From Burkholderiaceae bacterium (GTDB lineage: Bacteria > Pseudomonadota > Gammaproteobacteria > Burkholderiales > Burkholderiaceae_D), in contig JAOASL010000030.1 of the NCBI GenBank assembly GCA_030158675.1, positions 32,187 to 96,186 on the forward strand: a DNA stretch of 64,000 nucleotides, read 5' to 3'. This document shows, piece by piece, positions 1 through 64,000 of this stretch. The position numbers and the translations under genes are program-made. Numbering within the stretch: position 1 is the first letter of the stretch; every line of letters begins with the position of its first letter. The notes beneath the pieces were generated by a model. The model searched no databases, was not told the origin of the DNA, and saw only the letters and a list, made by a program, of their open reading frames with translations.

Positions 1-39
1 CACAACGACAGCCCACAACGACAGCCCACAACGACAGCC
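1..39. repeat. Three perfect 13-bp direct repeats
   Basis: The unit CACAACGACAGCC occurs three times head to tail, ending 7 bp before the first ATG of the J-domain gene. The array may continue leftwards out of the window, so its full copy number is unknown. It occupies the place where a ribosome-binding site and promoter of the next gene would be expected; no Shine-Dalgarno motif is visible in it. Confidence 0.85.
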
Positions 40-46
40 CATCATC

Positions 47-460
47 ATGTCCATGATTCACACTCACTACGACAACCTGAAAGTGGCGCGCGATGCGCCA
101 CCCGAAGTGATCCGCGCGGCCTACCGCAGCCTGTGTCACAAGTTCCATCCGGACCGGCACGGCGGCAGCGCGAAGGCGACCCAGACCTTCCAGTTAATTA
201 ACAGTGCATACGATGTGCTGTCCGATCCCGGGCGGCGTCAGCAGCACGACGACTGGATCGCGCGCGAAGAGGCGCAGACCGTCACGGCATCTGCCGGCCA
301 GCCTCCGTGGAGCGGTCGCGAACGGCGCCGCGGTCGCTGGTCCGCGTCCGCGCTGTTGGCTGGTCTCGGCGCCAGGTTGCGGCATGCGGGCGGGCCTGCG
401 ATGCTGTGGACAACCGCCGCCGTAATCGGCGCCCTGCTGTTCGCGCTCTATCACGCATAG
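47..460 (+). CDS. Small J-domain protein with C-terminal membrane anchor
   Basis: 137 aa. Residues about 5-70 form a J domain with the HPD tripeptide in 'KFHPDRHGG', the motif that stimulates the ATPase of DnaK-type Hsp70. There is no Gly/Phe region, zinc finger or DnaJ C-terminal domain, so this is a class III (J-domain only) co-chaperone rather than DnaJ itself. Residues about 115-135 ('AMLWTTAAVIGALLFALYHA') form one hydrophobic helix at the extreme C terminus, suggesting tail anchoring with the J domain in the cytoplasm. The ATG at 47 is used; an in-frame ATG at 56 is also possible because no ribosome-binding site is clear. Its client is unknown and the neighbours do not help. Confidence 0.8.
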   Translation: MSMIHTHYDNLKVARDAPPEVIRAAYRSLCHKFHPDRHGGSAKATQTFQLINSAYDVLSDPGRRQQHDDWIAREEAQTVTASAGQPPWSGRERRRGRWSASALLAGLGARLRHAGGPAMLWTTAAVIGALLFALYHA

Positions 461-538
461 CGGCGAAGCCCTGGCAGGTACGCCGGCGCTGGAAGTCCGC
501 GCTTGGCGAATCGAAACTCCCGGCGGGCATCGATCCGC

Positions 539-554
539 TATAGTTATGTATACA
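539..554 (+). promoter_or_regulatory. Putative -10 element and TGTATACA operator
   Basis: TATAGT (539-544) resembles a -10 hexamer and is followed at once by the perfect 8-bp palindrome TGTATACA (547-554), 19 bp before the GTG start of the kinase gene. Palindromes with a GTATAC core are typical of GntR-family operators. No convincing -35 hexamer stands at 16-18 bp spacing, so an activator or a weak promoter is possible. No GntR gene lies in the window. Confidence 0.3.
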
Positions 555-573
555 GATCATTACAGAATCCAGC

Positions 574-1581
574 GTGAACCAGCCAGCCGAAGAGGCTGTC
601 GTCCAGTCGGCGCTATTGCGCATGGGACTGGTCGATGCCGACGAGACCCCGGTATTTCAGCCGCTATCGGGCGGCGTATCTTCGATGATCGCGCGCGTCG
701 ATACGCGGCGCGGGTCCTTGTGCGTGAAACAGGCGCTGCCCGAACTGAAGGTGGCGACGCACTGGAGCGCGCCGCTGTCGCGCAATCTGGCCGAAGTCGC
801 CTGGATCCGCGAAGTGTCGCGTCATCTGCCGCAGGCGGTGCCGCAGATTCTTGGTGAAGATGCATCGACTTTCACCTTCGCGATGCAATGGCTGGCACCC
901 GAACGGCATCCGGTCTGGAAGAACCTGCTGCGCGACGGTGTGGCCGAGCCGGCCTTCGCCGCACAGGTGGCAACGCTGGTCGCCACCATCCACGCGAACA
1001 GTGCGCACCGGCCCGACCTGGCTGCCGCTTTCGCCAATGACCAGAATTTTTTTGAACTGCGCCTCGACCCGTATTTCGTTGCCGCCGCGCGCGTGCATGC
1101 CGATTGCGCGCCGCTGCTGCAGCGACTGGCCGAGCGCACCGCCGCCACCCGGCTGGCGCTGGTGCATGGCGACATCAGCCCGAAGAACATCCTGGCCGGA
1201 CCGGCCGGGCCGGTGATCCTCGACGCCGAGTGCGCGTGGTACGGCGACCCTGCGTTCGACGCGGCGTTCTGCCTCACGCATCTGCTGGCGAAGTGCCTGT
1301 GGCGTCCGCAGTCGGCCACTGCCTTCCTGGCCTGTTTCGACGCATTCGCCAACGCCTACCTCGAACGTGCCGACTGGGAGCCGCGCGCGGAACTGGAGGC
1401 GCGTATCGCGCAGCTGCTGGCCGGCATCCTGCTGGCGCGCGTCGATGGCAAGTCGCCGCTTGAATATCTGGACGATGAGGGCAGGATGGCGCAGCGCGCA
1501 TTCGCGCGCCGCTTCCTGCTCGCGCCATCCACCACACTGGCGACCATGCGCGCCGCCTGGAAAGAGGACATCTGCCAATGA
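574..1581 (+). CDS. APH/choline-kinase-fold phosphotransferase
   Basis: 335 aa, GTG start. The fold is that of aminoglycoside phosphotransferases and 5-methylthioribose kinases: Brenner-type catalytic loop H198-G-D200 with N205, and a metal-binding Asp at D217 in 'ILDAECAWYGDPAFD'. That second motif looks more like methylthioribose kinase ('DPEFAFYGP') than like resistance enzymes. The probable reaction is ATP-dependent phosphorylation of a small hydroxylated metabolite in the cytoplasm. The last codons overlap the start of the downstream enolase gene by 4 bp (ATGA), so the two are probably translationally coupled and act in one pathway. Substrate unknown; antibiotic resistance is unlikely from the context. 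Confidence 0.75.
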   Translation: MNQPAEEAVVQSALLRMGLVDADETPVFQPLSGGVSSMIARVDTRRGSLCVKQALPELKVATHWSAPLSRNLAEVAWIREVSRHLPQAVPQILGEDASTFTFAMQWLAPERHPVWKNLLRDGVAEPAFAAQVATLVATIHANSAHRPDLAAAFANDQNFFELRLDPYFVAAARVHADCAPLLQRLAERTAATRLALVHGDISPKNILAGPAGPVILDAECAWYGDPAFDAAFCLTHLLAKCLWRPQSATAFLACFDAFANAYLERADWEPRAELEARIAQLLAGILLARVDGKSPLEYLDDEGRMAQRAFARRFLLAPSTTLATMRAAWKEDICQ

Positions 1582-2867
1582 ATCAGCCGAACACGAACCG
1601 CATCACGAAAATCCATGCACGCCGTATCTGGGATTCGCGCGGCCGCCCGACCGTCGAGGTCGAGGTGCAGCTCGCTGACGGCAGCATCGGTCGCGGCATC
1701 GCGCCGGCTGGCGCATCGACCGGCAGCAATGAGGCGGTCGAACTGCGCGACCGTGAACAGGCGTTTGGCGGCTATGGCGTGGATCGTGCCGTCGCCAACG
1801 TCGTGCGCGAGATTGCGCCGGCCCTGCTCGGCATGGACGCCCGTGAGCAGCGCCAGATCGATGAGCAGCTGATCGCACTTGACGGCACGCCGAACAAATC
1901 ACGGCTTGGCGGCAATGCACTGATTGCCAGCTCGATGGCGGTGCTGGACGCAGCCGCGAAATCAGCGGGCCTGCCATTGTGGAAATATCTGGCCGGCGAT
2001 GAGCCGGTCACGCTGCCGCTGCCGGAAATCCAGATTTTCGGCGGTGGCGCGCATGCGGGCCGGCGGGTCGACATTCAGGATTTTCTGGTGATGCCGGTCG
2101 GTGCGTCCAGCATGGATGAAGCGCTGGCAATGGTGGCCGAGGTCTATCGTGCGGCCGGACAGTTGATGGCCGACGCCGGCAAGCGGGCCGGCGTGGCCGA
2201 CGAGGGCGGCTGGTGGCCTGACTTTGACGGCAACGAAGACGCGCTGCAGATGCTTGCACGCGCCATCGACAAGGCGGGCTATCGCAATGGCGAAGTGGTC
2301 ATTTCGCTCGACATCGCCGCGTCGGAATTCGGGCGCGACGGCATCTACCGGCCAAGTCTTGAAGGGCGTGACTTCACCACGGATGAGTGGATCGATGTGC
2401 TGCTTGGCTGGGTGGCGAAATATCCGATCCTGTCGATCGAGGATCCGGTCGCTGAAGACGACACGGCCGGCATGATTGCATTCACCCGCGCCGCCGGCAC
2501 CAGCATTCAGGTGATCGGTGACGATTTTCTGGTGACCAATGCGCAGCGCGTGCGCGACGCGGCGGCTGCGCATGCGTGCAATGCGGTGCTGATCAAGCCG
2601 AATCAGGCGGGCACCATCAGCGAAACGCTGGATGCGCTGAATGCGGCCAAGTCGCTCGGATATTCGACCATCGTGTCGGCACGCTCCGGTGAGTCGGAAT
2701 GCATCATGATTTCGCACCTGTCGGTCGGCTGGAATGCAGGGCAGCTGAAAGTGGGCTCGTTCGCGCGCTCGGAGCGAATGGCGAAGTGGAACGAGCTACT
2801 GCGTATCGAAGAGGCGCTGGGCGGCGCTGCGCGCTATGCGGGGCTGGGAGTCTTGCCGCTGAAGTGA
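1578..2867 (+). CDS. Divergent enolase-superfamily protein (enolase paralogue)
   Basis: 429 aa, full enolase length. Recognisable enolase landmarks: 'GASTG' loop, H159, E in 'ADEGG', metal ligands in 'SLDIAASEF', 'SIEDPVAEDD' and 'IGDDFLVTN', catalytic Lys in 'LIKPNQAGTISET', and the Lys of 'QLKVGSFARS'. Two conserved active-site positions differ: the Glu of 'VDIQEF' is Asp168, and the substrate-contacting His of the 'SHRSGETED' motif is Ala368 ('SARSGESEC'). Housekeeping enolases keep both, so this is probably not the glycolytic enzyme (normally beside pyrG/kdsA in this group) but a paralogue that eliminates water from a related phosphorylated hydroxy acid. The preceding kinase overlaps it by 4 bp and may supply the phosphate ester. 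Confidence 0.8.
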   Translation: MNQPNTNRITKIHARRIWDSRGRPTVEVEVQLADGSIGRGIAPAGASTGSNEAVELRDREQAFGGYGVDRAVANVVREIAPALLGMDAREQRQIDEQLIALDGTPNKSRLGGNALIASSMAVLDAAAKSAGLPLWKYLAGDEPVTLPLPEIQIFGGGAHAGRRVDIQDFLVMPVGASSMDEALAMVAEVYRAAGQLMADAGKRAGVADEGGWWPDFDGNEDALQMLARAIDKAGYRNGEVVISLDIAASEFGRDGIYRPSLEGRDFTTDEWIDVLLGWVAKYPILSIEDPVAEDDTAGMIAFTRAAGTSIQVIGDDFLVTNAQRVRDAAAAHACNAVLIKPNQAGTISETLDALNAAKSLGYSTIVSARSGESECIMISHLSVGWNAGQLKVGSFARSERMAKWNELLRIEEALGGAARYAGLGVLPLK

Positions 2868-2916
2868 GGGGCGTGATTCAGCCAGGCTGGCGGCGCCCGT
2901 CTTGCTGAACGCAATC

Positions 2917-4479
2917 TCAAGCCCGCAGCGCCCGCTTCAGCAACTTGCCGTTTGCATTCCTTGGCAGCGGCTTGTCGACGAATATCACCTTTTCCGGCAC
3001 CTTGTAGTCCGCCAGCCTGGCTGCACAGTGCGCACGCACCGCGTCTGCATCGGCTTGCGTTGCCGGCGCGTACAGGAAGGCATGCACGCGCTCGCCGAGC
3101 ACCTCGCAGGGGTGCCCGACCACCGCGGCCTCGACCACGCCGGGCACGGCCATCAGCACGTTCTCTACTTCGACCGAATAAATCTTGAAGCCGCCGCGGT
3201 TGATCATGTCCTTGATGCGGTCAAAAATACGCACCAGTCCCAGCTTGTCTACCGAGCCGAGGTCGCCGGAGCGCCAGCCGCCGTCAATGAAGCCTTTCGC
3301 GGTTGCTTCCGGATTGTCCCAGTAGCCCGGCACCACCATCGGCCCGCTGATCAGCAGCTCGCCGCTGCTGCCGGCCGGCACGTCATTGCCGGCATCGTCG
3401 ATCACCCGGATGTCGGCGCAGGGCACGGTGATGCCGACGCTGTCGTTATAGACCGCCGACAGTCCCAGCGGCATGATGGTGGCCGGTGAAGTCGTTTCAG
3501 TCGAGCCGTAGCAGTTCACCAGCGTCAATCCCGGTACGGCCTGTGCGAGTGCCTGCACGGTTGGTACCGGCATCGGTGCGCCGCCATAGCCGCCGACGCG
3601 CCACGCCGACAGATCGAGCGTGCGCAACGACGGCTGCAACAGGCACAACTGGTACATCGCCGGCACCATCAGCGAATAACTGATCTTCTCGCTGGCCATC
3701 AGTTCGACGAAGGCGGGTGCCTTGAATTCGGCCACCATCACCAGCGTCCCGGCCACATGCACCATTGCCGCGATCAGCGCGACCAGCCCGGTCACGTGAC
3801 TGGCCGGCACTGCCAGCGCCGCGCGATCCGCGCTGGTGAGCTTGAATGCGATTTCGTAGTGGATTGCCGAATGCACGACGTTCAGGTGCGTGAGCATCGC
3901 GCCCTTCGGATGGCCAGTGGTGCCCGAGGTGTACAGAATGCATGCACAGTCTTCTTCGCGCGTGACGGCGGCCGCGACAACCGGACCATCGAGCGCGGCC
4001 AGCGCGCTGACTGGCAGTCGCCAGCCCAGGCAGGGGGCGGCATCGGTCGAAGGAATGCGATCGGCCAGTTCGTCATCGAAAACAATACCGGTCGCGCCGC
4101 ACTGGTTGACGATGTATGCCAGCCCCGGTCCCTGTTCGCGCGTGCCGACGGGCACCGCGATCGCGCCCAGCTTTTGCAGCGCATACAGCGTGAAGAGGAA
4201 TTCCGGACGATTGCTGATGAACACCACCGCGCGCTGTCCCTGCGCCAGGCCGTGTGCGGCGAAACCGCGCGCGATGCGCGTGATTTCGCGCTCCATCTGC
4301 GCATAGGTCCAGCGCTGTTCGTTAAAGGTGATGGCTTCCCTGTCCGGTTCGCGCGCGACGGCGCGTTCTAGCATCTGGTACATCGAGGCAGGGCGATCGG
4401 CGAAACAGCGTACGGTCCTGCCAAAGTGAGTCTCGCTGCGTATCGCGGGCAGCGTCAGGTGGTCTTTCCAAACGATCAT
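2917..4479 (-). CDS. Acyl-CoA synthetase / AMP-dependent ligase
   Basis: 520 aa class I adenylate-forming enzyme. It has the P-loop-like motif 'YTSGTTGHPKGAMLTH', the A5 motif around 'NCYGSTETTSP', the A8 hinge 'RIKDMINRGGFKIYS' and the C-terminal catalytic lysine in 'PRNANGKLLKRAL'. It should activate a carboxylic acid through an acyl-AMP to the CoA thioester; chain length or aromatic preference cannot be read from the sequence. It is the last gene of the minus-strand operon and its ATG overlaps the stop of the LivF-like gene by 4 bp, so the ligase probably activates what the importer brings in. Confidence 0.88.
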   Translation of the reverse strand: MIVWKDHLTLPAIRSETHFGRTVRCFADRPASMYQMLERAVAREPDREAITFNEQRWTYAQMEREITRIARGFAAHGLAQGQRAVVFISNRPEFLFTLYALQKLGAIAVPVGTREQGPGLAYIVNQCGATGIVFDDELADRIPSTDAAPCLGWRLPVSALAALDGPVVAAAVTREEDCACILYTSGTTGHPKGAMLTHLNVVHSAIHYEIAFKLTSADRAALAVPASHVTGLVALIAAMVHVAGTLVMVAEFKAPAFVELMASEKISYSLMVPAMYQLCLLQPSLRTLDLSAWRVGGYGGAPMPVPTVQALAQAVPGLTLVNCYGSTETTSPATIMPLGLSAVYNDSVGITVPCADIRVIDDAGNDVPAGSSGELLISGPMVVPGYWDNPEATAKGFIDGGWRSGDLGSVDKLGLVRIFDRIKDMINRGGFKIYSVEVENVLMAVPGVVEAAVVGHPCEVLGERVHAFLYAPATQADADAVRAHCAARLADYKVPEKVIFVDKPLPRNANGKLLKRALRA

Positions 4480-5117
4480 TTGATGACTTCGCCGCGCTCA
4501 ATCTTGACTTCGGCGTTCAGCAGGTTTCTTGAATGGTTGAGATCGGATTGCGAGATCAGTACCGACAGTTCGCCGCCACGCAGCCCGGCGATCACGTCGG
4601 ACAGCCTTGCCGACAGCGCCGGTGCGACGCCCTCGAACGGCTCGTCGAGCAGCAGCAGCCGCGTGCCTATCGTCAGCGCGCGCGCCAGCGCGACCAGCTT
4701 TTGCTGTCCGCCTGACAGCAGCATCGCGCGGCGGTCGCGCATCTCTTTCAGTTCCGGCAGCACGTCGTAGATGAAATCGAGGCGGTCGCCGGTCAGCCGG
4801 CTTTTCGCAGCCCACAGTGGTACCAGAATGTTTTCTTCAACCGATAGTTCGGGCACCAGTCCGCGGTCTTCCGGCATGTAGCCGATGCCCAGTCCGGCGC
4901 GCGCATGCGGCGGTAGTTTGCTCAGTGCGACGCCTTCGAAGCTGACCGAACCGGCGCTCAGCGGCAGGTGCCCCATGATGGCGCGCAGGGTGGTGGTCTT
5001 GCCCGCGCCGTTGCGTCCGACCAGCCCGATCATCTGTCCGCGCCCGATGTCGAATGACAGGCCGCGCAGCACCTGCACCGACTGGATCGACACATCGATG
5101 CCTTCAAGCTTGAGCAT
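4476..5117 (-). CDS. livF: Branched-chain amino acid type ABC transporter ATPase (LivF-like)
   Basis: 213 aa ABC ATPase with Walker A 'GRNGAGKTT', signature 'LSGGQQK', Walker B 'LLLLDEPFEG', and the short length typical of LivF subunits (usually about 235 aa). It sits in the cytoplasm on the LivHM permease pair and drives import with LivG. Its start overlaps the end of the livG-like gene by 14 bp and its stop overlaps the ligase ATG, so it is translationally coupled on both sides. The substrate need not be an amino acid: this transporter family also moves aromatic and dicarboxylic acids. Confidence 0.88.
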   Translation of the reverse strand: MLKLEGIDVSIQSVQVLRGLSFDIGRGQMIGLVGRNGAGKTTTLRAIMGHLPLSAGSVSFEGVALSKLPPHARAGLGIGYMPEDRGLVPELSVEENILVPLWAAKSRLTGDRLDFIYDVLPELKEMRDRRAMLLSGGQQKLVALARALTIGTRLLLLDEPFEGVAPALSARLSDVIAGLRGGELSVLISQSDLNHSRNLLNAEVKIERGEVIK

Positions 5118-5883
5118 GGACGGCTCCTTTTTGTGCGTTGCCGGTCACATGGCGCTGCACGTCGGCGTTGGCGAGCACTTTGGCGGGCACGTCATCGGCA
5201 ATGATGCGGCCGCTGTAGAAGGCCACCACGCGGTCCGAATACTCGGACACGATCTCCATGTCATGTTCGACGAACAGCACGGTCGCCGACTCTTGCGACA
5301 ATGCGCGCATCACAGTCTGCATCAGGGGAAATTTTTCGTCTGCCGATACACCCGATGTTGGCTCGTCCAGCAGCAGCACTTTCGGATGGCGGGTCAGTGC
5401 CATAGCAATGTCGAGCAGCTTGCGCACGCCGCCGGGCAGTTCGCCGACGCGGCGCTCGGCATGCGGGTCCAGCTCGAAGCGCTGCAGCAGCTCATGCGCG
5501 CGTGCCAGTGCCTCGGCGTTGCGGCCGGGCCGGAGAAACGACAAATTGCCGGACTGCGACGCCACCGCGACCAGCATGTTGTCGATCACGGATAGATCTT
5601 TGAACAGCTGCGGCACCTGGAAAGAACGTGCGATGCCCATGCGGGCGATCGTTCGCGGCGGCAGGCCGACGATGCTGTCGCCGTGCACCTGGATGCGTCC
5701 GGCGTCCGGGCGGATGTAGCCGGTCAGCATGTTGACGAACGTGGTCTTGCCCGCACCGTTGCTGCCGATCAGGCTCACACGCTGGCCGACCGGCACGACG
5801 AGGTTGATATCGGCGGCGGCTACCACTGCGCCGAAGCGCTTCTGGATGCCGATGGCCTCGATGGCGTTTTGCTGTTGTGTCAT
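5104..5883 (-). CDS. livG: Branched-chain amino acid type ABC transporter ATPase (LivG-like)
   Basis: 259 aa from the ATG at 5883, preferred over an in-frame start at 5916 because it overlaps the stop of the livM-like gene as ATGA, the pattern used throughout this operon. Walker A is 'GSNGAGKTT', the signature is degenerate ('LPGGVRKLLDIA'), Walker B is 'VLLLDEPTSG' and the switch His is in 'FVEHDMEIV'. The C terminus carries the LivG-type extension. It pairs with the LivF-like ATPase next door. Confidence 0.88.
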   Translation of the reverse strand: MTQQQNAIEAIGIQKRFGAVVAAADINLVVPVGQRVSLIGSNGAGKTTFVNMLTGYIRPDAGRIQVHGDSIVGLPPRTIARMGIARSFQVPQLFKDLSVIDNMLVAVASQSGNLSFLRPGRNAEALARAHELLQRFELDPHAERRVGELPGGVRKLLDIAMALTRHPKVLLLDEPTSGVSADEKFPLMQTVMRALSQESATVLFVEHDMEIVSEYSDRVVAFYSGRIIADDVPAKVLANADVQRHVTGNAQKGAVHAQA

Positions 5884-6842
5884 GCCTGTCCTCCGCTGCG
5901 GCGGCGGGTTTCCCACAGTGAGCCGATGCCACGCGGCAGGAAGCGGATCACGGCCAGCAGGAACACGCCCAGCGCCAGCTGCCAGCTGTTCGGGAAATAG
6001 GCGCTCGAAAAGGAACGCACGACTTCCAGCGCGGTCGATGCAACGAATGCGGCGATCACGCTGTGATGGCCGGCGAGGATCGCGACGAACACAAAGTCGC
6101 CGGAGCGGGTCCAGAAACTGAAGTCGGGTTCGACGTGGCCGAGCGCCATCACGGTCAGCGCGCCACCCATGCCACCGATGAAGGCCGCGATCACATAATT
6201 GGTCGCGATCAGCGCCTGTACCGAGCTGCCGAGGTACTCGACGCGGATTTCATTGTCGCGTGCGGCCAGTGCGACCAGCCCGCGCGTTGAGTCGAAATAG
6301 ACTCGCATCGCGATGGCGACGATGGACGACAGCGTGACGGTGACTGCATAGCTGGTATAGGTGCTCCAGTCGTCGCCGGGACGCACGCCGAACAGGGTCG
6401 GGCGGCCCATGTTGAAGCCGTCCGAACCGCCCAAGGTCTGCGATTTCAGCAGCAGGCCGTACAGCACCATCGATAGCGCCAGCGACAGCATCGCGAAAAA
6501 AATGCCGCGGTAACGTGCGATCAGCCAGGCGAACGGTGCGGCCACCAGCGCCGCAACGGCGCCGCCCGTCAACGCCAGCAGCAGCGCGTCCGTGATGCCG
6601 AGCCGCCCGAAGGCGATCGCCGCGGTGTAACCGCCGGCAGCGAACACCAGACCTTGTCCGAAGGACACGACACCGCTGCGCATCAGCAGCACGATGCCTA
6701 GCGACACCAGGCCCTGGGCTGCGGCCATGGAGACCAGAAAAGCCAGCCAGGTCGGTAACATCCGGCCGGCCACCAGCAGCGCAGCGGCCAGCAGCACGCC
6801 GGCCGCCACGGTGCGGAAAAGTGCGGAAGATTCGGCGCGCAT
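5880..6842 (-). CDS. livM: Branched-chain amino acid type ABC permease (LivM-like)
   Basis: 320 aa inner-membrane permease with about eight to ten hydrophobic helices and the LivM hallmark 'RYRGIFFAMLSLALSMVLYG'. It forms the transmembrane channel with the LivH-like protein. It starts just after the stop of the livH-like gene (1-bp gap) and its stop overlaps the livG start, in keeping with a tightly coupled importer operon. Confidence 0.88.
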   Translation of the reverse strand: MRAESSALFRTVAAGVLLAAALLVAGRMLPTWLAFLVSMAAAQGLVSLGIVLLMRSGVVSFGQGLVFAAGGYTAAIAFGRLGITDALLLALTGGAVAALVAAPFAWLIARYRGIFFAMLSLALSMVLYGLLLKSQTLGGSDGFNMGRPTLFGVRPGDDWSTYTSYAVTVTLSSIVAIAMRVYFDSTRGLVALAARDNEIRVEYLGSSVQALIATNYVIAAFIGGMGGALTVMALGHVEPDFSFWTRSGDFVFVAILAGHHSVIAAFVASTALEVVRSFSSAYFPNSWQLALGVFLLAVIRFLPRGIGSLWETRRRSGGQA

Positions 6843-6843
6843 G

Positions 6844-7731
6844 TCAGATTTTCCTTGCCTGGACGCGCTGGAACAGGCCTTCCGGCCGGAACATCAGCAC
6901 GATGGCCATCACGCCATAGATCGAGAACAGTTCGGCTTCGGGCATCAGGTGCACCGCAGCTGAGCGTGCGAGGCCGACGATCAGTGCGCCAATCGCGGCC
7001 CCTGGAATGCTACCAAGCCCGCCGATGATCACCACCGCAAACGACACGATGATGACGCCGACCGACACACCGGGCTGCACCGAGATCATCGGCGCCGTCA
7101 GTGCGCCGCCGAGCGCGGCAAGGAAGATGCCGGTGCCGAACGCCAGCGTATAGATGCGCGATACGTTCACGCCCATGCTGGACGCGACCTCCTCGCTGTG
7201 GATCACCGCCAGCACAATCTTGCCGATACGCGTGCGGTTCAGTCCCCACCAGACGATGCTGCCGACGGCGATGGCGACGGCGACCAGCACGAAGTCATAA
7301 CCGACGTAGGAAAGCTCGCCCATGTCGATCGTGCCGAACAGCATATACGGCTCGGACACGTACAGCGGGTTGACGCCCCAGATCAGCTTGGTGGCGTCTT
7401 CGAGGATCAGGAACAGCGCGAAAGTCACCAGCACCAGCAGCACTTCGTCGCGCCCGTAGAAGGTCCGCAGCAGGCCGCGCTCGCACAGCGGCGCGACCAG
7501 CGCGGCGACCGCAACGGCGGCCAGCAGCATCGCAACGATGGACATCCACGGGGCGAACTGCATGCTGGCGAACCAGCCTACCAGTGTCGCCGCCGCGTAG
7601 GCGCCCAGCGCATAGAAACTACCGTGCGCGACGTTGAGGATCTTCAGTACGCCGAACACGAGCGTGAGCCCGAGTGCGACGATGAACAGCCAGGAGGCGT
7701 AGGTGATTCCGTCGATCAGTATCGTTGCCAT
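6844..7731 (-). CDS. livH: Branched-chain amino acid type ABC permease (LivH-like)
   Basis: 295 aa, largely hydrophobic, with the family start 'LIDGITYASWLFIVALGLTL' (N-terminal helix) and the 'NVAHGSFYALGAYAAA' loop that is the LivH signature. It is the second half of the membrane channel. It lies 19 bp downstream of the binding-protein gene, in the order binding protein, H, M, G, F, ligase. No sign of truncation. Confidence 0.88.
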   Translation of the reverse strand: MATILIDGITYASWLFIVALGLTLVFGVLKILNVAHGSFYALGAYAAATLVGWFASMQFAPWMSIVAMLLAAVAVAALVAPLCERGLLRTFYGRDEVLLVLVTFALFLILEDATKLIWGVNPLYVSEPYMLFGTIDMGELSYVGYDFVLVAVAIAVGSIVWWGLNRTRIGKIVLAVIHSEEVASSMGVNVSRIYTLAFGTGIFLAALGGALTAPMISVQPGVSVGVIIVSFAVVIIGGLGSIPGAAIGALIVGLARSAAVHLMPEAELFSIYGVMAIVLMFRPEGLFQRVQARKI

Positions 7732-7750
7732 CAGCGTCTCGGGAGCGAAC

Positions 7751-9076
7751 TCAGTTGCACTTTGCGCCCGGGAAGCCGGCCTTGATCCAGTCTTCCGCTT
7801 TCATGTTCGCCGGCGGGTTCACGCATTCGGCGTTGAAGCGGACGATGTCCTCCATTACCACCAGCTTCTTGGCCGGATCCCACTTGGTGCGTCCGATCGC
7901 GGTCGGCTGGATGGCCTGCTGGCCTTCGCCGATGACCATCTTCACGCGTCCGCCGGGCGCTTCCCATTCGGAACCGCGCAGCGCGGCGGCGATCTGCTCG
8001 CCGGACGGCTTTTTGCCGCCGTTGGCTGCGATGGCTTTCTCTACTGCGAGCTTGACGCCCATGAGCGACTGCGCCATCCGGTACGGTGCCTGCACCGGGT
8101 AGACGCCGTTCTTGTCCTGATACAGCTTCCACCACCAGTCATTCAGGTCCGATTTCGGCGCCAGCATGCCGTACGCGCCGCGCGCGCCGAGGATGGTCCC
8201 GTCCGGCATTTTCTCGGCCAGCGGCACGAGCACATGGTCGGCGGCGGTCAGTACGACCTGCGATTTGCGGAACAGTCCGCGCGGCATCGATTGCAGCACC
8301 AGCGCCTGCAGGTCGCCGCCCCACAAGCTGGAATGTGTCACGTCGGCCTGCCGGGACATCAGCTGCGAAATCTCGGTGCCGTACTGGCCGGCGCCGAACT
8401 TGGGACGCTGGTCGGACAGCACCTTCGCATTCGGATACAGCACCGACATCGACAGGGTGAAGTCTTTCAGCGAGTCATGACCCCATGCATAGTCCTGGTT
8501 GATCATGTTGATCGTGTCGACCTTGACGTTGCGCGCCTTCAGGTAGCGCGCTGCGGCGATGTTGTCCATTGCACCGTGCGAAGCGGTACGGAACACATAC
8601 TTGTACTTCGCTTCTTCGAAGATGCGCGGCGTGCCGCAGTCGTACAGCACCAGCAACTTCTTCATTTCTTCCGCGACCGGCGATACCGCCAGACAGTCGC
8701 CGGAGCTGACGTAGCCGATGACGAGATCGACTTTTTCGCGCTCGTACAGGTTGCGCAGTTCTTGCACCTGCTTGGTCGCGCCGCCATTTTCGTCGATGTA
8801 CACCGCATTGATGGTCAGGCCGCCCATGCCCTTTTTGTTATACGGGGCCGGTGCGGCGCCACTGTTGAATGCGTCGATCAGTGCTTTCGCGCCGTTCACT
8901 GCCGGCACGCCGAAGCTGTCGGCAGCCTGACCCGACAGGAAGCTGACAATACCGATCTTGATGTCTTCTGCAGCGACGCTGCCGCCGATGCCCAGTGCGA
9001 TGGCGGCGGCTGCCGCACGCATGACAAATCCGCGCGCAGCAGCGCGCAGCGGTGTGTGATTCCCACCCTGCCTCAT
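7751..9076 (-). CDS. Periplasmic substrate-binding protein of the Liv-type importer
   Basis: 441 aa. The N terminus has a basic stretch followed by a hydrophobic core ('MRAAAAAIALGIGGSVAAED'), a Sec signal peptide probably cleaved near 'VAA-ED'. The mature part begins 'IKIGIVSFLSGQAADSFG', typical of LivJ-like type I periplasmic binding proteins. It is first in the operon, which usually gives the binding protein the highest expression. The gene has a strong ribosome-binding site (GGAGGAG, seen as CTCCTCC at 9082-9088 on the plus strand). The ligand is not inferable; the downstream CoA ligase suggests an organic acid. Confidence 0.85.
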   Translation of the reverse strand: MRQGGNHTPLRAAARGFVMRAAAAAIALGIGGSVAAEDIKIGIVSFLSGQAADSFGVPAVNGAKALIDAFNSGAAPAPYNKKGMGGLTINAVYIDENGGATKQVQELRNLYEREKVDLVIGYVSSGDCLAVSPVAEEMKKLLVLYDCGTPRIFEEAKYKYVFRTASHGAMDNIAAARYLKARNVKVDTINMINQDYAWGHDSLKDFTLSMSVLYPNAKVLSDQRPKFGAGQYGTEISQLMSRQADVTHSSLWGGDLQALVLQSMPRGLFRKSQVVLTAADHVLVPLAEKMPDGTILGARGAYGMLAPKSDLNDWWWKLYQDKNGVYPVQAPYRMAQSLMGVKLAVEKAIAANGGKKPSGEQIAAALRGSEWEAPGGRVKMVIGEGQQAIQPTAIGRTKWDPAKKLVVMEDIVRFNAECVNPPANMKAEDWIKAGFPGAKCN

Positions 9077-9108
9077 GGTGTCTCCTCCAGATGTATTAAG
9101 TATTGTGT

Positions 9109-9129
9109 TCTGGCGTATGCGCGGCCAGA
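9109..9129. promoter_or_regulatory. Inverted repeat upstream of the importer operon
   Basis: TCTGGC (9109-9114) and GCCAGA (9124-9129) form a 6-bp perfect dyad with a 9-bp spacer, 32-53 bp upstream of the binding-protein ATG on the minus strand. That is where an operator for a transcription factor would sit. The regulator is not encoded nearby. Confidence 0.35.
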
Positions 9130-9930
9130 CCGCGTCTTGATTGTCATTCTGTATCGTTCATTCGGCTTGCGGTCTTTGTCGTTGCAAAAGCTCCCATGAA
9201 AGATCTTGATTGCTCAACCGTTTGTAGCGCAGACCGGCGCCGGTAATGTTGCGGCGCAGTGATGCACATCGCAAGGGAGCACAGCGAGAGTCTTCGGCTT
9301 CTGTATTGCGGCGCAACGTTCGTGGTGAACTGTCGCCGTTGCGGCGGCCGTCAGACGGCATGTGCGACGCGCACGCTGACACACGCACCGCGCTGCGGTC
9401 GCAGGCTTGGTATCTGTTTGAAAACTACGGCGCGCTTTGCTTCAGGCTCCGTGACGCTCGCCGTATGCCTTGTGCAACTGCGCTTCCCAGGCCTGACCTG
9501 GAACGCTCGCCAAGTGTTCAAACCGACAGGCCAAACAGATCGTCAGATCTTTCCGGCAGGCCGGACTGGCGTACCAGAAGGTACGGCGGGCGCGGGCGGC
9601 GCCGACGGCGTGGAGGGCATTTGCGGCGTACGCGGCACTTGCTCGATCATCTTGTCGGTGTCGTGCTGGCCGGGAGTTCGCTCGCCATTCCCGATGTCGG
9701 ACTCGTCGGTACGGTGGCGGATGGGTGTCTGCATAGGTAAAAGAAGAGTCGGTGGTGACGCTGAACTCAGATCGCCTGTGGCTAGCTGAGTTCAGCCCGA
9801 CATCAGCCGGAATTTACCCACACATAACGTGGAAAAGCTTGTGGACAAGTCAGATCAAACAAAGACAAGCCTATGATTCTAATCAGCTATTTCGTATTGA
9901 TCGAAAACAAGGCAGCACCCTGCCAAAAGC
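9130..9930. other. About 800 bp with no confident gene
   Basis: Several overlapping reading frames exist on both strands but none shows a recognisable domain or a clear ribosome-binding site. The most protein-like is a 63-codon minus-strand frame (9543-9734), Pro/Ser-rich at its C-terminal half, listed separately. The rest presumably holds the importer promoter region and spacer DNA. Confidence 0.5.
9543..9734 (-). CDS. Possible small Pro-rich protein
   Basis: 63 aa. The first half is hydrophilic and the second half is rich in Pro, Ser and Ala ('PSTPSAPPAPAVPSGTP'). No signal peptide, membrane helix or known motif is visible, and there is no obvious ribosome-binding site. The amino-acid composition is more protein-like than that of the overlapping plus-strand frames, which are Arg-rich as antisense frames often are. 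Low confidence that it is expressed. Confidence 0.25.
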   Translation of the reverse strand: MQTPIRHRTDESDIGNGERTPGQHDTDKMIEQVPRTPQMPSTPSAPPAPAVPSGTPVRPAGKI

Positions 9931-10227
9931 TTAGTCTTCCCGGCCGAACGCGAATTGGGTCTGGCCCGGTTCATTGCGCTGGCCGCGACGCGGGCGCTTC
10001 ACTGAGTGCGGACGAATCGAGGCCGGGACCAGCCGGTTCACCGAGTGCCGGATTTCAAGCAATTGCTCGGCACGAACCAGCCGCATAATGCTTTGCAAGG
10101 CTTCGCGTGCAAGCCAATCCGCTCGCAGGTCGCTGCTTCCGGGCGTGGAAGCGTGTAAAAATTCTTCCATCAAATCTTTTGAATCGGGTAGCCAGGGAGT
10201 GGGATCGGATTTCGTTGAGTCGCTCAT
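9931..10227 (-). CDS. Hypothetical protein, 98 aa
   Basis: Not recognised. Residues 1-30 are acidic and Pro/Ser-containing ('SDPTPWLPDSKDLMEEFL'), the middle (about 35-70) is predicted helical with regularly spaced Leu and Arg, and the last 25 residues are basic and Gln-rich. No signal peptide or transmembrane segment. The composition is that of a plausible soluble protein rather than of an antisense frame. Spacing from both neighbours suggests its own promoter. Function unknown. Confidence 0.45.
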   Translation of the reverse strand: MSDSTKSDPTPWLPDSKDLMEEFLHASTPGSSDLRADWLAREALQSIMRLVRAEQLLEIRHSVNRLVPASIRPHSVKRPRRGQRNEPGQTQFAFGRED

Positions 10228-10633
10228 CGTTTTAGTCCGAGAATTAATCTTCAGAAACGGAGTCTAGCGACAATCCCTCTGAAGTCCAGAGTCCTCCGCT
10301 TGAGACAAATCAACGACTTGCCGGACTCTGATGTTCCGCAAGTTTTTTTTCATTTGCTCATAATTTTGCTCGAACCCGTGGATCCTCAATGGACGTTTGA
10401 TGCCTAAATGATGAAGAAGCGGTTGCAAAGCGTTGCTGTGCCCGGGACGCCAATCCGGAAGCGCAGTCAGCCGTGTTGCGCGATATGCGTGATTGGCTGC
10501 AGGGTGGAGCGCAGTGGCTTACAAATTTCATTTCTGTCTGCGGTTCGTCTCGCTGAAGCCCGTCATGCGTATTCCAGCACCCCAGAAGGCCGACTGTGCC
10601 GGCTTTGTTTCGATCCACATTACAGAGGTGCCC
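10228..10633. other. Gene-free spacer with an 8-bp inverted repeat
   Basis: No convincing gene. CAGAGTCC (10287-10294) pairs perfectly with GGACTCTG (10323-10330) over a 28-nt loop, and a T8 run follows at 10343-10350. The region separates a minus-strand hypothetical gene from the plus-strand zinc-finger gene and so should hold divergent promoters, but no good -35/-10 pair was found. Confidence 0.4.
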
Positions 10634-11026
10634 ATGGACGACCTGAACGAACAACAGAAAACACGGCTTGGCGAGGTGCTGTTACAGCGCGAGCTGGCAT
10701 TGCGAGCCGATATCCAGCGCGAGATCAGCTCGCAGGACGAATACGTTCAGTTGGCCAGTGAGGTGCCGGATCCGGGTGACCTCTCGTTCGCCAACCTGTC
10801 GGTTGATCTCGGCAACGCAGCAGTGAGCCGCGATCTGCATGAATTGCGCGCAGTCGAGCTGGCGCGCAAGCGAATGGCCAACGGTGTCTATGGGGAGTGC
10901 GCCTCTTGCGGCTACCCGATACCGTTCGAGCGTCTGCTGGCGATGCCTTCAGCTGAGCGCTGCGCGCCTTGCCAGGAAAATTTCGAGCGCACACACCATG
11001 AAGGGCATCGGGGCGCGACGATGTAG
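10634..11026 (+). CDS. DksA/TraR-family C4 zinc-finger protein
   Basis: 130 aa from the ATG at 10634, which has AGAGGTG 9 bp upstream; longer in-frame starts give an unrelated N terminus. The C-terminal finger has two Cys pairs, 'CASCGYPIPFERL' and 'CAPC', the DksA/TraR layout. The N-terminal coiled coil (about residues 1-85) should reach into the secondary channel of RNA polymerase. At its tip the sequence is 'DPGDLSFANLSVD', which does not give the DxxDxA tip of true DksA, so this is more likely a DksA-like paralogue than the stringent-response DksA. Monocistronic. Confidence 0.75.
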   Translation: MDDLNEQQKTRLGEVLLQRELALRADIQREISSQDEYVQLASEVPDPGDLSFANLSVDLGNAAVSRDLHELRAVELARKRMANGVYGECASCGYPIPFERLLAMPSAERCAPCQENFERTHHEGHRGATM

Positions 11027-11040
11027 CGCGCCATGCAGAT

Positions 11041-11064
11041 GGGCATAGGCATGCTGCTATGCCC
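11041..11064. terminator. Possible terminator hairpin between convergent genes
   Basis: GGGCATAG (11041-11048) and CTATGCCC (11057-11064) form a perfect 8-bp stem with an 8-nt loop, in the short gap between the converging DksA-like and LRR genes. There is no T-tract on either side, so intrinsic termination would be weak. Confidence 0.35.
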
Positions 11065-11110
11065 GGCCACCTCCCCCTGTTCAATCCTCATTCGCGCAAG
11101 CCCGGCTGAT

Positions 11111-12796
11111 TTATTCGGCCGATCGAGCGGAGGTATTCTGATCTTCCGCCTTGCTGTCGGTAACAGGAAAGGATGCTGGTATTTGCTGCTGATTGGCCTG
11201 GGTTTGCTGCGCCTGATTATTCATCGAAAGCACCATCTCTTGCATTACAGCATCAGTTTCCACTGCTGCTTTTTGAGGATCGGTTGCGCGTTTAATTTCG
11301 AGTACCTTTTGAGCCAGAAGTGCGCCCAATTCTGAAGGCAGTTCAAGGTATGGAATCCTTTGCGTCCCCGTAAAAGCAAGGCTCCATTTTTCTTCCAATG
11401 CCCGCATCTCAGATCGTACGTTACTGATTAAAATGGGCTCGATCTTTTTTTCTTTAATTTTCTTAACCGCTTCGTCATCAATGTCATGGGTGATGTCAAT
11501 AATTTCCAGTCTGCGCAAGCAGTGATTTTTTTCCAAGCCTGACGCAATGATCGAAGCACTTTCAGCGTCGATGTAACTGGAAGATAAATTGAGGCTTTGG
11601 AGCCGCGGCGAGCTCGCCAGAAATTTGCTGATGCTGAAGGCAGCCGCCTTGCCGCAATGATTATCTGAAAGATTGATATCTGTCAGAGTCCAGTTGTCCG
11701 GAGGTCCGGAAAACAGGTCCGCTATAAATTTATCGTCCAGCTCACCTGATGAAAGATTCAAAAATCGCAAACTGGGGTGTTCTACGAGGGTGCGTCTCAA
11801 CGTATCAAAAGATTCTTTGCTGCCTTCCGGCGAGCTTTGCTTCAAAGAGACTCGGCAGACACTCAACTTCTGTAATGTTGTCTGATCTTGTATGCAGTTG
11901 ATCAGAAAATCACCAGTCAGACTTCCTGAAAAGAAACCATCGATTTGTAGATTCTGTAAGCATTGACACTTCGAAATTATTTCCGCCCAATCATTGGTTG
12001 AATTATTTATAACCACTCCTTTTTCAATAATCAATTTCTGAAGATGGGGTAAATTTTTCAGAGAAATAAAATGGGAATTGACGTCTCCATCGATCAATTT
12101 TCCGGAGAATTTTACTTCTGTCAGACCCGAATTGGCTTCAATGACTTTTCCAATTCCTGATGAATTTTTTGATGAGGAATCGTCTTGGCAATCCGAGGCC
12201 GAAAAGGAAAATCCCTCTAAGGACAGCGTTGTCAGGTTAGTTTTTTTACTTAATGAATAAAATATATCAGCGAAGCTGGGTGGCGCATCGTCTTTATTGC
12301 AACTCAATTGAATTTCTTGCAAATACGAATTCTTGCAAATCTGACTGGCTGAACCGACTGTTTGGGAACCGAAACTCAGGTTCAGCTTGGTCACCGATGG
12401 ACTGTTTTCCAGCAATTCACCCAGCTTCATGCCGGCTTCTTCAGTCTCGCAATGGTAGGTCATCATGTCGGTTCCGCTCGCCTGTATTGCATACCGAGCC
12501 AGATCCATTTGATTAAGGCCCATCGCCAGTTCTTCAATCAGCTCAAACATCTCGTCGCTGTTGGCCTTGGGAAGTTCTCCGAGCACCAGAAAATTATTCA
12601 GTAGATTCCGATTGGGGTCGAATGTGCTCAACTTCAAATATTCTTCCGGCGTATATCGGGATACTAGGCCTGATGTGCTAATGAGAGCCGGCAGTTTATC
12701 TATCGATTTACTTGGCTTATGAGTGCCCTGTTCTGATGCTGTATCAAGCGGTGAAACCTGCGATGGAGCACTGAAATTTCTGGCAACCGGCCGCAT
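11111..12796 (-). CDS. Leucine-rich-repeat protein, effector-like
   Basis: 561 aa with a good ribosome-binding site (AAAGGAG) before the ATG. Residues 1-50 are Ser/Thr/Pro-rich without a hydrophobic signal. About residues 130-440 contain ribonuclease-inhibitor-type leucine-rich repeats, seen in units such as 'VTKLNLSFGSQTV', 'LTTLSLEGFSF', 'LRFLNLSSGELDD', 'LTDINLSDNHCGKAAA' and 'LQSLNLSSSYIDAESA'. The tail (about 500-561) is Gln/Ser-rich. Eukaryote-like LRRs plus an unstructured Ser/Pro N terminus suggest a type III secretion effector, as in the GALA proteins of Ralstonia, but no F-box and no E3-ligase domain is seen. The gene is clearly more AT-rich than its neighbours, which points to horizontal transfer. 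No secretion genes are in the window. Confidence 0.7.
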   Translation of the reverse strand: MRPVARNFSAPSQVSPLDTASEQGTHKPSKSIDKLPALISTSGLVSRYTPEEYLKLSTFDPNRNLLNNFLVLGELPKANSDEMFELIEELAMGLNQMDLARYAIQASGTDMMTYHCETEEAGMKLGELLENSPSVTKLNLSFGSQTVGSASQICKNSYLQEIQLSCNKDDAPPSFADIFYSLSKKTNLTTLSLEGFSFSASDCQDDSSSKNSSGIGKVIEANSGLTEVKFSGKLIDGDVNSHFISLKNLPHLQKLIIEKGVVINNSTNDWAEIISKCQCLQNLQIDGFFSGSLTGDFLINCIQDQTTLQKLSVCRVSLKQSSPEGSKESFDTLRRTLVEHPSLRFLNLSSGELDDKFIADLFSGPPDNWTLTDINLSDNHCGKAAAFSISKFLASSPRLQSLNLSSSYIDAESASIIASGLEKNHCLRRLEIIDITHDIDDEAVKKIKEKKIEPILISNVRSEMRALEEKWSLAFTGTQRIPYLELPSELGALLAQKVLEIKRATDPQKAAVETDAVMQEMVLSMNNQAQQTQANQQQIPASFPVTDSKAEDQNTSARSAE

Positions 12797-13060
12797 GAAT
12801 TTCTCCTTTGATGGTTTAAATTTTTCAACGGTAGCCCGTATTAGAGACAGCAGCGTTCAGATTGAGTAAAAGTCGAAGCGCATAGGTTCGGTTAAAACAC
12901 AGGCTGGTATGTCGCAGATACAACGGAGAGGCTTATTGGCCGCAACCATGTGTTCGCCGGGATTTAATGATAGAAGCCCTGGCTGCGCTGCCAGATTTGA
13001 TCTGGTCTTTTAAAATCGATCCTTCAGAATTTGTCGAACGCTAACTTCCCGGGGCTTTTT
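12797..13060. other. Divergent intergenic region, AT-rich
   Basis: 264 bp between the minus-strand LRR gene and the plus-strand permease gene. No gene is seen. The part next to the LRR gene shares its low GC content. It must hold both promoters, but no clear consensus pair was found. Confidence 0.5.
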
Positions 13061-15586
13061 ATGATCTTGACATCGCTCAGGCGTGTAATCCTTCACGCAT
13101 TCCGCATGACCCGTCGCGACTGGCATGCAGGCGAGCTGCGCTTCCTGCTGCTGGCGCTCGTGATTGCGGTGGCGGCGTTGTCTGCCGTGAGCTTTTTTGC
13201 CGACCGCATGAATCGTGCGCTGACACGCGATGCTGCCCAGTTGCTGGGCGCCGATCTGGTGGTGCGCAGCGACCGCCCGATCGATCCGGCCTGGCGTGAA
13301 CGTGCGTTGCGCGAAGGACTGTCGCTGGCCGATACCGTCAGTTTCCCCAGCATGGCCGTGACCGGCAGCGGTGATCAGCAAGATACCCGTCTGGTCGCTG
13401 TGAAGGCGGTGTCGGCTGCGTATCCGCTGCGTGGCGAACTCACGCTCGAGCGCGACGGGCGGCAGCAGTCTGCACGAGGCATGCCTGTGTCCGGAACCAC
13501 CTGGGTCGATCCCGCTTTTCTCACTGCGCACAATGTGAAGCCCGGCGACACACTGCAGCTTGGCGCGCGACGCTTTCGCATCGATGCTGTCATCGCGCTC
13601 GAAAAAGACCGTGGCGCCGCTTTCATGAATTTCGCACCACGCGCGATGATCTCGCTCGACGACCTCGTTGCCACGGGACTGGTGCGTGACGGCTCGCGTG
13701 TGACCTACCGACTGCAGCTGGCCGGCGAAGCGCGCGCCGTCGCCCGTTTTCAGGACTGGCTGACAACGCAATTGAAGCAAGCCGAGTTGCGCGGCATCCA
13801 GCTGGAATCGCTCGACGCAGGCCGGCCGGAGATGCGCACCACGCTTGAGCGCGCGCGGCAGTTTCTGTCGCTGGTCGGTCTGTTGACCGCGATGCTTGCG
13901 GCACTTGCCATTGCGCTGGCTGCACGACGTTTCATGCAGCGTCATGTCGATGCCGTCGCAATGCTGCGTTGCTTTGGTTTGCCGCAATCGCAGGTCACGC
14001 AAATCTACGCATTGGAATTCCTGCTGGTCGGCCTGGCGGGTGGTTTGCTCGGTGCGCTCGCTGGTTTTGGCGCGCATTTTCTGTTGCTGCAATGGCTGGG
14101 GCCGCTGGTGGCGATCGAGTTGCCGGCGCCCGGCTGGCTGCCGCTGTGGCAGGGTGTTGCGACCGGCTTGCTGCTGCTGGTTGGCTTTGCGCTGCCGCCG
14201 GTACTGCAGCTGCGTAATGTGCCGTATAACCAAGTGATCCGGCGCGAGCAGCCACCGCCCCAGGCGTTCACGCTGGCGGGCTATCTGCTCGCGCTGGTCG
14301 TGTTCGTCACGCTGCTGGTCTGGCAGGCCGGCGACCTGAAACTGGGGCTGCTGACTTCGGCAGGTTTTATCGGTGCGCTCGCCGTGTCGGCGCTCGTTGC
14401 CTCGGGTGCGCTGCGGGCGCTACGCTGGCTGCGCGCGCCACTGCACTGGCCTGCATGGCGCTTAGCACAGGATTCGCTGCGACGGCGGCCGGCCTCGAGT
14501 GCGTTGCAGATCGTGTCGCTGGCGCTTGGCCTGATGGCTTTGCTGCTGCTGACGATCGTTCGTGACGATCTGCTGTCGGCATGGCAGCAATCCGCGCCGC
14601 CGGACGCGCCAAATCATTTCGTGATCAACATTCAACCCGAGCAGCGCGCGCCGGTCACGCACATGTTGACTGCCGCTGGCATCGCCGATGCGCAGCTGTA
14701 TCCGATGATTCGCGGTCGGCTAGTGCAAGTGGGCGATCGCCAAATCGGACCGGAGAGCTTCGCAGAAGAACGCGCGCAACGGCTCGTCGAGCGGGAATTC
14801 AATTTGTCAGCGATGGCCGATCTGCCGGCACACAACCGCGTGGTCGCCGGACGCTGGTTTGGCGCACAAGCGTCCGGCGGCGAGGCATCGGTCGAGCAGG
14901 GACTCGCGCAGACGTTGAAACTGAAACTGGGCGACAAGCTGCGCTTCGATGTGGCCGGTGTGCCGGTCGACGCCACCATTACCAGCCTGCGCAAGCTGGA
15001 CTGGGGATCGATGCGGGTGAATTTCTTTGTGATCCTTGATCCGTCGATCTCGGCCGCACTGCCCACCACCTGGATCACCGCGTTTCATCTGCCGGCTGCG
15101 CAGTCCGGTCTGGTGAACCGGCTCGTGCATGATTACCCGAACCTGACCGTGGTGAATGTGGGCGCGATGGTCGCGCAGGTACAGGAGGTGATTCATCAGA
15201 TCATCAGCGCAGTCGAATTTCTGTTCCTGTTCACATTGTCAGCCGGTGTTCTGGTGCTGGCCGCCGCACTGATGGTGTCGCGGCAGGAGCGCGCGCACGA
15301 AGCTGCGTTGCTGCGCGCGCTGGGCGCGACGCGGACGCAGCTGGCCCGGGCGCAATGGGTGGAATGTGTGCTGGTTGGCGCTTGCGCCGGTCTGCTGGCG
15401 GCCACCGGCGCGTCACTGGTGGGCTGGATATTGGCGCGGCAGGTGTTCGATTTTGCATGGGCCTTCAGCCCGCTGGCCTGGTTGGCCGGCCCGGCGCTTG
15501 GCATCATTTGCGCACTGGCTGGCGGCTGGTTTGGACTCAACAGCGTGTTATCGAGGCCGCCCATACTGACCCTGCGGGAAGGCTGA
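13061..15586 (+). CDS. Large FtsX-type ABC permease (YbbP-like)
   Basis: 841 aa from the ATG at 13061; an upstream TTG at 13031 would add ten residues. A hydrophobic helix follows 'RDWHAGELRFLLLAL', then an extracytoplasmic domain, then FtsX-type membrane domains around residues 265-400 and 700-830 ('VLVLAAALMVSRQERAHEAALLRALGATRTQL' includes the conserved FtsX coupling loop). The layout matches E. coli YbbP, a MacB/LolCDE-like permease thought to handle lipophilic substrates in the periplasm rather than true import. The YbbA-type ATPase that normally precedes it is absent here. Confidence 0.8.
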   Translation: MILTSLRRVILHAFRMTRRDWHAGELRFLLLALVIAVAALSAVSFFADRMNRALTRDAAQLLGADLVVRSDRPIDPAWRERALREGLSLADTVSFPSMAVTGSGDQQDTRLVAVKAVSAAYPLRGELTLERDGRQQSARGMPVSGTTWVDPAFLTAHNVKPGDTLQLGARRFRIDAVIALEKDRGAAFMNFAPRAMISLDDLVATGLVRDGSRVTYRLQLAGEARAVARFQDWLTTQLKQAELRGIQLESLDAGRPEMRTTLERARQFLSLVGLLTAMLAALAIALAARRFMQRHVDAVAMLRCFGLPQSQVTQIYALEFLLVGLAGGLLGALAGFGAHFLLLQWLGPLVAIELPAPGWLPLWQGVATGLLLLVGFALPPVLQLRNVPYNQVIRREQPPPQAFTLAGYLLALVVFVTLLVWQAGDLKLGLLTSAGFIGALAVSALVASGALRALRWLRAPLHWPAWRLAQDSLRRRPASSALQIVSLALGLMALLLLTIVRDDLLSAWQQSAPPDAPNHFVINIQPEQRAPVTHMLTAAGIADAQLYPMIRGRLVQVGDRQIGPESFAEERAQRLVEREFNLSAMADLPAHNRVVAGRWFGAQASGGEASVEQGLAQTLKLKLGDKLRFDVAGVPVDATITSLRKLDWGSMRVNFFVILDPSISAALPTTWITAFHLPAAQSGLVNRLVHDYPNLTVVNVGAMVAQVQEVIHQIISAVEFLFLFTLSAGVLVLAAALMVSRQERAHEAALLRALGATRTQLARAQWVECVLVGACAGLLAATGASLVGWILARQVFDFAWAFSPLAWLAGPALGIICALAGGWFGLNSVLSRPPILTLREG

Positions 15587-15664
15587 GCACCGTCAATCGC
15601 GATCGGCGGCTCTGCCCGTACAGTCTCCTCCACATGACGTCGTCAGGCAGGGGAGGCAGGGAGC

Positions 15665-16840
15665 ATGCGCAGTCGCTACACGTTGGTCGGCGGGTTGAGT
15701 GCCCGGTTGAGCACCGGATGGAATACCGGCTTGATTGCGCTGGTGATGCTGCTTGCAGGCTGCACCGCGATGGCGCCTGGTATCCAGTTTTCGGCGGCCA
15801 GATCCACCGCCGGCGAAGATGAGCAAAAGATTCATCCGCAGATACGGCCCATCACCCCCGCGCTGGTCAGTGCCGAACGCGAAGCGCGCGACCGGCGCGT
15901 GGCCGACGATATCGGCGCCCTGATGCTGCCGCCTGAGCCCTACCGGATCGAGGCTGGCGATGTGCTCGGCATCGTCGTCTGGGACCATCCTGAACTGTCT
16001 GCCACGATGCTGCCGCCACCGGCGGCGGCTGGCGCCGGCGCCATCGGCATTGCCGCCAGCCCGATGCAACCGGGCTCCGGGTTCGAAATCGATCAGCAAG
16101 GCATGCTCGATTTTCCGTATGCGGGCCGGGTCAAACTCGCCGGCCTGACGCCACCCGAGGCGCATGCGTTGCTGACGAAGCGGCTTGCGTTCTATCTGCG
16201 TGCGCCGAAAGTGACGCTGCGCGTGATGGCCTATCGGAGCAAGCGCGTGTACGTCGATGGCGAGGTGAAGTCGCCCGGCGTCCAGCCGATCAATGACATC
16301 GCAATGACGCTGACCGAGGCCATCAACCGGGCCGGTGGTATGAACCCGGTCGCCGACCAGAGCCGCGTGATGGTGACGCGCGCCGGCAAGACGTATCAGG
16401 TGAACCTGCCGCTGCTGGTACAGCGTGGCATCAATCCGTCCGCAGTGATGCTGCAGAACGGTGACCTGGTGCGCCTGCCTTCGCGGGAAGACAGCAAGGT
16501 CTTTTTGTCCGGTGAAGTCAGCGCGCCGCGCGCACTCGCCATGCGTAACGGCCGGCTGACGCTGAACGAAGCACTTGGCGAGGCCGGTGGCATCAATCCG
16601 GTGACGGGCGATGCGCGTAAGGTCTATGTGGTGCGGCGACACGATCAGGAATCGATCGTCTACCAGCTCGATGCGAATGCGCCGGGCGCACTGGCCATGG
16701 CCGAAGGCTTCGAGTTGAATCCGAAGGATGTCGTGTATGTCGCCGCGACTGCGCTCACCAACTGGAATCGCACGATCAGCGCAATGATCCCCGGTTCGCT
16801 GCCGACCGCGGTGATCGCCACTACGCCGGCCGTACGCTGA
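15665..16840 (+). CDS. wza: Outer-membrane polysaccharide export lipoprotein (Wza-like)
   Basis: 391 aa. The N terminus is a lipoprotein signal with lipobox 'LLAGC' (Cys33). A Poly_export domain follows around residues 85-190 ('PYRIEAGDVLGIVVWDHPELS'), then two SLBB-type domains ('KRVYVDGEVKSPGVQPIND', 'SKVFLSGEVSAPRALA'). It forms the outer-membrane channel through which the polymer leaves. GGCAGGGAGC precedes the ATG as ribosome-binding site. It is first in the wza-wzb-wzc operon; TGATG links it to the phosphatase gene. Confidence 0.9.
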   Translation: MRSRYTLVGGLSARLSTGWNTGLIALVMLLAGCTAMAPGIQFSAARSTAGEDEQKIHPQIRPITPALVSAEREARDRRVADDIGALMLPPEPYRIEAGDVLGIVVWDHPELSATMLPPPAAAGAGAIGIAASPMQPGSGFEIDQQGMLDFPYAGRVKLAGLTPPEAHALLTKRLAFYLRAPKVTLRVMAYRSKRVYVDGEVKSPGVQPINDIAMTLTEAINRAGGMNPVADQSRVMVTRAGKTYQVNLPLLVQRGINPSAVMLQNGDLVRLPSREDSKVFLSGEVSAPRALAMRNGRLTLNEALGEAGGINPVTGDARKVYVVRRHDQESIVYQLDANAPGALAMAEGFELNPKDVVYVAATALTNWNRTISAMIPGSLPTAVIATTPAVR

Positions 16841-17292
16841 TGACCATGAACATCCTCTTGCTCTGCACCGGCAATGTCTGCCGCAGCCCGATGGCCGAAG
16901 GATTGCTGCGGGAATGTTTGCCGGCGCATGAGCTTTTTTCTGCGGGTATCTGCGCACAGGAGGGCGCGCCGGCCGACCCGATTGCCGTCGAACTGATGTG
17001 GCAGCTGGGTGTGGATATTGGTGCGCATCGCGCGCGCCAGCTCAGTAGCTGGATGATGCGCGAGGCCAATCTGGTGCTGACGATGGAACGTGCGCAACAG
17101 CAGTTCGTCCAACGTTGCTATCCTTCCGTCGCGATGAAGGTCGAGCTCTTGGGGGGGGAGGACGATACCGATATTCCCGATCCCCACGGGCGGGGACTGC
17201 ATGCGTTCCAGCAGGCACTGCAACTAATCCGCGCCGCCTTGCGCCGTCGCCTGCCGCAGCTGCGTCCGCGTAGCGCTTGCGCGCTCGATTGA
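16840..17292 (+). CDS. wzb: Low-molecular-weight protein tyrosine phosphatase (Wzb-like)
   Basis: 150 aa. The active-site loop is 'CTGNVCRSP' (CX5RS) at the N terminus and the general acid Asp is in 'DIPDPHGRG'. It should dephosphorylate the tyrosine cluster of the Wzc-like kinase encoded next, which is needed for cycles of polymer export. It starts inside the stop of wza (TGATG); an ATG 6 bp further on is possible. A run of eight G (17151-17158) lies inside the reading frame, just before the codons of the general acid; slippage there would remove that residue. Confidence 0.9.
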   Translation: MTMNILLLCTGNVCRSPMAEGLLRECLPAHELFSAGICAQEGAPADPIAVELMWQLGVDIGAHRARQLSSWMMREANLVLTMERAQQQFVQRCYPSVAMKVELLGGEDDTDIPDPHGRGLHAFQQALQLIRAALRRRLPQLRPRSACALD

Positions 17293-17312
17293 CTACGGAT
17301 CGGAGTGATCGC

Positions 17313-19574
17313 ATGCGACCATCGATACCGCAGTTGAGCTATCCAGGTGAAGCGCCGGTGATTCTCGCCGGTGAAGGCGACGCCGAGCTGGCCGCCTATG
17401 TCGATATCTTGCTTGAACAGCGCTGGCTGATTGCTGCTGTCGCGCTCGTGGTCACGCTGGCCGGTGCGCTGTATGCATTTATTGCAAGGCCGGTCTATGA
17501 GGCCAGCCTGATGGTGCAGGTCGAGGAAAAGGGACAGCGCGAGCCGAAAAATATTCTCGGTGAGGCGGGTGCCATCATCGACTATAAGACCCCGGCCTCC
17601 GCCGAGATCGAGCTGCTGCGATCGCGGCTGGTGGTGTCGCGCGCCGTCGATCGGCTGGGGCTTTGCATCGACGTACAGCCACAGCGTTTTCCCTTGCTGG
17701 GCGACTGGCTCGCCGCGTTGCGTGTCGCTGACTGGCTGCCGGCGTTGCGCGGGCTGGGCGGTTATGCGTGGGGAGACGAAACGCTCAAGGTAAGCACCTT
17801 TGATGTGCCCGAGTATCTGGAGAACCGGCCCTTTGAACTGCAGGCGTTTGGTCAGGGGCGCTACGTCATGAGCGATGCAGAGACCGGCATTCGCGTCACC
17901 GGGAAGGTCGGTGACGCCGAAGTCACCGAGACCCGCTATGGTCCTGTCATGCTGCGCGTCAGCCAGCTGGACGCACCGGCAGGTACGCGCTTCATCCTGC
18001 TGCGCAGTTCGCGTATGGCAGCGATCGACAGCATACAAAAATCAATGACGGTAACCGAGGTGGGCAAGCAGTCCGGCGTGGTCGTCGCCACCCTCAAGGG
18101 CGACAGTGCTGACCGCGTTTATCGACTGCTGAGCGCAATTGGCAGCGAATACATGGCCCAGAACAGCGCGCGCCGTACCGAAGAAGCGGATAAATCGCTG
18201 GCCTGGCTGAATCAGCGGTTGCCGGAGGTCCGGCAGCAACTCGAACAGGCCGAGGCGCGCTATAACCAGTTCCGCAATGCGCACGGCACGGTCGACCTGG
18301 GTGAGGAGGGTCGGATCAACCTGCAACGTTCAGCGGCGGCGCGCACGCGCAAGATGGATCTGGAGCAAAAGCGCAGCGAGCTGATGGCGCGTTACACGGC
18401 CGCGCATCCGTCTGTGGTCGCGCTTGACCAGCAGATTAGCGAAGTGAACCGTGAGCTGCGCGAGGCCGCCACGCAGCTGCGCCAGCTGCCGGTCCTGGAG
18501 CAGGAAATGGTCAGGCTCGCGCGCGACGTGAAAGTGAACAACGAGCTGCACACTGCCTTGCTGACCTCGGCGCAACAGCTGCAGCTGATCGCGGTCGGGC
18601 GTACCGGCAACGTACGGCTGGTCGATGCGGCGGAGCGCCCGGAAAGCCCGGTCACGCCCAACCGGCCGCGCATTATTGCGGTAGCGGTTTTCGGCGGCAT
18701 TTTTCTCGGCGTGTTGTTGGCCTTCCTGCGCCGCGCGCTGCAGACTGCCATCGATGACGCGGAGGACGTGGAGCGGCTGTTCGGCTTGCCAGTCTACGCA
18801 AGCATTCCACACAGCCGCATGCAGGAATCGCTCGATGCCAACCGCCGCGATCCGACGCGGCTGGCGCTGCTGTCGCGGATCGCCAGCATGGATGTGGCGG
18901 TCGAAGGCTTGCGCAATTTCCGCACGGCGCTGCAGTTCTGCATGAGCCATGGCGGCAACAACGTCGTGTTGATCACCGGGCCGACTGCTGGCATGGGCAA
19001 GTCCTTCGTGTCAGTGAATCTCGGCTCGGTGATGGCGGCCAGCGGAAAGCGTGTGTTGCTGATCGATGGCGACTTGCGCGACGGTCAGTTGCATCGCTAC
19101 TTCCATGCCGAGCGATCTGGTGGACTGGCCGACATCCTGTGCGGCGCGCCACCGGCGCAGCTGTTGCGCGTATCGGTGTTGGAGAACCTCGATTTCATCG
19201 CTACCGGCACGTTGCCGCCCAACCCGTCCGAGCTGCTGTTACGAGCAAGCTTTACTGCGATGCTGGGCGAATTGTCACCGCAGTATGACGTGGTGCTCAT
19301 CGATGCTGCGCCGCTGCTGGCCGTCGCCGACAGCCTCGTCATCGGTGCGCATGCCGGCGCGATTTTCCTGGCCGCGCGTGCCGGCGTGACCCGCCCGGGC
19401 GAGATCGCCGAGGCGATGAAGCGGCTTGCGCGTGCCGGCCTGGCAGCCAAGGGCGTGGTATTCAATGATGTCAGCGCGCGTCCCGGCCGCTATGGCTATG
19501 GCAACCGCTACGGTTACGGCCGGTTCCGCCAGCTCGGCTATTCCGGTGACGCCTCACGGACGGCAGAGACATGA
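17313..19574 (+). CDS. wzc: Polysaccharide co-polymerase with tyrosine autokinase (Wzc-like)
   Basis: 753 aa from the ATG at 17313 (CGGAGTG upstream). A Wzz-type chain-length domain lies between two membrane helices (about residues 35-55 and 450-470), with a long periplasmic coiled coil. The cytoplasmic BY-kinase has Walker A 'GPTAGMGKS' (Lys563), Walker A' 'VLLIDGDLRDG' and Walker B 'VVLIDAAP'. The last 30 residues hold five tyrosines in the pattern 'RYGYGNRYGYGRF...GY', the autophosphorylation cluster. It controls polymer length and export together with Wza and Wzb. Confidence 0.92.
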   Translation: MRPSIPQLSYPGEAPVILAGEGDAELAAYVDILLEQRWLIAAVALVVTLAGALYAFIARPVYEASLMVQVEEKGQREPKNILGEAGAIIDYKTPASAEIELLRSRLVVSRAVDRLGLCIDVQPQRFPLLGDWLAALRVADWLPALRGLGGYAWGDETLKVSTFDVPEYLENRPFELQAFGQGRYVMSDAETGIRVTGKVGDAEVTETRYGPVMLRVSQLDAPAGTRFILLRSSRMAAIDSIQKSMTVTEVGKQSGVVVATLKGDSADRVYRLLSAIGSEYMAQNSARRTEEADKSLAWLNQRLPEVRQQLEQAEARYNQFRNAHGTVDLGEEGRINLQRSAAARTRKMDLEQKRSELMARYTAAHPSVVALDQQISEVNRELREAATQLRQLPVLEQEMVRLARDVKVNNELHTALLTSAQQLQLIAVGRTGNVRLVDAAERPESPVTPNRPRIIAVAVFGGIFLGVLLAFLRRALQTAIDDAEDVERLFGLPVYASIPHSRMQESLDANRRDPTRLALLSRIASMDVAVEGLRNFRTALQFCMSHGGNNVVLITGPTAGMGKSFVSVNLGSVMAASGKRVLLIDGDLRDGQLHRYFHAERSGGLADILCGAPPAQLLRVSVLENLDFIATGTLPPNPSELLLRASFTAMLGELSPQYDVVLIDAAPLLAVADSLVIGAHAGAIFLAARAGVTRPGEIAEAMKRLARAGLAAKGVVFNDVSARPGRYGYGNRYGYGRFRQLGYSGDASRTAET

Positions 19575-20659
19575 ACATGCATGCATTCATCCGGCGTGAC
19601 GATCGCGCGCGCAACGTGGCATGGGATGAGCGATCGCTGCGGCCGACCGATCCCGGACCTGTGCAGGAATTCCATCGCTGGCCGTTGCCGGGCTATGTGT
19701 GGCCCGCACTGGAGCGGCGTTACCACAGCATTTTCTGCTCCGAGCCTTGGTTGCGCCTGCACGACGCGCTGACCCATCGCATTGAGGCCTGGGTGATGCG
19801 CCGCGACGGACGGATCGCCGCGCTGGTTTTGTTCGAGCGCACCGGGCGGTGCGCGCGCGTGATCAATGAGGCGTTCGACTTGCCGGCCGAGGCACTGGAC
19901 GAATTTGCGCAGGCATTGTTCGCGCAGTATCCGATGTTGTCCGCGATCCGGCTGACAGCGACCGCGCTTGAGGCACGACCGCACCACTACCCATGCTTCG
20001 TCGCCGCGTGTTCGGATGATTATGTACTGACGCTGCCCGCCAGCGAAGAAGCCTGGCTGGCTTTGCTTTCGGCACAGACGCGCGAGAAGATTCGTTACCA
20101 CTGGCGCCGTGCACAGCGGCGTCAGCCCAGCCTGTGCTTTCGGACCGTGCCGGCTGCGTCGATTGAAGCGGCGCAGCTGCGCAGCGTGATCGAATTCAAC
20201 CGCGCCCGCATGAAAGCCAAGGGACGCAGCTTCGGCATGAATGCTGTCGATGAACGCAGACTCTGCGCACTGATGCATGAACGCGGGCAGTTGTCGGTGA
20301 TCGAAATCGACGGCGAAGTGCGCGCCGGGCTGCTGTGCACGCTTGCCGGCAATGACATCACCATGCATGTGATCGCGCACGATCCGGCCTTTGATGATTT
20401 GCGGCTCGGCTTCCTGTGTTGCGTGCTGACTCTGCAGGATGCGATCGCCCAAGGCCTGCAACGCTTTCATTTTTTGTGGGGACACTACGACTATAAGACC
20501 CGGCTGGGCGGACGGCGGATCGAGCTTGCGCAGGTTGTGCTGTTGCGCGCACGTCGTTTTGCGTGGCTGCATCCGCGCCTGCTGGGCGGGCACGGGCTGG
20601 CCTGTCTGCGCCTGATCGCACGTCGCTGCAAGCAGCGATTCATCGCGGCGCGCGGCTGA
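19571..20659 (+). CDS. GNAT-type acyltransferase (CelD/FemAB-like)
   Basis: 362 aa. The central part ('LLSAQTREKIRYHWRRAQRR' followed by 'EIDGEVRAGLLCTLAGNDITMHVIAHDP' and 'GLQRFHFLWGHYDYKTRLGG') matches the Acetyltransf_6 type found in cellulose and exopolysaccharide clusters. It probably transfers an acyl or aminoacyl group to a sugar or lipid-linked intermediate. Its start overlaps the wzc stop by 4 bp, so it belongs to the export operon. The donor and acceptor are unknown. Confidence 0.72.
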   Translation: MNMHAFIRRDDRARNVAWDERSLRPTDPGPVQEFHRWPLPGYVWPALERRYHSIFCSEPWLRLHDALTHRIEAWVMRRDGRIAALVLFERTGRCARVINEAFDLPAEALDEFAQALFAQYPMLSAIRLTATALEARPHHYPCFVAACSDDYVLTLPASEEAWLALLSAQTREKIRYHWRRAQRRQPSLCFRTVPAASIEAAQLRSVIEFNRARMKAKGRSFGMNAVDERRLCALMHERGQLSVIEIDGEVRAGLLCTLAGNDITMHVIAHDPAFDDLRLGFLCCVLTLQDAIAQGLQRFHFLWGHYDYKTRLGGRRIELAQVVLLRARRFAWLHPRLLGGHGLACLRLIARRCKQRFIAARG

Positions 20660-20668
20660 AGCATTTCT

Positions 20669-22393
20669 ATGTTCATCGATACCCGGCAGGTCGGCGATGG
20701 CAGGGCACTGATCGCTACGGTGTGCATCATCGGTGGCGGTGTCGCCGGCCTGACTATCGCGCGCGAACTGGAGGCGCAGGGCATTGATACCTGCGTGCTG
20801 GAGAGTGGCGGTTTCGATCCCGATGCCGACACACGTGATCTGTACCGCGGCGACGCCACCGGGATCGACTACCAGTTTGCCGACGGTTGTCGTGCTCGCT
20901 TTCTTGGCGGCAGCAGCAATTGCTGGGGCGGCTGGAGCCGACCGCTGGATCGCTGGGATTTCGAGCGGCGTGACTGGATTCCTCACAGTGGTTGGCCATT
21001 CGGTCTTGACGAACTCGCGCCCTGGTATGCAAAGGCGCACCGCGTGCTGCAACTCGGACCGGTGAATTTCGATCCGGCCTACTGGGAAGCGGCAATCGGG
21101 CGGAGCGATGTCAGGCGACTGCCGCTGACCAGCGGCCGCATACGCGACACCATTTCGCAGTTCAGTCCGCCGGTACGCTTCGGGCGCCATTATCGCGCCG
21201 AGCTGAGAGCTGCGCGTCATCTGCGCATCTTCCTGCATGCGAACGTGACCGAGATTGTGCCTGATGCGCTGTGTACGCGCATCAATCAAGTGCGTGTGCA
21301 GACCCTGGACGGCAAGCGGATCACGGTCGCGGCGCGACTGTTCGTGCTCGCCACCGGAGGTATCGAAAATGCGCGGCTGCTACTGGCCTCGAATCGCGTG
21401 ATGCAGCCCGGGATCGGAAACCAGCACGATCTGGTCGGCCGCTATTTCATGGATCACCCGCGCATGCTGGCCGGCCGGGTGCACTTCGCCGGCGCGTGGT
21501 CGCGCAACAAACTGTATGACATCAAATACAACTACATGAACGGCGCGGTCGCCGCACACGGTCAGCACATCGCAGCGCAGCTTGCGTTGACACGAGAGAC
21601 GATGGCAAGAGAGCGTGTGCTCAATGCGCGGGTCTGCTTCTGTTCCGAATTTCCGGGCGAGGGTAGCGTCGGAGCGCAGGCGCTGTTCCGGTGCAAGCAG
21701 GCCTGGCTGGCGAAAGATCAGCCAGGCCGGCGACTGGCCGATGACTTGCGTGCGATGGCGCGCGATCCGGTCAACACCTTCCTGTATGGATTCACGCGCC
21801 TCTGTCATCCGCGCGCGCTGATCCGTAACGTCGGCTTCCAGCTGATTGTCGAGCCCATGCCGGATGCCGACAGCCGGGTCACCCTGTCGACCAGCCGCCG
21901 CGATGCGCTCGGCCTCCCGCGCGTGGATGTGCACTGGCGGCTCAGTTCGCTGGTGCGCCGCACCGCCGATCGTACGCTCGCACTGATCGCGCAGGAGCTG
22001 CAGGCAAACGGCGTCGCGAAGGTCGATCCGATGCCGTCAATCGAGCGCGAAGGCTGGCCGCCAACCTTCGAAAAGGAAGGTACCTGGCATCACATGGGCA
22101 CCACGCGCATGCATGACAACGAACGGCAAGGGGTGGTGAACCGCGACGCTCGCGTGCACGGGCTGGCCAACCTGTATATCGCCGGCAGTTCAGTGTTTCC
22201 GACCGCCGGCGCAAATTTTCCGACCATCACCCTGACGGCCTTGTCCTTACGGCTTGCCGATCACTTGCTAACCCAGCTACGCAGTCCGACCAGCACACCG
22301 GTCGATGAAGCCACGGTCGCGCTCGTGTCGACCAGCGAAGTGCAGGAGGCGGTCGCCGCTTCGGTGGGCGCAGGACAATTGCCGGCGACATGA
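20669..22393 (+). CDS. GMC-family FAD-dependent oxidoreductase
   Basis: 574 aa. The FAD-binding Rossmann motif 'CIIGGGVAGLTIARELEAQG' is followed by the acidic residue expected at the end of strand 2 ('CVLESGG'). 'GGSSNCWGGWSRP' and 'LATGGIENARLLL' are GMC family signatures, and the C-terminal motif 'WHHMGTTRMHDN' and 'NLYIAGSSVFPTAGANFPTIT' carry the conserved His and Asn region. It should oxidise an alcohol, perhaps a sugar hydroxyl. It is 9 bp downstream of the acyltransferase gene in the wza operon, which is unusual for this family and suggests a polymer- or precursor-modifying role. Confidence 0.85.
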   Translation: MFIDTRQVGDGRALIATVCIIGGGVAGLTIARELEAQGIDTCVLESGGFDPDADTRDLYRGDATGIDYQFADGCRARFLGGSSNCWGGWSRPLDRWDFERRDWIPHSGWPFGLDELAPWYAKAHRVLQLGPVNFDPAYWEAAIGRSDVRRLPLTSGRIRDTISQFSPPVRFGRHYRAELRAARHLRIFLHANVTEIVPDALCTRINQVRVQTLDGKRITVAARLFVLATGGIENARLLLASNRVMQPGIGNQHDLVGRYFMDHPRMLAGRVHFAGAWSRNKLYDIKYNYMNGAVAAHGQHIAAQLALTRETMARERVLNARVCFCSEFPGEGSVGAQALFRCKQAWLAKDQPGRRLADDLRAMARDPVNTFLYGFTRLCHPRALIRNVGFQLIVEPMPDADSRVTLSTSRRDALGLPRVDVHWRLSSLVRRTADRTLALIAQELQANGVAKVDPMPSIEREGWPPTFEKEGTWHHMGTTRMHDNERQGVVNRDARVHGLANLYIAGSSVFPTAGANFPTITLTALSLRLADHLLTQLRSPTSTPVDEATVALVSTSEVQEAVAASVGAGQLPAT

Positions 22394-22480
22394 GACCCGG
22401 CTGCGTCGCACGCGATTACCCGCTCATTCGCTTCAATCCGCTGCACCTGACTCACTACATCTGACACGCTGCGCGCGTGC

Positions 22481-22523
22481 AGAAGGCCTTCGGCATCCGT
22501 CGTGCTGAAGGCCTTTTTCTTTG
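22481..22523 (+). terminator. Rho-independent terminator after the wza operon
   Basis: AAGGCCTTC (22483-22491) pairs with GAAGGCCTT (22507-22515) around a 15-nt loop, followed by a T-rich run. It closes the wza-wzb-wzc-acyltransferase-GMC operon. Confidence 0.85.
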
Positions 22524-22683
22524 CTACCGATTTCCTTCCTCTGTTGCTTGTATATCTGAGAAGAAATTTTCTATGCGAAATTTTTTTGATTTCTGCGTGG
22601 AACTCTTCTCGTAAGGCAATGCTCTGACACAGGCATTTGCAAGGATCTTTCACGAGATCCACAACCAGAGGGAGAAATTACGA

Positions 22684-23772
22684 ATGTTTCACGTGTCATT
22701 TAACGCAAAAGCAATTCGTCTCATGTCGCTGACGGCGACGGCGAGTGTCTCGGTCCTGCTGTCAGCCTGCGGCGGTGGCACGGGTTCGGCACAGTATTCG
22801 ATCGACAGCAACGGTAACCTGACTTCTGCCACGGCCAGTACCAAACTGGCAGACGGTGCGACGCAGACCACGACGGTCAGCACCGCGCCGGCCACGGCCA
22901 CCGGGTCGACCAGCACCAGCACGGTGACGGGCACGACCACGACGGCCGGTACGACCCCAACGACCGGCACAACCACCGGCACAACCACCGGCACAACCAC
23001 CGGTACTACGACGAGTCCGACGACTACGACGACCACCGGAAGTACCAGCACCACTACAAGCCCGACCACGACCAGCGCGATGCCCTACGGTCAGACGGGT
23101 ACCAACTGGGCAATGACTTTCTCGGATGAGTTCACCGGCACCGCACTCAATACCGCGCGCTGGAACGATACGATCTGGTATGAAACATCGAACGCAACCA
23201 AGAACTATGCGGTGTCCAACGGCAGCCTGAAGATCTGGCCACAGCGCGATGCGACAGGCAAATTCTTCAATCGCACCATCGATACCGACGGCAAGTACTA
23301 CCAGACCTATGGCTTCTTCGAGATCGAGGCAAAACTCCCGATTGGCAAGGGCACATGGCCGGCATTCTGGCTGTTCAACCATATCGGCACGCGTCGCCCG
23401 GAAATCGACATCATGGAAGCGTATGCAGGCGGTGGCCCCGCAAGCGGCTGGTCCGATGCGAATTTCCATCCGACCGCCTATGCGCCGACCGTGTGGATCG
23501 ACGCCGGCCGCCTGGCCGGTACCAAGACCATCCTGACCAGCGATTTGTCAGCGGCCTTCCACAAATATGCAGTGAAGTGGGAAGCCAGCAAGCAGACCTT
23601 CTATTTCGACGGCCGTGAAGTTTTCAGCATTGCCGTGACGATGCCAGACACGATGTACGTCATGCTGGACCTCTGGTACGGCAGTGCATCGGGTCAGCCA
23701 GACAGCACTACGCCGACCGGTAGCGGCAATTCATACGAGATCAACTACGTGCGTGCATGGAAGGCGAGCTGA
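22684..23772 (+). CDS. GH16 glycoside hydrolase lipoprotein
   Basis: 362 aa. A lipoprotein signal ends at 'LSAC' (Cys29). Residues about 60-135 are a Thr/Ser/Gly linker with repeated TTGTT units. The catalytic domain shows the GH16 signature 'EIDIMEA' with Glu240 as nucleophile and Glu245 as acid/base, plus 'GTWPAFWLF' and 'YAVKWEASKQTFYFDGREV'. GH16 enzymes cleave beta-1,3/1,4-glucans or galactans; placed inside the polysaccharide locus it is likely to trim or release the exopolymer at the outer membrane. The ribosome-binding site is GAGGGAG. It has its own terminators. Confidence 0.88.
   Translation: MFHVSFNAKAIRLMSLTATASVSVLLSACGGGTGSAQYSIDSNGNLTSATASTKLADGATQTTTVSTAPATATGSTSTSTVTGTTTTAGTTPTTGTTTGTTTGTTTGTTTSPTTTTTTGSTSTTTSPTTTSAMPYGQTGTNWAMTFSDEFTGTALNTARWNDTIWYETSNATKNYAVSNGSLKIWPQRDATGKFFNRTIDTDGKYYQTYGFFEIEAKLPIGKGTWPAFWLFNHIGTRRPEIDIMEAYAGGGPASGWSDANFHPTAYAPTVWIDAGRLAGTKTILTSDLSAAFHKYAVKWEASKQTFYFDGREVFSIAVTMPDTMYVMLDLWYGSASGQPDSTTPTGSGNSYEINYVRAWKAS
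22969..23012. repeat. 12-bp minisatellite in the GH16 linker
   Basis: The unit ACAACCACCGGC is repeated about three and a half times and encodes the Thr-Thr-Gly-Thr part of the linker. Because the unit is 12 bp, loss or gain of copies keeps the frame and would only change linker length. Confidence 0.8.
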
Positions 23773-23806
23773 TCACTGACTGACAATCACAACCACAAAA
23801 GCAACG

Positions 23807-23833
23807 GCATCCGGTAACTCCGGATGCTTTTAT
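23807..23833 (+). terminator. Terminator 1 after the GH16 gene
   Basis: GCATCCGG (23807-23814), loop TAACT, CCGGATGC (23820-23827), then TTTTAT. Confidence 0.88.
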
Positions 23834-23860
23834 GGCCAGCCTTGCGCTGGCCATTTTTTT
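23832..23860 (+). terminator. Terminator 2 after the GH16 gene
   Basis: ATGGCCAGC (23832-23840), loop CTTGC, GCTGGCCAT (23846-23854), then a run of T. It follows the first terminator directly, giving a tandem stop. Confidence 0.88.
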
Positions 23861-24316
23861 TATGTCGATCACTGCACCAGACAGGACAGGTTCCTGCCAC
23901 CAACGTTACGACCGGAAAATCGCTGCACTATTACTTGGATGGCCGGATTGGGGCCCGCTGATTTTCTGGGTTCTGGTTGGCAGCCGGTAGGGGATTGGGA
24001 GGCAGATTTGGATTTGAACCGGTTTACACCGCGTGTGTCTGCGCATCCAGCGAAAGTAAGATTTCCAGCATCGTCGGGTCCGTGCGGGGGGCGTCTGCAG
24101 GGCCATGAGTGCACCTCTGAATCAACAACCGAATAGCGCGGCCGCAGCAGTGAAGTGCTCGTCCCGATCTGGCGTGGTGAAACGGAGAGTCATGCGTGAC
24201 GCGCCGGCTCTTGATCGCTGACCTGCGTACTACCATTGCGGCTTACCGCAGGTCAGCGCAGCACTGTCATTCCTCTCGCATGCTCGTGCAGGTGACTTCT
24301 GAAATGAAAGATCCGC
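23861..24316. other. Upstream region of the beta-helix gene, with hairpin
   Basis: No gene is supported; short frames on both strands lack motifs. GCTGACCTGCG (24217-24227) and CGCAGGTCAGC (24247-24257) are an 11-bp perfect inverted repeat with a 19-nt loop, 59 bp before the start codon of the next gene. It has no T-tract and may be an RNA hairpin or an operator. Confidence 0.5.
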
Positions 24317-25966
24317 GTGCGATTCCTGATAATTTTTCTCTTGGTGGCGCTACCGGTCACATCGACAGCACAGCAGGCCGCCTGGCTGCCGATGCCGACG
24401 GTGGGGCATGACGGCGATACGCTCAACCTCGCGTGTGGCCGCACCTATGTGGGCGAACTGAAGCTCGCCGGATTGCGCAGTGTCACGCTTCGCACGCAGG
24501 GTCACTGCGGCATGGCCGCCGTGACGACCGCGGTTCCTGTCAGCGGCTGGCGACGCGATACGACGCAGCCGTCGGTCTGGGTGGCCGATATCGAATTCGC
24601 GCCGGCGCAAATTCAGCTGGGTTCACGCTTTTTGATGCAGGCACATCATCCGAATACGCCCGGTCGCTGGCTGCATGGCGCGAGCCGATCGCCCGGGCAT
24701 TTGCGCCTACGCCTGCACTCTTCCGACCTCGCCGGCGCGACGCTGGTCTGGCGTGCGAATGACTGGCTTATTGAAACACGCTCCATTGCACGCTATGACG
24801 GTCAGACGGCGTATCTCGCACCGGGCAGGGACGACAGTTTCGGCTTGCCAGCTGAGACCGATTTTTATGTCGAGGGCAAGCGCTGGATGCTCGATTCACC
24901 GGGCGAATGGGCATACGAGGCCGGTAAGCTCTACCTGTGGCCGCCGGACGGACGCTCGCCGCAGGAACGGATCTGGGCGTCGCCGCCGGGTCGTGCGATC
25001 GATGCGCGCGATTCAATCGATGTGCGCATCGATGGCATACGGATTTTCGGCGCAACGCTGGCCATCGACGCCAGCGGCAGCCACGGACTTCAGGTCAGCG
25101 ACACCGTCATCGAGAACAGCGGCGAGGCGGCGATCATGGCCGGCAGCGACATGCGCGTTCTGCGCGTTGCGGTGCGTGGCAGTGTGCAGGATGGATTGCG
25201 CGCAGCGGACGATGCGCGCAATGTGCAGGTGCAGGACAGCCGTTTCGACGACGTCGGCATGCTCGGCATGCCACGCCGGTCACGCGGTGCGATCGTGTTC
25301 GAGCAGGCGCAGCGCGTGATCGTCCAGCGCAACCGAATACGCAATGCGGCCTATATTGGTATTCGCGTGTTCCGCGACGCGCTGGTCAGCGGCAATCAGA
25401 TCGAGCGCGTCTGCCAGCGGCTGGCGGACTGCGGCGGTATCTATACCTTCGCGCGCGACCGTCAGCCGCTGCGTGTGACGATCGATGGCAATCGTGTCAG
25501 CCGGCTTGCCGGCGACAGCGCCTTTGCGATTTATCTGGATGATTTCGCCAACGGCGTGCGCGTTGTCGGCAACCAGCTGCTCGACAATCCGAGTGGCATG
25601 CAACTGCACAATGGTTTCGACAATGAGATCAGCGGCAATGCATTCATCAACAGCCGGCGTCAGCATATCTTGTTCAATGAGACGGCCGACCACGCGGTGA
25701 TTGCGGACAATCGTGTCTATGGCAATCGTTTTGTGTCTGTCGGTGAAGTACCTGTTTACCGTTTATGGAGTCATCATGGCAGCCAATATGTCGGCCGTTT
25801 TGCGCGATTCCATGACAATCGCTACAGCCGTCCGCCTGCGCATTTCGCCGAGGTGGAGGGACAGGGCGCGCTGGGTTTCGATCAGTGGCTGGCCGGTGTC
25901 GGCACGGGCGACTCAGCCGGTACCGCCCGCTCTGCCGGGAGGTCGTCGCCACAACTCGCGCGGTAA
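24317..25966 (+). CDS. Secreted right-handed beta-helix protein (polysaccharide lyase/epimerase-like)
   Basis: 549 aa, GTG start. The N terminus 'MRFLIIFLLVALPVTSTAQQ' is a Sec signal peptide. From about residue 230 on the protein is made of parallel-beta-helix rungs ('IDVRIDGIRIFGATLAID', 'RVIVQRNRIRNAAYIGIRVF', 'VRVVGNQLLDNPSGMQLHNG', 'NEISGNAFINSRRQHILFN'), the fold of pectate lyases and of alginate-type C5 epimerases. Catalytic residues cannot be assigned. It probably acts on the exopolymer in the periplasm or outside. Its last 54 bp overlap the end of the convergent wecG-like gene. Confidence 0.75.
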   Translation: MRFLIIFLLVALPVTSTAQQAAWLPMPTVGHDGDTLNLACGRTYVGELKLAGLRSVTLRTQGHCGMAAVTTAVPVSGWRRDTTQPSVWVADIEFAPAQIQLGSRFLMQAHHPNTPGRWLHGASRSPGHLRLRLHSSDLAGATLVWRANDWLIETRSIARYDGQTAYLAPGRDDSFGLPAETDFYVEGKRWMLDSPGEWAYEAGKLYLWPPDGRSPQERIWASPPGRAIDARDSIDVRIDGIRIFGATLAIDASGSHGLQVSDTVIENSGEAAIMAGSDMRVLRVAVRGSVQDGLRAADDARNVQVQDSRFDDVGMLGMPRRSRGAIVFEQAQRVIVQRNRIRNAAYIGIRVFRDALVSGNQIERVCQRLADCGGIYTFARDRQPLRVTIDGNRVSRLAGDSAFAIYLDDFANGVRVVGNQLLDNPSGMQLHNGFDNEISGNAFINSRRQHILFNETADHAVIADNRVYGNRFVSVGEVPVYRLWSHHGSQYVGRFARFHDNRYSRPPAHFAEVEGQGALGFDQWLAGVGTGDSAGTARSAGRSSPQLAR

Positions 25967-26680
25967 TGACAGCAGGAACAGCGTATTGGTGAACAGATAG
26001 CGGGATGCCAGTCTGAGTGGCTCCTGCGCAAGGCGGTACAACCATTCGAGGCCGAGCCGCTGCCAGCCAAGGGGCGCGCGCGGCAGCACGCCCGCGTGGT
26101 AGTCGAATGCGGCGCCGACGCCGAGCATTACCGCGCGCATCCGGCCACGTTGCGAAGCCATCCACTTTTCCTGCTTCGGGCAGCCCAGAGCAACCAGCAC
26201 GATGCGTGCGCCGCTGGCATGGACGGTTTCAAGGAAGCGGTCGTTGTCTTCATCGTTAAAGGCGCGAAACGGCGGTGCCAGACTGCCAGCGATCTGCAGC
26301 AGCGGAAATGCGTGCTGCAGCACGGTGTGTAGCTTTTCCAGCGTGCTTGCCGTGCCGCCCAGCAGAAACACCGGTAACTGCAGTCGCGCGGCCTCATCCA
26401 GCAGGCGCCACATCATGTCCGGACCGGATAGCCTTTGCTGCTCGGGCCAGCCACGCCGCTGCATCAGCCAGGCCAGCGGCGCGCCGTCCGGCGAGTTCAT
26501 GTCCGACACTGCCAGTGCCGCCGCAAGGGCGGGATCGCTCCGGGCGCTGACCAGCGAATGCACATTGCACAGGCAGACCATGCGTGAGGCGCCGGACTGT
26601 GCCCAGCGAATGATGCGTCCGACAGCCTGTTCCCATGACATCGCGTCAATGCGCGTTCCGAGCAGGATGGTCGATGACAT
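25913..26680 (-). CDS. WecG/TagA/CpsF-family glycosyltransferase (GT26)
   Basis: 255 aa. Family motifs are 'NSPDGAPLAWLMQ', 'FLLGGTASTLEKL', 'VALGCPKQEKWMA' and 'VGAAFDYHAGVLPRAP...GLEWLYRLAQEP'. GT26 enzymes add ManNAc(A), glucose or related sugars to an undecaprenyl-linked acceptor on the inner face of the membrane. It is the last minus-strand gene of the locus and is separated from the other transferases by a plus-strand gene, so it probably has its own promoter in the divergent gap 26681-26814. Confidence 0.88.
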   Translation of the reverse strand: MSSTILLGTRIDAMSWEQAVGRIIRWAQSGASRMVCLCNVHSLVSARSDPALAAALAVSDMNSPDGAPLAWLMQRRGWPEQQRLSGPDMMWRLLDEAARLQLPVFLLGGTASTLEKLHTVLQHAFPLLQIAGSLAPPFRAFNDEDNDRFLETVHASGARIVLVALGCPKQEKWMASQRGRMRAVMLGVGAAFDYHAGVLPRAPLGWQRLGLEWLYRLAQEPLRLASRYLFTNTLFLLSLPRELWRRPPGRAGGTG

Positions 26681-26814
26681 GGGCAGGAATCTCCGCAGCC
26701 GGGGGGATACACCGATTGAAGCGCGGCGCTGCCGTCTGCACCCTGAGGGGTCGCAATGTGCGCACGCTGCGCTGCGGGCAAGATCAACGCTGTTTGATCA
26801 CTGATGGAGGAGCG

Positions 26815-27288
26815 ATGGCTTTCGACCTGATCGCGCGCGCACAACGAACGTGCCGGCTGCGTCTCGCCCAGGCATTCGATGACTTCTGTGGCGATGCGCC
26901 CGGTCAGTCGCGGCTGGAGCTGAACGAGCCGGCGCAGTTGCCGTCACGTGAGCGGGTGCGGCTGCCGTATGACGACAGCGCGTTTGACTGGGTCGCCTGT
27001 CATGAACTGATCGAGACCTTCGGCATTCATGAGCGACAGGTGCGGCTGTTGCGCGAACTGATGCGCATCGCGCGGCACGGCATCTTCGTGTCGACACCGA
27101 ACCGTGCGCATCCGCTGGCACGCTGGTTATATCCGGAGCGTCATGCGCAGCTGCTTGACGCGCTGACGATCAAGACCATGGTCGATGTATTGCCCGGACG
27201 GCCGGCCTGGAAGCTTGGGCATGTGCGGCTGGCGGGATTCAAGTCGCATTACTTCCTGATGGTGTGGAAAGACCCCGGTCGTCCCTGA
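26815..27288 (+). CDS. Short methyltransferase-like protein
   Basis: 157 aa from the ATG at 26815, which has GGAGG 5 bp upstream; longer frames start in unrelated sequence. 'RVRLPYDDSAFDWVACHELIETF' resembles motif II/III of class I SAM-dependent methyltransferases (Methyltransf_11), followed by 'LLRELMRIARHGIFVSTPN'. The glycine-rich SAM-binding motif I is missing, so it may be a degenerate or non-catalytic relative. The C terminus overlaps the convergent deacetylase gene by 50 bp. It is the only plus-strand gene inside this part of the locus. Confidence 0.6.
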   Translation: MAFDLIARAQRTCRLRLAQAFDDFCGDAPGQSRLELNEPAQLPSRERVRLPYDDSAFDWVACHELIETFGIHERQVRLLRELMRIARHGIFVSTPNRAHPLARWLYPERHAQLLDALTIKTMVDVLPGRPAWKLGHVRLAGFKSHYFLMVWKDPGRP

Positions 27289-28054
27289 CTTTCATCGTTC
27301 CCGCATCGTTCCGGCGACCCGGCGCCGCCGTCAGACCGAACAGTTCGCCGTTGGTCAGGCGGTGTGGTGGCGGCACCCGCCGGGCTGCATGCGCGAGAAA
27401 GCGATCAAGCGCCTGCCACAGCTGCAGTCGCTCGATATCCAGTGAATGGCACCACAAGTGAAACACGCCGCCACGCGCCTCGGCCAATGCCAGCAAGCGA
27501 TGCAGCCTGACCAGCCAGTCGGATTCGCGCAGCGTGCAGCCTAATGCTGGCGCGCGCTGGCGCCAGTCACGTTGCGACACGAAATTGCGCAGCCATACCG
27601 CGCGCGCGTGGGGATAAAACTGCGCACTGGTCGGCAGCTCGAATGCATGGTCGCCGCAATCGATGCGCAGGTTCTGCGTGGTGCGCGCGAACGTAAAGCC
27701 GGCGGTTCGTACCTGCCGCAGGTGCACCTGCCGATAGCGTCCGCCCGGGTAGCAGAAGCCATGCACCCGCTGGCCGAGCGTGTCTTCCAGCGCGCGCTTG
27801 CCATCGTAGATTTCGCGCCAGGCCGAACGCTCGTCGATATCGGACAGAAAGCGGTGTGACAGCGTATGCGAGCCAATTTCAAAGCGCTGCGCCAGATCAC
27901 GTGCCTGTGTGCCCGTCAGCACCGGCGGGCCCTCACGGTTCGAGACTGGCACATAGAAAGTTGCCGGTAGTCCGTGGCGCTCGAGCAGCGCTGCCAGCCG
28001 CAGGTCGAGCGGATGACCGTCATCGACCGAAATCGTCATGCGCAGGACGTTCAT
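27239..28054 (-). CDS. Polysaccharide deacetylase (NodB/CE4-like)
   Basis: 271 aa. 'TISVDDGHP' gives the catalytic Asp-Asp pair and 'GSHTLSHRFLSDI' the two metal-binding His of carbohydrate esterase family 4; 'CYPGGRY' is motif 3. No signal peptide, so it works in the cytoplasm or on a lipid-linked sugar. It should remove N- or O-acetyl groups from a precursor of the polymer. Its start overlaps the end of the upstream GT4 gene by 4 bp. Confidence 0.85.
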   Translation of the reverse strand: MNVLRMTISVDDGHPLDLRLAALLERHGLPATFYVPVSNREGPPVLTGTQARDLAQRFEIGSHTLSHRFLSDIDERSAWREIYDGKRALEDTLGQRVHGFCYPGGRYRQVHLRQVRTAGFTFARTTQNLRIDCGDHAFELPTSAQFYPHARAVWLRNFVSQRDWRQRAPALGCTLRESDWLVRLHRLLALAEARGGVFHLWCHSLDIERLQLWQALDRFLAHAARRVPPPHRLTNGELFGLTAAPGRRNDAGTMKVRDDRGLSTPSGSNAT

Positions 28055-29178
28055 GGCACCTCGCGCATCGATTCACGCTGCGACAGCGGCGTATCGCGCA
28101 GCGCGCAGGCGCAGGCATCGACGATGCCTTGCGCGGCACTATCGAAATCGTAGCCGCGCACACGTCGCAGCCCGTCATCGCTGAAGGACTGCCACAGCGT
28201 GCCGTCGGTCAGCAGCCGCTGCGCGCAGTCGGCCCATAGCGGCACGCGCAGCTCACGCACATAGCCATTGCGGCCGTCGACCACCAACTCACCTGCGGCG
28301 CCTGCATGTGGCGACACCAGTACCGGTAGTCCGGCGGCACAAGCTTCATTCGCCACGATGCCCCAGACGTCCATGTGCGTCGGGAACAGGAACAGCCGGG
28401 CCGACTGATACAGCGCCGGCAGCGCATGCTGCGCGGCGAAGCCATGGAACTGCACGTCGACATCCGTGCAGTCAGCTGCCGCCTGTCGCAGCGCCGCATC
28501 CAGGCTGCCGGAGCCGACGTAGAGCAGCCGTGTACGTCGTCCGAGGCGAGCCGCGCATTCGCGCGCGACCGCCAGCGCGAACAATGGGTCCTTGGCCGGC
28601 TCCATCCGGCCGCAGAACAGAAAGTCAAATGACCGTTGCAACGACTGCGGTGGCGCGAAGGCCGGGTTGTCGACGCATAGCCAGGAATAAAAACAGCGCG
28701 TCGGCGACACGCCGTAGGAGCGATATAGCCGCAGCCCGCCCGCCGAGGCGGCGATGAAAGCGCCACTGCCGCGAAACACGACACGACGGACCAGCCGGTG
28801 CGCCAGCGACAGCGCGCGCTCCGAGTCCCAGCTGCCGTCAGTCATTGCCACATGCGGCCAGCGCCGCAAGCGCGCCATCAGGAACGCATACAGATGGGTC
28901 GGATTAAAGCCGTCGGTGACGACCACATCCGGCCGCAGCCGGGCCAGCAGCGGCACCACATCCGGATTGTGATGGATGTAGCGGCCATGCACGGTGACGA
29001 AGCGCTCGCGCAGCCAGTGCCGTTCGAACTGCATCGCCGGCAGGTCCCATTCACGGTTTGGCTCGCGCGCTGAGCAGAATACCGCATGGAAGTCGATGCC
29101 GGCCCAGCGCGCCAGCCGGTTGAAAATCGGCACGCGATACGGCGGCGGAGTATTGGTCACCAGCGCGATGCGAGTCAT
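28051..29178 (-). CDS. GT4 family glycosyltransferase
   Basis: 375 aa with a GT-B fold. N-terminal domain: 'RIALVTNTPPPYRVPIFNRLA'. C-terminal nucleotide-sugar site: 'LLYVGSGSLDAAL' and 'FLFPTHMDVWGIVANEACAAGLPVLVSPHAGAAGELV', the family E-x7-E region. It should add one sugar of the repeat unit on the cytoplasmic face. Donor unknown. Coupled to the deacetylase by a 4-bp overlap and 15 bp after the preceding GT2 gene. Confidence 0.87.
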   Translation of the reverse strand: MTRIALVTNTPPPYRVPIFNRLARWAGIDFHAVFCSAREPNREWDLPAMQFERHWLRERFVTVHGRYIHHNPDVVPLLARLRPDVVVTDGFNPTHLYAFLMARLRRWPHVAMTDGSWDSERALSLAHRLVRRVVFRGSGAFIAASAGGLRLYRSYGVSPTRCFYSWLCVDNPAFAPPQSLQRSFDFLFCGRMEPAKDPLFALAVARECAARLGRRTRLLYVGSGSLDAALRQAAADCTDVDVQFHGFAAQHALPALYQSARLFLFPTHMDVWGIVANEACAAGLPVLVSPHAGAAGELVVDGRNGYVRELRVPLWADCAQRLLTDGTLWQSFSDDGLRRVRGYDFDSAAQGIVDACACALRDTPLSQRESMREVP

Positions 29179-29193
29179 TCTGGCCGGCTCCGC

Positions 29194-30096
29194 TCACACC
29201 TGGCCGGTGCGCTCGTCATCGCGCGTGCGGTATGCCAATGCCCAGCGTAACCAGCCCTGTAGCCGACCGTGCGCGATGGCCAGACCATGCAGCAGACCCG
29301 GTGCCGCCGTGCCGGCTGCAAACAGCCCGGCCACCGACTTCAGTACGGGCATCAGCAACGGCGACAGCAAGCCGCGCGTAATCACCCACGCGGGCAGCCG
29401 GTGTTTGGCATACAGCGCACCGGCGCCGCGCGCACGCAGCCGTGCCGCTCGCCGCAGCGCCGCACTGGTCACCTGTCCGGGCGCATCGGCGCGGTGATGC
29501 ACCTGCACGTCCGGTTCATACGCTAGCAAGGCGCCGGCACGCAGCGCGCGCAGCACGATGTCCGTTTCCTCGCCTGCGCCAAACCATTGGCCGACGCCAA
29601 GCCGGCCGTCGAAGCCGCCCAGCCTGGCGAGCAGCGAGCGCGCGAAAAACAAGGTGATCGACGACACCGGCAGATCGCGAAAGTGCGACGAACGCTGCCA
29701 GCTGAGCGTACCCGGCGCATGTGGCGGATCCTGTTCGACCCAGCGCCCGACCACGCCTGCCGGGCGGTCGCGTCGCAGCGTGCGCAAGAGCATGCGTTCC
29801 AGCGTTTGCGGTTCGTACCAGCAGTCGTCGTCAGGAAAGCCAAGCCAGCGGCCGCCGGCGGCAGCAATACCGGCGTTGCGCGCCAGCGCAAGATTCGGCG
29901 GCGTATGTTTCAGATGACGCAGCGCGATGCCGAAGCTGCGCGCGCGCTGCAGTACCGGCTGCAGGCGGTCGTCCTTGTTCTGGTCGATCACGATCAGCTC
30001 GAAGTCGTGGAAAGTCTGTGCGGCCAGCGAGTCGATCAATTTGTTCAGCTCGGCTGCCCGACCGACGGTGGCCAGGATCAGAGAAATTTCACGCAT
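29194..30096 (-). CDS. GT2 family glycosyltransferase
   Basis: 300 aa from the ATG at 30096; the longer frame upstream is antisense-like sequence overlapping the next gene. GT-A fold with 'ISLILATVGRAAELNKLIDSLAAQ' and the nucleotide-binding 'GFPDDDCWY' (DxD-type motif). One weakly hydrophobic C-terminal segment may bring it to the membrane. Overlaps the upstream GT2 gene by 8 bp, so it is coupled to it. Confidence 0.85.
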   Translation of the reverse strand: MREISLILATVGRAAELNKLIDSLAAQTFHDFELIVIDQNKDDRLQPVLQRARSFGIALRHLKHTPPNLALARNAGIAAAGGRWLGFPDDDCWYEPQTLERMLLRTLRRDRPAGVVGRWVEQDPPHAPGTLSWQRSSHFRDLPVSSITLFFARSLLARLGGFDGRLGVGQWFGAGEETDIVLRALRAGALLAYEPDVQVHHRADAPGQVTSAALRRAARLRARGAGALYAKHRLPAWVITRGLLSPLLMPVLKSVAGLFAAGTAAPGLLHGLAIAHGRLQGWLRWALAYRTRDDERTGQV

Positions 30097-30856
30097 GGAG
30101 GGCTCCGGGCAAGGAGAGTCGGGCGCGCTGTCGGCGGACCAGATAGCGCAGGATGTGCAGCACCCGTACCAGCGGTCCGCCGCCGGCATGCGCGAGCCGG
30201 ACCTGCAGGTCTTCGCGCATTGCCGCGCTGCGTTCGCGTGTCGACAGGCTGCCGCTGTGCTCGCGAAACGCCGCCAGCGGCTGCGGCAATTGGACGGGGT
30301 CGGCAATGCGCGACAGGCGCAGCCACAGGTCATAGTCCATCGCGTATTTCAGCCGCGTGTCGAAATCTCCGGCCTGCCACAGCAGGCTGCGTGCGATGAA
30401 GGTGGCCGGATGCGGAATGAAATTCCCGCGCAGCAGCCGGCGCCGGCTGTAGCCCGGTGCCGTAAAGCCTTCCGGCAACAGACGGCCGTCGATGCAACGC
30501 ATGGTGCGGCCGAACAGCCAGCGGCCGCCGCTGGCCTGCGCCGCGCGCGCCACCGTCAGCAGCACGCTGTCGTGCAGGTAAAAATCATCTGAGTGCAGAT
30601 GGGCGACGAAGTCACCGCTGGCTGCGGCAATGCCTGCATTCATCGCCGCGCTGATGCCTGCACGCGAGTTTTCTATCAACCGGTAAGGCGTGCTCAGTGC
30701 GCGTATGCGGTCCAGTGTGCCGTCGTTCGAGCCGCCGTCGACGAAAATCAATTCGACCTCGACGCCGCGCTGCATCAGCACCGAGGCGATCGATTCCTGC
30801 AGCCAGGGTTCGCTGTTGCGGGTGCAAGTAATCACGGAGAAGGTCGGCAGCTTCAT
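30089..30856 (-). CDS. GT2 family glycosyltransferase
   Basis: 255 aa GT-A enzyme. 'FSVITCTRNSEPWLQESIASVLMQ' is the family start, 'LIFVDGGSNDGTLD' and 'FVAHLHSDDFYLHDS' hold the nucleotide-binding Asp residues. This sub-type is common in capsule and O-antigen clusters. Its start overlaps the stop of the upstream GT4 gene by one base. Confidence 0.88.
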   Translation of the reverse strand: MKLPTFSVITCTRNSEPWLQESIASVLMQRGVEVELIFVDGGSNDGTLDRIRALSTPYRLIENSRAGISAAMNAGIAAASGDFVAHLHSDDFYLHDSVLLTVARAAQASGGRWLFGRTMRCIDGRLLPEGFTAPGYSRRRLLRGNFIPHPATFIARSLLWQAGDFDTRLKYAMDYDLWLRLSRIADPVQLPQPLAAFREHSGSLSTRERSAAMREDLQVRLAHAGGGPLVRVLHILRYLVRRQRARLSLPGALHA

Positions 30857-32076
30857 CAGGCCACGATCGCCCCGGGAGGCAGTCGGTACAGCGCCAGCAG
30901 CCGGCCGGCTGTGTAGTCGGCACTGACGGGTGTCTGTGGCGCATAGGGATAGTCCGGCCGTGGACGGAACCCGCGCAAGGCATGGACCAGCTCAGCCATC
31001 GAGTCATACAGGCGCAACTGGTCAGGGCCGCTCTGATAAATTGCCAGTTCGGGCGTGCCGCCCAGCCGAAGCGCAAACACGCTCTTCCCCAGCAACAGCG
31101 CCTCGAGCACGGTCGATGGACAGGCCTCTTCGCAGACCGACGGTACGACCACGACATCAGCGCGCGCGGCCAGGCGCAGTGTGTCGCGGCCGCTTAGCAG
31201 GCCGTGGAAATAGACCGTGGGGAATCGCCGCCGCAAGCGTTCTTCGTCGGCGCCGTCGCCGGCGATCTCGACCTGCAGTGAGGCATCCAGCCAGGGTTCC
31301 AGTGCGATCAGAAATGCTTCCACGCCTTTGGCCGGATACAGCTTGGCAGCGATGAAGATGTGCAGGCGTTCGCGATCCGGCAGTCGTGCACGCAAGCGCT
31401 GCTGTTGCAGCTGGCCGCCATCCACGAAGTTGTGTACGGTAACGCCCCAGCGCCGCTTGCCGAAGGCACGCATCAGGTTGTGCTGCAACAGTTCGGACAC
31501 GAACACCGTCTTGTGGCGCAGAAAGCCACGGCGCACTTCGGCGCGAAAGCGCATCACGGCGAGCGCGCTGCCAATGCGTTGCAACAGGTTCGGCTGCCAA
31601 CTGCGACAGCCGGCACAATCAATCGGATCGGTCGATACGCAGACCGCTCCGCGCCGGAAGCGCACATGGATCAGGCAGTCGCTACCCTGGTCGTGCCGTG
31701 TCTGGATGAAGTTCAGCGACGGCGGCAGGTAGCTGGCGATGTTGGGCAGATGGCCGTGGTAATGCACGGCGTCATAACCGCTGGCGCGGCGCAGGATGGC
31801 GCGCGCGAAGCGGCGCGCGATCACACTGCGCTTGGGCGGCATGAACAGGCCCAGGTGCATCTCCTTCCAGCCGTCGAACTGGCCGCGCAGTTCCGGATAG
31901 AAGCGGCCGTCGAAATCGAATTCCGCACCAGCCTGCGCTGGGCTGACATCGTCGTTGCCCATCAGGTCCACTTCATGGCCGTCGGCCAGCAGCGCGCGCG
32001 CCAGTGCCAGCACATGACGCGCCAGGCCGCCCATGCCAATGGCTGGCAGGTCTTCGCTGACCATCAGGATGCGCAT
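30856..32076 (-). CDS. GT4 family glycosyltransferase
   Basis: 406 aa GT-B enzyme. 'ILMVSEDLPAIGMGGLARHVLALARAL' has the Gly-rich loop, and 'VVVVPSVCEEACPSTVLEALLLGKSVFALRLGGTPEL' the donor-binding region. A Cys group 'CVSTDPIDCAGCRSW' in the middle is unusual for the family and could bind a metal or form disulfides. It is one base-pair gap from the flippase gene upstream, so it belongs to the same transcript. Confidence 0.87.
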   Translation of the reverse strand: MRILMVSEDLPAIGMGGLARHVLALARALLADGHEVDLMGNDDVSPAQAGAEFDFDGRFYPELRGQFDGWKEMHLGLFMPPKRSVIARRFARAILRRASGYDAVHYHGHLPNIASYLPPSLNFIQTRHDQGSDCLIHVRFRRGAVCVSTDPIDCAGCRSWQPNLLQRIGSALAVMRFRAEVRRGFLRHKTVFVSELLQHNLMRAFGKRRWGVTVHNFVDGGQLQQQRLRARLPDRERLHIFIAAKLYPAKGVEAFLIALEPWLDASLQVEIAGDGADEERLRRRFPTVYFHGLLSGRDTLRLAARADVVVVPSVCEEACPSTVLEALLLGKSVFALRLGGTPELAIYQSGPDQLRLYDSMAELVHALRGFRPRPDYPYAPQTPVSADYTAGRLLALYRLPPGAIVA

Positions 32077-32077
32077 T

Positions 32078-33580
32078 TCAGCGCGCTCCCTGCATCAGCC
32101 GGCGCGAGGCCACGCGCAGCGCGCTGCGTTCATCGCCACGCACGATGAAGGCGAAGCCACCTACCAGCAGCAGCAGCGCGCCGGCAGTCGCCAGCGACAG
32201 CAGGCCGCCGACCGAGTCCGGCAGCCACCATTTCAGCGGCAAGGCCAGTACCAGCGCACCAGCCGCCGTCGCGAAGCCCGGCCACCAGCAGGTGCGCAGT
32301 GTCTCGCGTACCGACACCGGTACGGTGCGTCCATGCACATAGCCGATGAATAGCGCGGTCATCAGCAGTGATGCCAGCAGGTGCGCGACGGCGGCACCGA
32401 TGATGCCGCCAGCCGCAACGCCGACCCACACCAGCCCGACACCGAGCAGGCCGCGCGCGATCGCGAAGCGGCCGGTGATTTTCGGATGGCCCAGGCCGTC
32501 GTTGATCAGTGACGGTATCGTCGTCAATGAATCGGCCATCAGTGCGGCGGTGACCAGCAACAGCACCGGATAGCCGTCGGCGACGAACTCGGGGCCGACC
32601 CAGCGCCTCAGGAATACGTCGCCGGTCAGGGTGATCATGCCGAGCGCCGCGAAGTTCAGGTAGCCGAGAATGCGTGTTGCATCGAGGCAGAGCGCGCGCA
32701 ACTCGCGTTCGTTGCCGGTCGCAGCCAGCGCAGAGACGCGTGGATAGATCACGCTGGCGAGCCGGTAGGTGAGGCCGAGCAGCCGACCCGCGAGCTGGCT
32801 GGGTACGGTGTAGAACGCCAGTGCCACCGGTCCGGCCAGCGCGCCGACCAGCAGCTTGTCCGCATGCTGGTGCAGCAGTGACGCCAGGCGCGACAGCCAG
32901 GTATGGCCGGAGAAGCGCGCCAGCGCGATACAGGTGTCGCGTTGCGGCAGTGCCGGCGCAAGCGGCATGCCAAGCCGCCCCATCAACGCGGCCAGCCAGA
33001 ACAGGTTTGCGCCAGATAGGGCGACACGCGCCAGTACCACGCCAGCGATGCCGCCGCCGTGCACCGCAACGGCCGCCGACGCGAGGTTGGCGAGGATACC
33101 GAACAGGGCTTCGCTGCCGGCTGAACGGTCATAGCGTTGCAGCGCCTGCGGCACCACCAGCAGGTAGTTCTGCCATTGCGACAGCGCGAAGCCGACGGCG
33201 GCCAGGCGCAGCCCCAGCAATGCATCGTCCTGCAGCAACGCCGAGACGCCGAAGAAGCGCGCCAGCAGCGGTGCGGCGAACAAGAACAGCAACACGCCGC
33301 CGGCCAGTCCCAGCACGCCATAGAACGCCAGTCCGAACCAGAAGGTCTCGGCGAAGCGGCGACGGTCGCCGCGCGCATGATGTTCGGCGAGGTATTTGAT
33401 TGCACCGGCCGACAGGCTCAGGTCGAAGATGCCGGCATAGCCGACGATGGCACCGATGACGGTAACGATGCCGAAGCCTTCGAGACCGAGCCCGCTGATC
33501 AGCCAGGGCACGGTGGCCAGCGCAACCAGCGCGGGTAGCGCGGCGCCGGTAAGGTTCCACAGTGAATTACGCAGCAGCAT
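32078..33580 (-). CDS. wzx: Wzx-type oligosaccharide flippase
   Basis: 500 aa with about twelve to fourteen membrane helices. The N terminus 'MLLRNSLWNLTGAALPALVALATVPWLI' and 'GLGLEGFGIVTVIGAIVGYAGIFDLSL' are typical of the MOP/PST transporters that move undecaprenyl-linked repeat units across the inner membrane. It overlaps the polymerase gene by 14 bp. Together with the polymerase this defines a Wzx/Wzy-dependent pathway. Confidence 0.85.
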   Translation of the reverse strand: MLLRNSLWNLTGAALPALVALATVPWLISGLGLEGFGIVTVIGAIVGYAGIFDLSLSAGAIKYLAEHHARGDRRRFAETFWFGLAFYGVLGLAGGVLLFLFAAPLLARFFGVSALLQDDALLGLRLAAVGFALSQWQNYLLVVPQALQRYDRSAGSEALFGILANLASAAVAVHGGGIAGVVLARVALSGANLFWLAALMGRLGMPLAPALPQRDTCIALARFSGHTWLSRLASLLHQHADKLLVGALAGPVALAFYTVPSQLAGRLLGLTYRLASVIYPRVSALAATGNERELRALCLDATRILGYLNFAALGMITLTGDVFLRRWVGPEFVADGYPVLLLVTAALMADSLTTIPSLINDGLGHPKITGRFAIARGLLGVGLVWVGVAAGGIIGAAVAHLLASLLMTALFIGYVHGRTVPVSVRETLRTCWWPGFATAAGALVLALPLKWWLPDSVGGLLSLATAGALLLLVGGFAFIVRGDERSALRVASRRLMQGAR

Positions 33581-34973
33581 GATGTGGCGACCAGTGTGGC
33601 TGACGAGCCGACGGCAAGCGTGCGCTGAGGTAAGGCAGCGCCAGCGTCAGGCCTAGCAGCAGCATCGTGCGGAATTCGATGACAGGCGTACCGATCAGCA
33701 GGGTCGGCATCCAGAACAACAGACCGGCCATGCCGGCATCGGCCAGCAGCGCGCTGTTGCCGCGTAGCGCAGAACGCCGTTTTAGGTAATGCGCAATGCA
33801 TGCGGCCAGCAGCGCAACGAACAGGGCCAGCCCGGCAAAGCCGCTTTTCAGCAACAGGTGACCGAAGCCGCTGTGCACGAAGTCAAATTTGCCGAAGTGG
33901 TAGTCGAGCGCGTCTTCATTGCCATAGAAGCTGCCCCAGCTGCCCAGGCCAAATAGCCAGTGTCCGTCCAGGCTTTGTGCAGCCGCCTCGAGTTCATAGA
34001 AGCGACTGACATCGGTGGCGCGATCCGGGCCGACGTCATACAGCAGCGACGACAAAAAGCCGCCGCCGGTACTGTTGGCGGCCAGCCGCTCGCGCATCAG
34101 CGTGCCGGCCGCGCCCAGCAGCGCGAGCGCGCCGAATCCGCCAAATGCGAGCCGGCGCTGCCAAGGCAGCTGCCATAGCAGCACCACCGACATCAGTCCC
34201 AGGCCGATTAGCGATGAACGGCGGAACGATAGTGCAACGGTCGCCAGCTCCATCGCCAGCAATATCAGCAGCCCGAGCTTGCGCGCCATCGTCAGCCGGG
34301 CTTCGGGCATTAGCAACAGCCATGCGATGCAGAATGCGGCGAGTGCGGCGATGAAATTGTCGGCGATGTCGAAATACACCAGCGTGATGTCGAGCCGCTC
34401 GAAATTGCGGTAAGGGTTTGCATCATCGCCGCCAAAGAATGCATAGCGCACCAACCCGAAGACGGCGCGCAGCGCAGCCAGCACAAGGATCAGCAGCAAC
34501 AGCCGGCGGCGATCCTGCTCGTCGCGCAGCGCCAGTAGCAGTAGCAACGCGAACAGCGCCATATTCAGCACGTTCAGGATGCCGTTGTAGCCAAGCACGG
34601 CGAGCACATCGATACCTTCGGCCAGGCCGAGCGCGAGATGTGCGCTCAACAGGAAGCCGAACGCAAGCAGGAACGGCACGAACGGTGACGGCGGCGACTG
34701 TCGCAGGCGATGCACGGCCTCACGCACCAGCGCAGCGGCCACCGCGACCCACAGCGACAGATTCAGTAACGAGAACGAAAACAGACCGGTGCCGCGTGAG
34801 TAGATCGTGTTGTCCTCCTGCAGCTGGCCCCAGGTCGAGGCCGAGCATACGCACAGCACCGCTACGAAGCCGAACGCAATCGCAGCCGGTGCGTGCAGGC
34901 AGGCCAGCAGCGCCAGCGGCAACAGAGCCAGCGCGCCCATCAGCAGCCAGAAAGGATCGACGGAAGGCGACAT
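33567..34973 (-). CDS. O-antigen ligase/polymerase family protein (Wzy candidate)
   Basis: 468 aa from the ATG at 34973. About eleven hydrophobic segments, with a large periplasmic loop before the C-terminal helices ('VGPDRATDVSRFYELEAAAQSLDGHWLFGLGSWGSFYG'), the Wzy_C/WaaL layout. Because it is next to a flippase and there is no lipid A core gene here, polymerisation of exopolysaccharide repeat units is more likely than O-antigen ligation. Sequence conservation in this family is low, so the role rests mainly on topology and context. Confidence 0.78.
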   Translation of the reverse strand: MSPSVDPFWLLMGALALLPLALLACLHAPAAIAFGFVAVLCVCSASTWGQLQEDNTIYSRGTGLFSFSLLNLSLWVAVAAALVREAVHRLRQSPPSPFVPFLLAFGFLLSAHLALGLAEGIDVLAVLGYNGILNVLNMALFALLLLLALRDEQDRRRLLLLILVLAALRAVFGLVRYAFFGGDDANPYRNFERLDITLVYFDIADNFIAALAAFCIAWLLLMPEARLTMARKLGLLILLAMELATVALSFRRSSLIGLGLMSVVLLWQLPWQRRLAFGGFGALALLGAAGTLMRERLAANSTGGGFLSSLLYDVGPDRATDVSRFYELEAAAQSLDGHWLFGLGSWGSFYGNEDALDYHFGKFDFVHSGFGHLLLKSGFAGLALFVALLAACIAHYLKRRSALRGNSALLADAGMAGLLFWMPTLLIGTPVIEFRTMLLLGLTLALPYLSARLPSARQPHWSPHHAAA

Positions 34974-34986
34974 CGGCGCTTTGACT

Positions 34987-36024
34987 TCAGATTCGCAGCA
35001 GCGGCGCCGCAGACCGGTCCCGCACATCGGGGCCGGAGCGCAGCGTATGCTCGCCACGGCAGGCAGAACGAAAATGGTCGACGGTATGCTGCAAGCCATC
35101 GGCCAGACGGATGCGTGGTTCCCAGCCAAGACTGCGCAGCCGGCTGGAGTCGAGCAGCTTGCGTGGCGTGCCATCTGCGCGGCTGCGGTCGAACGTGATG
35201 TGACCCTGATAGCCGGTGGTCTCCGCGACCATCATGGCCAGTGTGGCGATACGCACTTCCTCGCCGCTGCCAGCGTTCAGGTGGGCACGTTGCGGCGCGA
35301 CCAGCGGTGCGAGCCGTTCGCGTGGTTGCGCCATCAGGTGCAGGCAGGCGGCTGCGAGATCATCGACGTGCAGGAACTCGCGCTGCGGCGTGCCGCTGCC
35401 CCAGATGCGAACTTCTCGCGCACCGGCCAGCTGAGCATCATGAAAGCGCCGGATCAGCGCCGGCAGTACATGACTGTCTTCGGCGTGGAAATTGTCGCCT
35501 GGCCCGTACAGGTTAGTCGGCATCAGGCAGCGGAAGTCGGTGCCGAACTGCCGGTTGTAGCTTTCGCAGAGCTTGATGCCGGCGATTTTCGCGATCGCAT
35601 ATGGCTCATTGGTCGGTTCGAGTGCGCCGCCGAGCAGGCATTCTTCACGCATCGGTTGCGGCGCCGCGCGCGGATAGATGCACGACGAGCCGAGGAACAG
35701 CAGTCGCTGCACTTTGTGCTTCCACGCTGTGTGGATTACCGCATTCGCGATCGCCAGATTCTGTTGAATGAATTCCGCCGGGCGGGTCTGATTGGCGTGA
35801 ATGCCACCGACGCGTGCAGCCGCCAGATAAACGGTATCGATGCCGGCCTGCGCAAAGAAGTCGTCGACGGCTGCGGCGTCACCGAGGTCGAGCTCGTCAT
35901 GGCTACGCAGTACCAGCTCACAGTCACTGCCTGCCTGCAGCGGGGCCAGCGCGCGCACCAGCGCGGCGCCGACCATGCCGCGATGGCCGGCGACGAAGAT
36001 GCGTTCCGGCGCGCGCTTATTCAT
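34987..36024 (-). CDS. fcl: GDP-L-fucose synthase
   Basis: 345 aa extended SDR. NADP-binding '[12 protein letters not shown]', then '[20 protein letters not shown]', '[16 protein letters not shown]' and the catalytic 'YAIAKIAG' (Tyr-x3-Lys). These are diagnostic of Fcl/WcaG, which converts GDP-4-keto-6-deoxymannose to GDP-L-fucose by epimerisation and reduction. It overlaps the gmd gene by 8 bp. Confidence 0.93.
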
Positions 36025-37159
36025 GATGCGCGAACGCCCTGAAGCCGCTGCTTTTCACCAGCACATACTTGCGCGCGGCGGCCAGGTCGGCATCCACCAT
36101 CTCGCGAACGAGCTCGGCGAATGTCGTGCGCGGCACCCAACCCAGCTGTCTGCGCGCCTTCCCGGCATCGCCGAGCAGTGAATCCACCTCGGTCGGACGG
36201 AAGTAGCGGGGGTCGATGCGCACGATGACCTGGCCAGCGCGCAAGCTGTCGTGATCGCCACCTGATTCGACGATCGCGGTTTCTTCTATGCCGCTGCCGC
36301 GCCAGCACAGCGTAATGCCGAGCGCCTGTGCGGCCAGCTCGATAAACTCGCGCACGCTGTACTGACGCCCGGTGGCGATCACATAGTCCTCAGGATCGCG
36401 CTGTTGCAGCATCAGCCACTGCATCTCGACATAGTCGCGCGCGTGGCCCCAGTCACGCTTCGAATCGAGGTTGCCTAAATACATGCAGTCCTGCTGGCCG
36501 AGCGCGATATGCGCCAGCGCGCGGGTCACCTTGCGGGTGACGAAAGTCTCGCCACGCAATGCGGATTCATGATTGAACAGAATGCCGTTGCACGCATACA
36601 GGCCATAGGCCTCGCGATAATTGACCGTGATCCAGTATGCATACAGCTTGGCGGCCGCATAGGGACTGCGCGGGTAAAACGGCGTGGCCTCGGTCTGTGG
36701 CACCTGTTGCACCTTGCCGTACAGTTCTGACGTCGAGGCCTGATAGAAGCGGGTTTTTTTTTCGAGGCCCAGAATGCGGATCGATTCCAGCAGCCGCAGT
36801 GTGCCGAGGGCGTCGGAATTCGCGGTGTACTCAGGCTCTTCGAACGACACGCCGACATGGCTTTGCGCGGCGAGGTTATAGACCTCGTCCGGCTGCGTCT
36901 GCTGCATCACGCGAATCAGCGACGCGGTGTCGGTCATGTCGCCGTGATGCAGGATGAAGCGGCGGCCGGCCTCATGCGGGTCCTGATACAGGTGATCGAT
37001 GCGACCGGTATTGAACTGCGAGCCACGTCGCTTGATGCCGTGGACGGTATAGCCCTTGGCCAGCAGCAGCTCGGAAAGCAGTGCGCCGTCCTGGCCGGTG
37101 ACGCCGGTGACCAGTGCTACGCGTTGGCCTTGCTGCGGTATCGCTTCTGTCGGGATCAT
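36017..37159 (-). CDS. gmd: GDP-mannose 4,6-dehydratase
   Basis: 380 aa from the ATG at 37159; an ATG at 37198 would add 13 residues. '[19 protein letters not shown]' binds NADP, '[16 protein letters not shown]' and '[19 protein letters not shown]' are Gmd hallmarks, and '[20 protein letters not shown]' holds Tyr-x3-Lys. It turns GDP-mannose into GDP-4-keto-6-deoxymannose for Fcl. Oddity: a run of nine A in the coding strand (T9 at 36754-36762) encodes Glu-Lys-Lys and is a slippage-prone site. Confidence 0.93.
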
Positions 37160-37262
37160 GGATGCCTGCCTGTACGGCGTCGTTGAATCAGCAGTCATTG
37201 TGTGGTCGTGGCAGTGGCAGCCATTGCGTTGGCGCAGCCTGTGCGGCACCGTCCGGATTTGC

Positions 37263-38276
37263 TCAATAGCCGTTCGGGTTCATCTGCTGCCAGCGCCAGT
37301 GGTCAGCGCACATTTGCGCAAGGCTTTTTTCGGCGCGCCAGCCCAGCAGTGCCTCGGCTTTGGCCGGCGAGGCGTAGCAGGTGGCGACATCACCGGGACG
37401 GCGCGGCGCCGCGCGCAACGGAACCGCGCGATGACATGCGCGCTCGAATGCGGCCACCGCCTGTAGCACGCTGGCGCCCTGGCCGGTGCCGAGATTGACC
37501 GTGAACGAGCCGCTCGTGCTGAACAGACGTTCGAGCGCGGCGAGGTGGCCGCGCGCGAGGTCAGTCACATGAATGTAGTCACGCACGCCGGTACCGTCGA
37601 GGGTCGGATAATCGTCGCCGAAGACTGCAAGATGCGGTCGCCGTCCGGCGGCGACCTGCGCGATATAAGGCATCAGATTGTTTGGCACGCCGCGCGGGTC
37701 TTCGCCGATCAGGCCACTCTCGTGCGCGCCCGCCGGATTGAAATAGCGCAGCGTGGCAATGCGCCATTCGGGGTCGGCCTGCACCAGGTCGACCAGCAAC
37801 TGCTCGACCATCAGCTTCGAGCGGCCATACGGATTGGTGGCCGAGGTCGGCGCATCCTCGGTGACGGGCACTACCTGCGGATCGCCGTACACCGTCGCCG
37901 AGGAGCTGAACACCAGCTTGCGCACGCCTTGCTGGTGCAGCACGCGCAGCAGTGACACACTGCCGCAGACATTATTGTCGTAATACTCGAGCGGGCGGGT
38001 GACGGATTCGCCGACTGCCTTCAGTCCGGCGAAATGAACTACTGCCGCGATCGGCTCGCGCTGCAATAGCCGCGTCAGCGCCGCATGGTCGCGCACATCC
38101 ATCGTGTGGAATGGCAGTTCGCGATCAGCAATCTGTTCGACACGCTCGATCGCGCGTGCTGAACTGTTGCAAAGATTGTCGATGCCGATCACTTGCCAGC
38201 CGGCCTGCAGCAGACAAGCGCAAGTGTGCGAGCCGATGTAACCACTGGCGCCGGTGACGAGTACGGTGTGGCTCAT
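37263..38276 (-). CDS. galE: UDP-glucose 4-epimerase
   Basis: 337 aa. '[22 protein letters not shown]' is the GalE NAD site, '[22 protein letters not shown]' and '[12 protein letters not shown]' are family signatures, and '[11 protein letters not shown]' carries Tyr-x3-Lys. It makes UDP-galactose for the polymer. 103 bp separate it from gmd and 18 bp from the galU gene upstream. Confidence 0.94.
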
Positions 38277-38294
38277 GATGAGGCGACGTCGTGG

Positions 38295-39257
38295 TCAGTG
38301 CGCATCGGCAGCCAGCGTCGGGCGCGGCTCGCCGGATGCCGGTTCATGAGTCACTGACTTCGGCGCCGATACCGGCGCAGCAGTCGTCAGCGGCAGTTGC
38401 GCGAGAAAGCGGCGGAATTCGTCGGCCACTTCCGGATGCCGCAGCGCGAATTCGACGGTCGCCTGCAGATAGCCCTGCTTGGTGCCGCAGTCGAAGCGGC
38501 GTCCCTCGAACTGGTAGGACAGCACGGCTTCGGAGCGCATCAGCCGCGCGATGCCGTCGGTGAGTTGCAGCTCGCCGCCGGCGCCCGGCGTGATCTCGCG
38601 CAGGTAACGGAAGATCGAGGGCGTCAGGATGTAACGGCCGACCACGGCCATGTTCGATGGCGCCTGCTGGGGTGACGGCTTCTCGATGATGCCGTCGAGC
38701 TTCAGCAGACGGTCCGCGACCGGCCGTCCTTCGACGATGCCGTATGCGCCGCTCTGTTCCATGGGTATCGCCTCGACCCCGATAATGCTGCTGCCATAGT
38801 GGGCATGCAGGTCGACCATCTGCCGCATCACCGGCACCGGCGCGTCGAGCAGGTCGTCGGCGAGGATGATCGCGAATGGTTCATCTTGCACCAGGCGCTC
38901 CGCGCACAGCACCGCATGGCCGAGGCCGAGGGCCTCGGACTGGCGTACGTAAACGCACTGGACGGCATCGGGCTTGATCCGGTGGATCAGGCGCAGCAGC
39001 GCGTCCTTGTGGCGCACCGCAAGTTCGGCCTCGAGTTCGTAGGCCTTGTCGAAATGGTCTTCGATTGCGCGCTTGTTGCGGCCGGTGATGAAGATCAGTT
39101 CGGTGATGCCGGCTTCGATCGCTTCCTCGACCGCATACTGGATCAGCGGCTTGTCGACCACTGGCAGCATTTCTTTCGGGCTGGCCTTGGTGGCCGGAAG
39201 GAAACGGGTGCCGAGTCCTGCTACCGGAAACACGGCCTTGCTGACTTTTTTACGCAT
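38295..39257 (-). CDS. galU: UTP-glucose-1-phosphate uridylyltransferase
   Basis: 320 aa from the ATG at 39257 (an in-frame start 30 bp earlier is less likely). 'AVFPVAGLGTRFLPATKASPKEMLPVVDKPLIQY' contains the nucleotidyltransferase signature and uridine-binding Lys, and 'FIIFITGRNKRAIEDHFD'-like sequence follows. It makes UDP-glucose, the substrate of GalE. Its start overlaps the VanZ-like gene stop by 8 bp. The C-terminal 30 residues are Pro/Ala-rich and not conserved in the family. Confidence 0.92.
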   Translation of the reverse strand: MRKKVSKAVFPVAGLGTRFLPATKASPKEMLPVVDKPLIQYAVEEAIEAGITELIFITGRNKRAIEDHFDKAYELEAELAVRHKDALLRLIHRIKPDAVQCVYVRQSEALGLGHAVLCAERLVQDEPFAIILADDLLDAPVPVMRQMVDLHAHYGSSIIGVEAIPMEQSGAYGIVEGRPVADRLLKLDGIIEKPSPQQAPSNMAVVGRYILTPSIFRYLREITPGAGGELQLTDGIARLMRSEAVLSYQFEGRRFDCGTKQGYLQATVEFALRHPEVADEFRRFLAQLPLTTAAPVSAPKSVTHEPASGEPRPTLAADAH

Positions 39258-39618
39258 GAGGATCCAGGTCGGGTGAAAGTCGGGCACGCAACAGCAGCAG
39301 TGACACTATCGCGGCGGTAGCGATATCAAAGCACCAGTCGATGATGGACGCGTTGCGGTAGGGCAGAAGCGACTGGATAGATTCGTCGGCCAGACCAAGC
39401 AGCGCGATGACGCCCAGCGTGACTGCGGCGCGGTGCAGCGGCGGCGCCGACACGGCGGCGAAGCAGAGTAGCGTCATGACGCCGTAGGCCAGCACGTGCA
39501 GCAGCTTGTCGCCGAAGTGCGCGGACAGCAGGTCGGCCTCTCCGGGCAGTGCGCCGTAGATGACCATGGTCAGAAAAAACAGCGCGAGCGCGCACAGCCA
39601 GAACGGGCGCACGGACAT
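39250..39618 (-). CDS. Small VanZ-like membrane protein
   Basis: 122 aa from the ATG at 39618, whose last base is shared with the stop of the mannose-1-phosphate guanylyltransferase gene. Four hydrophobic helices are seen; 'GDKLLHVLAYGVMTLLCFAAV', 'GLADESIQSLLPYRNASIIDWCFD' match the VanZ/YccA-like consensus with the conserved Asp-Lys and Glu. Such proteins occur in many capsule clusters; their biochemical role is not established. The longer frame upstream is spurious overlap with the next gene. Confidence 0.78.
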   Translation of the reverse strand: MSVRPFWLCALALFFLTMVIYGALPGEADLLSAHFGDKLLHVLAYGVMTLLCFAAVSAPPLHRAAVTLGVIALLGLADESIQSLLPYRNASIIDWCFDIATAAIVSLLLLRARLSPDLDPHA

Positions 39619-41036
39619 CAGTTGCGTCCATACGGGTCGCTGAGGCGCACGATGTCGTCTTCGCCGAGATAGCCACCGCACTGCACCTCGATCAGTTCGA
39701 GCGGCAGCTTGCCCGGATTGGCCAGCGTATGTACGACGCCGACACCGATGTAGGCGCTCTGGTTCTCGCCCAGCAGATAAGTCTGCTCGCCCTGGGTGAC
39801 CCGCGCCGTGCCGGACACGACGATCCAATGCTCGGCGCGATGGTGGTGCATCTGCAATGACAGGCTCGCGCCGGGCTGCACGGTGATGCGTTTGACCTGG
39901 AAACGTTCGCCGCGTGCGATCGATTGATAACGCCCCCAGGGTCGCCGCACTGCGGGATGGTCGCGGCATTCGGGCCGGCCTTGCTGTTGCAGCCGCTGCA
40001 CCAGTTCGCGCGTACGTTGTGCTTCGGCTTTCGGCAGCACCAGCAGTGCATCGTCGGTATCGACGATGACGATGCCGTCGAGACCGCAGGCCGAGACCAG
40101 CCGCCGTCCCGCATGGACATGGCAATCGCGGCAATCGTCAAGCAGCACATCGCCGCGAATGGCGTTGCCGTCGGCGTCATGCGGCGCGTTGTCCCACACT
40201 GACGACCACGAGCCGATGTCGGACCAGCCGGCGTCCAGCGGCAACAGTGCCGCATTGGACGTGTGCTCCATCAGCGCGTGGTCGATTGAGATGTCGGGAC
40301 TGTCGGCATAGGCATGAGCGTCGAGCCGGACGATGCCGTCGGCATGGGCGGCGTTTTGTACCGCACGCACGGCGGCCGCGTGTACCTGTGGTGCGTGCGC
40401 TTTCAGTTCTTGCAGCAGGCTGCGGCAGCGGAACAGGAACATGCCGCTGTTCCACAGGCAGTGCCGCGCCTCGATTAGCCATGCAGCGCGCTCGCGCTCA
40501 GGCTTTTCGATGAAGGCATCGACGCGGCGCGCGCCGCCTGCGAGCGTGGCACCGGGTTGCAGATAGCCATAGCCGGTTTCTGGTGCATCAGGTCGGATGC
40601 CAAAGGTCATCAGCAGCCCGGCCTGCGCCGCTTCGGTGGCCGCGCGCACGCTGGCAGCGAACGCAACGCTATCGCGCAGCAGATGGTCCGACGGCAGCAC
40701 CAGCATCAGTGCGTCATCGTGCGTGCGCTGCAAGTGGCAGGCCGCGCTCGCGATGGCCGCTGCGGTGCCACGCTGTACGGGTTCGAGCAACAGGGTCGCG
40801 CCCTGCACGCCGATCTCGTCCAACTGCGCAGCAGCGATGAAGCGAGTCGCCTCCGCCGCCAGCAGCAGCGGCGGCTGCGTGGTCAGTGAGGCACAGCGCT
40901 GCAGTGTCTGCTGCAATAGGCTGTGCTCGCCCTGCAGGCAGAGGAATTGCTTCGGCAGGCGCTCGCGTGATAAGGGCCACAGTCGCGTACCGGTTCCACC
41001 GCAGAGCACCACGGGCACCAGGGGAAGATGTTCCAT
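39618..41036 (-). CDS. manC: Mannose-1-phosphate guanylyltransferase / mannose-6-phosphate isomerase
   Basis: 472 aa from the ATG at 41036 (AAGGA upstream). 'PVVLCGGTGTRLWPLSRERLPKQFL' is the GMP-pyrophosphorylase signature; 'EKPERERAAWLIE' and 'WNSGMFLFR' follow. The C-terminal cupin ('RPWGRYQSIARGERFQVKRITVQPGASLSLQMHHHRAEHWIVVSGTA') is the type II isomerase domain. It makes GDP-mannose, the precursor for Gmd/Fcl. A phosphomannomutase is not in the window. Confidence 0.93.
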   Translation of the reverse strand: MEHLPLVPVVLCGGTGTRLWPLSRERLPKQFLCLQGEHSLLQQTLQRCASLTTQPPLLLAAEATRFIAAAQLDEIGVQGATLLLEPVQRGTAAAIASAACHLQRTHDDALMLVLPSDHLLRDSVAFAASVRAATEAAQAGLLMTFGIRPDAPETGYGYLQPGATLAGGARRVDAFIEKPERERAAWLIEARHCLWNSGMFLFRCRSLLQELKAHAPQVHAAAVRAVQNAAHADGIVRLDAHAYADSPDISIDHALMEHTSNAALLPLDAGWSDIGSWSSVWDNAPHDADGNAIRGDVLLDDCRDCHVHAGRRLVSACGLDGIVIVDTDDALLVLPKAEAQRTRELVQRLQQQGRPECRDHPAVRRPWGRYQSIARGERFQVKRITVQPGASLSLQMHHHRAEHWIVVSGTARVTQGEQTYLLGENQSAYIGVGVVHTLANPGKLPLELIEVQCGGYLGEDDIVRLSDPYGRN

Positions 41037-41139
41037 TGTTTCGGATCCTTCGGAAGAGCGATGGGCATGTGACCGTTGCACGAACGCCCTGGCATCGGTC
41101 TGCATGGCCTGCAGCATTGTCAGTACGGTGGCGTAACGA

Positions 41140-41167
41140 CACTAGCGATAGTGCGGCCAGCGATAGT
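41140..41167. repeat. Small inverted and direct repeats upstream of manC
   Basis: CACTA (41140-41144) and TAGTG (41149-41153) form an inverted repeat, and AGCGATAGT occurs twice (41144-41152 and 41159-41167), in the 142-bp gap between the priming transferase and manC. They could be a regulator site for manC and the genes after it; no known consensus is recognised. Confidence 0.3.
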
Positions 41168-41178
41168 TTGTCAGGCGC

Positions 41179-42225
41179 TTAGTACGCATTGTCATCGACC
41201 CATCCCTTGAATGCGGTCCAGAGGATAATTTTCAGATCCATCCGGAATGTCCAGTGCCGTATGTAATGCAGGTCGAGTTCGATGCGGCGCGCCATTTTTT
41301 CATCCGTGTCGGTCTCGCCGCGGTAGCCGTTAATTTGCGCCCAACCGGTGATGCCGGGTTTGACGCGATGCCGCTGCATGTACATGGCCAGTTTGTCTTT
41401 GTACAAATCGTTGTGCTGCAGTGCATGCGGACGCGGACCGACGACCGACATGTCACCGGTCAGTACGTTGAAGAACTGTGGCAGTTCGTCGAGACTGGTG
41501 CGGCGCAGGAAGCGCCCAACCGGGGTGATGCGCGGATCGTCGCGCGTGGCTTGGGTCAACCGGCCGTCGGCTTCACGATGTTGCCGCATGGTGCGAAATT
41601 TCCATACGCGGATCTGGCGGCCGTTCAGTCCGGTACGCAGCTGGCTGAACAGCACCGGCCCGGCCGACGTGCATTTGATCGCTAGCGCAATCACCAGCAG
41701 CAGCGGTGACAGCAGCAAGAGCACCGCGGCGGCGAACAGTCGGTCGAAAATTTCTTTGGCCAGGCCTGCAATGCCGGCGGAGGCGGGCCGGTGCAGCTCG
41801 ATTGCGGGCAGGCCGAGGAAATGGACGGCGCGGTGGCCCAGGGTATGAAGCGCGGCAAGGTCCGGTATCCAGCGAATCTCCACCAGCGTGTTTTCCAGCT
41901 GATGCAGCAGCGCCTGCAGTTTTCCACTGTGGTCCAGCGGCAGGGTGATCCACACTTCGTGCGCGCGATGGCGCTCGACCGCCGGGCCGAGCTCATTGAA
42001 ACCAGTGAGAACATCGATGCGTGCGTCGAGCGGTGCCGCGCCATCGTTGTCACAGGTGGCGACGACCTGATAGCCGGCGCCGTCACCCAGGCTTGCGCGT
42101 CGGTGCAGCTCGCGGCCGCTCTCGCCGTAGCCAACGATGATCACGCGCCTGGCGTTCGCGTGATGGTCGCGCCTGCTCGGCGCGTTGTTATCCAGCGCGT
42201 GCTTGCTCAACTCGGGCAGGTGCAT
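41179..42225 (-). CDS. Priming polyprenyl-phosphate hexose-1-phosphate transferase, lacking the N-terminal membrane helices
   Basis: 348 aa from the ATG at 42225, which has GGAGGAAAGG upstream. It begins directly with the Rossmann-like CoA_binding_3 domain ('RVIIVGYGESGRELHRRA'), then one membrane-inserted hairpin ('LFAAAVLLLLSPLLLVIALAI') and the Bac_transf catalytic domain ('GPVLFSQLRTGLNGRQIRVWKFRTM', 'RRTSLDELPQFFNVLTGDMSVVGPRPHA', 'RVKPGITGWAQINGYRGET'). It loads the first sugar phosphate, probably glucose, on undecaprenyl phosphate. WcaJ-type relatives are about 460 aa with four N-terminal helices; these are absent, and the in-frame upstream sequence to 42642 encodes no helices. Confidence 0.85.
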   Translation of the reverse strand: MHLPELSKHALDNNAPSRRDHHANARRVIIVGYGESGRELHRRASLGDGAGYQVVATCDNDGAAPLDARIDVLTGFNELGPAVERHRAHEVWITLPLDHSGKLQALLHQLENTLVEIRWIPDLAALHTLGHRAVHFLGLPAIELHRPASAGIAGLAKEIFDRLFAAAVLLLLSPLLLVIALAIKCTSAGPVLFSQLRTGLNGRQIRVWKFRTMRQHREADGRLTQATRDDPRITPVGRFLRRTSLDELPQFFNVLTGDMSVVGPRPHALQHNDLYKDKLAMYMQRHRVKPGITGWAQINGYRGETDTDEKMARRIELDLHYIRHWTFRMDLKIILWTAFKGWVDDNAY

Positions 42226-42393
42226 GGCAGGGCCTTTCCTCCGGGATGCCGGCGCTGTGCCGGTGCATTCAGGCCGCAGGCATCCACGCGGGGTTTGGAG
42301 TGCAGGCGGCCTTCGCGAGTGCCTTGAATTGAAGGGCGTCAATCGGCTTGACCGGCGTTCAGGGCCGCTGCGGGCTCGGGTATCATCGCGGCC

Positions 42394-42795
42394 ATGGACA
42401 ACGATCACACCGAACAGGCAAGCCTGTATGAGCTGGTCGGCGGCGATGCGAAATTGCGCGAGCTGGTCGACCGTTTCTATGACCTGATGGATCTCGAGCC
42501 GCAATTTGCGGCGCTGCGTGCGATGCATCCGCCCACACTCGACGGTTCGCGCGACAAGCTCTACCGTTTCTTGTCCGGCTGGACCGGCGGGCCGGACACC
42601 TATACGCCGAAATACGGTCCGGCGTTCCTGCGCGCTCGCCATCTGCCGTTTCCGATCGGCTCGAAAGAGCGCGACGAATGGCTGACCTGCATGCTGCTGG
42701 CGATGCGTGACCTCGGCTACACGGACGGGAAGGAAGACCAGCTGCTGCAGGCCTTCTTCCGGACGGCCGACTGGATGCGGAACAAGGCCGACTGA
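42394..42795 (+). CDS. Group II truncated haemoglobin
   Basis: 133 aa. 'LYELVGGDAKLRELVDRFYDLMDLEPQFAALRAMHP' and 'RHLPFPIGSKERDEWLTCM' match trHbII proteins, with the proximal haem His at about residue 83 and the G8 Trp after 'RDE'. A cytoplasmic haem protein for oxygen, NO or peroxide chemistry. Its promoter lies between it and the divergent priming transferase (42226-42393); no functional link with the polysaccharide genes is evident. Confidence 0.9.
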   Translation: MDNDHTEQASLYELVGGDAKLRELVDRFYDLMDLEPQFAALRAMHPPTLDGSRDKLYRFLSGWTGGPDTYTPKYGPAFLRARHLPFPIGSKERDEWLTCMLLAMRDLGYTDGKEDQLLQAFFRTADWMRNKAD

Positions 42796-42861
42796 ACCTC
42801 GGCGGCGGGTTCGGAGCTTGCGTGAGAATTCAGGGTTTGTGGCTTGTGAGTAAACAGCCTG

Positions 42862-44145
42862 TCAGATCAGGCCGTGGAAAGGGATCACACGGACCGGCTG
42901 GCCGGGAGCGATGTCGCCGCTGTCATGATCGAGCACCACCATGCAATTGGCTTCGGACATGGAGCTCAGGATGCCTGAGCCTTGCGCGCCGGTGAGTCGG
43001 ACGCTGCTGGTCTGACCGTCGGCACAGTGGCTCAGCACGCCGCGCTGATATTCCGTGCGTCCGGGACGCTTGCGGATCGCTTCAGCGCTGATAGCCTGCA
43101 GTACTGGCATTGGCGGTGGCACTGCGCCCATGCGCAGGTAGAGCGCGTCGCGCGCAAAGAAGTAGAAGGTCGCCATCACCGCGACCGGGTTGCCGGGCAA
43201 ACCGAAGAACAGCGTTTCGCGACCGTCGCAATGAAGGCGGCCGAAGGCCATCGGCCTTCCGGGTCGCATGGCGATCTTCCAGAACAGCACGTCACCCAGT
43301 CGCGCCATCATGTCAGCGGTGTAATCGGCATCACCGGCCGATACACCGCCGGTGGTGATGATCATGTCCGCACGCCGGCAACCGTCGCGCAGTGCGGCTT
43401 CCAGCGACACCGGGTCGTCGCGCACCACGCCCAGATCGACAGGTTCACAACCGGCGCGTTCCAGCATGGCTTGCAGGGTATAGCGGTTGCTGTCGTAGAC
43501 GCAGCCTTCTTCCAGCGGCTGGCCGATCGAGCGCAGCTCGTCACCGGTCGAAAAGAAGGCGACCCGCAGCCGGCGTATGACCGGCACGTCGCCTATGCCC
43601 AGTGAGGCGATCAGGCCGAGATCGGACGGCGTCAGCAGGCGGCCGCGGTGCAGTGCGACCGAGCCGGCCGGCAAGTCTTCACCTGCGAGCCGGCGGTTCG
43701 AGCCCGGAAGAATGCTGTGCGCCGGTATCGTCACCGACTGGTCGTTCGCGTTGCGGGTCAGTTCATGCGGAATCACGCTGTCGCAGCCGCGCGGTATGAC
43801 GGCTCCGGTCATGATGCGCACGCATTCGCCGGGCCGCACTTCCTGCGCATACGGATGCCCCGCGAAAGCCTTGCCGGCGATGGTCAGCGTCAAGTCGCAG
43901 TCGCCGAGTTCGCCGCCGCGCAGCGCGTAACCATCCATGGCCGAGTTGTCGGCTGCCGGCACATGGATCGGTGATATCAGGTCGGTCGCGAGCACGCGGC
44001 CGAGCGCCTGTTTCAGCGGGAGTATCTCGGTTTCGCTGAGCGGGGTGACGAAGCGGGCGATCGCCTGCCGGGCGACATCGACGCGCAGCGCGTCGGGGGT
44101 ATAGCCTTCGAGGGCCTGTGCGATTTGCCTGAGCGCGCTGGGCAT
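42862..44145 (-). CDS. moeA: Molybdopterin molybdotransferase MoeA
   Basis: 427 aa. 'AADNSAMDGYAL' and 'GGVSAGDADYTADMM' are the MoeA signatures for binding adenylylated molybdopterin; 'FGLPGNPVAVMATFYFF' is another. It inserts molybdate into molybdopterin. It lies 36 bp downstream of moaA, giving a two-gene cofactor operon. Confidence 0.94.
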   Translation of the reverse strand: MPSALRQIAQALEGYTPDALRVDVARQAIARFVTPLSETEILPLKQALGRVLATDLISPIHVPAADNSAMDGYALRGGELGDCDLTLTIAGKAFAGHPYAQEVRPGECVRIMTGAVIPRGCDSVIPHELTRNANDQSVTIPAHSILPGSNRRLAGEDLPAGSVALHRGRLLTPSDLGLIASLGIGDVPVIRRLRVAFFSTGDELRSIGQPLEEGCVYDSNRYTLQAMLERAGCEPVDLGVVRDDPVSLEAALRDGCRRADMIITTGGVSAGDADYTADMMARLGDVLFWKIAMRPGRPMAFGRLHCDGRETLFFGLPGNPVAVMATFYFFARDALYLRMGAVPPPMPVLQAISAEAIRKRPGRTEYQRGVLSHCADGQTSSVRLTGAQGSGILSSMSEANCMVVLDHDSGDIAPGQPVRVIPFHGLI

Positions 44146-44181
44146 GGAGCGTAATTCACCGTTACCGGAGGTTGGTTGAAA

Positions 44182-45297
44182 TCAGCCGCCAATGTAGGAC
44201 ATCTCGACCTTGCGTGCCGGCCGCGCCAATCCTTCGGTATTGATGGTCCTCAGTTCCGAATAGCGATCGTCGCGCTGTGCCCACAGGTGCGCGATCGCCG
44301 CGATGATCTGCTCGTCGCTGTGGCTGCCGCGCAGCAGCGCGCGCAGGTCGTGGCCACCGGTGGCGAACAGGCAAGTGAACAGCTTGCCTTCGGTGGACAG
44401 GCGCGCGCGGTTGCAGTCGCTGCAGAAAGCCTGCGTGACGCTGGAAATTACGCCGATCTCGCCGCCGCCGTCCTTGTAACGCCAGCGTTCGGCAGTCTCG
44501 CCGGTGTAATTCGGGTCGACCTCTTCGAGCGGCATCTGTTCACTGATCCGGCGCACCACTTCGGCCGACGGAATCACCTCGTCCATCTTCCAGCCGTTTG
44601 ACGCGCCGACATCCATGTATTCGATGAATCGCAGGATCACCGGGCTGTTTCGGAAGTGCCGCGCCATCGGCACGATTTCCTGGTCGTTCATGCCCCCCTT
44701 GACGACCATGTTGACCTTGATCGGGCCGAGCCCGACCTTGTGCGCCACTTCGATCCCGTTGAGCACATCGGCCACCGGGAAGTCGACATCGTTCATTTTC
44801 TTGAAGGTCGCATCGTCGAGCGAGTCGAGTGACACAGTCACGCGTTTCAGGCCGGCGTCCTTCAGCGACTGCGCTTTCTTCACGAGCAACGAGCCGTTGG
44901 TGGTCATGGTCAGATCGAGTGGCTTGCCGTCCAGCGTTTTCAGCTCGGCCAGCATCTCGATCAGCTTTTCGATGTTCTTGCGCAGCAGCGGCTCGCCACC
45001 GGTCAGGCGGATTTTTTCGACCCCGTGCGCGATGAAGATTTTCGCGATCCGGGTGATTTCCTCGAACGACAACAGCAAGCTGTGCGGCAGGAATTGATGG
45101 TCCTTGTCGAACACTTCCTTGGGCATGCAATACACGCAGCGGAAATTGCAGCGGTCGGTGACGGAAATGCGCAGGTCGCGCAGCGGCCGACCCAGCCGGT
45201 CGGACAGCAGCCCGGTCGCGGGGATCAGTGTTTCCGGGATATGCGGCACGGCCTGCAGGTAGCGCAGGTCGGCCACCGGGATGATGCGTTCTGTCAT
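44182..45297 (-). CDS. moaA: GTP 3',8-cyclase MoaA
   Basis: 371 aa radical-SAM enzyme. N-terminal [4Fe-4S] ligands Cys50, Cys54 and Cys57 ('CNFRCVYC'); the second cluster uses 'CSDCNRARL' and the Cys of 'FTCLF'. It starts molybdenum cofactor synthesis from GTP. The usual C-terminal double Gly is present only as 'SYIGG' and is at the end as required. Confidence 0.95.
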
Positions 45298-45361
45298 GTT
45301 TGCAAGTGCAGGACATAGCCCTGCGCTGAGTCTGCCTGTTCCGGGTCGGTTGCCGGCGCGC

Positions 45362-46732
45362 TTAAAAGGCCGGCCGGATCGGAAGGTAAGATACCACGAG
45401 GCCGGCTACCGCACAGGCGATAATCAGCCGGATTGTGCTGACTTGATAACGCAGCAGGGCCAACGCGGCGGCAGCGGCAATGGCGATCGCAATCCAGTCC
45501 CAGCGCGCCGGCGGCAGTTCGAGATGAAACACGTGCATCGCGAAGAACGTCGCGAGGCTAACGATTACGCCGACGACGGCAGCGGTAATGGCTGTCAGCG
45601 GTGCGGTCAGTTTCAGGTTGTCGCGCGTGGCTTCGACCAGCGGTCCGCCGGCGAGAATGAAGACGAAGCTGGGCAGGAACGTGAAGAAGGTCGCCACCAG
45701 TGCGCCCGCGCAGCCGGACCAGAACAGTGACAGTGGTCCGAACACTTCCTTGCTCCAGCCACCGACAAAACCGACGAAAGAAACAATCATGATCAGCGGG
45801 CCGGGCGTGGTCTCGCCGAGCGCCAGGCCGTCGATCATCTGTGCCGCGGTCAGCCAGCTGAAATTTTCCACCGCACCCTGATACACATAGGGCAGCACTG
45901 CATACGCACCGCCGAAGGTCATCAGCGCGGCCTTGGTGAAAAACCAGCCCATCTGTACCAGCGGATTGCGCCAGCCAAGCGCCAGGTTCAGCAAGAGGAG
46001 CACGACGGCGCCGATGGCAATGCCGATGCCGGCCGTGATCAGCAGCTTGCGCCAGCTGAAACGTGCGTGCGCTGGCGGCGGCGTGTGGTCGTCGATCAGT
46101 GCCGGGGCATGGGTCGGGTGGGTGGCCGCATGCCCGCCACCGAGCCGGAAGCGATCCGGCGCCAGCTGGCCGCCGACGGCACCGAGCAGCGCGGCAATGC
46201 CGATCACGGCGGGGAAGGGCGCGTCGATGAAGGTGATCAGCGCGAAAGCGAGCAGCGCGATGGTGACCAGCCAGCCGTTCTTCAGACTGCGGCGGCCGAT
46301 GCGCCAGGCAGCCGCCAGCACGATGGCGACCACGGCCGGCTTGATGCCGTACAGGATGCCGGCCACCACCGGCACATCACCGAAGGCGAGATAGATCCAC
46401 GATAGTGCGATCAGGATCAGCAGCGAGGGCAGCACGAACAGCGCGCCAGCCATCAGCCCGCCGACGGTCCGGTGCATCAGCCAGCCAATGTAGGTCGCCA
46501 GTTGCATCGCTTCCGGACCGGGCAGCAGCATGCAGTAATTCAGTGCGTGCAGGAAGCGCTGTTCGGAAATCCAGCGCTTCTTGTCGACCAGGTCATAGTG
46601 CATCAGCGCGATCTGGCCGCTGGGGCCGCCAAAGCTGATGAAGCCGAGTTTCAGCCAGTAGCCGAATGCCTCGCTCAGTGAGATGGCAGACAGCGCCCCT
46701 TCGGGGGCGGCGGAGGGGACGCTGGTTTGCAT
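45362..46732 (-). CDS. chrA: Chromate transporter, CHR family (long form)
   Basis: 456 aa from the ATG at 46732, which overlaps the ETF-QO stop as TAATG. Two homologous halves, as in long ChrA proteins: the first with '[15 protein letters not shown]' and '[25 protein letters not shown]', the second with '[18 protein letters not shown]' and '[22 protein letters not shown]'. About ten to twelve membrane helices. It exports chromate; in many genomes the family also has members with other anion substrates. Pairing with ETF-QO is unexpected. Confidence 0.88.
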
Positions 46733-48414
46733 TACATGTTCGGATAGTTGGGGCCGCCGCCGCCTTCCGGCGTGACCCAGACGATGTTCTGCGTCGGGTC
46801 CTTGATGTCGCAGGTCTTGCAGTGCACACAGTTCTGCGCATTGATCTGCAGGCGCTCGGCGTCGCCGTCCTGTACGAATTCGTAGACGCCGGCCGGGCAG
46901 TAGCGCTGTTCGGGGCCCGCGTATTTCGCGAGGTTGATTGCCGTCGGTACGCTCGCATCTTTCAGCGTCAGGTGCGCGGGCTGGTGCTCGGTGTGGTTGG
47001 TGTTGGAGATGAATACCGACGACAGCCGGTCGAAGGTCAGCACATTGTCCGGCTTCGGATAGGCGATCGGCTGGAATTCGGCGGCCGGGCGCAGGCATTC
47101 ATGGTCTGCATGCTGATGATGCAGCGTCCAGGGCGCCTTGCCGCGGAACAGGACCTGGTCAATGCCGACCATCAGCGTGCCGAGGTAGAGTCCTTTGCTC
47201 ATCCACGGCTTGAAGTTGCGCGCCACATGCAATTCTTCGTGCAGCCACGATTGTTCAAAAGCGGCCGGATAGGCGGACAGCTCATCCTGCGCGCGGCCGG
47301 CGGCGAGTGCGTCGACCGCTGCCTCGGCGGCCAGCATGCCGGACTTCATCGCCGCATGGCTACCCTTGATGCGACTGGCATTCAGGAAGCCGGCGTCGCA
47401 ACCGATCAGTGCGCCGCCCGGGAAGGCGAGCTTCGGCAGCGACTGCAGACCACCTGCGGTGATGGCGCGCGCACCGTAGGACAGGCGCTTGCCGCCTTCG
47501 AAGAAACCACGGACCGCCGGATGGGTTTTGTAACGCTGGAATTCCTCGAACGGCGACAGGTAAGGGTTCTGGTAAGCCAGTCCAACCACATAGCCGACGG
47601 CGACCTGATTGTTTTCAAGGTGGTACAGGAAGGAACCGCCGTAGGTGCCCGAGTCGAGGGGCCAGCCGGCGGTGTGGATCACAAGCCCGGGCTGGTGTTT
47701 CGCCGGATCGATTTCCCACAGTTCCTTGATGCCAATGCCGTAGGTCTGCGGGTCCTTGCCGGCGTCGAGCTTGTAGCCGGAGATCAGCTGCTTGCCGAGA
47801 TGGCCGCGCGCACCTTCGGCGAACAGTGTGTATTTTGCGCGCAGCTCCATGCCCAGCTGGAATTCGGCGGTCGGTTCGCCATGCTTGTCGACGCCCATAT
47901 TGCCAGTGGCCACGCCCATGACTGCGCAATTTTCGTCGTACAGGATTTCTGCCGCAGAAAAACCGGGGAAAATTTCGACCCCGAGCGCCTCGGCCTGCTG
48001 CGCCAGCCAGCGCACCACGTTGCCCAGCGAGATCACGTAGTTGCCGTGATTCTGGAAGCAGCCGGGTAGCATCCAGTTCGGTGTGGTGGTCGAGCCGTTC
48101 TCGGTCAGGAACATGAAGCGATCTTCGGAGACCGGCGTGTTCAGCGGCGCGCCACGCTCTTTCCAGTCGGGGAACAATTCGTTGATGGCAGTCGGGTCCA
48201 TCACCGCACCGGACAGGATATGCGCGCCGGGTTCGCTACCCTTTTCGAGCACGCAGACGCTGATGTCCTGACCGCGCGTTTCGGCCAGTTGTTTCACCCG
48301 TATCGCCGCTGCAAGGCCGGCCGGACCGGCGCCGACGATCAGCACATCGTAGTCCATGGTCTCGCGCGGACCGAATTGTTCGAGGAATGTGGGATTCTGG
48401 CTGGGAGGGGTCAT
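46732..48414 (-). CDS. Electron transfer flavoprotein-ubiquinone oxidoreductase
   Basis: 560 aa. 'DVLIVGAGPAGLAAAIRVKQLAE' binds FAD; the C-terminal part has the [4Fe-4S] Cys set in 'NCVHCKTCDIKDP' with a further Cys in 'RYCPAGVYEF', and the protein ends in the usual 'GGGGPNYPNM'. It passes electrons from ETF, fed by acyl-CoA dehydrogenases, to the quinone pool at the membrane. It is divergent from the SDR gene (148-bp gap) and coupled to chrA. Confidence 0.95.
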   Translation of the reverse strand: MTPPSQNPTFLEQFGPRETMDYDVLIVGAGPAGLAAAIRVKQLAETRGQDISVCVLEKGSEPGAHILSGAVMDPTAINELFPDWKERGAPLNTPVSEDRFMFLTENGSTTTPNWMLPGCFQNHGNYVISLGNVVRWLAQQAEALGVEIFPGFSAAEILYDENCAVMGVATGNMGVDKHGEPTAEFQLGMELRAKYTLFAEGARGHLGKQLISGYKLDAGKDPQTYGIGIKELWEIDPAKHQPGLVIHTAGWPLDSGTYGGSFLYHLENNQVAVGYVVGLAYQNPYLSPFEEFQRYKTHPAVRGFFEGGKRLSYGARAITAGGLQSLPKLAFPGGALIGCDAGFLNASRIKGSHAAMKSGMLAAEAAVDALAAGRAQDELSAYPAAFEQSWLHEELHVARNFKPWMSKGLYLGTLMVGIDQVLFRGKAPWTLHHQHADHECLRPAAEFQPIAYPKPDNVLTFDRLSSVFISNTNHTEHQPAHLTLKDASVPTAINLAKYAGPEQRYCPAGVYEFVQDGDAERLQINAQNCVHCKTCDIKDPTQNIVWVTPEGGGGPNYPNM

Positions 48415-48562
48415 GGCAAATGCGGCGCTTGTGCTGTTGTTTTCGTGGCGGGATTGTCAGGCATTTCTGGTGCGCGCGCCAGCCGAAATCGGCGATCCGA
48501 CGCTGTTGAATCATGTAATGATAGCGGCTGGTTTTGCAATCTGAGAGATAAAAGGAGACTTT

Positions 48563-49339
48563 GTGGGCATTGAAGTCAATTTTGAGGGCAAGGTCGCACT
48601 GGTGACCGGCGCCTCCAGCGGGCTTGGGGCCCGCTTTGCGATCATCCTCGCCGAAGCCGGCGCCACCGTCGTGCTCGCAGCGCGCCGTATCGAGCGCCTG
48701 AAGGAATTGCGCGCGGAGATCGAAGCCGCCGGTGGCAAGGCGCGCATGGTCGAACTGGATGTCACCGACTATGCCAGCATTCGCTCCGCGATCGCCCATG
48801 CGGAGACCGAGGCCGGTCCCATCGATATCCTGGTCAATAATTCGGGCGTGTCCAACACGCAGAAGCTGGTCGACGTGAAGCCGGACGATTATGACTTCGT
48901 GATGGATACCAATACGAAGGGTGCGTTTTTCGTTGCGCAGGAAGTCGCCAAGCGGATGATCCTGCGTTCGAAGGCCGAGCCGAACCGGCAGTTCAGGATC
49001 GTCAATATTGCATCGGTGGCCGGGCTGCGCGTGCTGTCGCAGATCGGGGTCTACTGCATGAGCAAGGCAGCCGTGGTGCAGATGACAAAGGCAATGGCGC
49101 TCGAGTGGGGCCGCTTTGGCATCAACGTGAATGCGATCTGCCCGGGCTACATCGAGACTGAAATCAATCGTGATTACTTCCATAGCGAAGGCGGCCAGAA
49201 GCTGATCAGCATGCTGCCACGCAAGCGTGTCGGCAAGCCGGAAGACCTGGACGGCCTGCTGCTGCTGCTGGCAGCGGACGAGTCGCGTTTCATGAATGGC
49301 GCGGTGATTACGGCGGATGACGGGATGGCGGCGTTCTGA
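48563..49339 (+). CDS. SDR-family oxidoreductase (FabG-like)
   Basis: 258 aa, GTG start with AAAGGAGA 6 bp upstream. NAD(P) motif 'TGASSGLGARFA', 'NNSGVSN', catalytic Ser in 'NIASVAG' and 'YCMSK' (Tyr-x3-Lys). Looks like a 3-oxoacyl reductase or 3-hydroxyacyl-CoA dehydrogenase. The next gene is a thioesterase overlapping by one base (TGATG), so the pair probably works on acyl-CoA, in line with the ETF-QO next door. Confidence 0.87.
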   Translation: MGIEVNFEGKVALVTGASSGLGARFAIILAEAGATVVLAARRIERLKELRAEIEAAGGKARMVELDVTDYASIRSAIAHAETEAGPIDILVNNSGVSNTQKLVDVKPDDYDFVMDTNTKGAFFVAQEVAKRMILRSKAEPNRQFRIVNIASVAGLRVLSQIGVYCMSKAAVVQMTKAMALEWGRFGINVNAICPGYIETEINRDYFHSEGGQKLISMLPRKRVGKPEDLDGLLLLLAADESRFMNGAVITADDGMAAF

Positions 49340-49764
49340 TGGGTATTCCCGAGAATTACCAGCTGCTCAGCCGCACCCGCATGGCGATTCGCTGGGGCGA
49401 CATGGATGCGATGGCGCATGTGAACAATACCGTGTATTTCCGTTATCTCGAGCAGGCGCGCATCGAGCTGTTCGAAGCGCTCGGCTGTCCGGCCACGCCG
49501 GGCGGCGTGGGGCCGGTGATCGTCAATGCGCACTGTACTTTCCTGCGCCAGCTGCGCTACCCGGGCGACATCGAGGTCACGTCATGGATAGGCGAGATGG
49601 GGCGTTCGAGCTTCCAGAGCCTGCACCAGATCTTCCGCGTTGACGAGCCGGATGTGGTCTATGCGGAAGGCGGGGCGAAAGTGGTGTGGGTCGACCAGCG
49701 GATCGAGAGATCGCAGCCATTGCCGGATGAGATCCGGGAGAAGCTGCTGTCGCCGCAGCGCTGA
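49339..49764 (+). CDS. Hot-dog acyl-CoA thioesterase
   Basis: 141 aa. 'RWGDMDAMAHVNNTVYFRYLEQARIELF' is the 4-hydroxybenzoyl-CoA thioesterase/YbgC-type signature with the catalytic Asp. It should hydrolyse short- or medium-chain acyl-CoA in the cytoplasm. Its ATG overlaps the stop of the SDR gene. Confidence 0.88.
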   Translation: MGIPENYQLLSRTRMAIRWGDMDAMAHVNNTVYFRYLEQARIELFEALGCPATPGGVGPVIVNAHCTFLRQLRYPGDIEVTSWIGEMGRSSFQSLHQIFRVDEPDVVYAEGGAKVVWVDQRIERSQPLPDEIREKLLSPQR

Positions 49765-49779
49765 GCCTTGCCGATTGCT

Positions 49780-50343
49780 TCAGGCAAGCTGCCCACCCAG
49801 CAACCGGTTCACCAGTTCGCTCGACGTACCGGCAGCGAACTTCTTCATCAGCCGCGCACGATGCATTTCGACGGTGCGTGGTGAAAGCTGCAGCTCCCTT
49901 GCGATCACCTTGCTGGTCTTGCCTTCGACCAGCAGCGCGGCGACCTCGCGTTCGCGTGCCGTCAGCTCGGCCGTTACCGGGCGCCGGCTCGACAAGTCCT
50001 CGAAGGTCCAGATGCCGGCCGCATGCGGGTCATCGCGTGACAGCGCCCGTCCGGTCACATGGCACCAGAACAGTTCGCCGCCGGCGCGTTTCATGATCCG
50101 CTCGTCCGAGTAATAGCCCTGCCGGTTCAGGATGGGCGCGATGCGTGCGCCGGTGCGCTCGAATTCATCGGCGCTTGGATACAGAATGGAGAACGACTGA
50201 CCGACCAGCTGCGCCGCGGTAGAACCAAAAATAGCGGCCAGTGCCTCGTTGCACGCGCTGATTACGCGCTGATGCGACACGCACAGACCGACCGGCGCAC
50301 GCTCGAATATCATGCCGAAGTCGATGGTCTGGGCAGGGTTCAT
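49780..50343 (-). CDS. PAS-LuxR transcriptional regulator
   Basis: 187 aa from the ATG at 50343; no clear ribosome-binding site is seen. Residues about 10-120 form a PAS domain ('FERAPVGLCVSHQRVISACNEALAAIFG'); residues 125-187 are a LuxR/GerE helix-turn-helix ('LTAREREVAALLVEGKTSKVIARELQLSPRTVEMHRARLMKKF'). It has no receiver domain, so it may sense a ligand directly through PAS. It is divergent from the CoA-transferase genes and is their likely regulator. The much longer upstream frame is antisense. Confidence 0.85.
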   Translation of the reverse strand: MNPAQTIDFGMIFERAPVGLCVSHQRVISACNEALAAIFGSTAAQLVGQSFSILYPSADEFERTGARIAPILNRQGYYSDERIMKRAGGELFWCHVTGRALSRDDPHAAGIWTFEDLSSRRPVTAELTAREREVAALLVEGKTSKVIARELQLSPRTVEMHRARLMKKFAAGTSSELVNRLLGGQLA

Positions 50344-50353
50344 CAGGGGAGGG

Positions 50354-50369
50354 ACCGTACTTTTACGGT
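50354..50369. promoter_or_regulatory. Candidate operator between the PAS-LuxR and CoA-transferase genes
   Basis: ACCGTA (50354-50359) and TACGGT (50364-50369) form a perfect 6-bp dyad with a 4-nt spacer, size and symmetry suitable for a LuxR-type dimer. It is 10 bp from the regulator ATG and 85 bp from the CoA-transferase ATG. Confidence 0.4.
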
Positions 50370-50454
50370 ATTGTCGCCGGGCTTTGGCGCTTTTAATCTT
50401 GCCCGCACTGTCGTTTTGCCAGAATCGGCCCATACAGTTTACCTGAGGAGATAC

Positions 50455-51153
50455 ATGAAAAAAGTCTATCCGGACGCCGCCAGTGCGCTGGCCGGTGTCG
50501 TGAAGGATGGTCAGACCATCGCCGTCGGCGGTTTCGGCCTGTGCGGCATTCCCGAGGCGCTGATTGCGTCCCTGCGCGATTCCGGCGTGAAGGACCTGAC
50601 TGCCATTTCGAATAACGCGGGCGTGGACGGCTTCGGTCTCGGCCAGTTGCTGACCACCCGGCAGATCAGGAAGATGATCTCTTCCTACGTCGGCGAGAAC
50701 AAGGAGTTCGAGCGCCAGTACCTGGCCGGTGAACTCGAGCTCGAATTCACGCCGCAGGGCACGCTGGCCGAGAAGCTGCGCGCCGGCGGCGCCGGCATTC
50801 CGGCATTCTTTACCAAGACCGGAGTCGGCACCATCGTCGCCGACGGCAAGGAAGTGCGCGTGTTCGATGACGAACAGTATGTGATGGAGCGTTCGCTGGT
50901 AGCCGATGTGTCGCTGGTGAAGGCATGGAAGGCGGACCCGGTAGGCAATCTGGTCTATCGCAAGACGGCGCGCAACTTCAATCCGAACGTCGCCATGGCC
51001 GGCAAGATCACCATTGTCGAAGTGGAGGAACTGGTCGGTCTCGGTGAGATCGATCCGGATGCCGTGCACACGCCGGGTATTTTTGTCCACCGCATCGTGG
51101 TGAACAAGACTCCCGAGAAGCGTATTGAACAACGCACCGTGCGTGCACAGTAA
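50455..51153 (+). CDS. scoA: 3-oxoacid CoA-transferase, subunit A
   Basis: 232 aa from the ATG at 50455 (TGAGGAG upstream). '[22 protein letters not shown]' is the CoA-transferase subunit A signature, and '[24 protein letters not shown]' follows. With subunit B it moves CoA from succinyl-CoA to acetoacetate, allowing use of ketone bodies or of polyhydroxybutyrate degradation products. Confidence 0.92.
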
Positions 51154-51167
51154 GCGGAGACAGACAT

Positions 51168-51809
51168 ATGGCATGGACACGTGAACAAATGGCGGCGCGC
51201 GCCGCCCAAGAGCTGCAGGACGGCTTCTATGTGAACCTCGGCATCGGCCTGCCGACGCTGGTAGCGAACTATGTACCGAAGGACATCACCGTTTGGCTGC
51301 AGTCAGAAAACGGCTTGCTCGGGATTGGCCCGTTCCCGGCCGATGAAGAGGTCGATGCCGATCTGATCAACGCCGGCAAGCAGACGGTGACGGCGCTGCA
51401 GGGCTCGTCATTCTTCAGCTCGGCCGATTCCTTCGCGATGATCCGCGGCGGCAAGATCAACATCGCGATCCTGGGTGCGATGCAAGTGTCAGAGCGCGGC
51501 GACCTGGCGAACTGGATGATTCCGGGGAAGATGGTCAAGGGCATGGGTGGTGCGATGGACTTGGTGGCCGGCGTTGGCCGCGTCGTGGTGCTGATGGAGC
51601 ATGTCGCCAAAGCGAAGGATGGTTCCACCTCGCACAAGCTGCTCGAGCACTGTACGCTGCCGCTGACCGGTGTCGGTGTGGTCGACCGTATCGTGACTGA
51701 TCTGGCGGTGCTGGACGTCACCGAGCACGGGCTGAAGCTGGTCGAGCTGGCGCCGGGCATCACAAAAGAAGAACTGATCGCTGGCACGGGCTGCGAGATC
51801 CACTTCTGA
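51168..51809 (+). CDS. scoB: 3-oxoacid CoA-transferase, subunit B
   Basis: 213 aa, 14 bp after subunit A with its own GCGGAGA site. The catalytic Glu, which carries the CoA thioester intermediate, is in '[12 protein letters not shown]'. '[32 protein letters not shown]' is a family signature. Partner of subunit A. Confidence 0.93.
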
Positions 51810-51838
51810 TCCCGGTTGTTCAGCGACATTTTTGGATG

Positions 51839-51870
51839 AAGCCGGTCGGCTTGTGCTGGCCGGCTTTTTT
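51839..51870 (+). terminator. Terminator after the CoA-transferase operon
   Basis: AAGCCGG (51839-51845) pairs with CCGGCTT (51860-51866) around a 14-nt loop, followed by T6. Confidence 0.85.
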
Positions 51871-52456
51871 CATGGGATTCAGGATCTGATCTATTCCCTG
51901 TTCATAGCCATCTGCATCGATTTGATTCCTTCAAGCCGCATAGCTCAGGGTATCGGTCAGGCATACAAAAAGAGCGCGCGGAATTGTCAGGGGAACGGCA
52001 TCTATCCGCTGATAGTGAAATTCCGTAGTGCACCACAGACCGTGTCGTGTCACGGCTCTCGTATCCGAGAGTGTGGCGCGCGCGCGTGTCGGAACCTCGC
52101 ACGAAGATCCCGCGTAGGGGCACGGTGGCCATCCTGCGGAGCCACGCCAGGGCGATCCCGCTGCCGACGTTCGTCAACTCGTTCTTTCAGCTGCATCGCT
52201 CTTGGTAATAGCTTACCGAGGGTACGAGCACGGACAGAAAGGCCAACGCTCCCACGCGCCCAGTCAGGCCGAAGAGAGCACCTGCAGTGAGGGCAAAGGA
52301 GCGAAGGTTGGGCTCAGATCAGCAAACCCGGCTGGCAATGTCGATATGAGCAATCTCCCTGCAGGAGGGGTTCTCATCAGATAGCGTCAACCGGGTTTTC
52401 GTTTTTGCGCGCCATTCAAATGGATAAAGCGGAGCTAACCGCATATATTGATAACC
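51871..52456. other. Gene-free region at the left edge of the AT-rich cassette
   Basis: About 585 bp. Reading frames are short, overlap on both strands and show no motif. A small hairpin CTCTCG-TATC-CGAGAG lies at 52056-52071. The base composition changes from GC-rich to AT-rich around 52.38 kb. It could be a decayed mobile element or a former sco-bdh spacer; nothing in it can be assigned. Confidence 0.45.
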
Positions 52457-53242
52457 ATGATGAATGAGTCCTTAATTGCACAATCGGTTTTTTTTGACGA
52501 AGTCTATTACCGCGCCCAGTTGTCTTCGACTCTTCCTGCTGGCATGACCCCGGCATCTCATTATCTAAATCAAGGATGGCACCAAGGTCTGGATCCCGGC
52601 CCCTTGTTCAGCACCTTACGCTATCTTTGGCGGAATGAAGATGTGCGCAATGCTGGACTGAATCCATTATTGCATTATTTGCATTGCGGGCTCAGTGAAG
52701 GGCGCAGAGCTTGGTCATCACCGGAGGTCATGCGTTGGCAGCAACCGTGGTTCAGTAATCCGGAGCTTGCACTGGCAGAAACCCAAAAATCTGCAAAGGC
52801 ATGGCCCACGCTTAGTTGCGGCGATAAAGTTGTTATTTACAGTCACTCTCAAGGTCACTTTGTTTTTCGGCAGTTTCAGGAAATGCTTGTTCAAGCATTT
52901 CAAGAGATTGGTATTGAAGCAATTGCTGCAAATGAAAATTTGACTTCGTCTGCGACCAAGCCCGTTCTGACGCTTGTTTTAGCGCCGCATTATGGTTTAA
53001 TGCAAGGCAATTGCGTTGTTACTGAATCCTCGCCTCGGGTAATCGATCTCACGCCAGGAGTGGATTATATTGAGGCAAAAAAAGATGAAATTCCTTCGAT
53101 TGTTGAATGGTTGCTTGAATCCGCTGAAGGGAAAGTGAAGCTCGGTGAAGTAAGGCTTGCTGGGCAAAAAATGGCCATAAAAAAATATAATCTTGGCCGC
53201 GCTCTTTCTGAGATTTTCAGGGTGCACACTAATTATGGATAA
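52457..53242 (+). CDS. Protein with capsule-glycosyltransferase-type repeats, first gene of the cassette
   Basis: 261 aa from the ATG at 52457 (an ATG at 52460 and a TTG at 52448 are alternatives). Residues about 8-80 hold two copies of the 'FDxxYY...HYLxxGWxxGxDPxPLF' type repeat ('HYLNQGWHQGLDP', 'NPLLHYLHCGLSEGR') found at the N termini of many capsule and rhamnan glycosyltransferases. The rest has Rossmann-like stretches ('KVVIYSHSQGHFVFRQFQEML') and ends in a helical tail, but is too short for a complete GT-B enzyme. AT-rich. It overlaps the next gene by 8 bp. Its function is unknown; a substrate-recognition or partial transferase role is inference only. Confidence 0.65.
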   Translation: MMNESLIAQSVFFDEVYYRAQLSSTLPAGMTPASHYLNQGWHQGLDPGPLFSTLRYLWRNEDVRNAGLNPLLHYLHCGLSEGRRAWSSPEVMRWQQPWFSNPELALAETQKSAKAWPTLSCGDKVVIYSHSQGHFVFRQFQEMLVQAFQEIGIEAIAANENLTSSATKPVLTLVLAPHYGLMQGNCVVTESSPRVIDLTPGVDYIEAKKDEIPSIVEWLLESAEGKVKLGEVRLAGQKMAIKKYNLGRALSEIFRVHTNYG

Positions 53243-54962
53243 GCAAGGCTATCGATTTGGCATGAGACAACCCGCAATTCGGGTTAAAGTTGTATTCAGG
53301 CTTCCCAGAAAAATTTCGTTTGAACAGTTAGATCGGTGGATTCTGGAGGCATTGGAATATGATATACAAGACTATCAACCAAAATTTATAAAAAATAAAC
53401 CTACAGGAAGTGCTGAGGAAAAATACTTGGTTCGATGGCTCTATGTCACTACGATTCTCCTGCAGGATATTCGTGTGCCTGTTTTTGAACGAGCCTCGGT
53501 CGTCAGCATTGGGAAAGATAATAGTCGAAAACAGCACTTTATCGCAGATATTTGGTTCCCGATCGTAGAGGCTTTGCCACTTAATTTATTTCATTCCTGG
53601 TTGTCGATTGCCAATAATTTGATTATCAATTTATTTGAAAATCTCCCTAATGACAATTCATTTGAGGATTTGTACCAAGCATTTCAAAATAAATATGTTC
53701 TGCCTTGGTCCGGTAAAATTCCTGGCGGGAAATCAACTATTCCTATATTACAGGCAGCCTTTGAATCAGGAATTCCTTTTGCTCACTGTGGCTCTGGCCG
53801 TTATGTACTGGGCTGGGGTAGCAAATCAAGGGTATTTGACCGGAGCAGTAATATTTTGGATAGTGCGATCGGCTCGACAGCCACTCAAAATAAACACGTT
53901 GCCTTGGAAATGATGCGCTTTTCTGGCATACCAGTACCAAATGGCATAGTGTTTAAATCAGGACAACAAGTCAGTTTAATATCTTTGGCACATTTGCGCT
54001 TACCGCTGGTGGTCAAACCGGTAGACAGGGACCGGGGCGAAGGCGTCACTATGGGAGTAAATACTGAAGAGGCTCTTCAATCGGCCATCGAATGCGCTTC
54101 AAAACTTTCAAGGCAGTTTCTTATTGAGGAGCAGGTTGAAGGAACATGCCACAGAATATTGGTCATTGAAGGAAAAATTGTCTATTCGGTCAAGCGAAAT
54201 CCAAAAGCGGTAGTAGGTGATGGCATTAGTACTATTGAAGCATTAGTTAATAATCTAAATGCCAAGATAAGGAAAAAAATTCCTAATAAGCGACTGCCAG
54301 AATATCAGCTGGATCTTCAGGCGATTAATTTTTTGGCAGAAATTGGCCTAAATCCGAAAAGTGTCCTTAGCCATGGACAGAAAGTTTTCCTGCGACCTGC
54401 ACAGTCGACTCAGTGGGGTGGCGATCCGGAGGATGTGACTACAAACCTGCATCCGGAAAATGCTGAAATTGCGATCCGGGCGGCACAATTATTTGGCCTT
54501 AATTGCGCTGGCGTTGATTTCATTTCGACAGATATAGCAATACCTTGGCACCAGAGTGGTGCTGTCATTAATGAAGTGAATCACACCCCAGTCATGGGTC
54601 GTACACATCAGTTTCAGCGCAGGGCAGCGCAAACTTATATGGAATTATTATTTCCCACAAAAGGAAAAATACCGATCGACATCTTCATCGGATCGGATGC
54701 TAAGCAGCAAGCACTTGGCAAATGGCGGCAACAAATTGATATGGGTAAAAAATCAGTATTCTGTTCGGAGCAGGGAATTATAAAGCCGAATGGGCAGCCG
54801 CTGCATTTGGCGGGCTCACAATCAGTTTACGAAAAAATTGCCATGCTTCGGACTGATGTGTCCATTGATGCGATCGTTATTTATACCAAAAACAAAGATC
54901 TCTTTGCATTCAATGGGCAGCCTTTTGAATATACATCTGTTAATCAGAGTGATGCTGCTTAA
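53235..54962 (+). CDS. Cyanophycin-synthetase-like ATP-grasp ligase with degenerate, truncated Mur domain
   Basis: 575 aa from the ATG at 53235. Residues about 1-215 match the CphA N domain, ending in 'GKSTIPILQAAFESGIPF...GSGRYVLGWGSKSRVF'. An ATP-grasp domain follows (about 220-475) with nucleotide-binding Lys261 in 'VVKPVDRDRGEG', 'LIEEQVEGTCHRILVI' and metal ligands Glu447 and Asn449 in 'INEVNHTP'. The rest aligns by eye with the start of the CphA Mur-ligase domain, but the P-loop GTNGKTTT is replaced by 'GSDAKQQA' (486-493) and the chain stops about 80 residues later. CphA1 is about 870-900 aa; this size and a dead Mur part recall cyanobacterial CphA2, which joins beta-Asp-Arg dipeptides. 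The substrate here is unknown. AT-rich, coupled on both sides. Confidence 0.82.
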   Translation: MDKQGYRFGMRQPAIRVKVVFRLPRKISFEQLDRWILEALEYDIQDYQPKFIKNKPTGSAEEKYLVRWLYVTTILLQDIRVPVFERASVVSIGKDNSRKQHFIADIWFPIVEALPLNLFHSWLSIANNLIINLFENLPNDNSFEDLYQAFQNKYVLPWSGKIPGGKSTIPILQAAFESGIPFAHCGSGRYVLGWGSKSRVFDRSSNILDSAIGSTATQNKHVALEMMRFSGIPVPNGIVFKSGQQVSLISLAHLRLPLVVKPVDRDRGEGVTMGVNTEEALQSAIECASKLSRQFLIEEQVEGTCHRILVIEGKIVYSVKRNPKAVVGDGISTIEALVNNLNAKIRKKIPNKRLPEYQLDLQAINFLAEIGLNPKSVLSHGQKVFLRPAQSTQWGGDPEDVTTNLHPENAEIAIRAAQLFGLNCAGVDFISTDIAIPWHQSGAVINEVNHTPVMGRTHQFQRRAAQTYMELLFPTKGKIPIDIFIGSDAKQQALGKWRQQIDMGKKSVFCSEQGIIKPNGQPLHLAGSQSVYEKIAMLRTDVSIDAIVIYTKNKDLFAFNGQPFEYTSVNQSDAA

Positions 54963-54964
54963 GC

Positions 54965-55522
54965 ATGATTGATTTTACCGAGAAAGGTATCAGGGAAATA
55001 ACCGACTACATGTTTTTATCGGATAGCCCACTTGACGCTGATGCAACTATTGTTCTCGGACAGACGCTTTGGCATAGGCCATTTAAAAAATCGATAGAGA
55101 TCTATAAGGCAGGTATTTCTGGAAAGCTTATTTTTACAGGTGGATTCAATCCCAAACTGGGATGCCCAGAAGCTTTGTGCATGCAACGGACTTGGGGAAA
55201 AATGCGGTACTGCTTGGATGATGTCTTGATTGATAATGAAGCTACCAACACCAAGGAAAACATGCAAAATGCGAAGGTGCTTATGGAGAAGGCAAATATA
55301 CTAAAGAATGGAGCTGTAATTAATGTTGTGGCAATAAATTATCATATGCGCCGCGCCGTCGAGACATTAAAATATGTTTTTGCAAATGATTCATTGCAAA
55401 TAGGAATCGTCAATTACAAAAGCAAATATTGCGATCCCGCCTTGTGGTTTGACAATCAATATGGCCGTTCTTTGGTGATTAATGAATTCATGAAAATTAA
55501 AAAATATCTGGCTGACGTTTAA
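54965..55522 (+). CDS. YdcF/DUF218-family protein
   Basis: 185 aa, 2 bp after the ligase gene. 'DADATIVLGQTLWHRPFKKSIEIYKAGISGKLIFTGGF', 'DEATNTKENMQNAKVL'-type sequence (here 'NEATNTKENMQNAKVLM') and 'AINYHMRRAVETL' are DUF218 signatures. Unlike SanA or ElyC it has no membrane helix, so it should be cytoplasmic. The family is linked to envelope precursor metabolism in E. coli, with no agreed reaction. Last gene of the AT-rich cassette. Confidence 0.82.
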   Translation: MIDFTEKGIREITDYMFLSDSPLDADATIVLGQTLWHRPFKKSIEIYKAGISGKLIFTGGFNPKLGCPEALCMQRTWGKMRYCLDDVLIDNEATNTKENMQNAKVLMEKANILKNGAVINVVAINYHMRRAVETLKYVFANDSLQIGIVNYKSKYCDPALWFDNQYGRSLVINEFMKIKKYLADV

Positions 55523-55585
55523 GGCCTCTAATCAGATGTGCCAGTATGCGCTGAGCGACTTCCTGAGCTTTGCGGAAGAAGTGTG

Positions 55586-55850
55586 ATGGTCAGGCCGCTG
55601 CCGGCCGGTCAGTTATCAAATTTGAGCGCACCGCTGTTACCGCTCCGGTCATCACGCCGGTTTACGTACCCAAGTCGACGATCGGGGGGGCGCTGACCGG
55701 CGTCCAGTTCCTACTCAAGAGCGATCTTGCTTGGCAGTATCTGCCGCAGGGTCTCGGCCGGGACACGCTGCGCTGGATGGTTGAGACAACCAGCGCAGCG
55801 TGCATCAGTGTCACCACTTACGCGTCAAGCATGAAAAAAAACTTGGCCGA
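55586..55850 (+). pseudogene. Frameshifted remnant of an IS5-type transposase N terminus
   Basis: From the ATG at 55586 the frame reads 'MVRPLPAGQLSNLSAPLL' then 'RRFTYPSRRSGG', like the N terminus of IS5-family transposases. At a G7 run (55684-55690) the match moves to another frame and continues 'GALTGVQFLLKSDLAWQYLPQGLG' (consensus 'ALTGILFVLKTGIPWEDLPQEMG'). Near 55775 it moves again ('WLRQPAQRASVSPL'). At least two frameshifts and loss of the whole catalytic part make it inactive. No inverted repeats were found. Confidence 0.65.
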
Positions 55851-55945
55851 ATCCATCAATCCATCAAGTGGACGATGCAGTCGACGTCAGTAGTCGCTGT
55901 CTGATACGTGAATTGACGATCGGCCGAGGTCGATGATGTGGGTCG

Positions 55946-56740
55946 TTACTGCGCGACCCAGCCACCATCCATATTCCACGCGACGCCGCGTACCTGTGAC
56001 GCCGCATCGCTGCACAGGAACAGCGCCAGTGCGCCGAGCTGTTCCGGCGTGACGAATTCACCAGATGGCTGCTTCTCCAGCAGCAGCTCGCGCTTGGCTT
56101 GCTCAAGCGGGATGTTATTGGCGGCCGCGCGCGCATCCACCTGCTTCTGCACCAGCGGAGTCAGCACCCAGCCCGGACAGATGGCATTACAAGTGATGCC
56201 CGTCTGTGCATTCTCCAGGGCAGTGACCTTGGTCAGGCCGACGATTCCGTGCTTCGACGCAACGTAGGCAGACTTGCCAACCGACGCCACCAGACCGTGC
56301 GCTGACGCGATGTTAATGATGCGTCCCCAGTTGTTCTTCTGCATCGCCGGCAGTGCCAGGCGCGTGGTATGGAAAGCAGAGGTCAGGTTGATCGCAATGA
56401 TCGCGTCCCAGCGCTCGACCGGGAAGTCTTCGATATTCGCCACGAACTGTATGCCGGCGTTGTTGACCAGGATGTCGACACTGCCGAAGCGGGCGATGGC
56501 TTCCGTCATCATTTGTTCGATTTCGCCCGGCTTGCTCATGTCAGCACCGCTGTAGGCAGTCTTCACACCGAATGTCGCTGCTGTCTGTTGCTGCAGATCG
56601 GCAATCTGCGCCGCATCACCAAAACCGTTGAATAAAATGTTGGCACCTTCGGCGGCCAGTGCATGCGCAATGCCCAGGCCGATGCCTGATGTGGAGCCGG
56701 TGACGAGTGCGGTTTTGCCTGAAAGCTGACGATTCTGCAT
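55946..56740 (-). CDS. bdhA: 3-hydroxybutyrate dehydrogenase
   Basis: 264 aa SDR. 'TALVTGSTSGIGLGIAHALAAEGANILFNGFGD' binds NAD, 'NNAGIQFVANIEDFPVERWDAIIAINL' and 'YVASKHGIVGLTKV' (Tyr-x3-Lys) are those of D-3-hydroxybutyrate dehydrogenases, as is 'ICPGWVLTPLVQKQV'. It makes acetoacetate, the substrate of the CoA-transferase encoded 4 kb upstream. AGAGGAAAG is its ribosome-binding site. Confidence 0.92.
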   Translation of the reverse strand: MQNRQLSGKTALVTGSTSGIGLGIAHALAAEGANILFNGFGDAAQIADLQQQTAATFGVKTAYSGADMSKPGEIEQMMTEAIARFGSVDILVNNAGIQFVANIEDFPVERWDAIIAINLTSAFHTTRLALPAMQKNNWGRIINIASAHGLVASVGKSAYVASKHGIVGLTKVTALENAQTGITCNAICPGWVLTPLVQKQVDARAAANNIPLEQAKRELLLEKQPSGEFVTPEQLGALALFLCSDAASQVRGVAWNMDGGWVAQ

Positions 56741-56836
56741 GGACTTTCCTCTGGATGGGATTGATCGGACGTCCGGAATTTTAAGGCCAGTGCCGCTAGA
56801 ATGAGCAAAAATTCAACAGCGAGGGAGCGCTCCGCA

Positions 56837-57703
56837 ATGACGCAGCCGCGAATCAACATGGTGCAATGCCTGTCACCTGCCGGCCTGCACCGGATGGCGT
56901 ACAAGGAATGGGGCGACCCGAAGAATGCGAACGTGCTGGTGTGCGTGCATGGCGTCACGCGTGTGTCAGACGATTTCGACGCGCTGGCGATTGCGATGTC
57001 GGATCACTATCGGGTGATTTGCCCCGACGTGGTCGGACGTGGTCGTTCGAACTGGCTGAAGGATCCGCAGTTCTATGTCGTGCCACAGTATGTCAGCGAC
57101 ATGGTTACGCTGGTGGCTCGGCTCGATGTACCGCAGGTCGACTGGTTCGGCACATCAATGGGCGCGCTGATCGGCATGGGACTGGCGTCTCTGCCGGAGA
57201 CGCCAGTCCGGCGAATGTTGATGAATGATGTCGGGCCGGCCCTGAACTTCGATGCGCTCAAACGTATCGGCAATTACATCGGTAACGATGCCCGCTTTGC
57301 TAGCTATGACGAGGCGCGTGCTTTTGTGCGCGCGATCAGCACACCGTTCGGTCCGCACTCGGAGGCTGAGTGGGACAAGTTGGCACGGGACGTGCTGAGG
57401 CAGGATGCTGACGGCCGCTGGCGGCGGCACTATGATCCGGCGCTGGCACTCGCATTCCGCACTTTGACGGTCGAGAATGCGAAGCAAGGCGAGGCGGCGC
57501 TGTGGGCTGCGTATGACGCGATTCGCTGCCCGATGCTGCTGGTGCGCGGCGCGGAGTCAGACTTACTGACCCGCGATACCGCGCAGCAGATGACGACGCG
57601 TGGGCCGCGCGCGCGCCTGGTCGAATTGCCGGGGGTCGGCCATGCGCCGACCTTCATGCATGACGAGCAGATTGCGCTGGCGAGGGATTTTTTTCTGGGC
57701 TGA
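56837..57703 (+). CDS. Alpha/beta hydrolase
   Basis: 288 aa from the ATG at 56837 (GAGGGAG upstream); an ATG at 56801 would add 12 residues. Nucleophile Ser in the elbow 'GTSMGALIG', catalytic His in 'GVGHAPTFM', oxyanion region 'VCVHGVTRVSDDF'. Cytoplasmic esterase-type enzyme of unknown substrate; related proteins are often near relA or polyhydroxyalkanoate genes. Divergent from bdhA (96-bp gap with the palindrome GGACGTCC at 56767-56774). The relA gene starts 2 bp after its stop. Confidence 0.85.
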   Translation: MTQPRINMVQCLSPAGLHRMAYKEWGDPKNANVLVCVHGVTRVSDDFDALAIAMSDHYRVICPDVVGRGRSNWLKDPQFYVVPQYVSDMVTLVARLDVPQVDWFGTSMGALIGMGLASLPETPVRRMLMNDVGPALNFDALKRIGNYIGNDARFASYDEARAFVRAISTPFGPHSEAEWDKLARDVLRQDADGRWRRHYDPALALAFRTLTVENAKQGEAALWAAYDAIRCPMLLVRGAESDLLTRDTAQQMTTRGPRARLVELPGVGHAPTFMHDEQIALARDFFLG

Positions 57704-57705
57704 CG

Positions 57706-59946
57706 ATGGTTTCTGTAGCAACCCGCGAGGGAGATGATCAGCTGACGGCTGGCCTGCGCGCCGACGATGGCGCGCGCCTGCTGGCGGCGCTGGAATTCGT
57801 GCGTCAGCCTTATGCCGGCAAGGTGGTGTCGACCGGCCAGGACGCGATGGACTTCACTCGCAGCGTGGCATCGATACTGGCGTTGCTGAAGGCCGATGTC
57901 GACACGCGCATTGCCGGCCTGCTGTTCGAGCTGACCTTGCTTGATCCTGCTTGCGCCGCGCAGATCGAGCTGCGTTTCGGCAAGGAAGTCGCAGACATGG
58001 TCGCGGGCATCCGCCAGCTGATGCGGCTGCACGAAGTGAATTTCGTGCAGCAGGAGCAGGCCAGGGCGAAAAGCAATGCAGCGGGCCAGCTCGAGACCCT
58101 GCGCAAGATGATGCTGGCGATGGCGACCGACATGCGCGTCGTGCTGGTGCGTCTTGCTTCGCGGTTGGCGACGCTGCGCTTCTTCGCCGACAGCAAGCTC
58201 GAGAACGCGATGACGCTGCGCTATGCGCGCGAGACGTTCGATTTGTATGCGCCGCTGGCTAATCGCCTAGGCGTCTGGCAGATTAAGTGGGAGCTGGAGG
58301 ACCTGTCATTCCGCTTCACTGAGCCGGCGAACTACAAACGTATCGCCAAGATGCTGGAGGAACGACGCGTCGAGCGCGAGCAGTTCGTCGAGCGGTCGAT
58401 CGCGCGCCTGAAGTCGGAGTTGACCGCTGCCGGCATTCGTGCCGAGGTGTACGGCCGGCCAAAGCACATCTACAGCATTTGGAACAAGATGCGCGGCAAG
58501 GCTATCGACTTCTCGCGCCTGCATGATGTACGTGCGTTCCGCGTGGTGGTCGATGACGTAAAGACTTGCTATGCGGTGCTGTCCATCGTCCATAACATCT
58601 GGACGCCGATTTCCGAAGAATTCGACGATTACATCGCGCGACCCAAGCCGAACGGCTACCAGTCGCTGCATACGGTGGTCGAGGCGGACGACGGCCGCAC
58701 GCTCGAGGTCCAGGTGCGCACGCATGACATGCAGCGCTTCGCCGAGTATGGCGTGGCGGCCCACTGGCGCTACAAGGAAGGCGGCAGTGCCAGCGACGAA
58801 TCCTACGACCAGCGCATCGCGTGGCTGCGCCAGTTGCTGGCGTGGAAGAGTGAAGTGGCCGACGTGATGGTCGGCCAGGAAGACAGCGAGCGGCAGTGGG
58901 TCGAGCAGCTGAAGGCGGCATCGATCAATGACCGTATCTATGTGCTGACGCCGCAGGGAAGATTGCTGGAATTGCCGATGGGTGCCACGCCGATCGATTT
59001 CGCTTACCAGTTGCACAGTGACGTCGGCCATCGCTGTCGCGGTGCGCGGGTCGACGGCACGATGGTGCCGCTGAATACCCGCCTGAAAAACGGACAGACC
59101 GTCGAGATCATCACCGCCAAAGGCGAAGCTGTCGCATCCGGCACGGCCGGGCCGTCCCGCGACTGGCTGTCTGACGGCTATACATCCAGTTCACGCACGC
59201 GCACGAAGATCCGTGCGTGGTTCAACGCGATCGAGCAGGCCGAGACGCTCGGCCATGGCCGGGCGCTGCTGGAGAAAACGCTGCAGCGCGAGGGAAAGAC
59301 AGCGGTCAACCTGGAAGACCTCGCGCAGAAACTGGGTTTTGCGAAGCTGGAGGATTTCCTGCTTGCCGTCGGCAATGAGCGGATGAGTTTGCGGCTGGTC
59401 GAGCAGGCACTGCATGCGGATGATCCGCAGCGGCAGATGCCCGCAGCCGACGAAGCCATTGTGCCGCGCAAGAGCCGCGCATCGAGCGTGACGCAGGGAG
59501 CGAAATCGAACGTGCTGGTGCTCGGAACGGACGGGCTGCTGACGCAGATGGCGAGTTGCTGCAAGCCGGCGCCGCCGGATCCCATCGTGGGCTTCATTAC
59601 GCGCGGCAAGGGAATTTCCATTCACCGCGCAAGCTGCAAGAATTTGTCGCAGATGCTGATGCGCGCACCTGAGCGTATGGTGCAGACCACCTGGGGCGAT
59701 ATCGGTGGCGACACAGTGTATCCGGTCGACGTGTTTGTGCTGGCACAGGACCGGCAGGGACTGCTGCGTGATATTTCGGACGTTTTCCTACGCGAGAAGA
59801 TCAACGTGATCGGCGTATCGACCCGCAGCAGCAAAGGGGAGGCGACGATGTCGTTTACCGGCGAGATCGGCTCGACCGAGCAGTTGCAGCGCGCGCTGAA
59901 AGTGATCCGTGACGTGAAGGGCGTGGTCGATGTGAAGCGAGTCTGA
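57706..59946 (+). CDS. relA: GTP pyrophosphokinase RelA
   Basis: 746 aa. The HD hydrolase domain is present in outline but lacks the His-Asp motif. The synthetase domain has 'EFDDYIARPKPNGYQSLHTVV' (EXDD at about 305-308), the mark of monofunctional RelA. TGS ('VYVLTPQGRLLELPMGATPIDFAYQLHSDVGHRC'), zinc-finger ('MASCCKPAPPDPIVGFI') and C-terminal ACT domains follow. It makes (p)ppGpp on ribosomes stalled by uncharged tRNA. Confidence 0.95.
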   Translation: MVSVATREGDDQLTAGLRADDGARLLAALEFVRQPYAGKVVSTGQDAMDFTRSVASILALLKADVDTRIAGLLFELTLLDPACAAQIELRFGKEVADMVAGIRQLMRLHEVNFVQQEQARAKSNAAGQLETLRKMMLAMATDMRVVLVRLASRLATLRFFADSKLENAMTLRYARETFDLYAPLANRLGVWQIKWELEDLSFRFTEPANYKRIAKMLEERRVEREQFVERSIARLKSELTAAGIRAEVYGRPKHIYSIWNKMRGKAIDFSRLHDVRAFRVVVDDVKTCYAVLSIVHNIWTPISEEFDDYIARPKPNGYQSLHTVVEADDGRTLEVQVRTHDMQRFAEYGVAAHWRYKEGGSASDESYDQRIAWLRQLLAWKSEVADVMVGQEDSERQWVEQLKAASINDRIYVLTPQGRLLELPMGATPIDFAYQLHSDVGHRCRGARVDGTMVPLNTRLKNGQTVEIITAKGEAVASGTAGPSRDWLSDGYTSSSRTRTKIRAWFNAIEQAETLGHGRALLEKTLQREGKTAVNLEDLAQKLGFAKLEDFLLAVGNERMSLRLVEQALHADDPQRQMPAADEAIVPRKSRASSVTQGAKSNVLVLGTDGLLTQMASCCKPAPPDPIVGFITRGKGISIHRASCKNLSQMLMRAPERMVQTTWGDIGGDTVYPVDVFVLAQDRQGLLRDISDVFLREKINVIGVSTRSSKGEATMSFTGEIGSTEQLQRALKVIRDVKGVVDVKRV

Positions 59947-60017
59947 ACTTCGGTTTGGTGCGTACGCTCGAAAAGAACGGCGGCGTCCACTTGCGCAAAA
60001 AATGTTTCAGAAGGGTA

Positions 60018-60047
60018 TTGGCAAGGCGGTGCGAAGCTGGCTATAAT
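60018..60047 (+). promoter_or_regulatory. Sigma-70 promoter of the tRNA-Val gene
   Basis: TTGGCA (60018-60023), 18-bp spacer, TATAAT (60042-60047), 11 bp before the tRNA 5' end. Confidence 0.8.
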
Positions 60048-60058
60048 CTCGTTTCTTT

Positions 60059-60135
60059 AGGCGCGTAGCTCAGCTGGTTAGAGCACTACCTTGACATGGT
60101 AGGGGTCGTTGGTTCGAGTCCAATCGTGCCTACCA
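60059..60135 (+). tRNA. tRNA-Val (GAC)
   Basis: 77 nt including encoded CCA. Acceptor AGGCGCG/CGTGCCT (60059-60065 with 60125-60131), D stem GCTC/GAGC, anticodon stem CTACC/GGTAG with loop TTGACAT (anticodon GAC), T arm GTTGG-TTCGAGT-CCAAT. Confidence 0.95.
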
Positions 60136-60277
60136 ACATAACTGCAGCATCTTTTAAGGTCGGGAAAGGCAACACGGTTATGACACCGCGAACTAGCAGC
60201 GCAGATCTTCAATCTATCCGCTAGTCGTCTTTCTTTTTGCAGTGAGACAATCGCATTCCGATGCGCTTCTCTCGAAT

Positions 60278-60307
60278 AAAAAACGCGGCTAGTCCGCGTT
60301 TTTTTTC
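60278..60307 (+). terminator. Terminator between tRNA-Val and thrS
   Basis: A-rich arm plus CGCGG, loop CTAGT, CCGCG and T8. Because the arm is A-rich on the left it can work in both directions. Confidence 0.85.
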
Positions 60308-60355
60308 GTCCGCACATTCCAGATCCGTTCGCGGCATCCACTCTAGGAGTACAGC

Positions 60356-62263
60356 ATGGTTTCAGTTCGACTTCCCGATGGCTCGCAGCGCCAGTTTGAT
60401 TCGCCGGTCACGGTGGCGCAGGTTGCCGCATCAATCGGTGCCGGACTTGCAAAGGCGGCGCTGGCCGGCAAAGTGGATGGCCAGCTGGTCGACACGTCTT
60501 TCCTGATCGATCGCGATGCCGATCTGGCGATCGTCACCGACAAAGATGCCGATGGCCTCGAAGTGATTCGCCATTCGACGGCGCACTTGCTTGCCTACGC
60601 GGTGAAGGAATTGTTTCCTGAGGCGCAGGTCACGATTGGCCCGGTGATCGATAACGGCTTCTACTACGATTTTTCGTACAAGCGTCCGTTCACGCCGGAA
60701 GACCTGCTGGCGATCGAGAAAAAGATGGCCGAGCTGGCGAAAAAAGACGAGCCGGTCGAGCGCAAAGTGCTGCCGCGCGATGAGGCGGTGGCCTACTTCA
60801 AGTCCATTGCTGAGGCGTACAAGGCGGAGATCATCGAGTCGATCCCCGCCGATCAGGACGTGTCGCTTTACTCTGAGGGCAAATTCACCGACCTGTGCCG
60901 TGGCCCGCACGTGCCGTCAACCGGCAAGCTGAAGGTGTTCAAGCTGATGAAGCTGGCCGGCGCTTATTGGCGTGGCGACTCGAAGAACGAGATGCTGCAG
61001 CGAATCTATGGCACCGCGTGGACGAAAAAGGAAGATCAGGAAGCCTATCTGCATATGCTGGAGGAAGCCGAAAAGCGCGACCACCGCAAGCTGGGCCGCC
61101 AGCTCGACCTGTTCCATTTCCAGGACGAGGCGCCGGGACTGATCTTCTGGCATCCGAAGGGCTGGACGGTCTGGCAGCAGGTTGAGCAGTACATGCGTCG
61201 CGTCTATCAGGACAACGGCTATCAGGAAGTGAAGGCGCCGCAGATTCTGGATCGTTCGCTGTGGGAAAAGTCTGGTCACTGGGACAACTACAAAGACAAC
61301 ATGTTCACTACGGATTCGGAGAATCGCGCCTATGCGCTGAAGCCGATGAACTGTCCGGGTCACGTGCAAATTTTCCGTTCGAACATGCATTCCTACCGCG
61401 AACTGCCGCTGCGCTATGGCGAGTTCGGCCAATGCCATCGCAACGAGCCGTCCGGTTCCCTGCACGGGATGATGCGCGTACGCGGCTTCACCCAGGATGA
61501 CGGTCATATTTTCTGTACTGACGACCAGATTCTCGACGAGTGCGTCGCGTTCACGTCGTTGTTGCAGAGGGTCTATCGTGATTTTGGTTTCACGGAAGTG
61601 ATCTACAAGGTCGCGACCCGTCCGGAAAAGCGGGTCGGCTCTGATGATCTGTGGGATAAGGCCGAGACGGCACTGATCGAATCGCTGAAGCGTTCCGGCT
61701 GTGATTACGAGATCACGCCGGGCGAGGGCGCATTCTATGGCCCGAAGATCGAGTACACCCTGAAAGACGCGATTGGCCGGCCCTGGCAGTGCGGCACGAT
61801 TCAGGTCGATTTTTCGATGCCGGTACGTCTTGAGGCCGAGTACGTGGCCGAGGACAACAGCCGCAAGGTGCCGGTGATGTTGCACCGGGCGATTCTGGGT
61901 TCGCTCGAACGATTCATCGGCATGCTGATCGAAAACCACGCGGGTGCACTGCCCTTGTGGCTGGCTCCGGTGCAGGTTTCCATTCTGAATATCTCCGAAG
62001 GCCAGGCGGAATATGCACTTAAGATTGAGCAAGCCCTGAAAAAACAAGGGTTTAGAGTGCAGGCCGATTTGCGGAACGAGAAAATAACGTATAAAATACG
62101 CGAGCATTCCGTCCAGAAGCTGCCTTACATCGTCGTTATCGGCGATAAAGAGCGGGATGCGAACACCGTAGCCGTGCGTGCACGAGGCAATGTCGACTTG
62201 GGCGTGATGTCCATCGACAGTCTGGTTGAGCGTCTCAATAACGAGATCGCCACCAAGGCCTGA
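60356..62263 (+). CDS. thrS: Threonine-tRNA ligase
   Basis: 635 aa, TAGGAG upstream of the ATG. N-terminal TGS domain, editing domain with '[16 protein letters not shown]' (HxxxH) and the Cys of 'LCRGPHV', class II core with motif 2 '[24 protein letters not shown]' and '[10 protein letters not shown]', motif 3 '[18 protein letters not shown]', and the anticodon-binding domain. First gene of the thrS-infC-rpmI-rplT set. Confidence 0.97.
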
Positions 62264-62332
62264 CGGATCTGCCGTCGGGCTGGCTCGCTGCAAAAGCACG
62301 GCCTATTTATTGGATTTTTCAAGGACACTGCA

Positions 62333-62854
62333 ATAGCTACTGACAAGTCGCACCGTATCAACGGTGAAATCACGGCGCCCCAAGTGCGCCTGTCCGGCGT
62401 CGAGAACGAGCCGTTGGGTATCGTCACCCTTATTGAGGCGTTTCGCCTTGCTGAAGAGGCAGATGCCGACCTGGTCGAGATCGCGCCAACCGCGCAACCT
62501 CCGGTTTGCCGCCTGATGGACTACGGCAAGTTCAAGTACCAGGAGCAGAAACGCCAGCATGAGGCCAAGCTCAAGCAGAAAGTGATCTCCGTGAAGGAGG
62601 TCAAGTTCCGCCCTGGTACGGATGACGGCGACTACAACATCAAGCTGCGCAATCTGACCAAGTTCCTCGATGAGGGCGACAAGACTAAGATTACGCTGCG
62701 CTTCCGCGGTCGCGAAATGGCGCACCAGGAAATTGGCGTGCGCATGCTGGAGCGTCTGAAGGCCGACCTGGAGCCCTATGGTCAGGTCGAGCAGTTCCCA
62801 AAGATGGAAGGCCGCCAGATGGTGATGGTGCTGGCGCCGAAGAAAAAGAAATAA
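62333..62854 (+). CDS. infC: Translation initiation factor IF-3, with an AUA start
   Basis: 173 aa. The conserved IF-3 start '[19 protein letters not shown]' begins right after an ATA codon at 62333, placed 7 nt behind AAGGA (62321-62325); no ATG, GTG or TTG is in position to include these residues. IF-3 discriminates against non-standard start codons, and in E. coli infC starts with AUU, which gives autorepression; AUA would work in the same way. The C-terminal domain and the basic end 'LAPKKKK' are normal. Confidence 0.9.
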
Positions 62855-62893
62855 GCGCACGAATCAGCGTCGTAGCGGTTTAGCTGCGGGGTT

Positions 62894-62920
62894 TTGTCAG
62901 GCGCTGATTTTTGCTAGAAT
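62894..62920 (+). promoter_or_regulatory. Possible promoter before rpmI
   Basis: TTGTCA (62894-62899) and TAGAAT (62915-62920) with a short 15-bp spacer, between infC and rpmI. Spacing is suboptimal. Confidence 0.35.
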
Positions 62921-62922
62921 CC

Positions 62923-62976
62923 GCGCTCCCGCCGAAAGGCAGGAGCGCAAGGGACGACGGACTCGATTTCGTCGTC
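62923..62976 (+). promoter_or_regulatory. Structured leader of rpmI-rplT
   Basis: Two hairpins: GCGCTCC/GGAGCGC (62923-62929 with 62942-62948) and GACGAC/GTCGTC (62953-62958 with 62971-62976). In many bacteria L20 binds a structured leader here to repress its own operon; such a role is inferred from position only. Confidence 0.45.
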
Positions 62977-63065
62977 ACGAGAAGCGAGTGCAGGCATCCA
63001 AGAGCAGCGGTTGCTGCCACCTGCAGTCGTAAATAATGGAGCTGCCCCTAGCGGGCAGATTTGTC

Positions 63066-63263
63066 ATGCCAAAAATGAAGACCAAGAGCAGCGCGAAAAA
63101 GCGTTTTCGCGTTCGCCCGGGCGGTACCGTCAAGCGTGGCCAGGCTTTCAAGCGCCACATCCTGACCAAGAAGACCACCAAGAACAAGCGCCAATTGCGT
63201 GGAGCCGTCGACGTTCATGAAACGAACATGAACTCGATCCGCGCGATGATGCCCTTCGCCTAA
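63066..63263 (+). CDS. rpmI: 50S ribosomal protein L35
   Basis: 65 aa from the ATG at 63066; the longer frame adds ten residues not found in L35. '[20 protein letters not shown]' is the invariant N terminus. Basic, co-transcribed with rplT 26 bp downstream. Confidence 0.96.
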
Positions 63264-63289
63264 CCTCACTCTGACAACAGGAGCACACA

Positions 63290-63649
63290 ATGCCAAGAGT
63301 TAAACGTGGGGTAACCGCACGGGCCCGCCATAAGAAAGTCCTCGACGCTGCCAAAGGCTATCGTGGCCGTCGTAGCCGCGTCTACCGCGTCGCCAAGCAG
63401 GCCGTCATGCGTGCCGGCCAGTATGCGTACCGCGATCGTCGCAACAAGAAGCGCGTGTTCCGCGCTCTGTGGATTACCCGTATCAACGCGGCTTCGCGCG
63501 AGCATGGCCTGACCTACAGCGTGTTCATGAACGGCCTGAAGAAGGCAGCGATCGGTCTCGACCGTAAGGTGCTGGCCGACATGGCGGTGATGGACAAGGC
63601 TGCCTTCGCAGCCGTCGTCAATCAGGTGAAAGCCACTATCGCTGCGTAA
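63290..63649 (+). CDS. rplT: 50S ribosomal protein L20
   Basis: 119 aa. '[18 protein letters not shown]' and '[19 protein letters not shown]' are diagnostic. CAGGAG precedes the ATG. Early assembly protein and probable autorepressor of rpmI-rplT. Confidence 0.97.
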
Positions 63650-63670
63650 GCAGTCGACACGGCCCGTTAA

Positions 63671-63772
63671 GTGCCTCTAACAAAGCGTCGCTGGCTAGGC
63701 GCGCCGATGCAGACAGTACGGTCTGTACGGCAAGTCGATGTAAAGACGCAAGTGGCGTTTTGTTAGAGGCAC
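63671..63772. repeat. 102-bp element with 14-bp perfect inverted ends
   Basis: GTGCCTCTAACAAA (63671-63684) and TTTGTTAGAGGCAC (63759-63772) are perfect inverted repeats. Inside, CAGAC/GTCTG forms another small stem at about 63710-63724. The whole could fold as a cruciform or long RNA hairpin. It looks like an intergenic repeat or a non-autonomous mobile unit, but only one copy is in the window. Confidence 0.7.
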
Positions 63773-63798
63773 CAAGCGGGCCTGCACAGCAGTCCTGG

Positions 63799-63837
63799 CG
63801 GGGCAGAGGTGATGAGCCTGTGCCCCGTTTTTTATTT
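63799..63837 (+). terminator. Terminator after rplT
   Basis: CGGGGCA (63799-63805) pairs with TGCCCCG (63821-63827), 15-nt loop, followed by T6 and more T. Confidence 0.85.
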
Positions 63838-63885
63838 TTCACGCTGAACGAATCACACGGGCTGATATATCAGGCTGACATACGC

Positions 63886-64000
63886 ATGAGCTCACTGGAA
63901 CAACTCGTCGTCGCCGCAGAGGCGGACTTCGCTGCCGCACAGGACCCGGCCGCCCTCGAAAACGCGAAGGCGAAATACCTTGGCAAGACCGGTCAGGTCA
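63886..64000 (+). CDS. pheS: Phenylalanine-tRNA ligase alpha subunit, 5' part
   Basis: Cut by the window end after 38 codons. The translation 'MSSLEQLVVAAEADFAAAQD' and 'ALENAKAKYLGKTGQV' is the N-terminal coiled-coil of PheS. The position after rplT is the usual one in proteobacteria. Confidence 0.92.
   Translation, partial: MSSLEQLVVAAEADFAAAQDPAALENAKAKYLGKTGQV

Follow-up and report, generated by a model that had tools for sequence, protein, structure and literature searches.

We find that a 575-aa ligase gene and the DUF218 gene that follows it form a conserved two-gene unit within a low-GC insertion, and we propose, with a probability of roughly 60%, that the ligase (ORF2) is an ATP-grasp amide ligase from a lineage that is neither CphA1 nor CphA2, that it acts on a non-cyanophycin substrate with the DUF218 protein (ORF3) as its partner, and that the unit was acquired horizontally. 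The observations behind this proposal are the gene arrangement, the insertion, the ligase clade, the conserved pair, the kept catalytic residues, the lost Asn394 and Ser396, and the predicted fold. Cyanophycin is the single product with which CphA enzymes are chiefly associated. If the proposal is correct, the CphA machinery also serves other peptide chemistry, in a separate clade that has the same frame and a changed amino-acid pocket.

The window, which is the whole 64-kb stretch of DNA that was analysed, carries three open frames on the forward strand at 52457-55522. ORF1 (52457..53242, +) encodes 260-261 aa, with its start at ATG 52457 or 52460, and consists of two repeats followed by an unmatched C-terminal region. 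It overlaps ORF2 (53235..54962, +), the CphA-type ligase, by 8 bp, and a gap of 2 bp separates ORF2 from ORF3 (54965..55522, +), the 185-aa DUF218 protein that is the conserved ligase partner. Their GC contents are 0.459, 0.425 and 0.387, respectively, versus 0.612 for the 64-kb window. A preliminary description had recognized three tightly packed, low-GC genes here, and its coordinates, overlaps, frames and GC were all borne out.

The three genes lie inside an inserted block at ~51876..55930 (the ends are estimates), between a CoA-transferase gene (PF01144; 51168..51809, +) and a short-chain dehydrogenase gene (55946..56740, −), which we take to be 3-hydroxybutyrate dehydrogenase-like. A terminator-like hairpin is found at 51841-51865, downstream of the CoA-transferase gene and on the left side of the block. 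For comparison with the window, we used the 15 loci from the same genus (L135-L149, out of 21 genomes) that have the left-flank CoA-transferase gene. The right-flank dehydrogenase gene was inside the fetched flank in 12 of the 15, and no dehydrogenase was found within the fetched flank of L147, L148 and L149. The flank-to-flank distance is ~110-440 bp between alignment ends in five loci (L135, L140, L141, L144 and L145), ~0.8-1.5 kb in seven and 4.1 kb in the window. Because these distances differ across the same-genus loci, the ~4-kb block is an insertion at a site that varies within the genus. Four of the seven intermediate intervals (L136, L137, L138 and L142) have GC contents of 0.46-0.51 and longest ORFs of 209-345 aa.

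No mobile-element gene was identified at the block. A stretch at 55640-55890 has the look of a worn transposase by eye, had no Pfam match and no plasmid DNA match, and is not claimed as an IS remnant. A phage origin was set aside (no relative was confirmed in viral contigs, and ORF2 has one weak PHROG match to a RimK-like family at 4.7e-7), as was a defence origin (no PADLOC match). ORF2 matches were obtained in 129 plasmid records; one match runs over 80% of the ORF2 length, and all are below 60% identity. The block might instead be a decaying low-GC passenger with no function in its host: it sits at a genus-variable site, ORF1 appears degenerate by eye, and promoter- and terminator-like sites at the locus are not more frequent than in shuffled sequence. 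However, all three frames are open, the catalytic residues of the ligase are kept, and the DUF218 residues common to both relatives described below are kept in ORF3, which makes such decay improbable.

Residues 164-493 of ORF2 match cyanophycin synthetase models (NF010623, 8e-67, 226 bits; the full-length cut-off is 877). With approximate borders, the protein has an N domain (~1-160), an ATP-grasp G domain (~164-476) and a truncated Mur-like stub (~479-575) that lacks a P-loop. The predicted structure (pLDDT 91.5) has a three-part fold, with the G domain intact and the M domain truncated, that supports a CphA2-type architecture. A full CphA1 M domain is absent, as ORF2 stops after ~95 M residues and IPIDIFIGSDAKQQ replaces the GTNGKTT loop. 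The HxxEH motif, which PMC9262961 assigns to the CphA1 N domain, is also absent from ORF2 and occurs in 4 of 80 sequences, all of them CphA1-type.

We mapped the active site by alignment at low identity (22-35%), taking residue roles from the TeCphA1 study (PMC9427784). ORF2 has the residues of an ATP-grasp amide ligase, including two ATP-binding lysines (Lys220 and Lys261), Mg-binding Asp428 and Glu447, and Asn449 of the ExN motif, and it retains Arg307 and Arg321 (Arg309 and Arg323 in TeCphA1). From the Asp-binding set of CphA1 (Asn394, Ser396, Arg323 and Arg458), ORF2 keeps the Arg323 equivalent only; Asn394 is replaced by Ser391, Ser396 by Gln393 (with an adjacent Trp) and Arg458 by Gly455. 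The stretch predicted to form this pocket in ORF2 reads Ser391-Thr392-Gln393-Trp394. The same loss extends across the clade of ORF2 (44 rows, 42 with letters at the pocket), where the Asn394 position is Asn in one row and the Ser396 position is Ser in none. Both residues are present in 10 of 11 CphA1 rows and 9/9 CphA2 rows, and a second, sister clade of short ligases has Asn394 in 13/13 rows and Ser396 in 6/13. Three further changes in ORF2 do not discriminate: Arg458 is missing in 9/9 CphA2 rows too, His267 is His in only 4/11 CphA1 and 0/9 CphA2 rows, and Glu215 is Glu in 4/11 CphA1 rows and 6/42 rows of ORF2's clade. Judged from its sequence, ORF2 looks catalytically active, and its amine is probably other than Asp or beta-Asp-Arg.

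Before the ligase tree was built, five of the 80 rows were left out because their G domain was too short. ORF2 sits in a 53-row clade apart from CphA1 and cyanobacterial CphA2. The nine CphA2 rows form their own clade (100/100), and together with the CphA1 rows and one paralogue from the window's own genome they make up a 20-row side (100/97) that leaves ORF2 outside. Within the larger clade, the ligases of the window, L069 and L099 group together (100/99) and join a paralogue on contig C1 of the same genome and the ligase of Nitrotoga L070 (98/87).

The own genome (3.0 Mb, 49 contigs) contains nine ORF2-like places, comprising two long CphA-type genes and seven short ligases. The long genes lie on contig C40, with frames of 882 and 802 aa; in the 802-aa frame the Mur P-loop is altered. 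Four of the short ligases lie within ~12 kb on contig C1, beside a GT4 glycosyltransferase, a phosphodiesterase, a dehydrogenase-like gene and a methyltransferase-like gene. Six of the seven short ligases are inside the 53-row clade; the other (L038:8507-10270) is outside it, near CphA2 on a long branch. This clade therefore has six members in one 3-Mb genome, and the placement of the seventh short ligase is uncertain. In 20 other genomes of the genus (at most four candidates scored in each), exactly two matches were found in 18 and none in two, and there was no close short ligase in any of the 20.

ORF2 could still be a true CphA2, a beta-Asp-Arg polymerase that recycles cyanophycin dipeptides, given that it has the same three-part architecture and that two long CphA-type genes are present on contig C40. 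Yet it belongs to a separate clade, it has lost the Asn394 and Ser396 that 9/9 CphA2 rows keep, and a search of the whole own genome gave no TIGR02069 cyanophycinase. We rejected this identity on the tree and the Asn394/Ser396 pair, and consider it very improbable. The preliminary label of a CphA2-like ligase therefore describes the architecture (N domain, ATP-grasp domain and truncated Mur stub) and not the lineage. The preliminary description had named two outcomes that would count against it, namely three genes never conserved together and a normal CphA2 always accompanied by cphA1 elsewhere in the genome. The result is mixed: the three genes were not found together elsewhere and long CphA-type genes are indeed present, but ORF2 is not a normal CphA2. 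Because of its tree position and the loss of the Asn394/Ser396 pair, the non-cyanophycin product proposed from the start is likely.

ORF3 is a DUF218 protein (PF02698, 59.1 bits versus a gathering cut-off of 27.6) in which no signal or membrane segment was seen by eye, in agreement with the soluble DUF218 protein described earlier. Its matches among the 398 other genomes of the order that were searched were no stronger than 8e-9. We surveyed the pairing across 54 ligase-family loci, 46 from a genome-contig scan and eight from stretches of the own genome and Undibacterium fentianense, where L043 is identical to L099 and L045 to L108. An ORF3-homologous DUF218 gene directly follows the ligase in L069, from a Comamonadaceae MAG (8-bp overlap, 41-42% identity), and in L099 from U. 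fentianense (4-bp overlap, 38% identity), and in no other of these loci. The pair is thus present in 3/3 members of the clade formed by the window, L069 and L099 (one of them from a MAG), and these are the only three ligase-DUF218 pairs known. Since the ligase and DUF218 genes recur together in L069 and L099 and the three ligases are one clade, the conserved unit is these two genes, in three lineages. The idea of a conserved three-gene cassette is not supported, as the same three-gene order was not found elsewhere and ORF1 is missing from all 54 loci. The pairing provides a concrete biochemical context for testing the large DUF218 family.

Whole ORF1 was found in the own genome only. Its residues ~2-106 are the sole matching part, with two repeats at ~10-85, and its C-terminal part had no convincing match (a lone TIGR01766 match, E 0.11, is below the cut-off). 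Repeats of this type are present in 14 of 398 other genomes of the order, and among seven repeat-bearing frames scanned, five have Pfam glycosyltransferase domains and two have none. Domain profile searches matched no glycosyltransferase domain in ORF1 itself, and its AlphaFold2 model (pLDDT 42) was too poor for a fold search. The capsule-transferase repeats noted earlier are of a type seen in glycosyltransferase frames, here in a protein that matches no such domain. By eye, ORF1 has a degenerate appearance. Its 'LAPHYGLM' stretch recalls the 'LAPYGSM' of the type B peptides discussed below, a resemblance that we judged to be chance.

These repeats bear on the earlier view, in which the ligase makes a polyamide or dipeptide or joins it to a sugar or envelope precursor, and a glycosyltransferase-like ORF1 is its partner. 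Glycosyltransferase genes do occur near L069, L081, L085 and the own C1 cluster, including a GT2 gene 92 bp after the DUF218 gene of L069, and ElyC, which is also a DUF218 protein, has a role in envelope biogenesis (PMC3879167). The link is possible on the repeats and the GT2 gene and is weakened by the lack of conservation of ORF1, which does not accompany the ligase elsewhere in the set and matches no glycosyltransferase domain, while ORF3 looks by eye like a soluble DUF218 protein. We regard this view as improbable.

Relatives of ORF2 have other neighbours. By tblastn, an aKG-HExxH peptide hydroxylase gene adjoins the ligase at 9 of 46 scanned loci and at the own-genome C2 paralogue, ten in all; TIGR04267 scored above its cut-off in 4/4 of the proteins tested. 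Because TIGR04267 is rare (10/300 genomes of the order, own genome included), the adjacency in 9/46 loci appears well above background. Across the 56 sequences scanned, among them the window, a type A or type B short peptide gene is present at these ten loci and nowhere else. The type A motif, '[DN]x[ST][KR]L[FYH]G[FY][KR]', occurs in L077, L078, L082, L085, L089, L090 and L110, and the type B motif, '[LI]AP[YF]G[SAT][ML]', in own C2 (L040:10622-10774), L070 (three genes) and L081. The ten-locus overlap with the hydroxylase is partly circular, since L077, L082 and L070 are where we initially noticed the motifs. A ribosome-binding-like stretch accompanies six of the eight peptide start sites that were checked and is lacking at a seventh; the remaining coordinate (L081) is not a start codon. 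None of the ten peptides reaches an NCBIfam cut-off. L178 also has a hydroxylase match by tblastn, and no type A or B peptide was seen there. Six loci (L073, L081, L084, L087, L092 and L094) encode a fusion of the ligase with an AMP-binding adenylating enzyme, identified by Pfam in five and by BLAST in L087, and a separate adenylating enzyme is within the fetched stretch of L093, L085, L112 and own C2.

These neighbours raise a special case of our preferred explanation, in which ORF2 would attach an amine, for instance an amino acid, to a short ribosomal peptide or a protein whose gene lies elsewhere, and the DUF218 protein would do the tailoring. The combination of hydroxylase and peptide genes at ten relatives' loci, the rarity of the hydroxylase family, and the tree link between ORF2's clade and L070, with its three type B genes, all point this way. 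Against it, the surroundings of the window cassette, of L069 and of L099 showed neither a type A or B peptide gene nor an HExxH gene, the motif overlap is partly circular, and a type B profile run over the own genome returned the known copy only, plus one chance-level match. We consider this special case unlikely, although less so than the passenger or envelope readings.

Under the preferred explanation as a whole, ORF2 would use ATP to turn the carboxylate of a peptide-like acceptor into an acyl phosphate and would then couple an amine, probably neither aspartate nor beta-Asp-Arg. With only a structural stub left of the Mur-like half, the enzyme would have a single active site. ORF3 would be a dedicated ligase partner, probably translationally coupled, that most likely tailors or releases the same product, and ORF1, which may be a degenerate protein of the glycosyltransferase type, would have been added locally. 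The substrate might be a small metabolite, or else a ribosomal peptide with its gene at another site, for which some relatives provide a hint. The unit would have arrived by horizontal transfer. We infer expression, activity, substrate, the DUF218 role and the transfer route from the observations above. A bolder reading, which we put forward tentatively, is that the CphA-derived lineage including ORF2 has been repurposed for the ATP-dependent, tRNA-free extension or capping of peptide acceptors, such as short ribosomal peptides, together with HExxH hydroxylases, fused adenylating enzymes or, on the window's branch, DUF218 proteins. If true, this lineage would define an undescribed class of modified peptides.

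Among the literature matches listed, on which we base no claim of priority, CphA-like ligases were not joined to DUF218, HExxH enzymes or natural products, and there was no description of ORF2's clade, its DUF218 pairing or its peptide neighbours. PMC12419801 was the only paper among them with both DUF218 and ATP-grasp.

Comparison with known systems places ORF2 closest in architecture to cyanobacterial CphA2 (PDB 7ta5, 8fxh), with which it shares the N domain, the ATP-grasp G domain, a truncated Mur-like domain, one active site and the absence of HxxEH. CphA2 belongs to another clade, however, and has Asn394/Ser396 and mostly a KPVxGHKG loop, whereas ORF2 has KPVDRDRGEG and QSTQWGG. Homology to CphA1 (TeCphA1, 7wae) spans TeCphA1 residues 7-583, with the same ATP and Mg ligands, but ORF2 lacks approximately the last 290 residues, which hold the active Mur ligase, as well as the GTNGKTT loop and Asn394/Ser396/Arg458. 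The ATP-grasp domains of GshF/GshAB glutathione synthetase and NAGGN synthetase are those of related peptide ligases and score below CphA for ORF2. The aKG-HExxH RiPP systems (pfl/pos, PMC12636437), whose main text does not contain the words ligase, ATP-grasp or cyanophycin, are similar in that some ORF2 relatives adjoin this hydroxylase family and short peptides, but the window has no hydroxylase or type A/B peptide nearby. For DUF218, PMC3879167 describes YdcF as a cytoplasmic E. coli protein and reports an adenine-nucleotide-alpha-hydrolase-like fold. ORF3 has its domain in common with YdcF, SanA and ElyC, and differs from them by its position directly after a ligase gene.

The genome that carries the cassette (assembly GCA_030158675.1) holds further relatives of its ligase, including four short CphA-like ligases in a ~12-kb stretch of contig C1 (L038, L039), where their neighbours are GT4 and phosphodiesterase genes as well as two whose products resemble a dehydrogenase and a methyltransferase. 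Although the genome also has two long CphA-type genes, no match to the TIGR02069 cyanophycinase model was found in it.

On contig C2, a short peptide with the type B motif [LI]AP[YF]G[SAT][ML], LLAPYGSLQNLALAAKVGGGK (C2:278621-278773; L040:10622-10774), is flanked by a short CphA-like ligase (L040:8727-10514, minus strand) and an aKG-HExxH peptide hydroxylase gene (L040 ~10851-11849, plus strand). Genes for an O-methyltransferase and for an adenylating enzyme lie farther along the locus. We consider the locus a candidate for an undescribed RiPP-like cluster. Short peptides of type B or type A ([DN]x[ST][KR]L[FYH]G[FY][KR]) also occur with an HExxH hydroxylase and a short CphA-like ligase at loci L070, L077, L078, L081, L082, L085, L089, L090 and L110 of other bacteria.

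In L073, L081, L084, L087, L092 and L094, an AMP-binding adenylating enzyme is naturally fused to the ligase N-terminus, giving proteins of 1069-1111 aa. In Undibacterium fentianense, a short ligase has a cytochrome P450 gene (PF00067) after it, the two lying at L046:7246-11983. At two further loci, a radical SAM gene (L106:3561-4550 and L114:6062-7156) lies immediately 5′ of a short ligase.

The cassette's insertion site, between the CoA-transferase and short-chain dehydrogenase genes, is variable within the genus: four same-genus loci with the window's flank genes (L136, L137, L138 and L142) have a different lower-GC ORF there. Another low-GC stretch of the window (11111-12796, minus strand) encodes a 561-aa protein that appears leucine-rich-repeat-like by eye and has no Pfam match at E 0.001.
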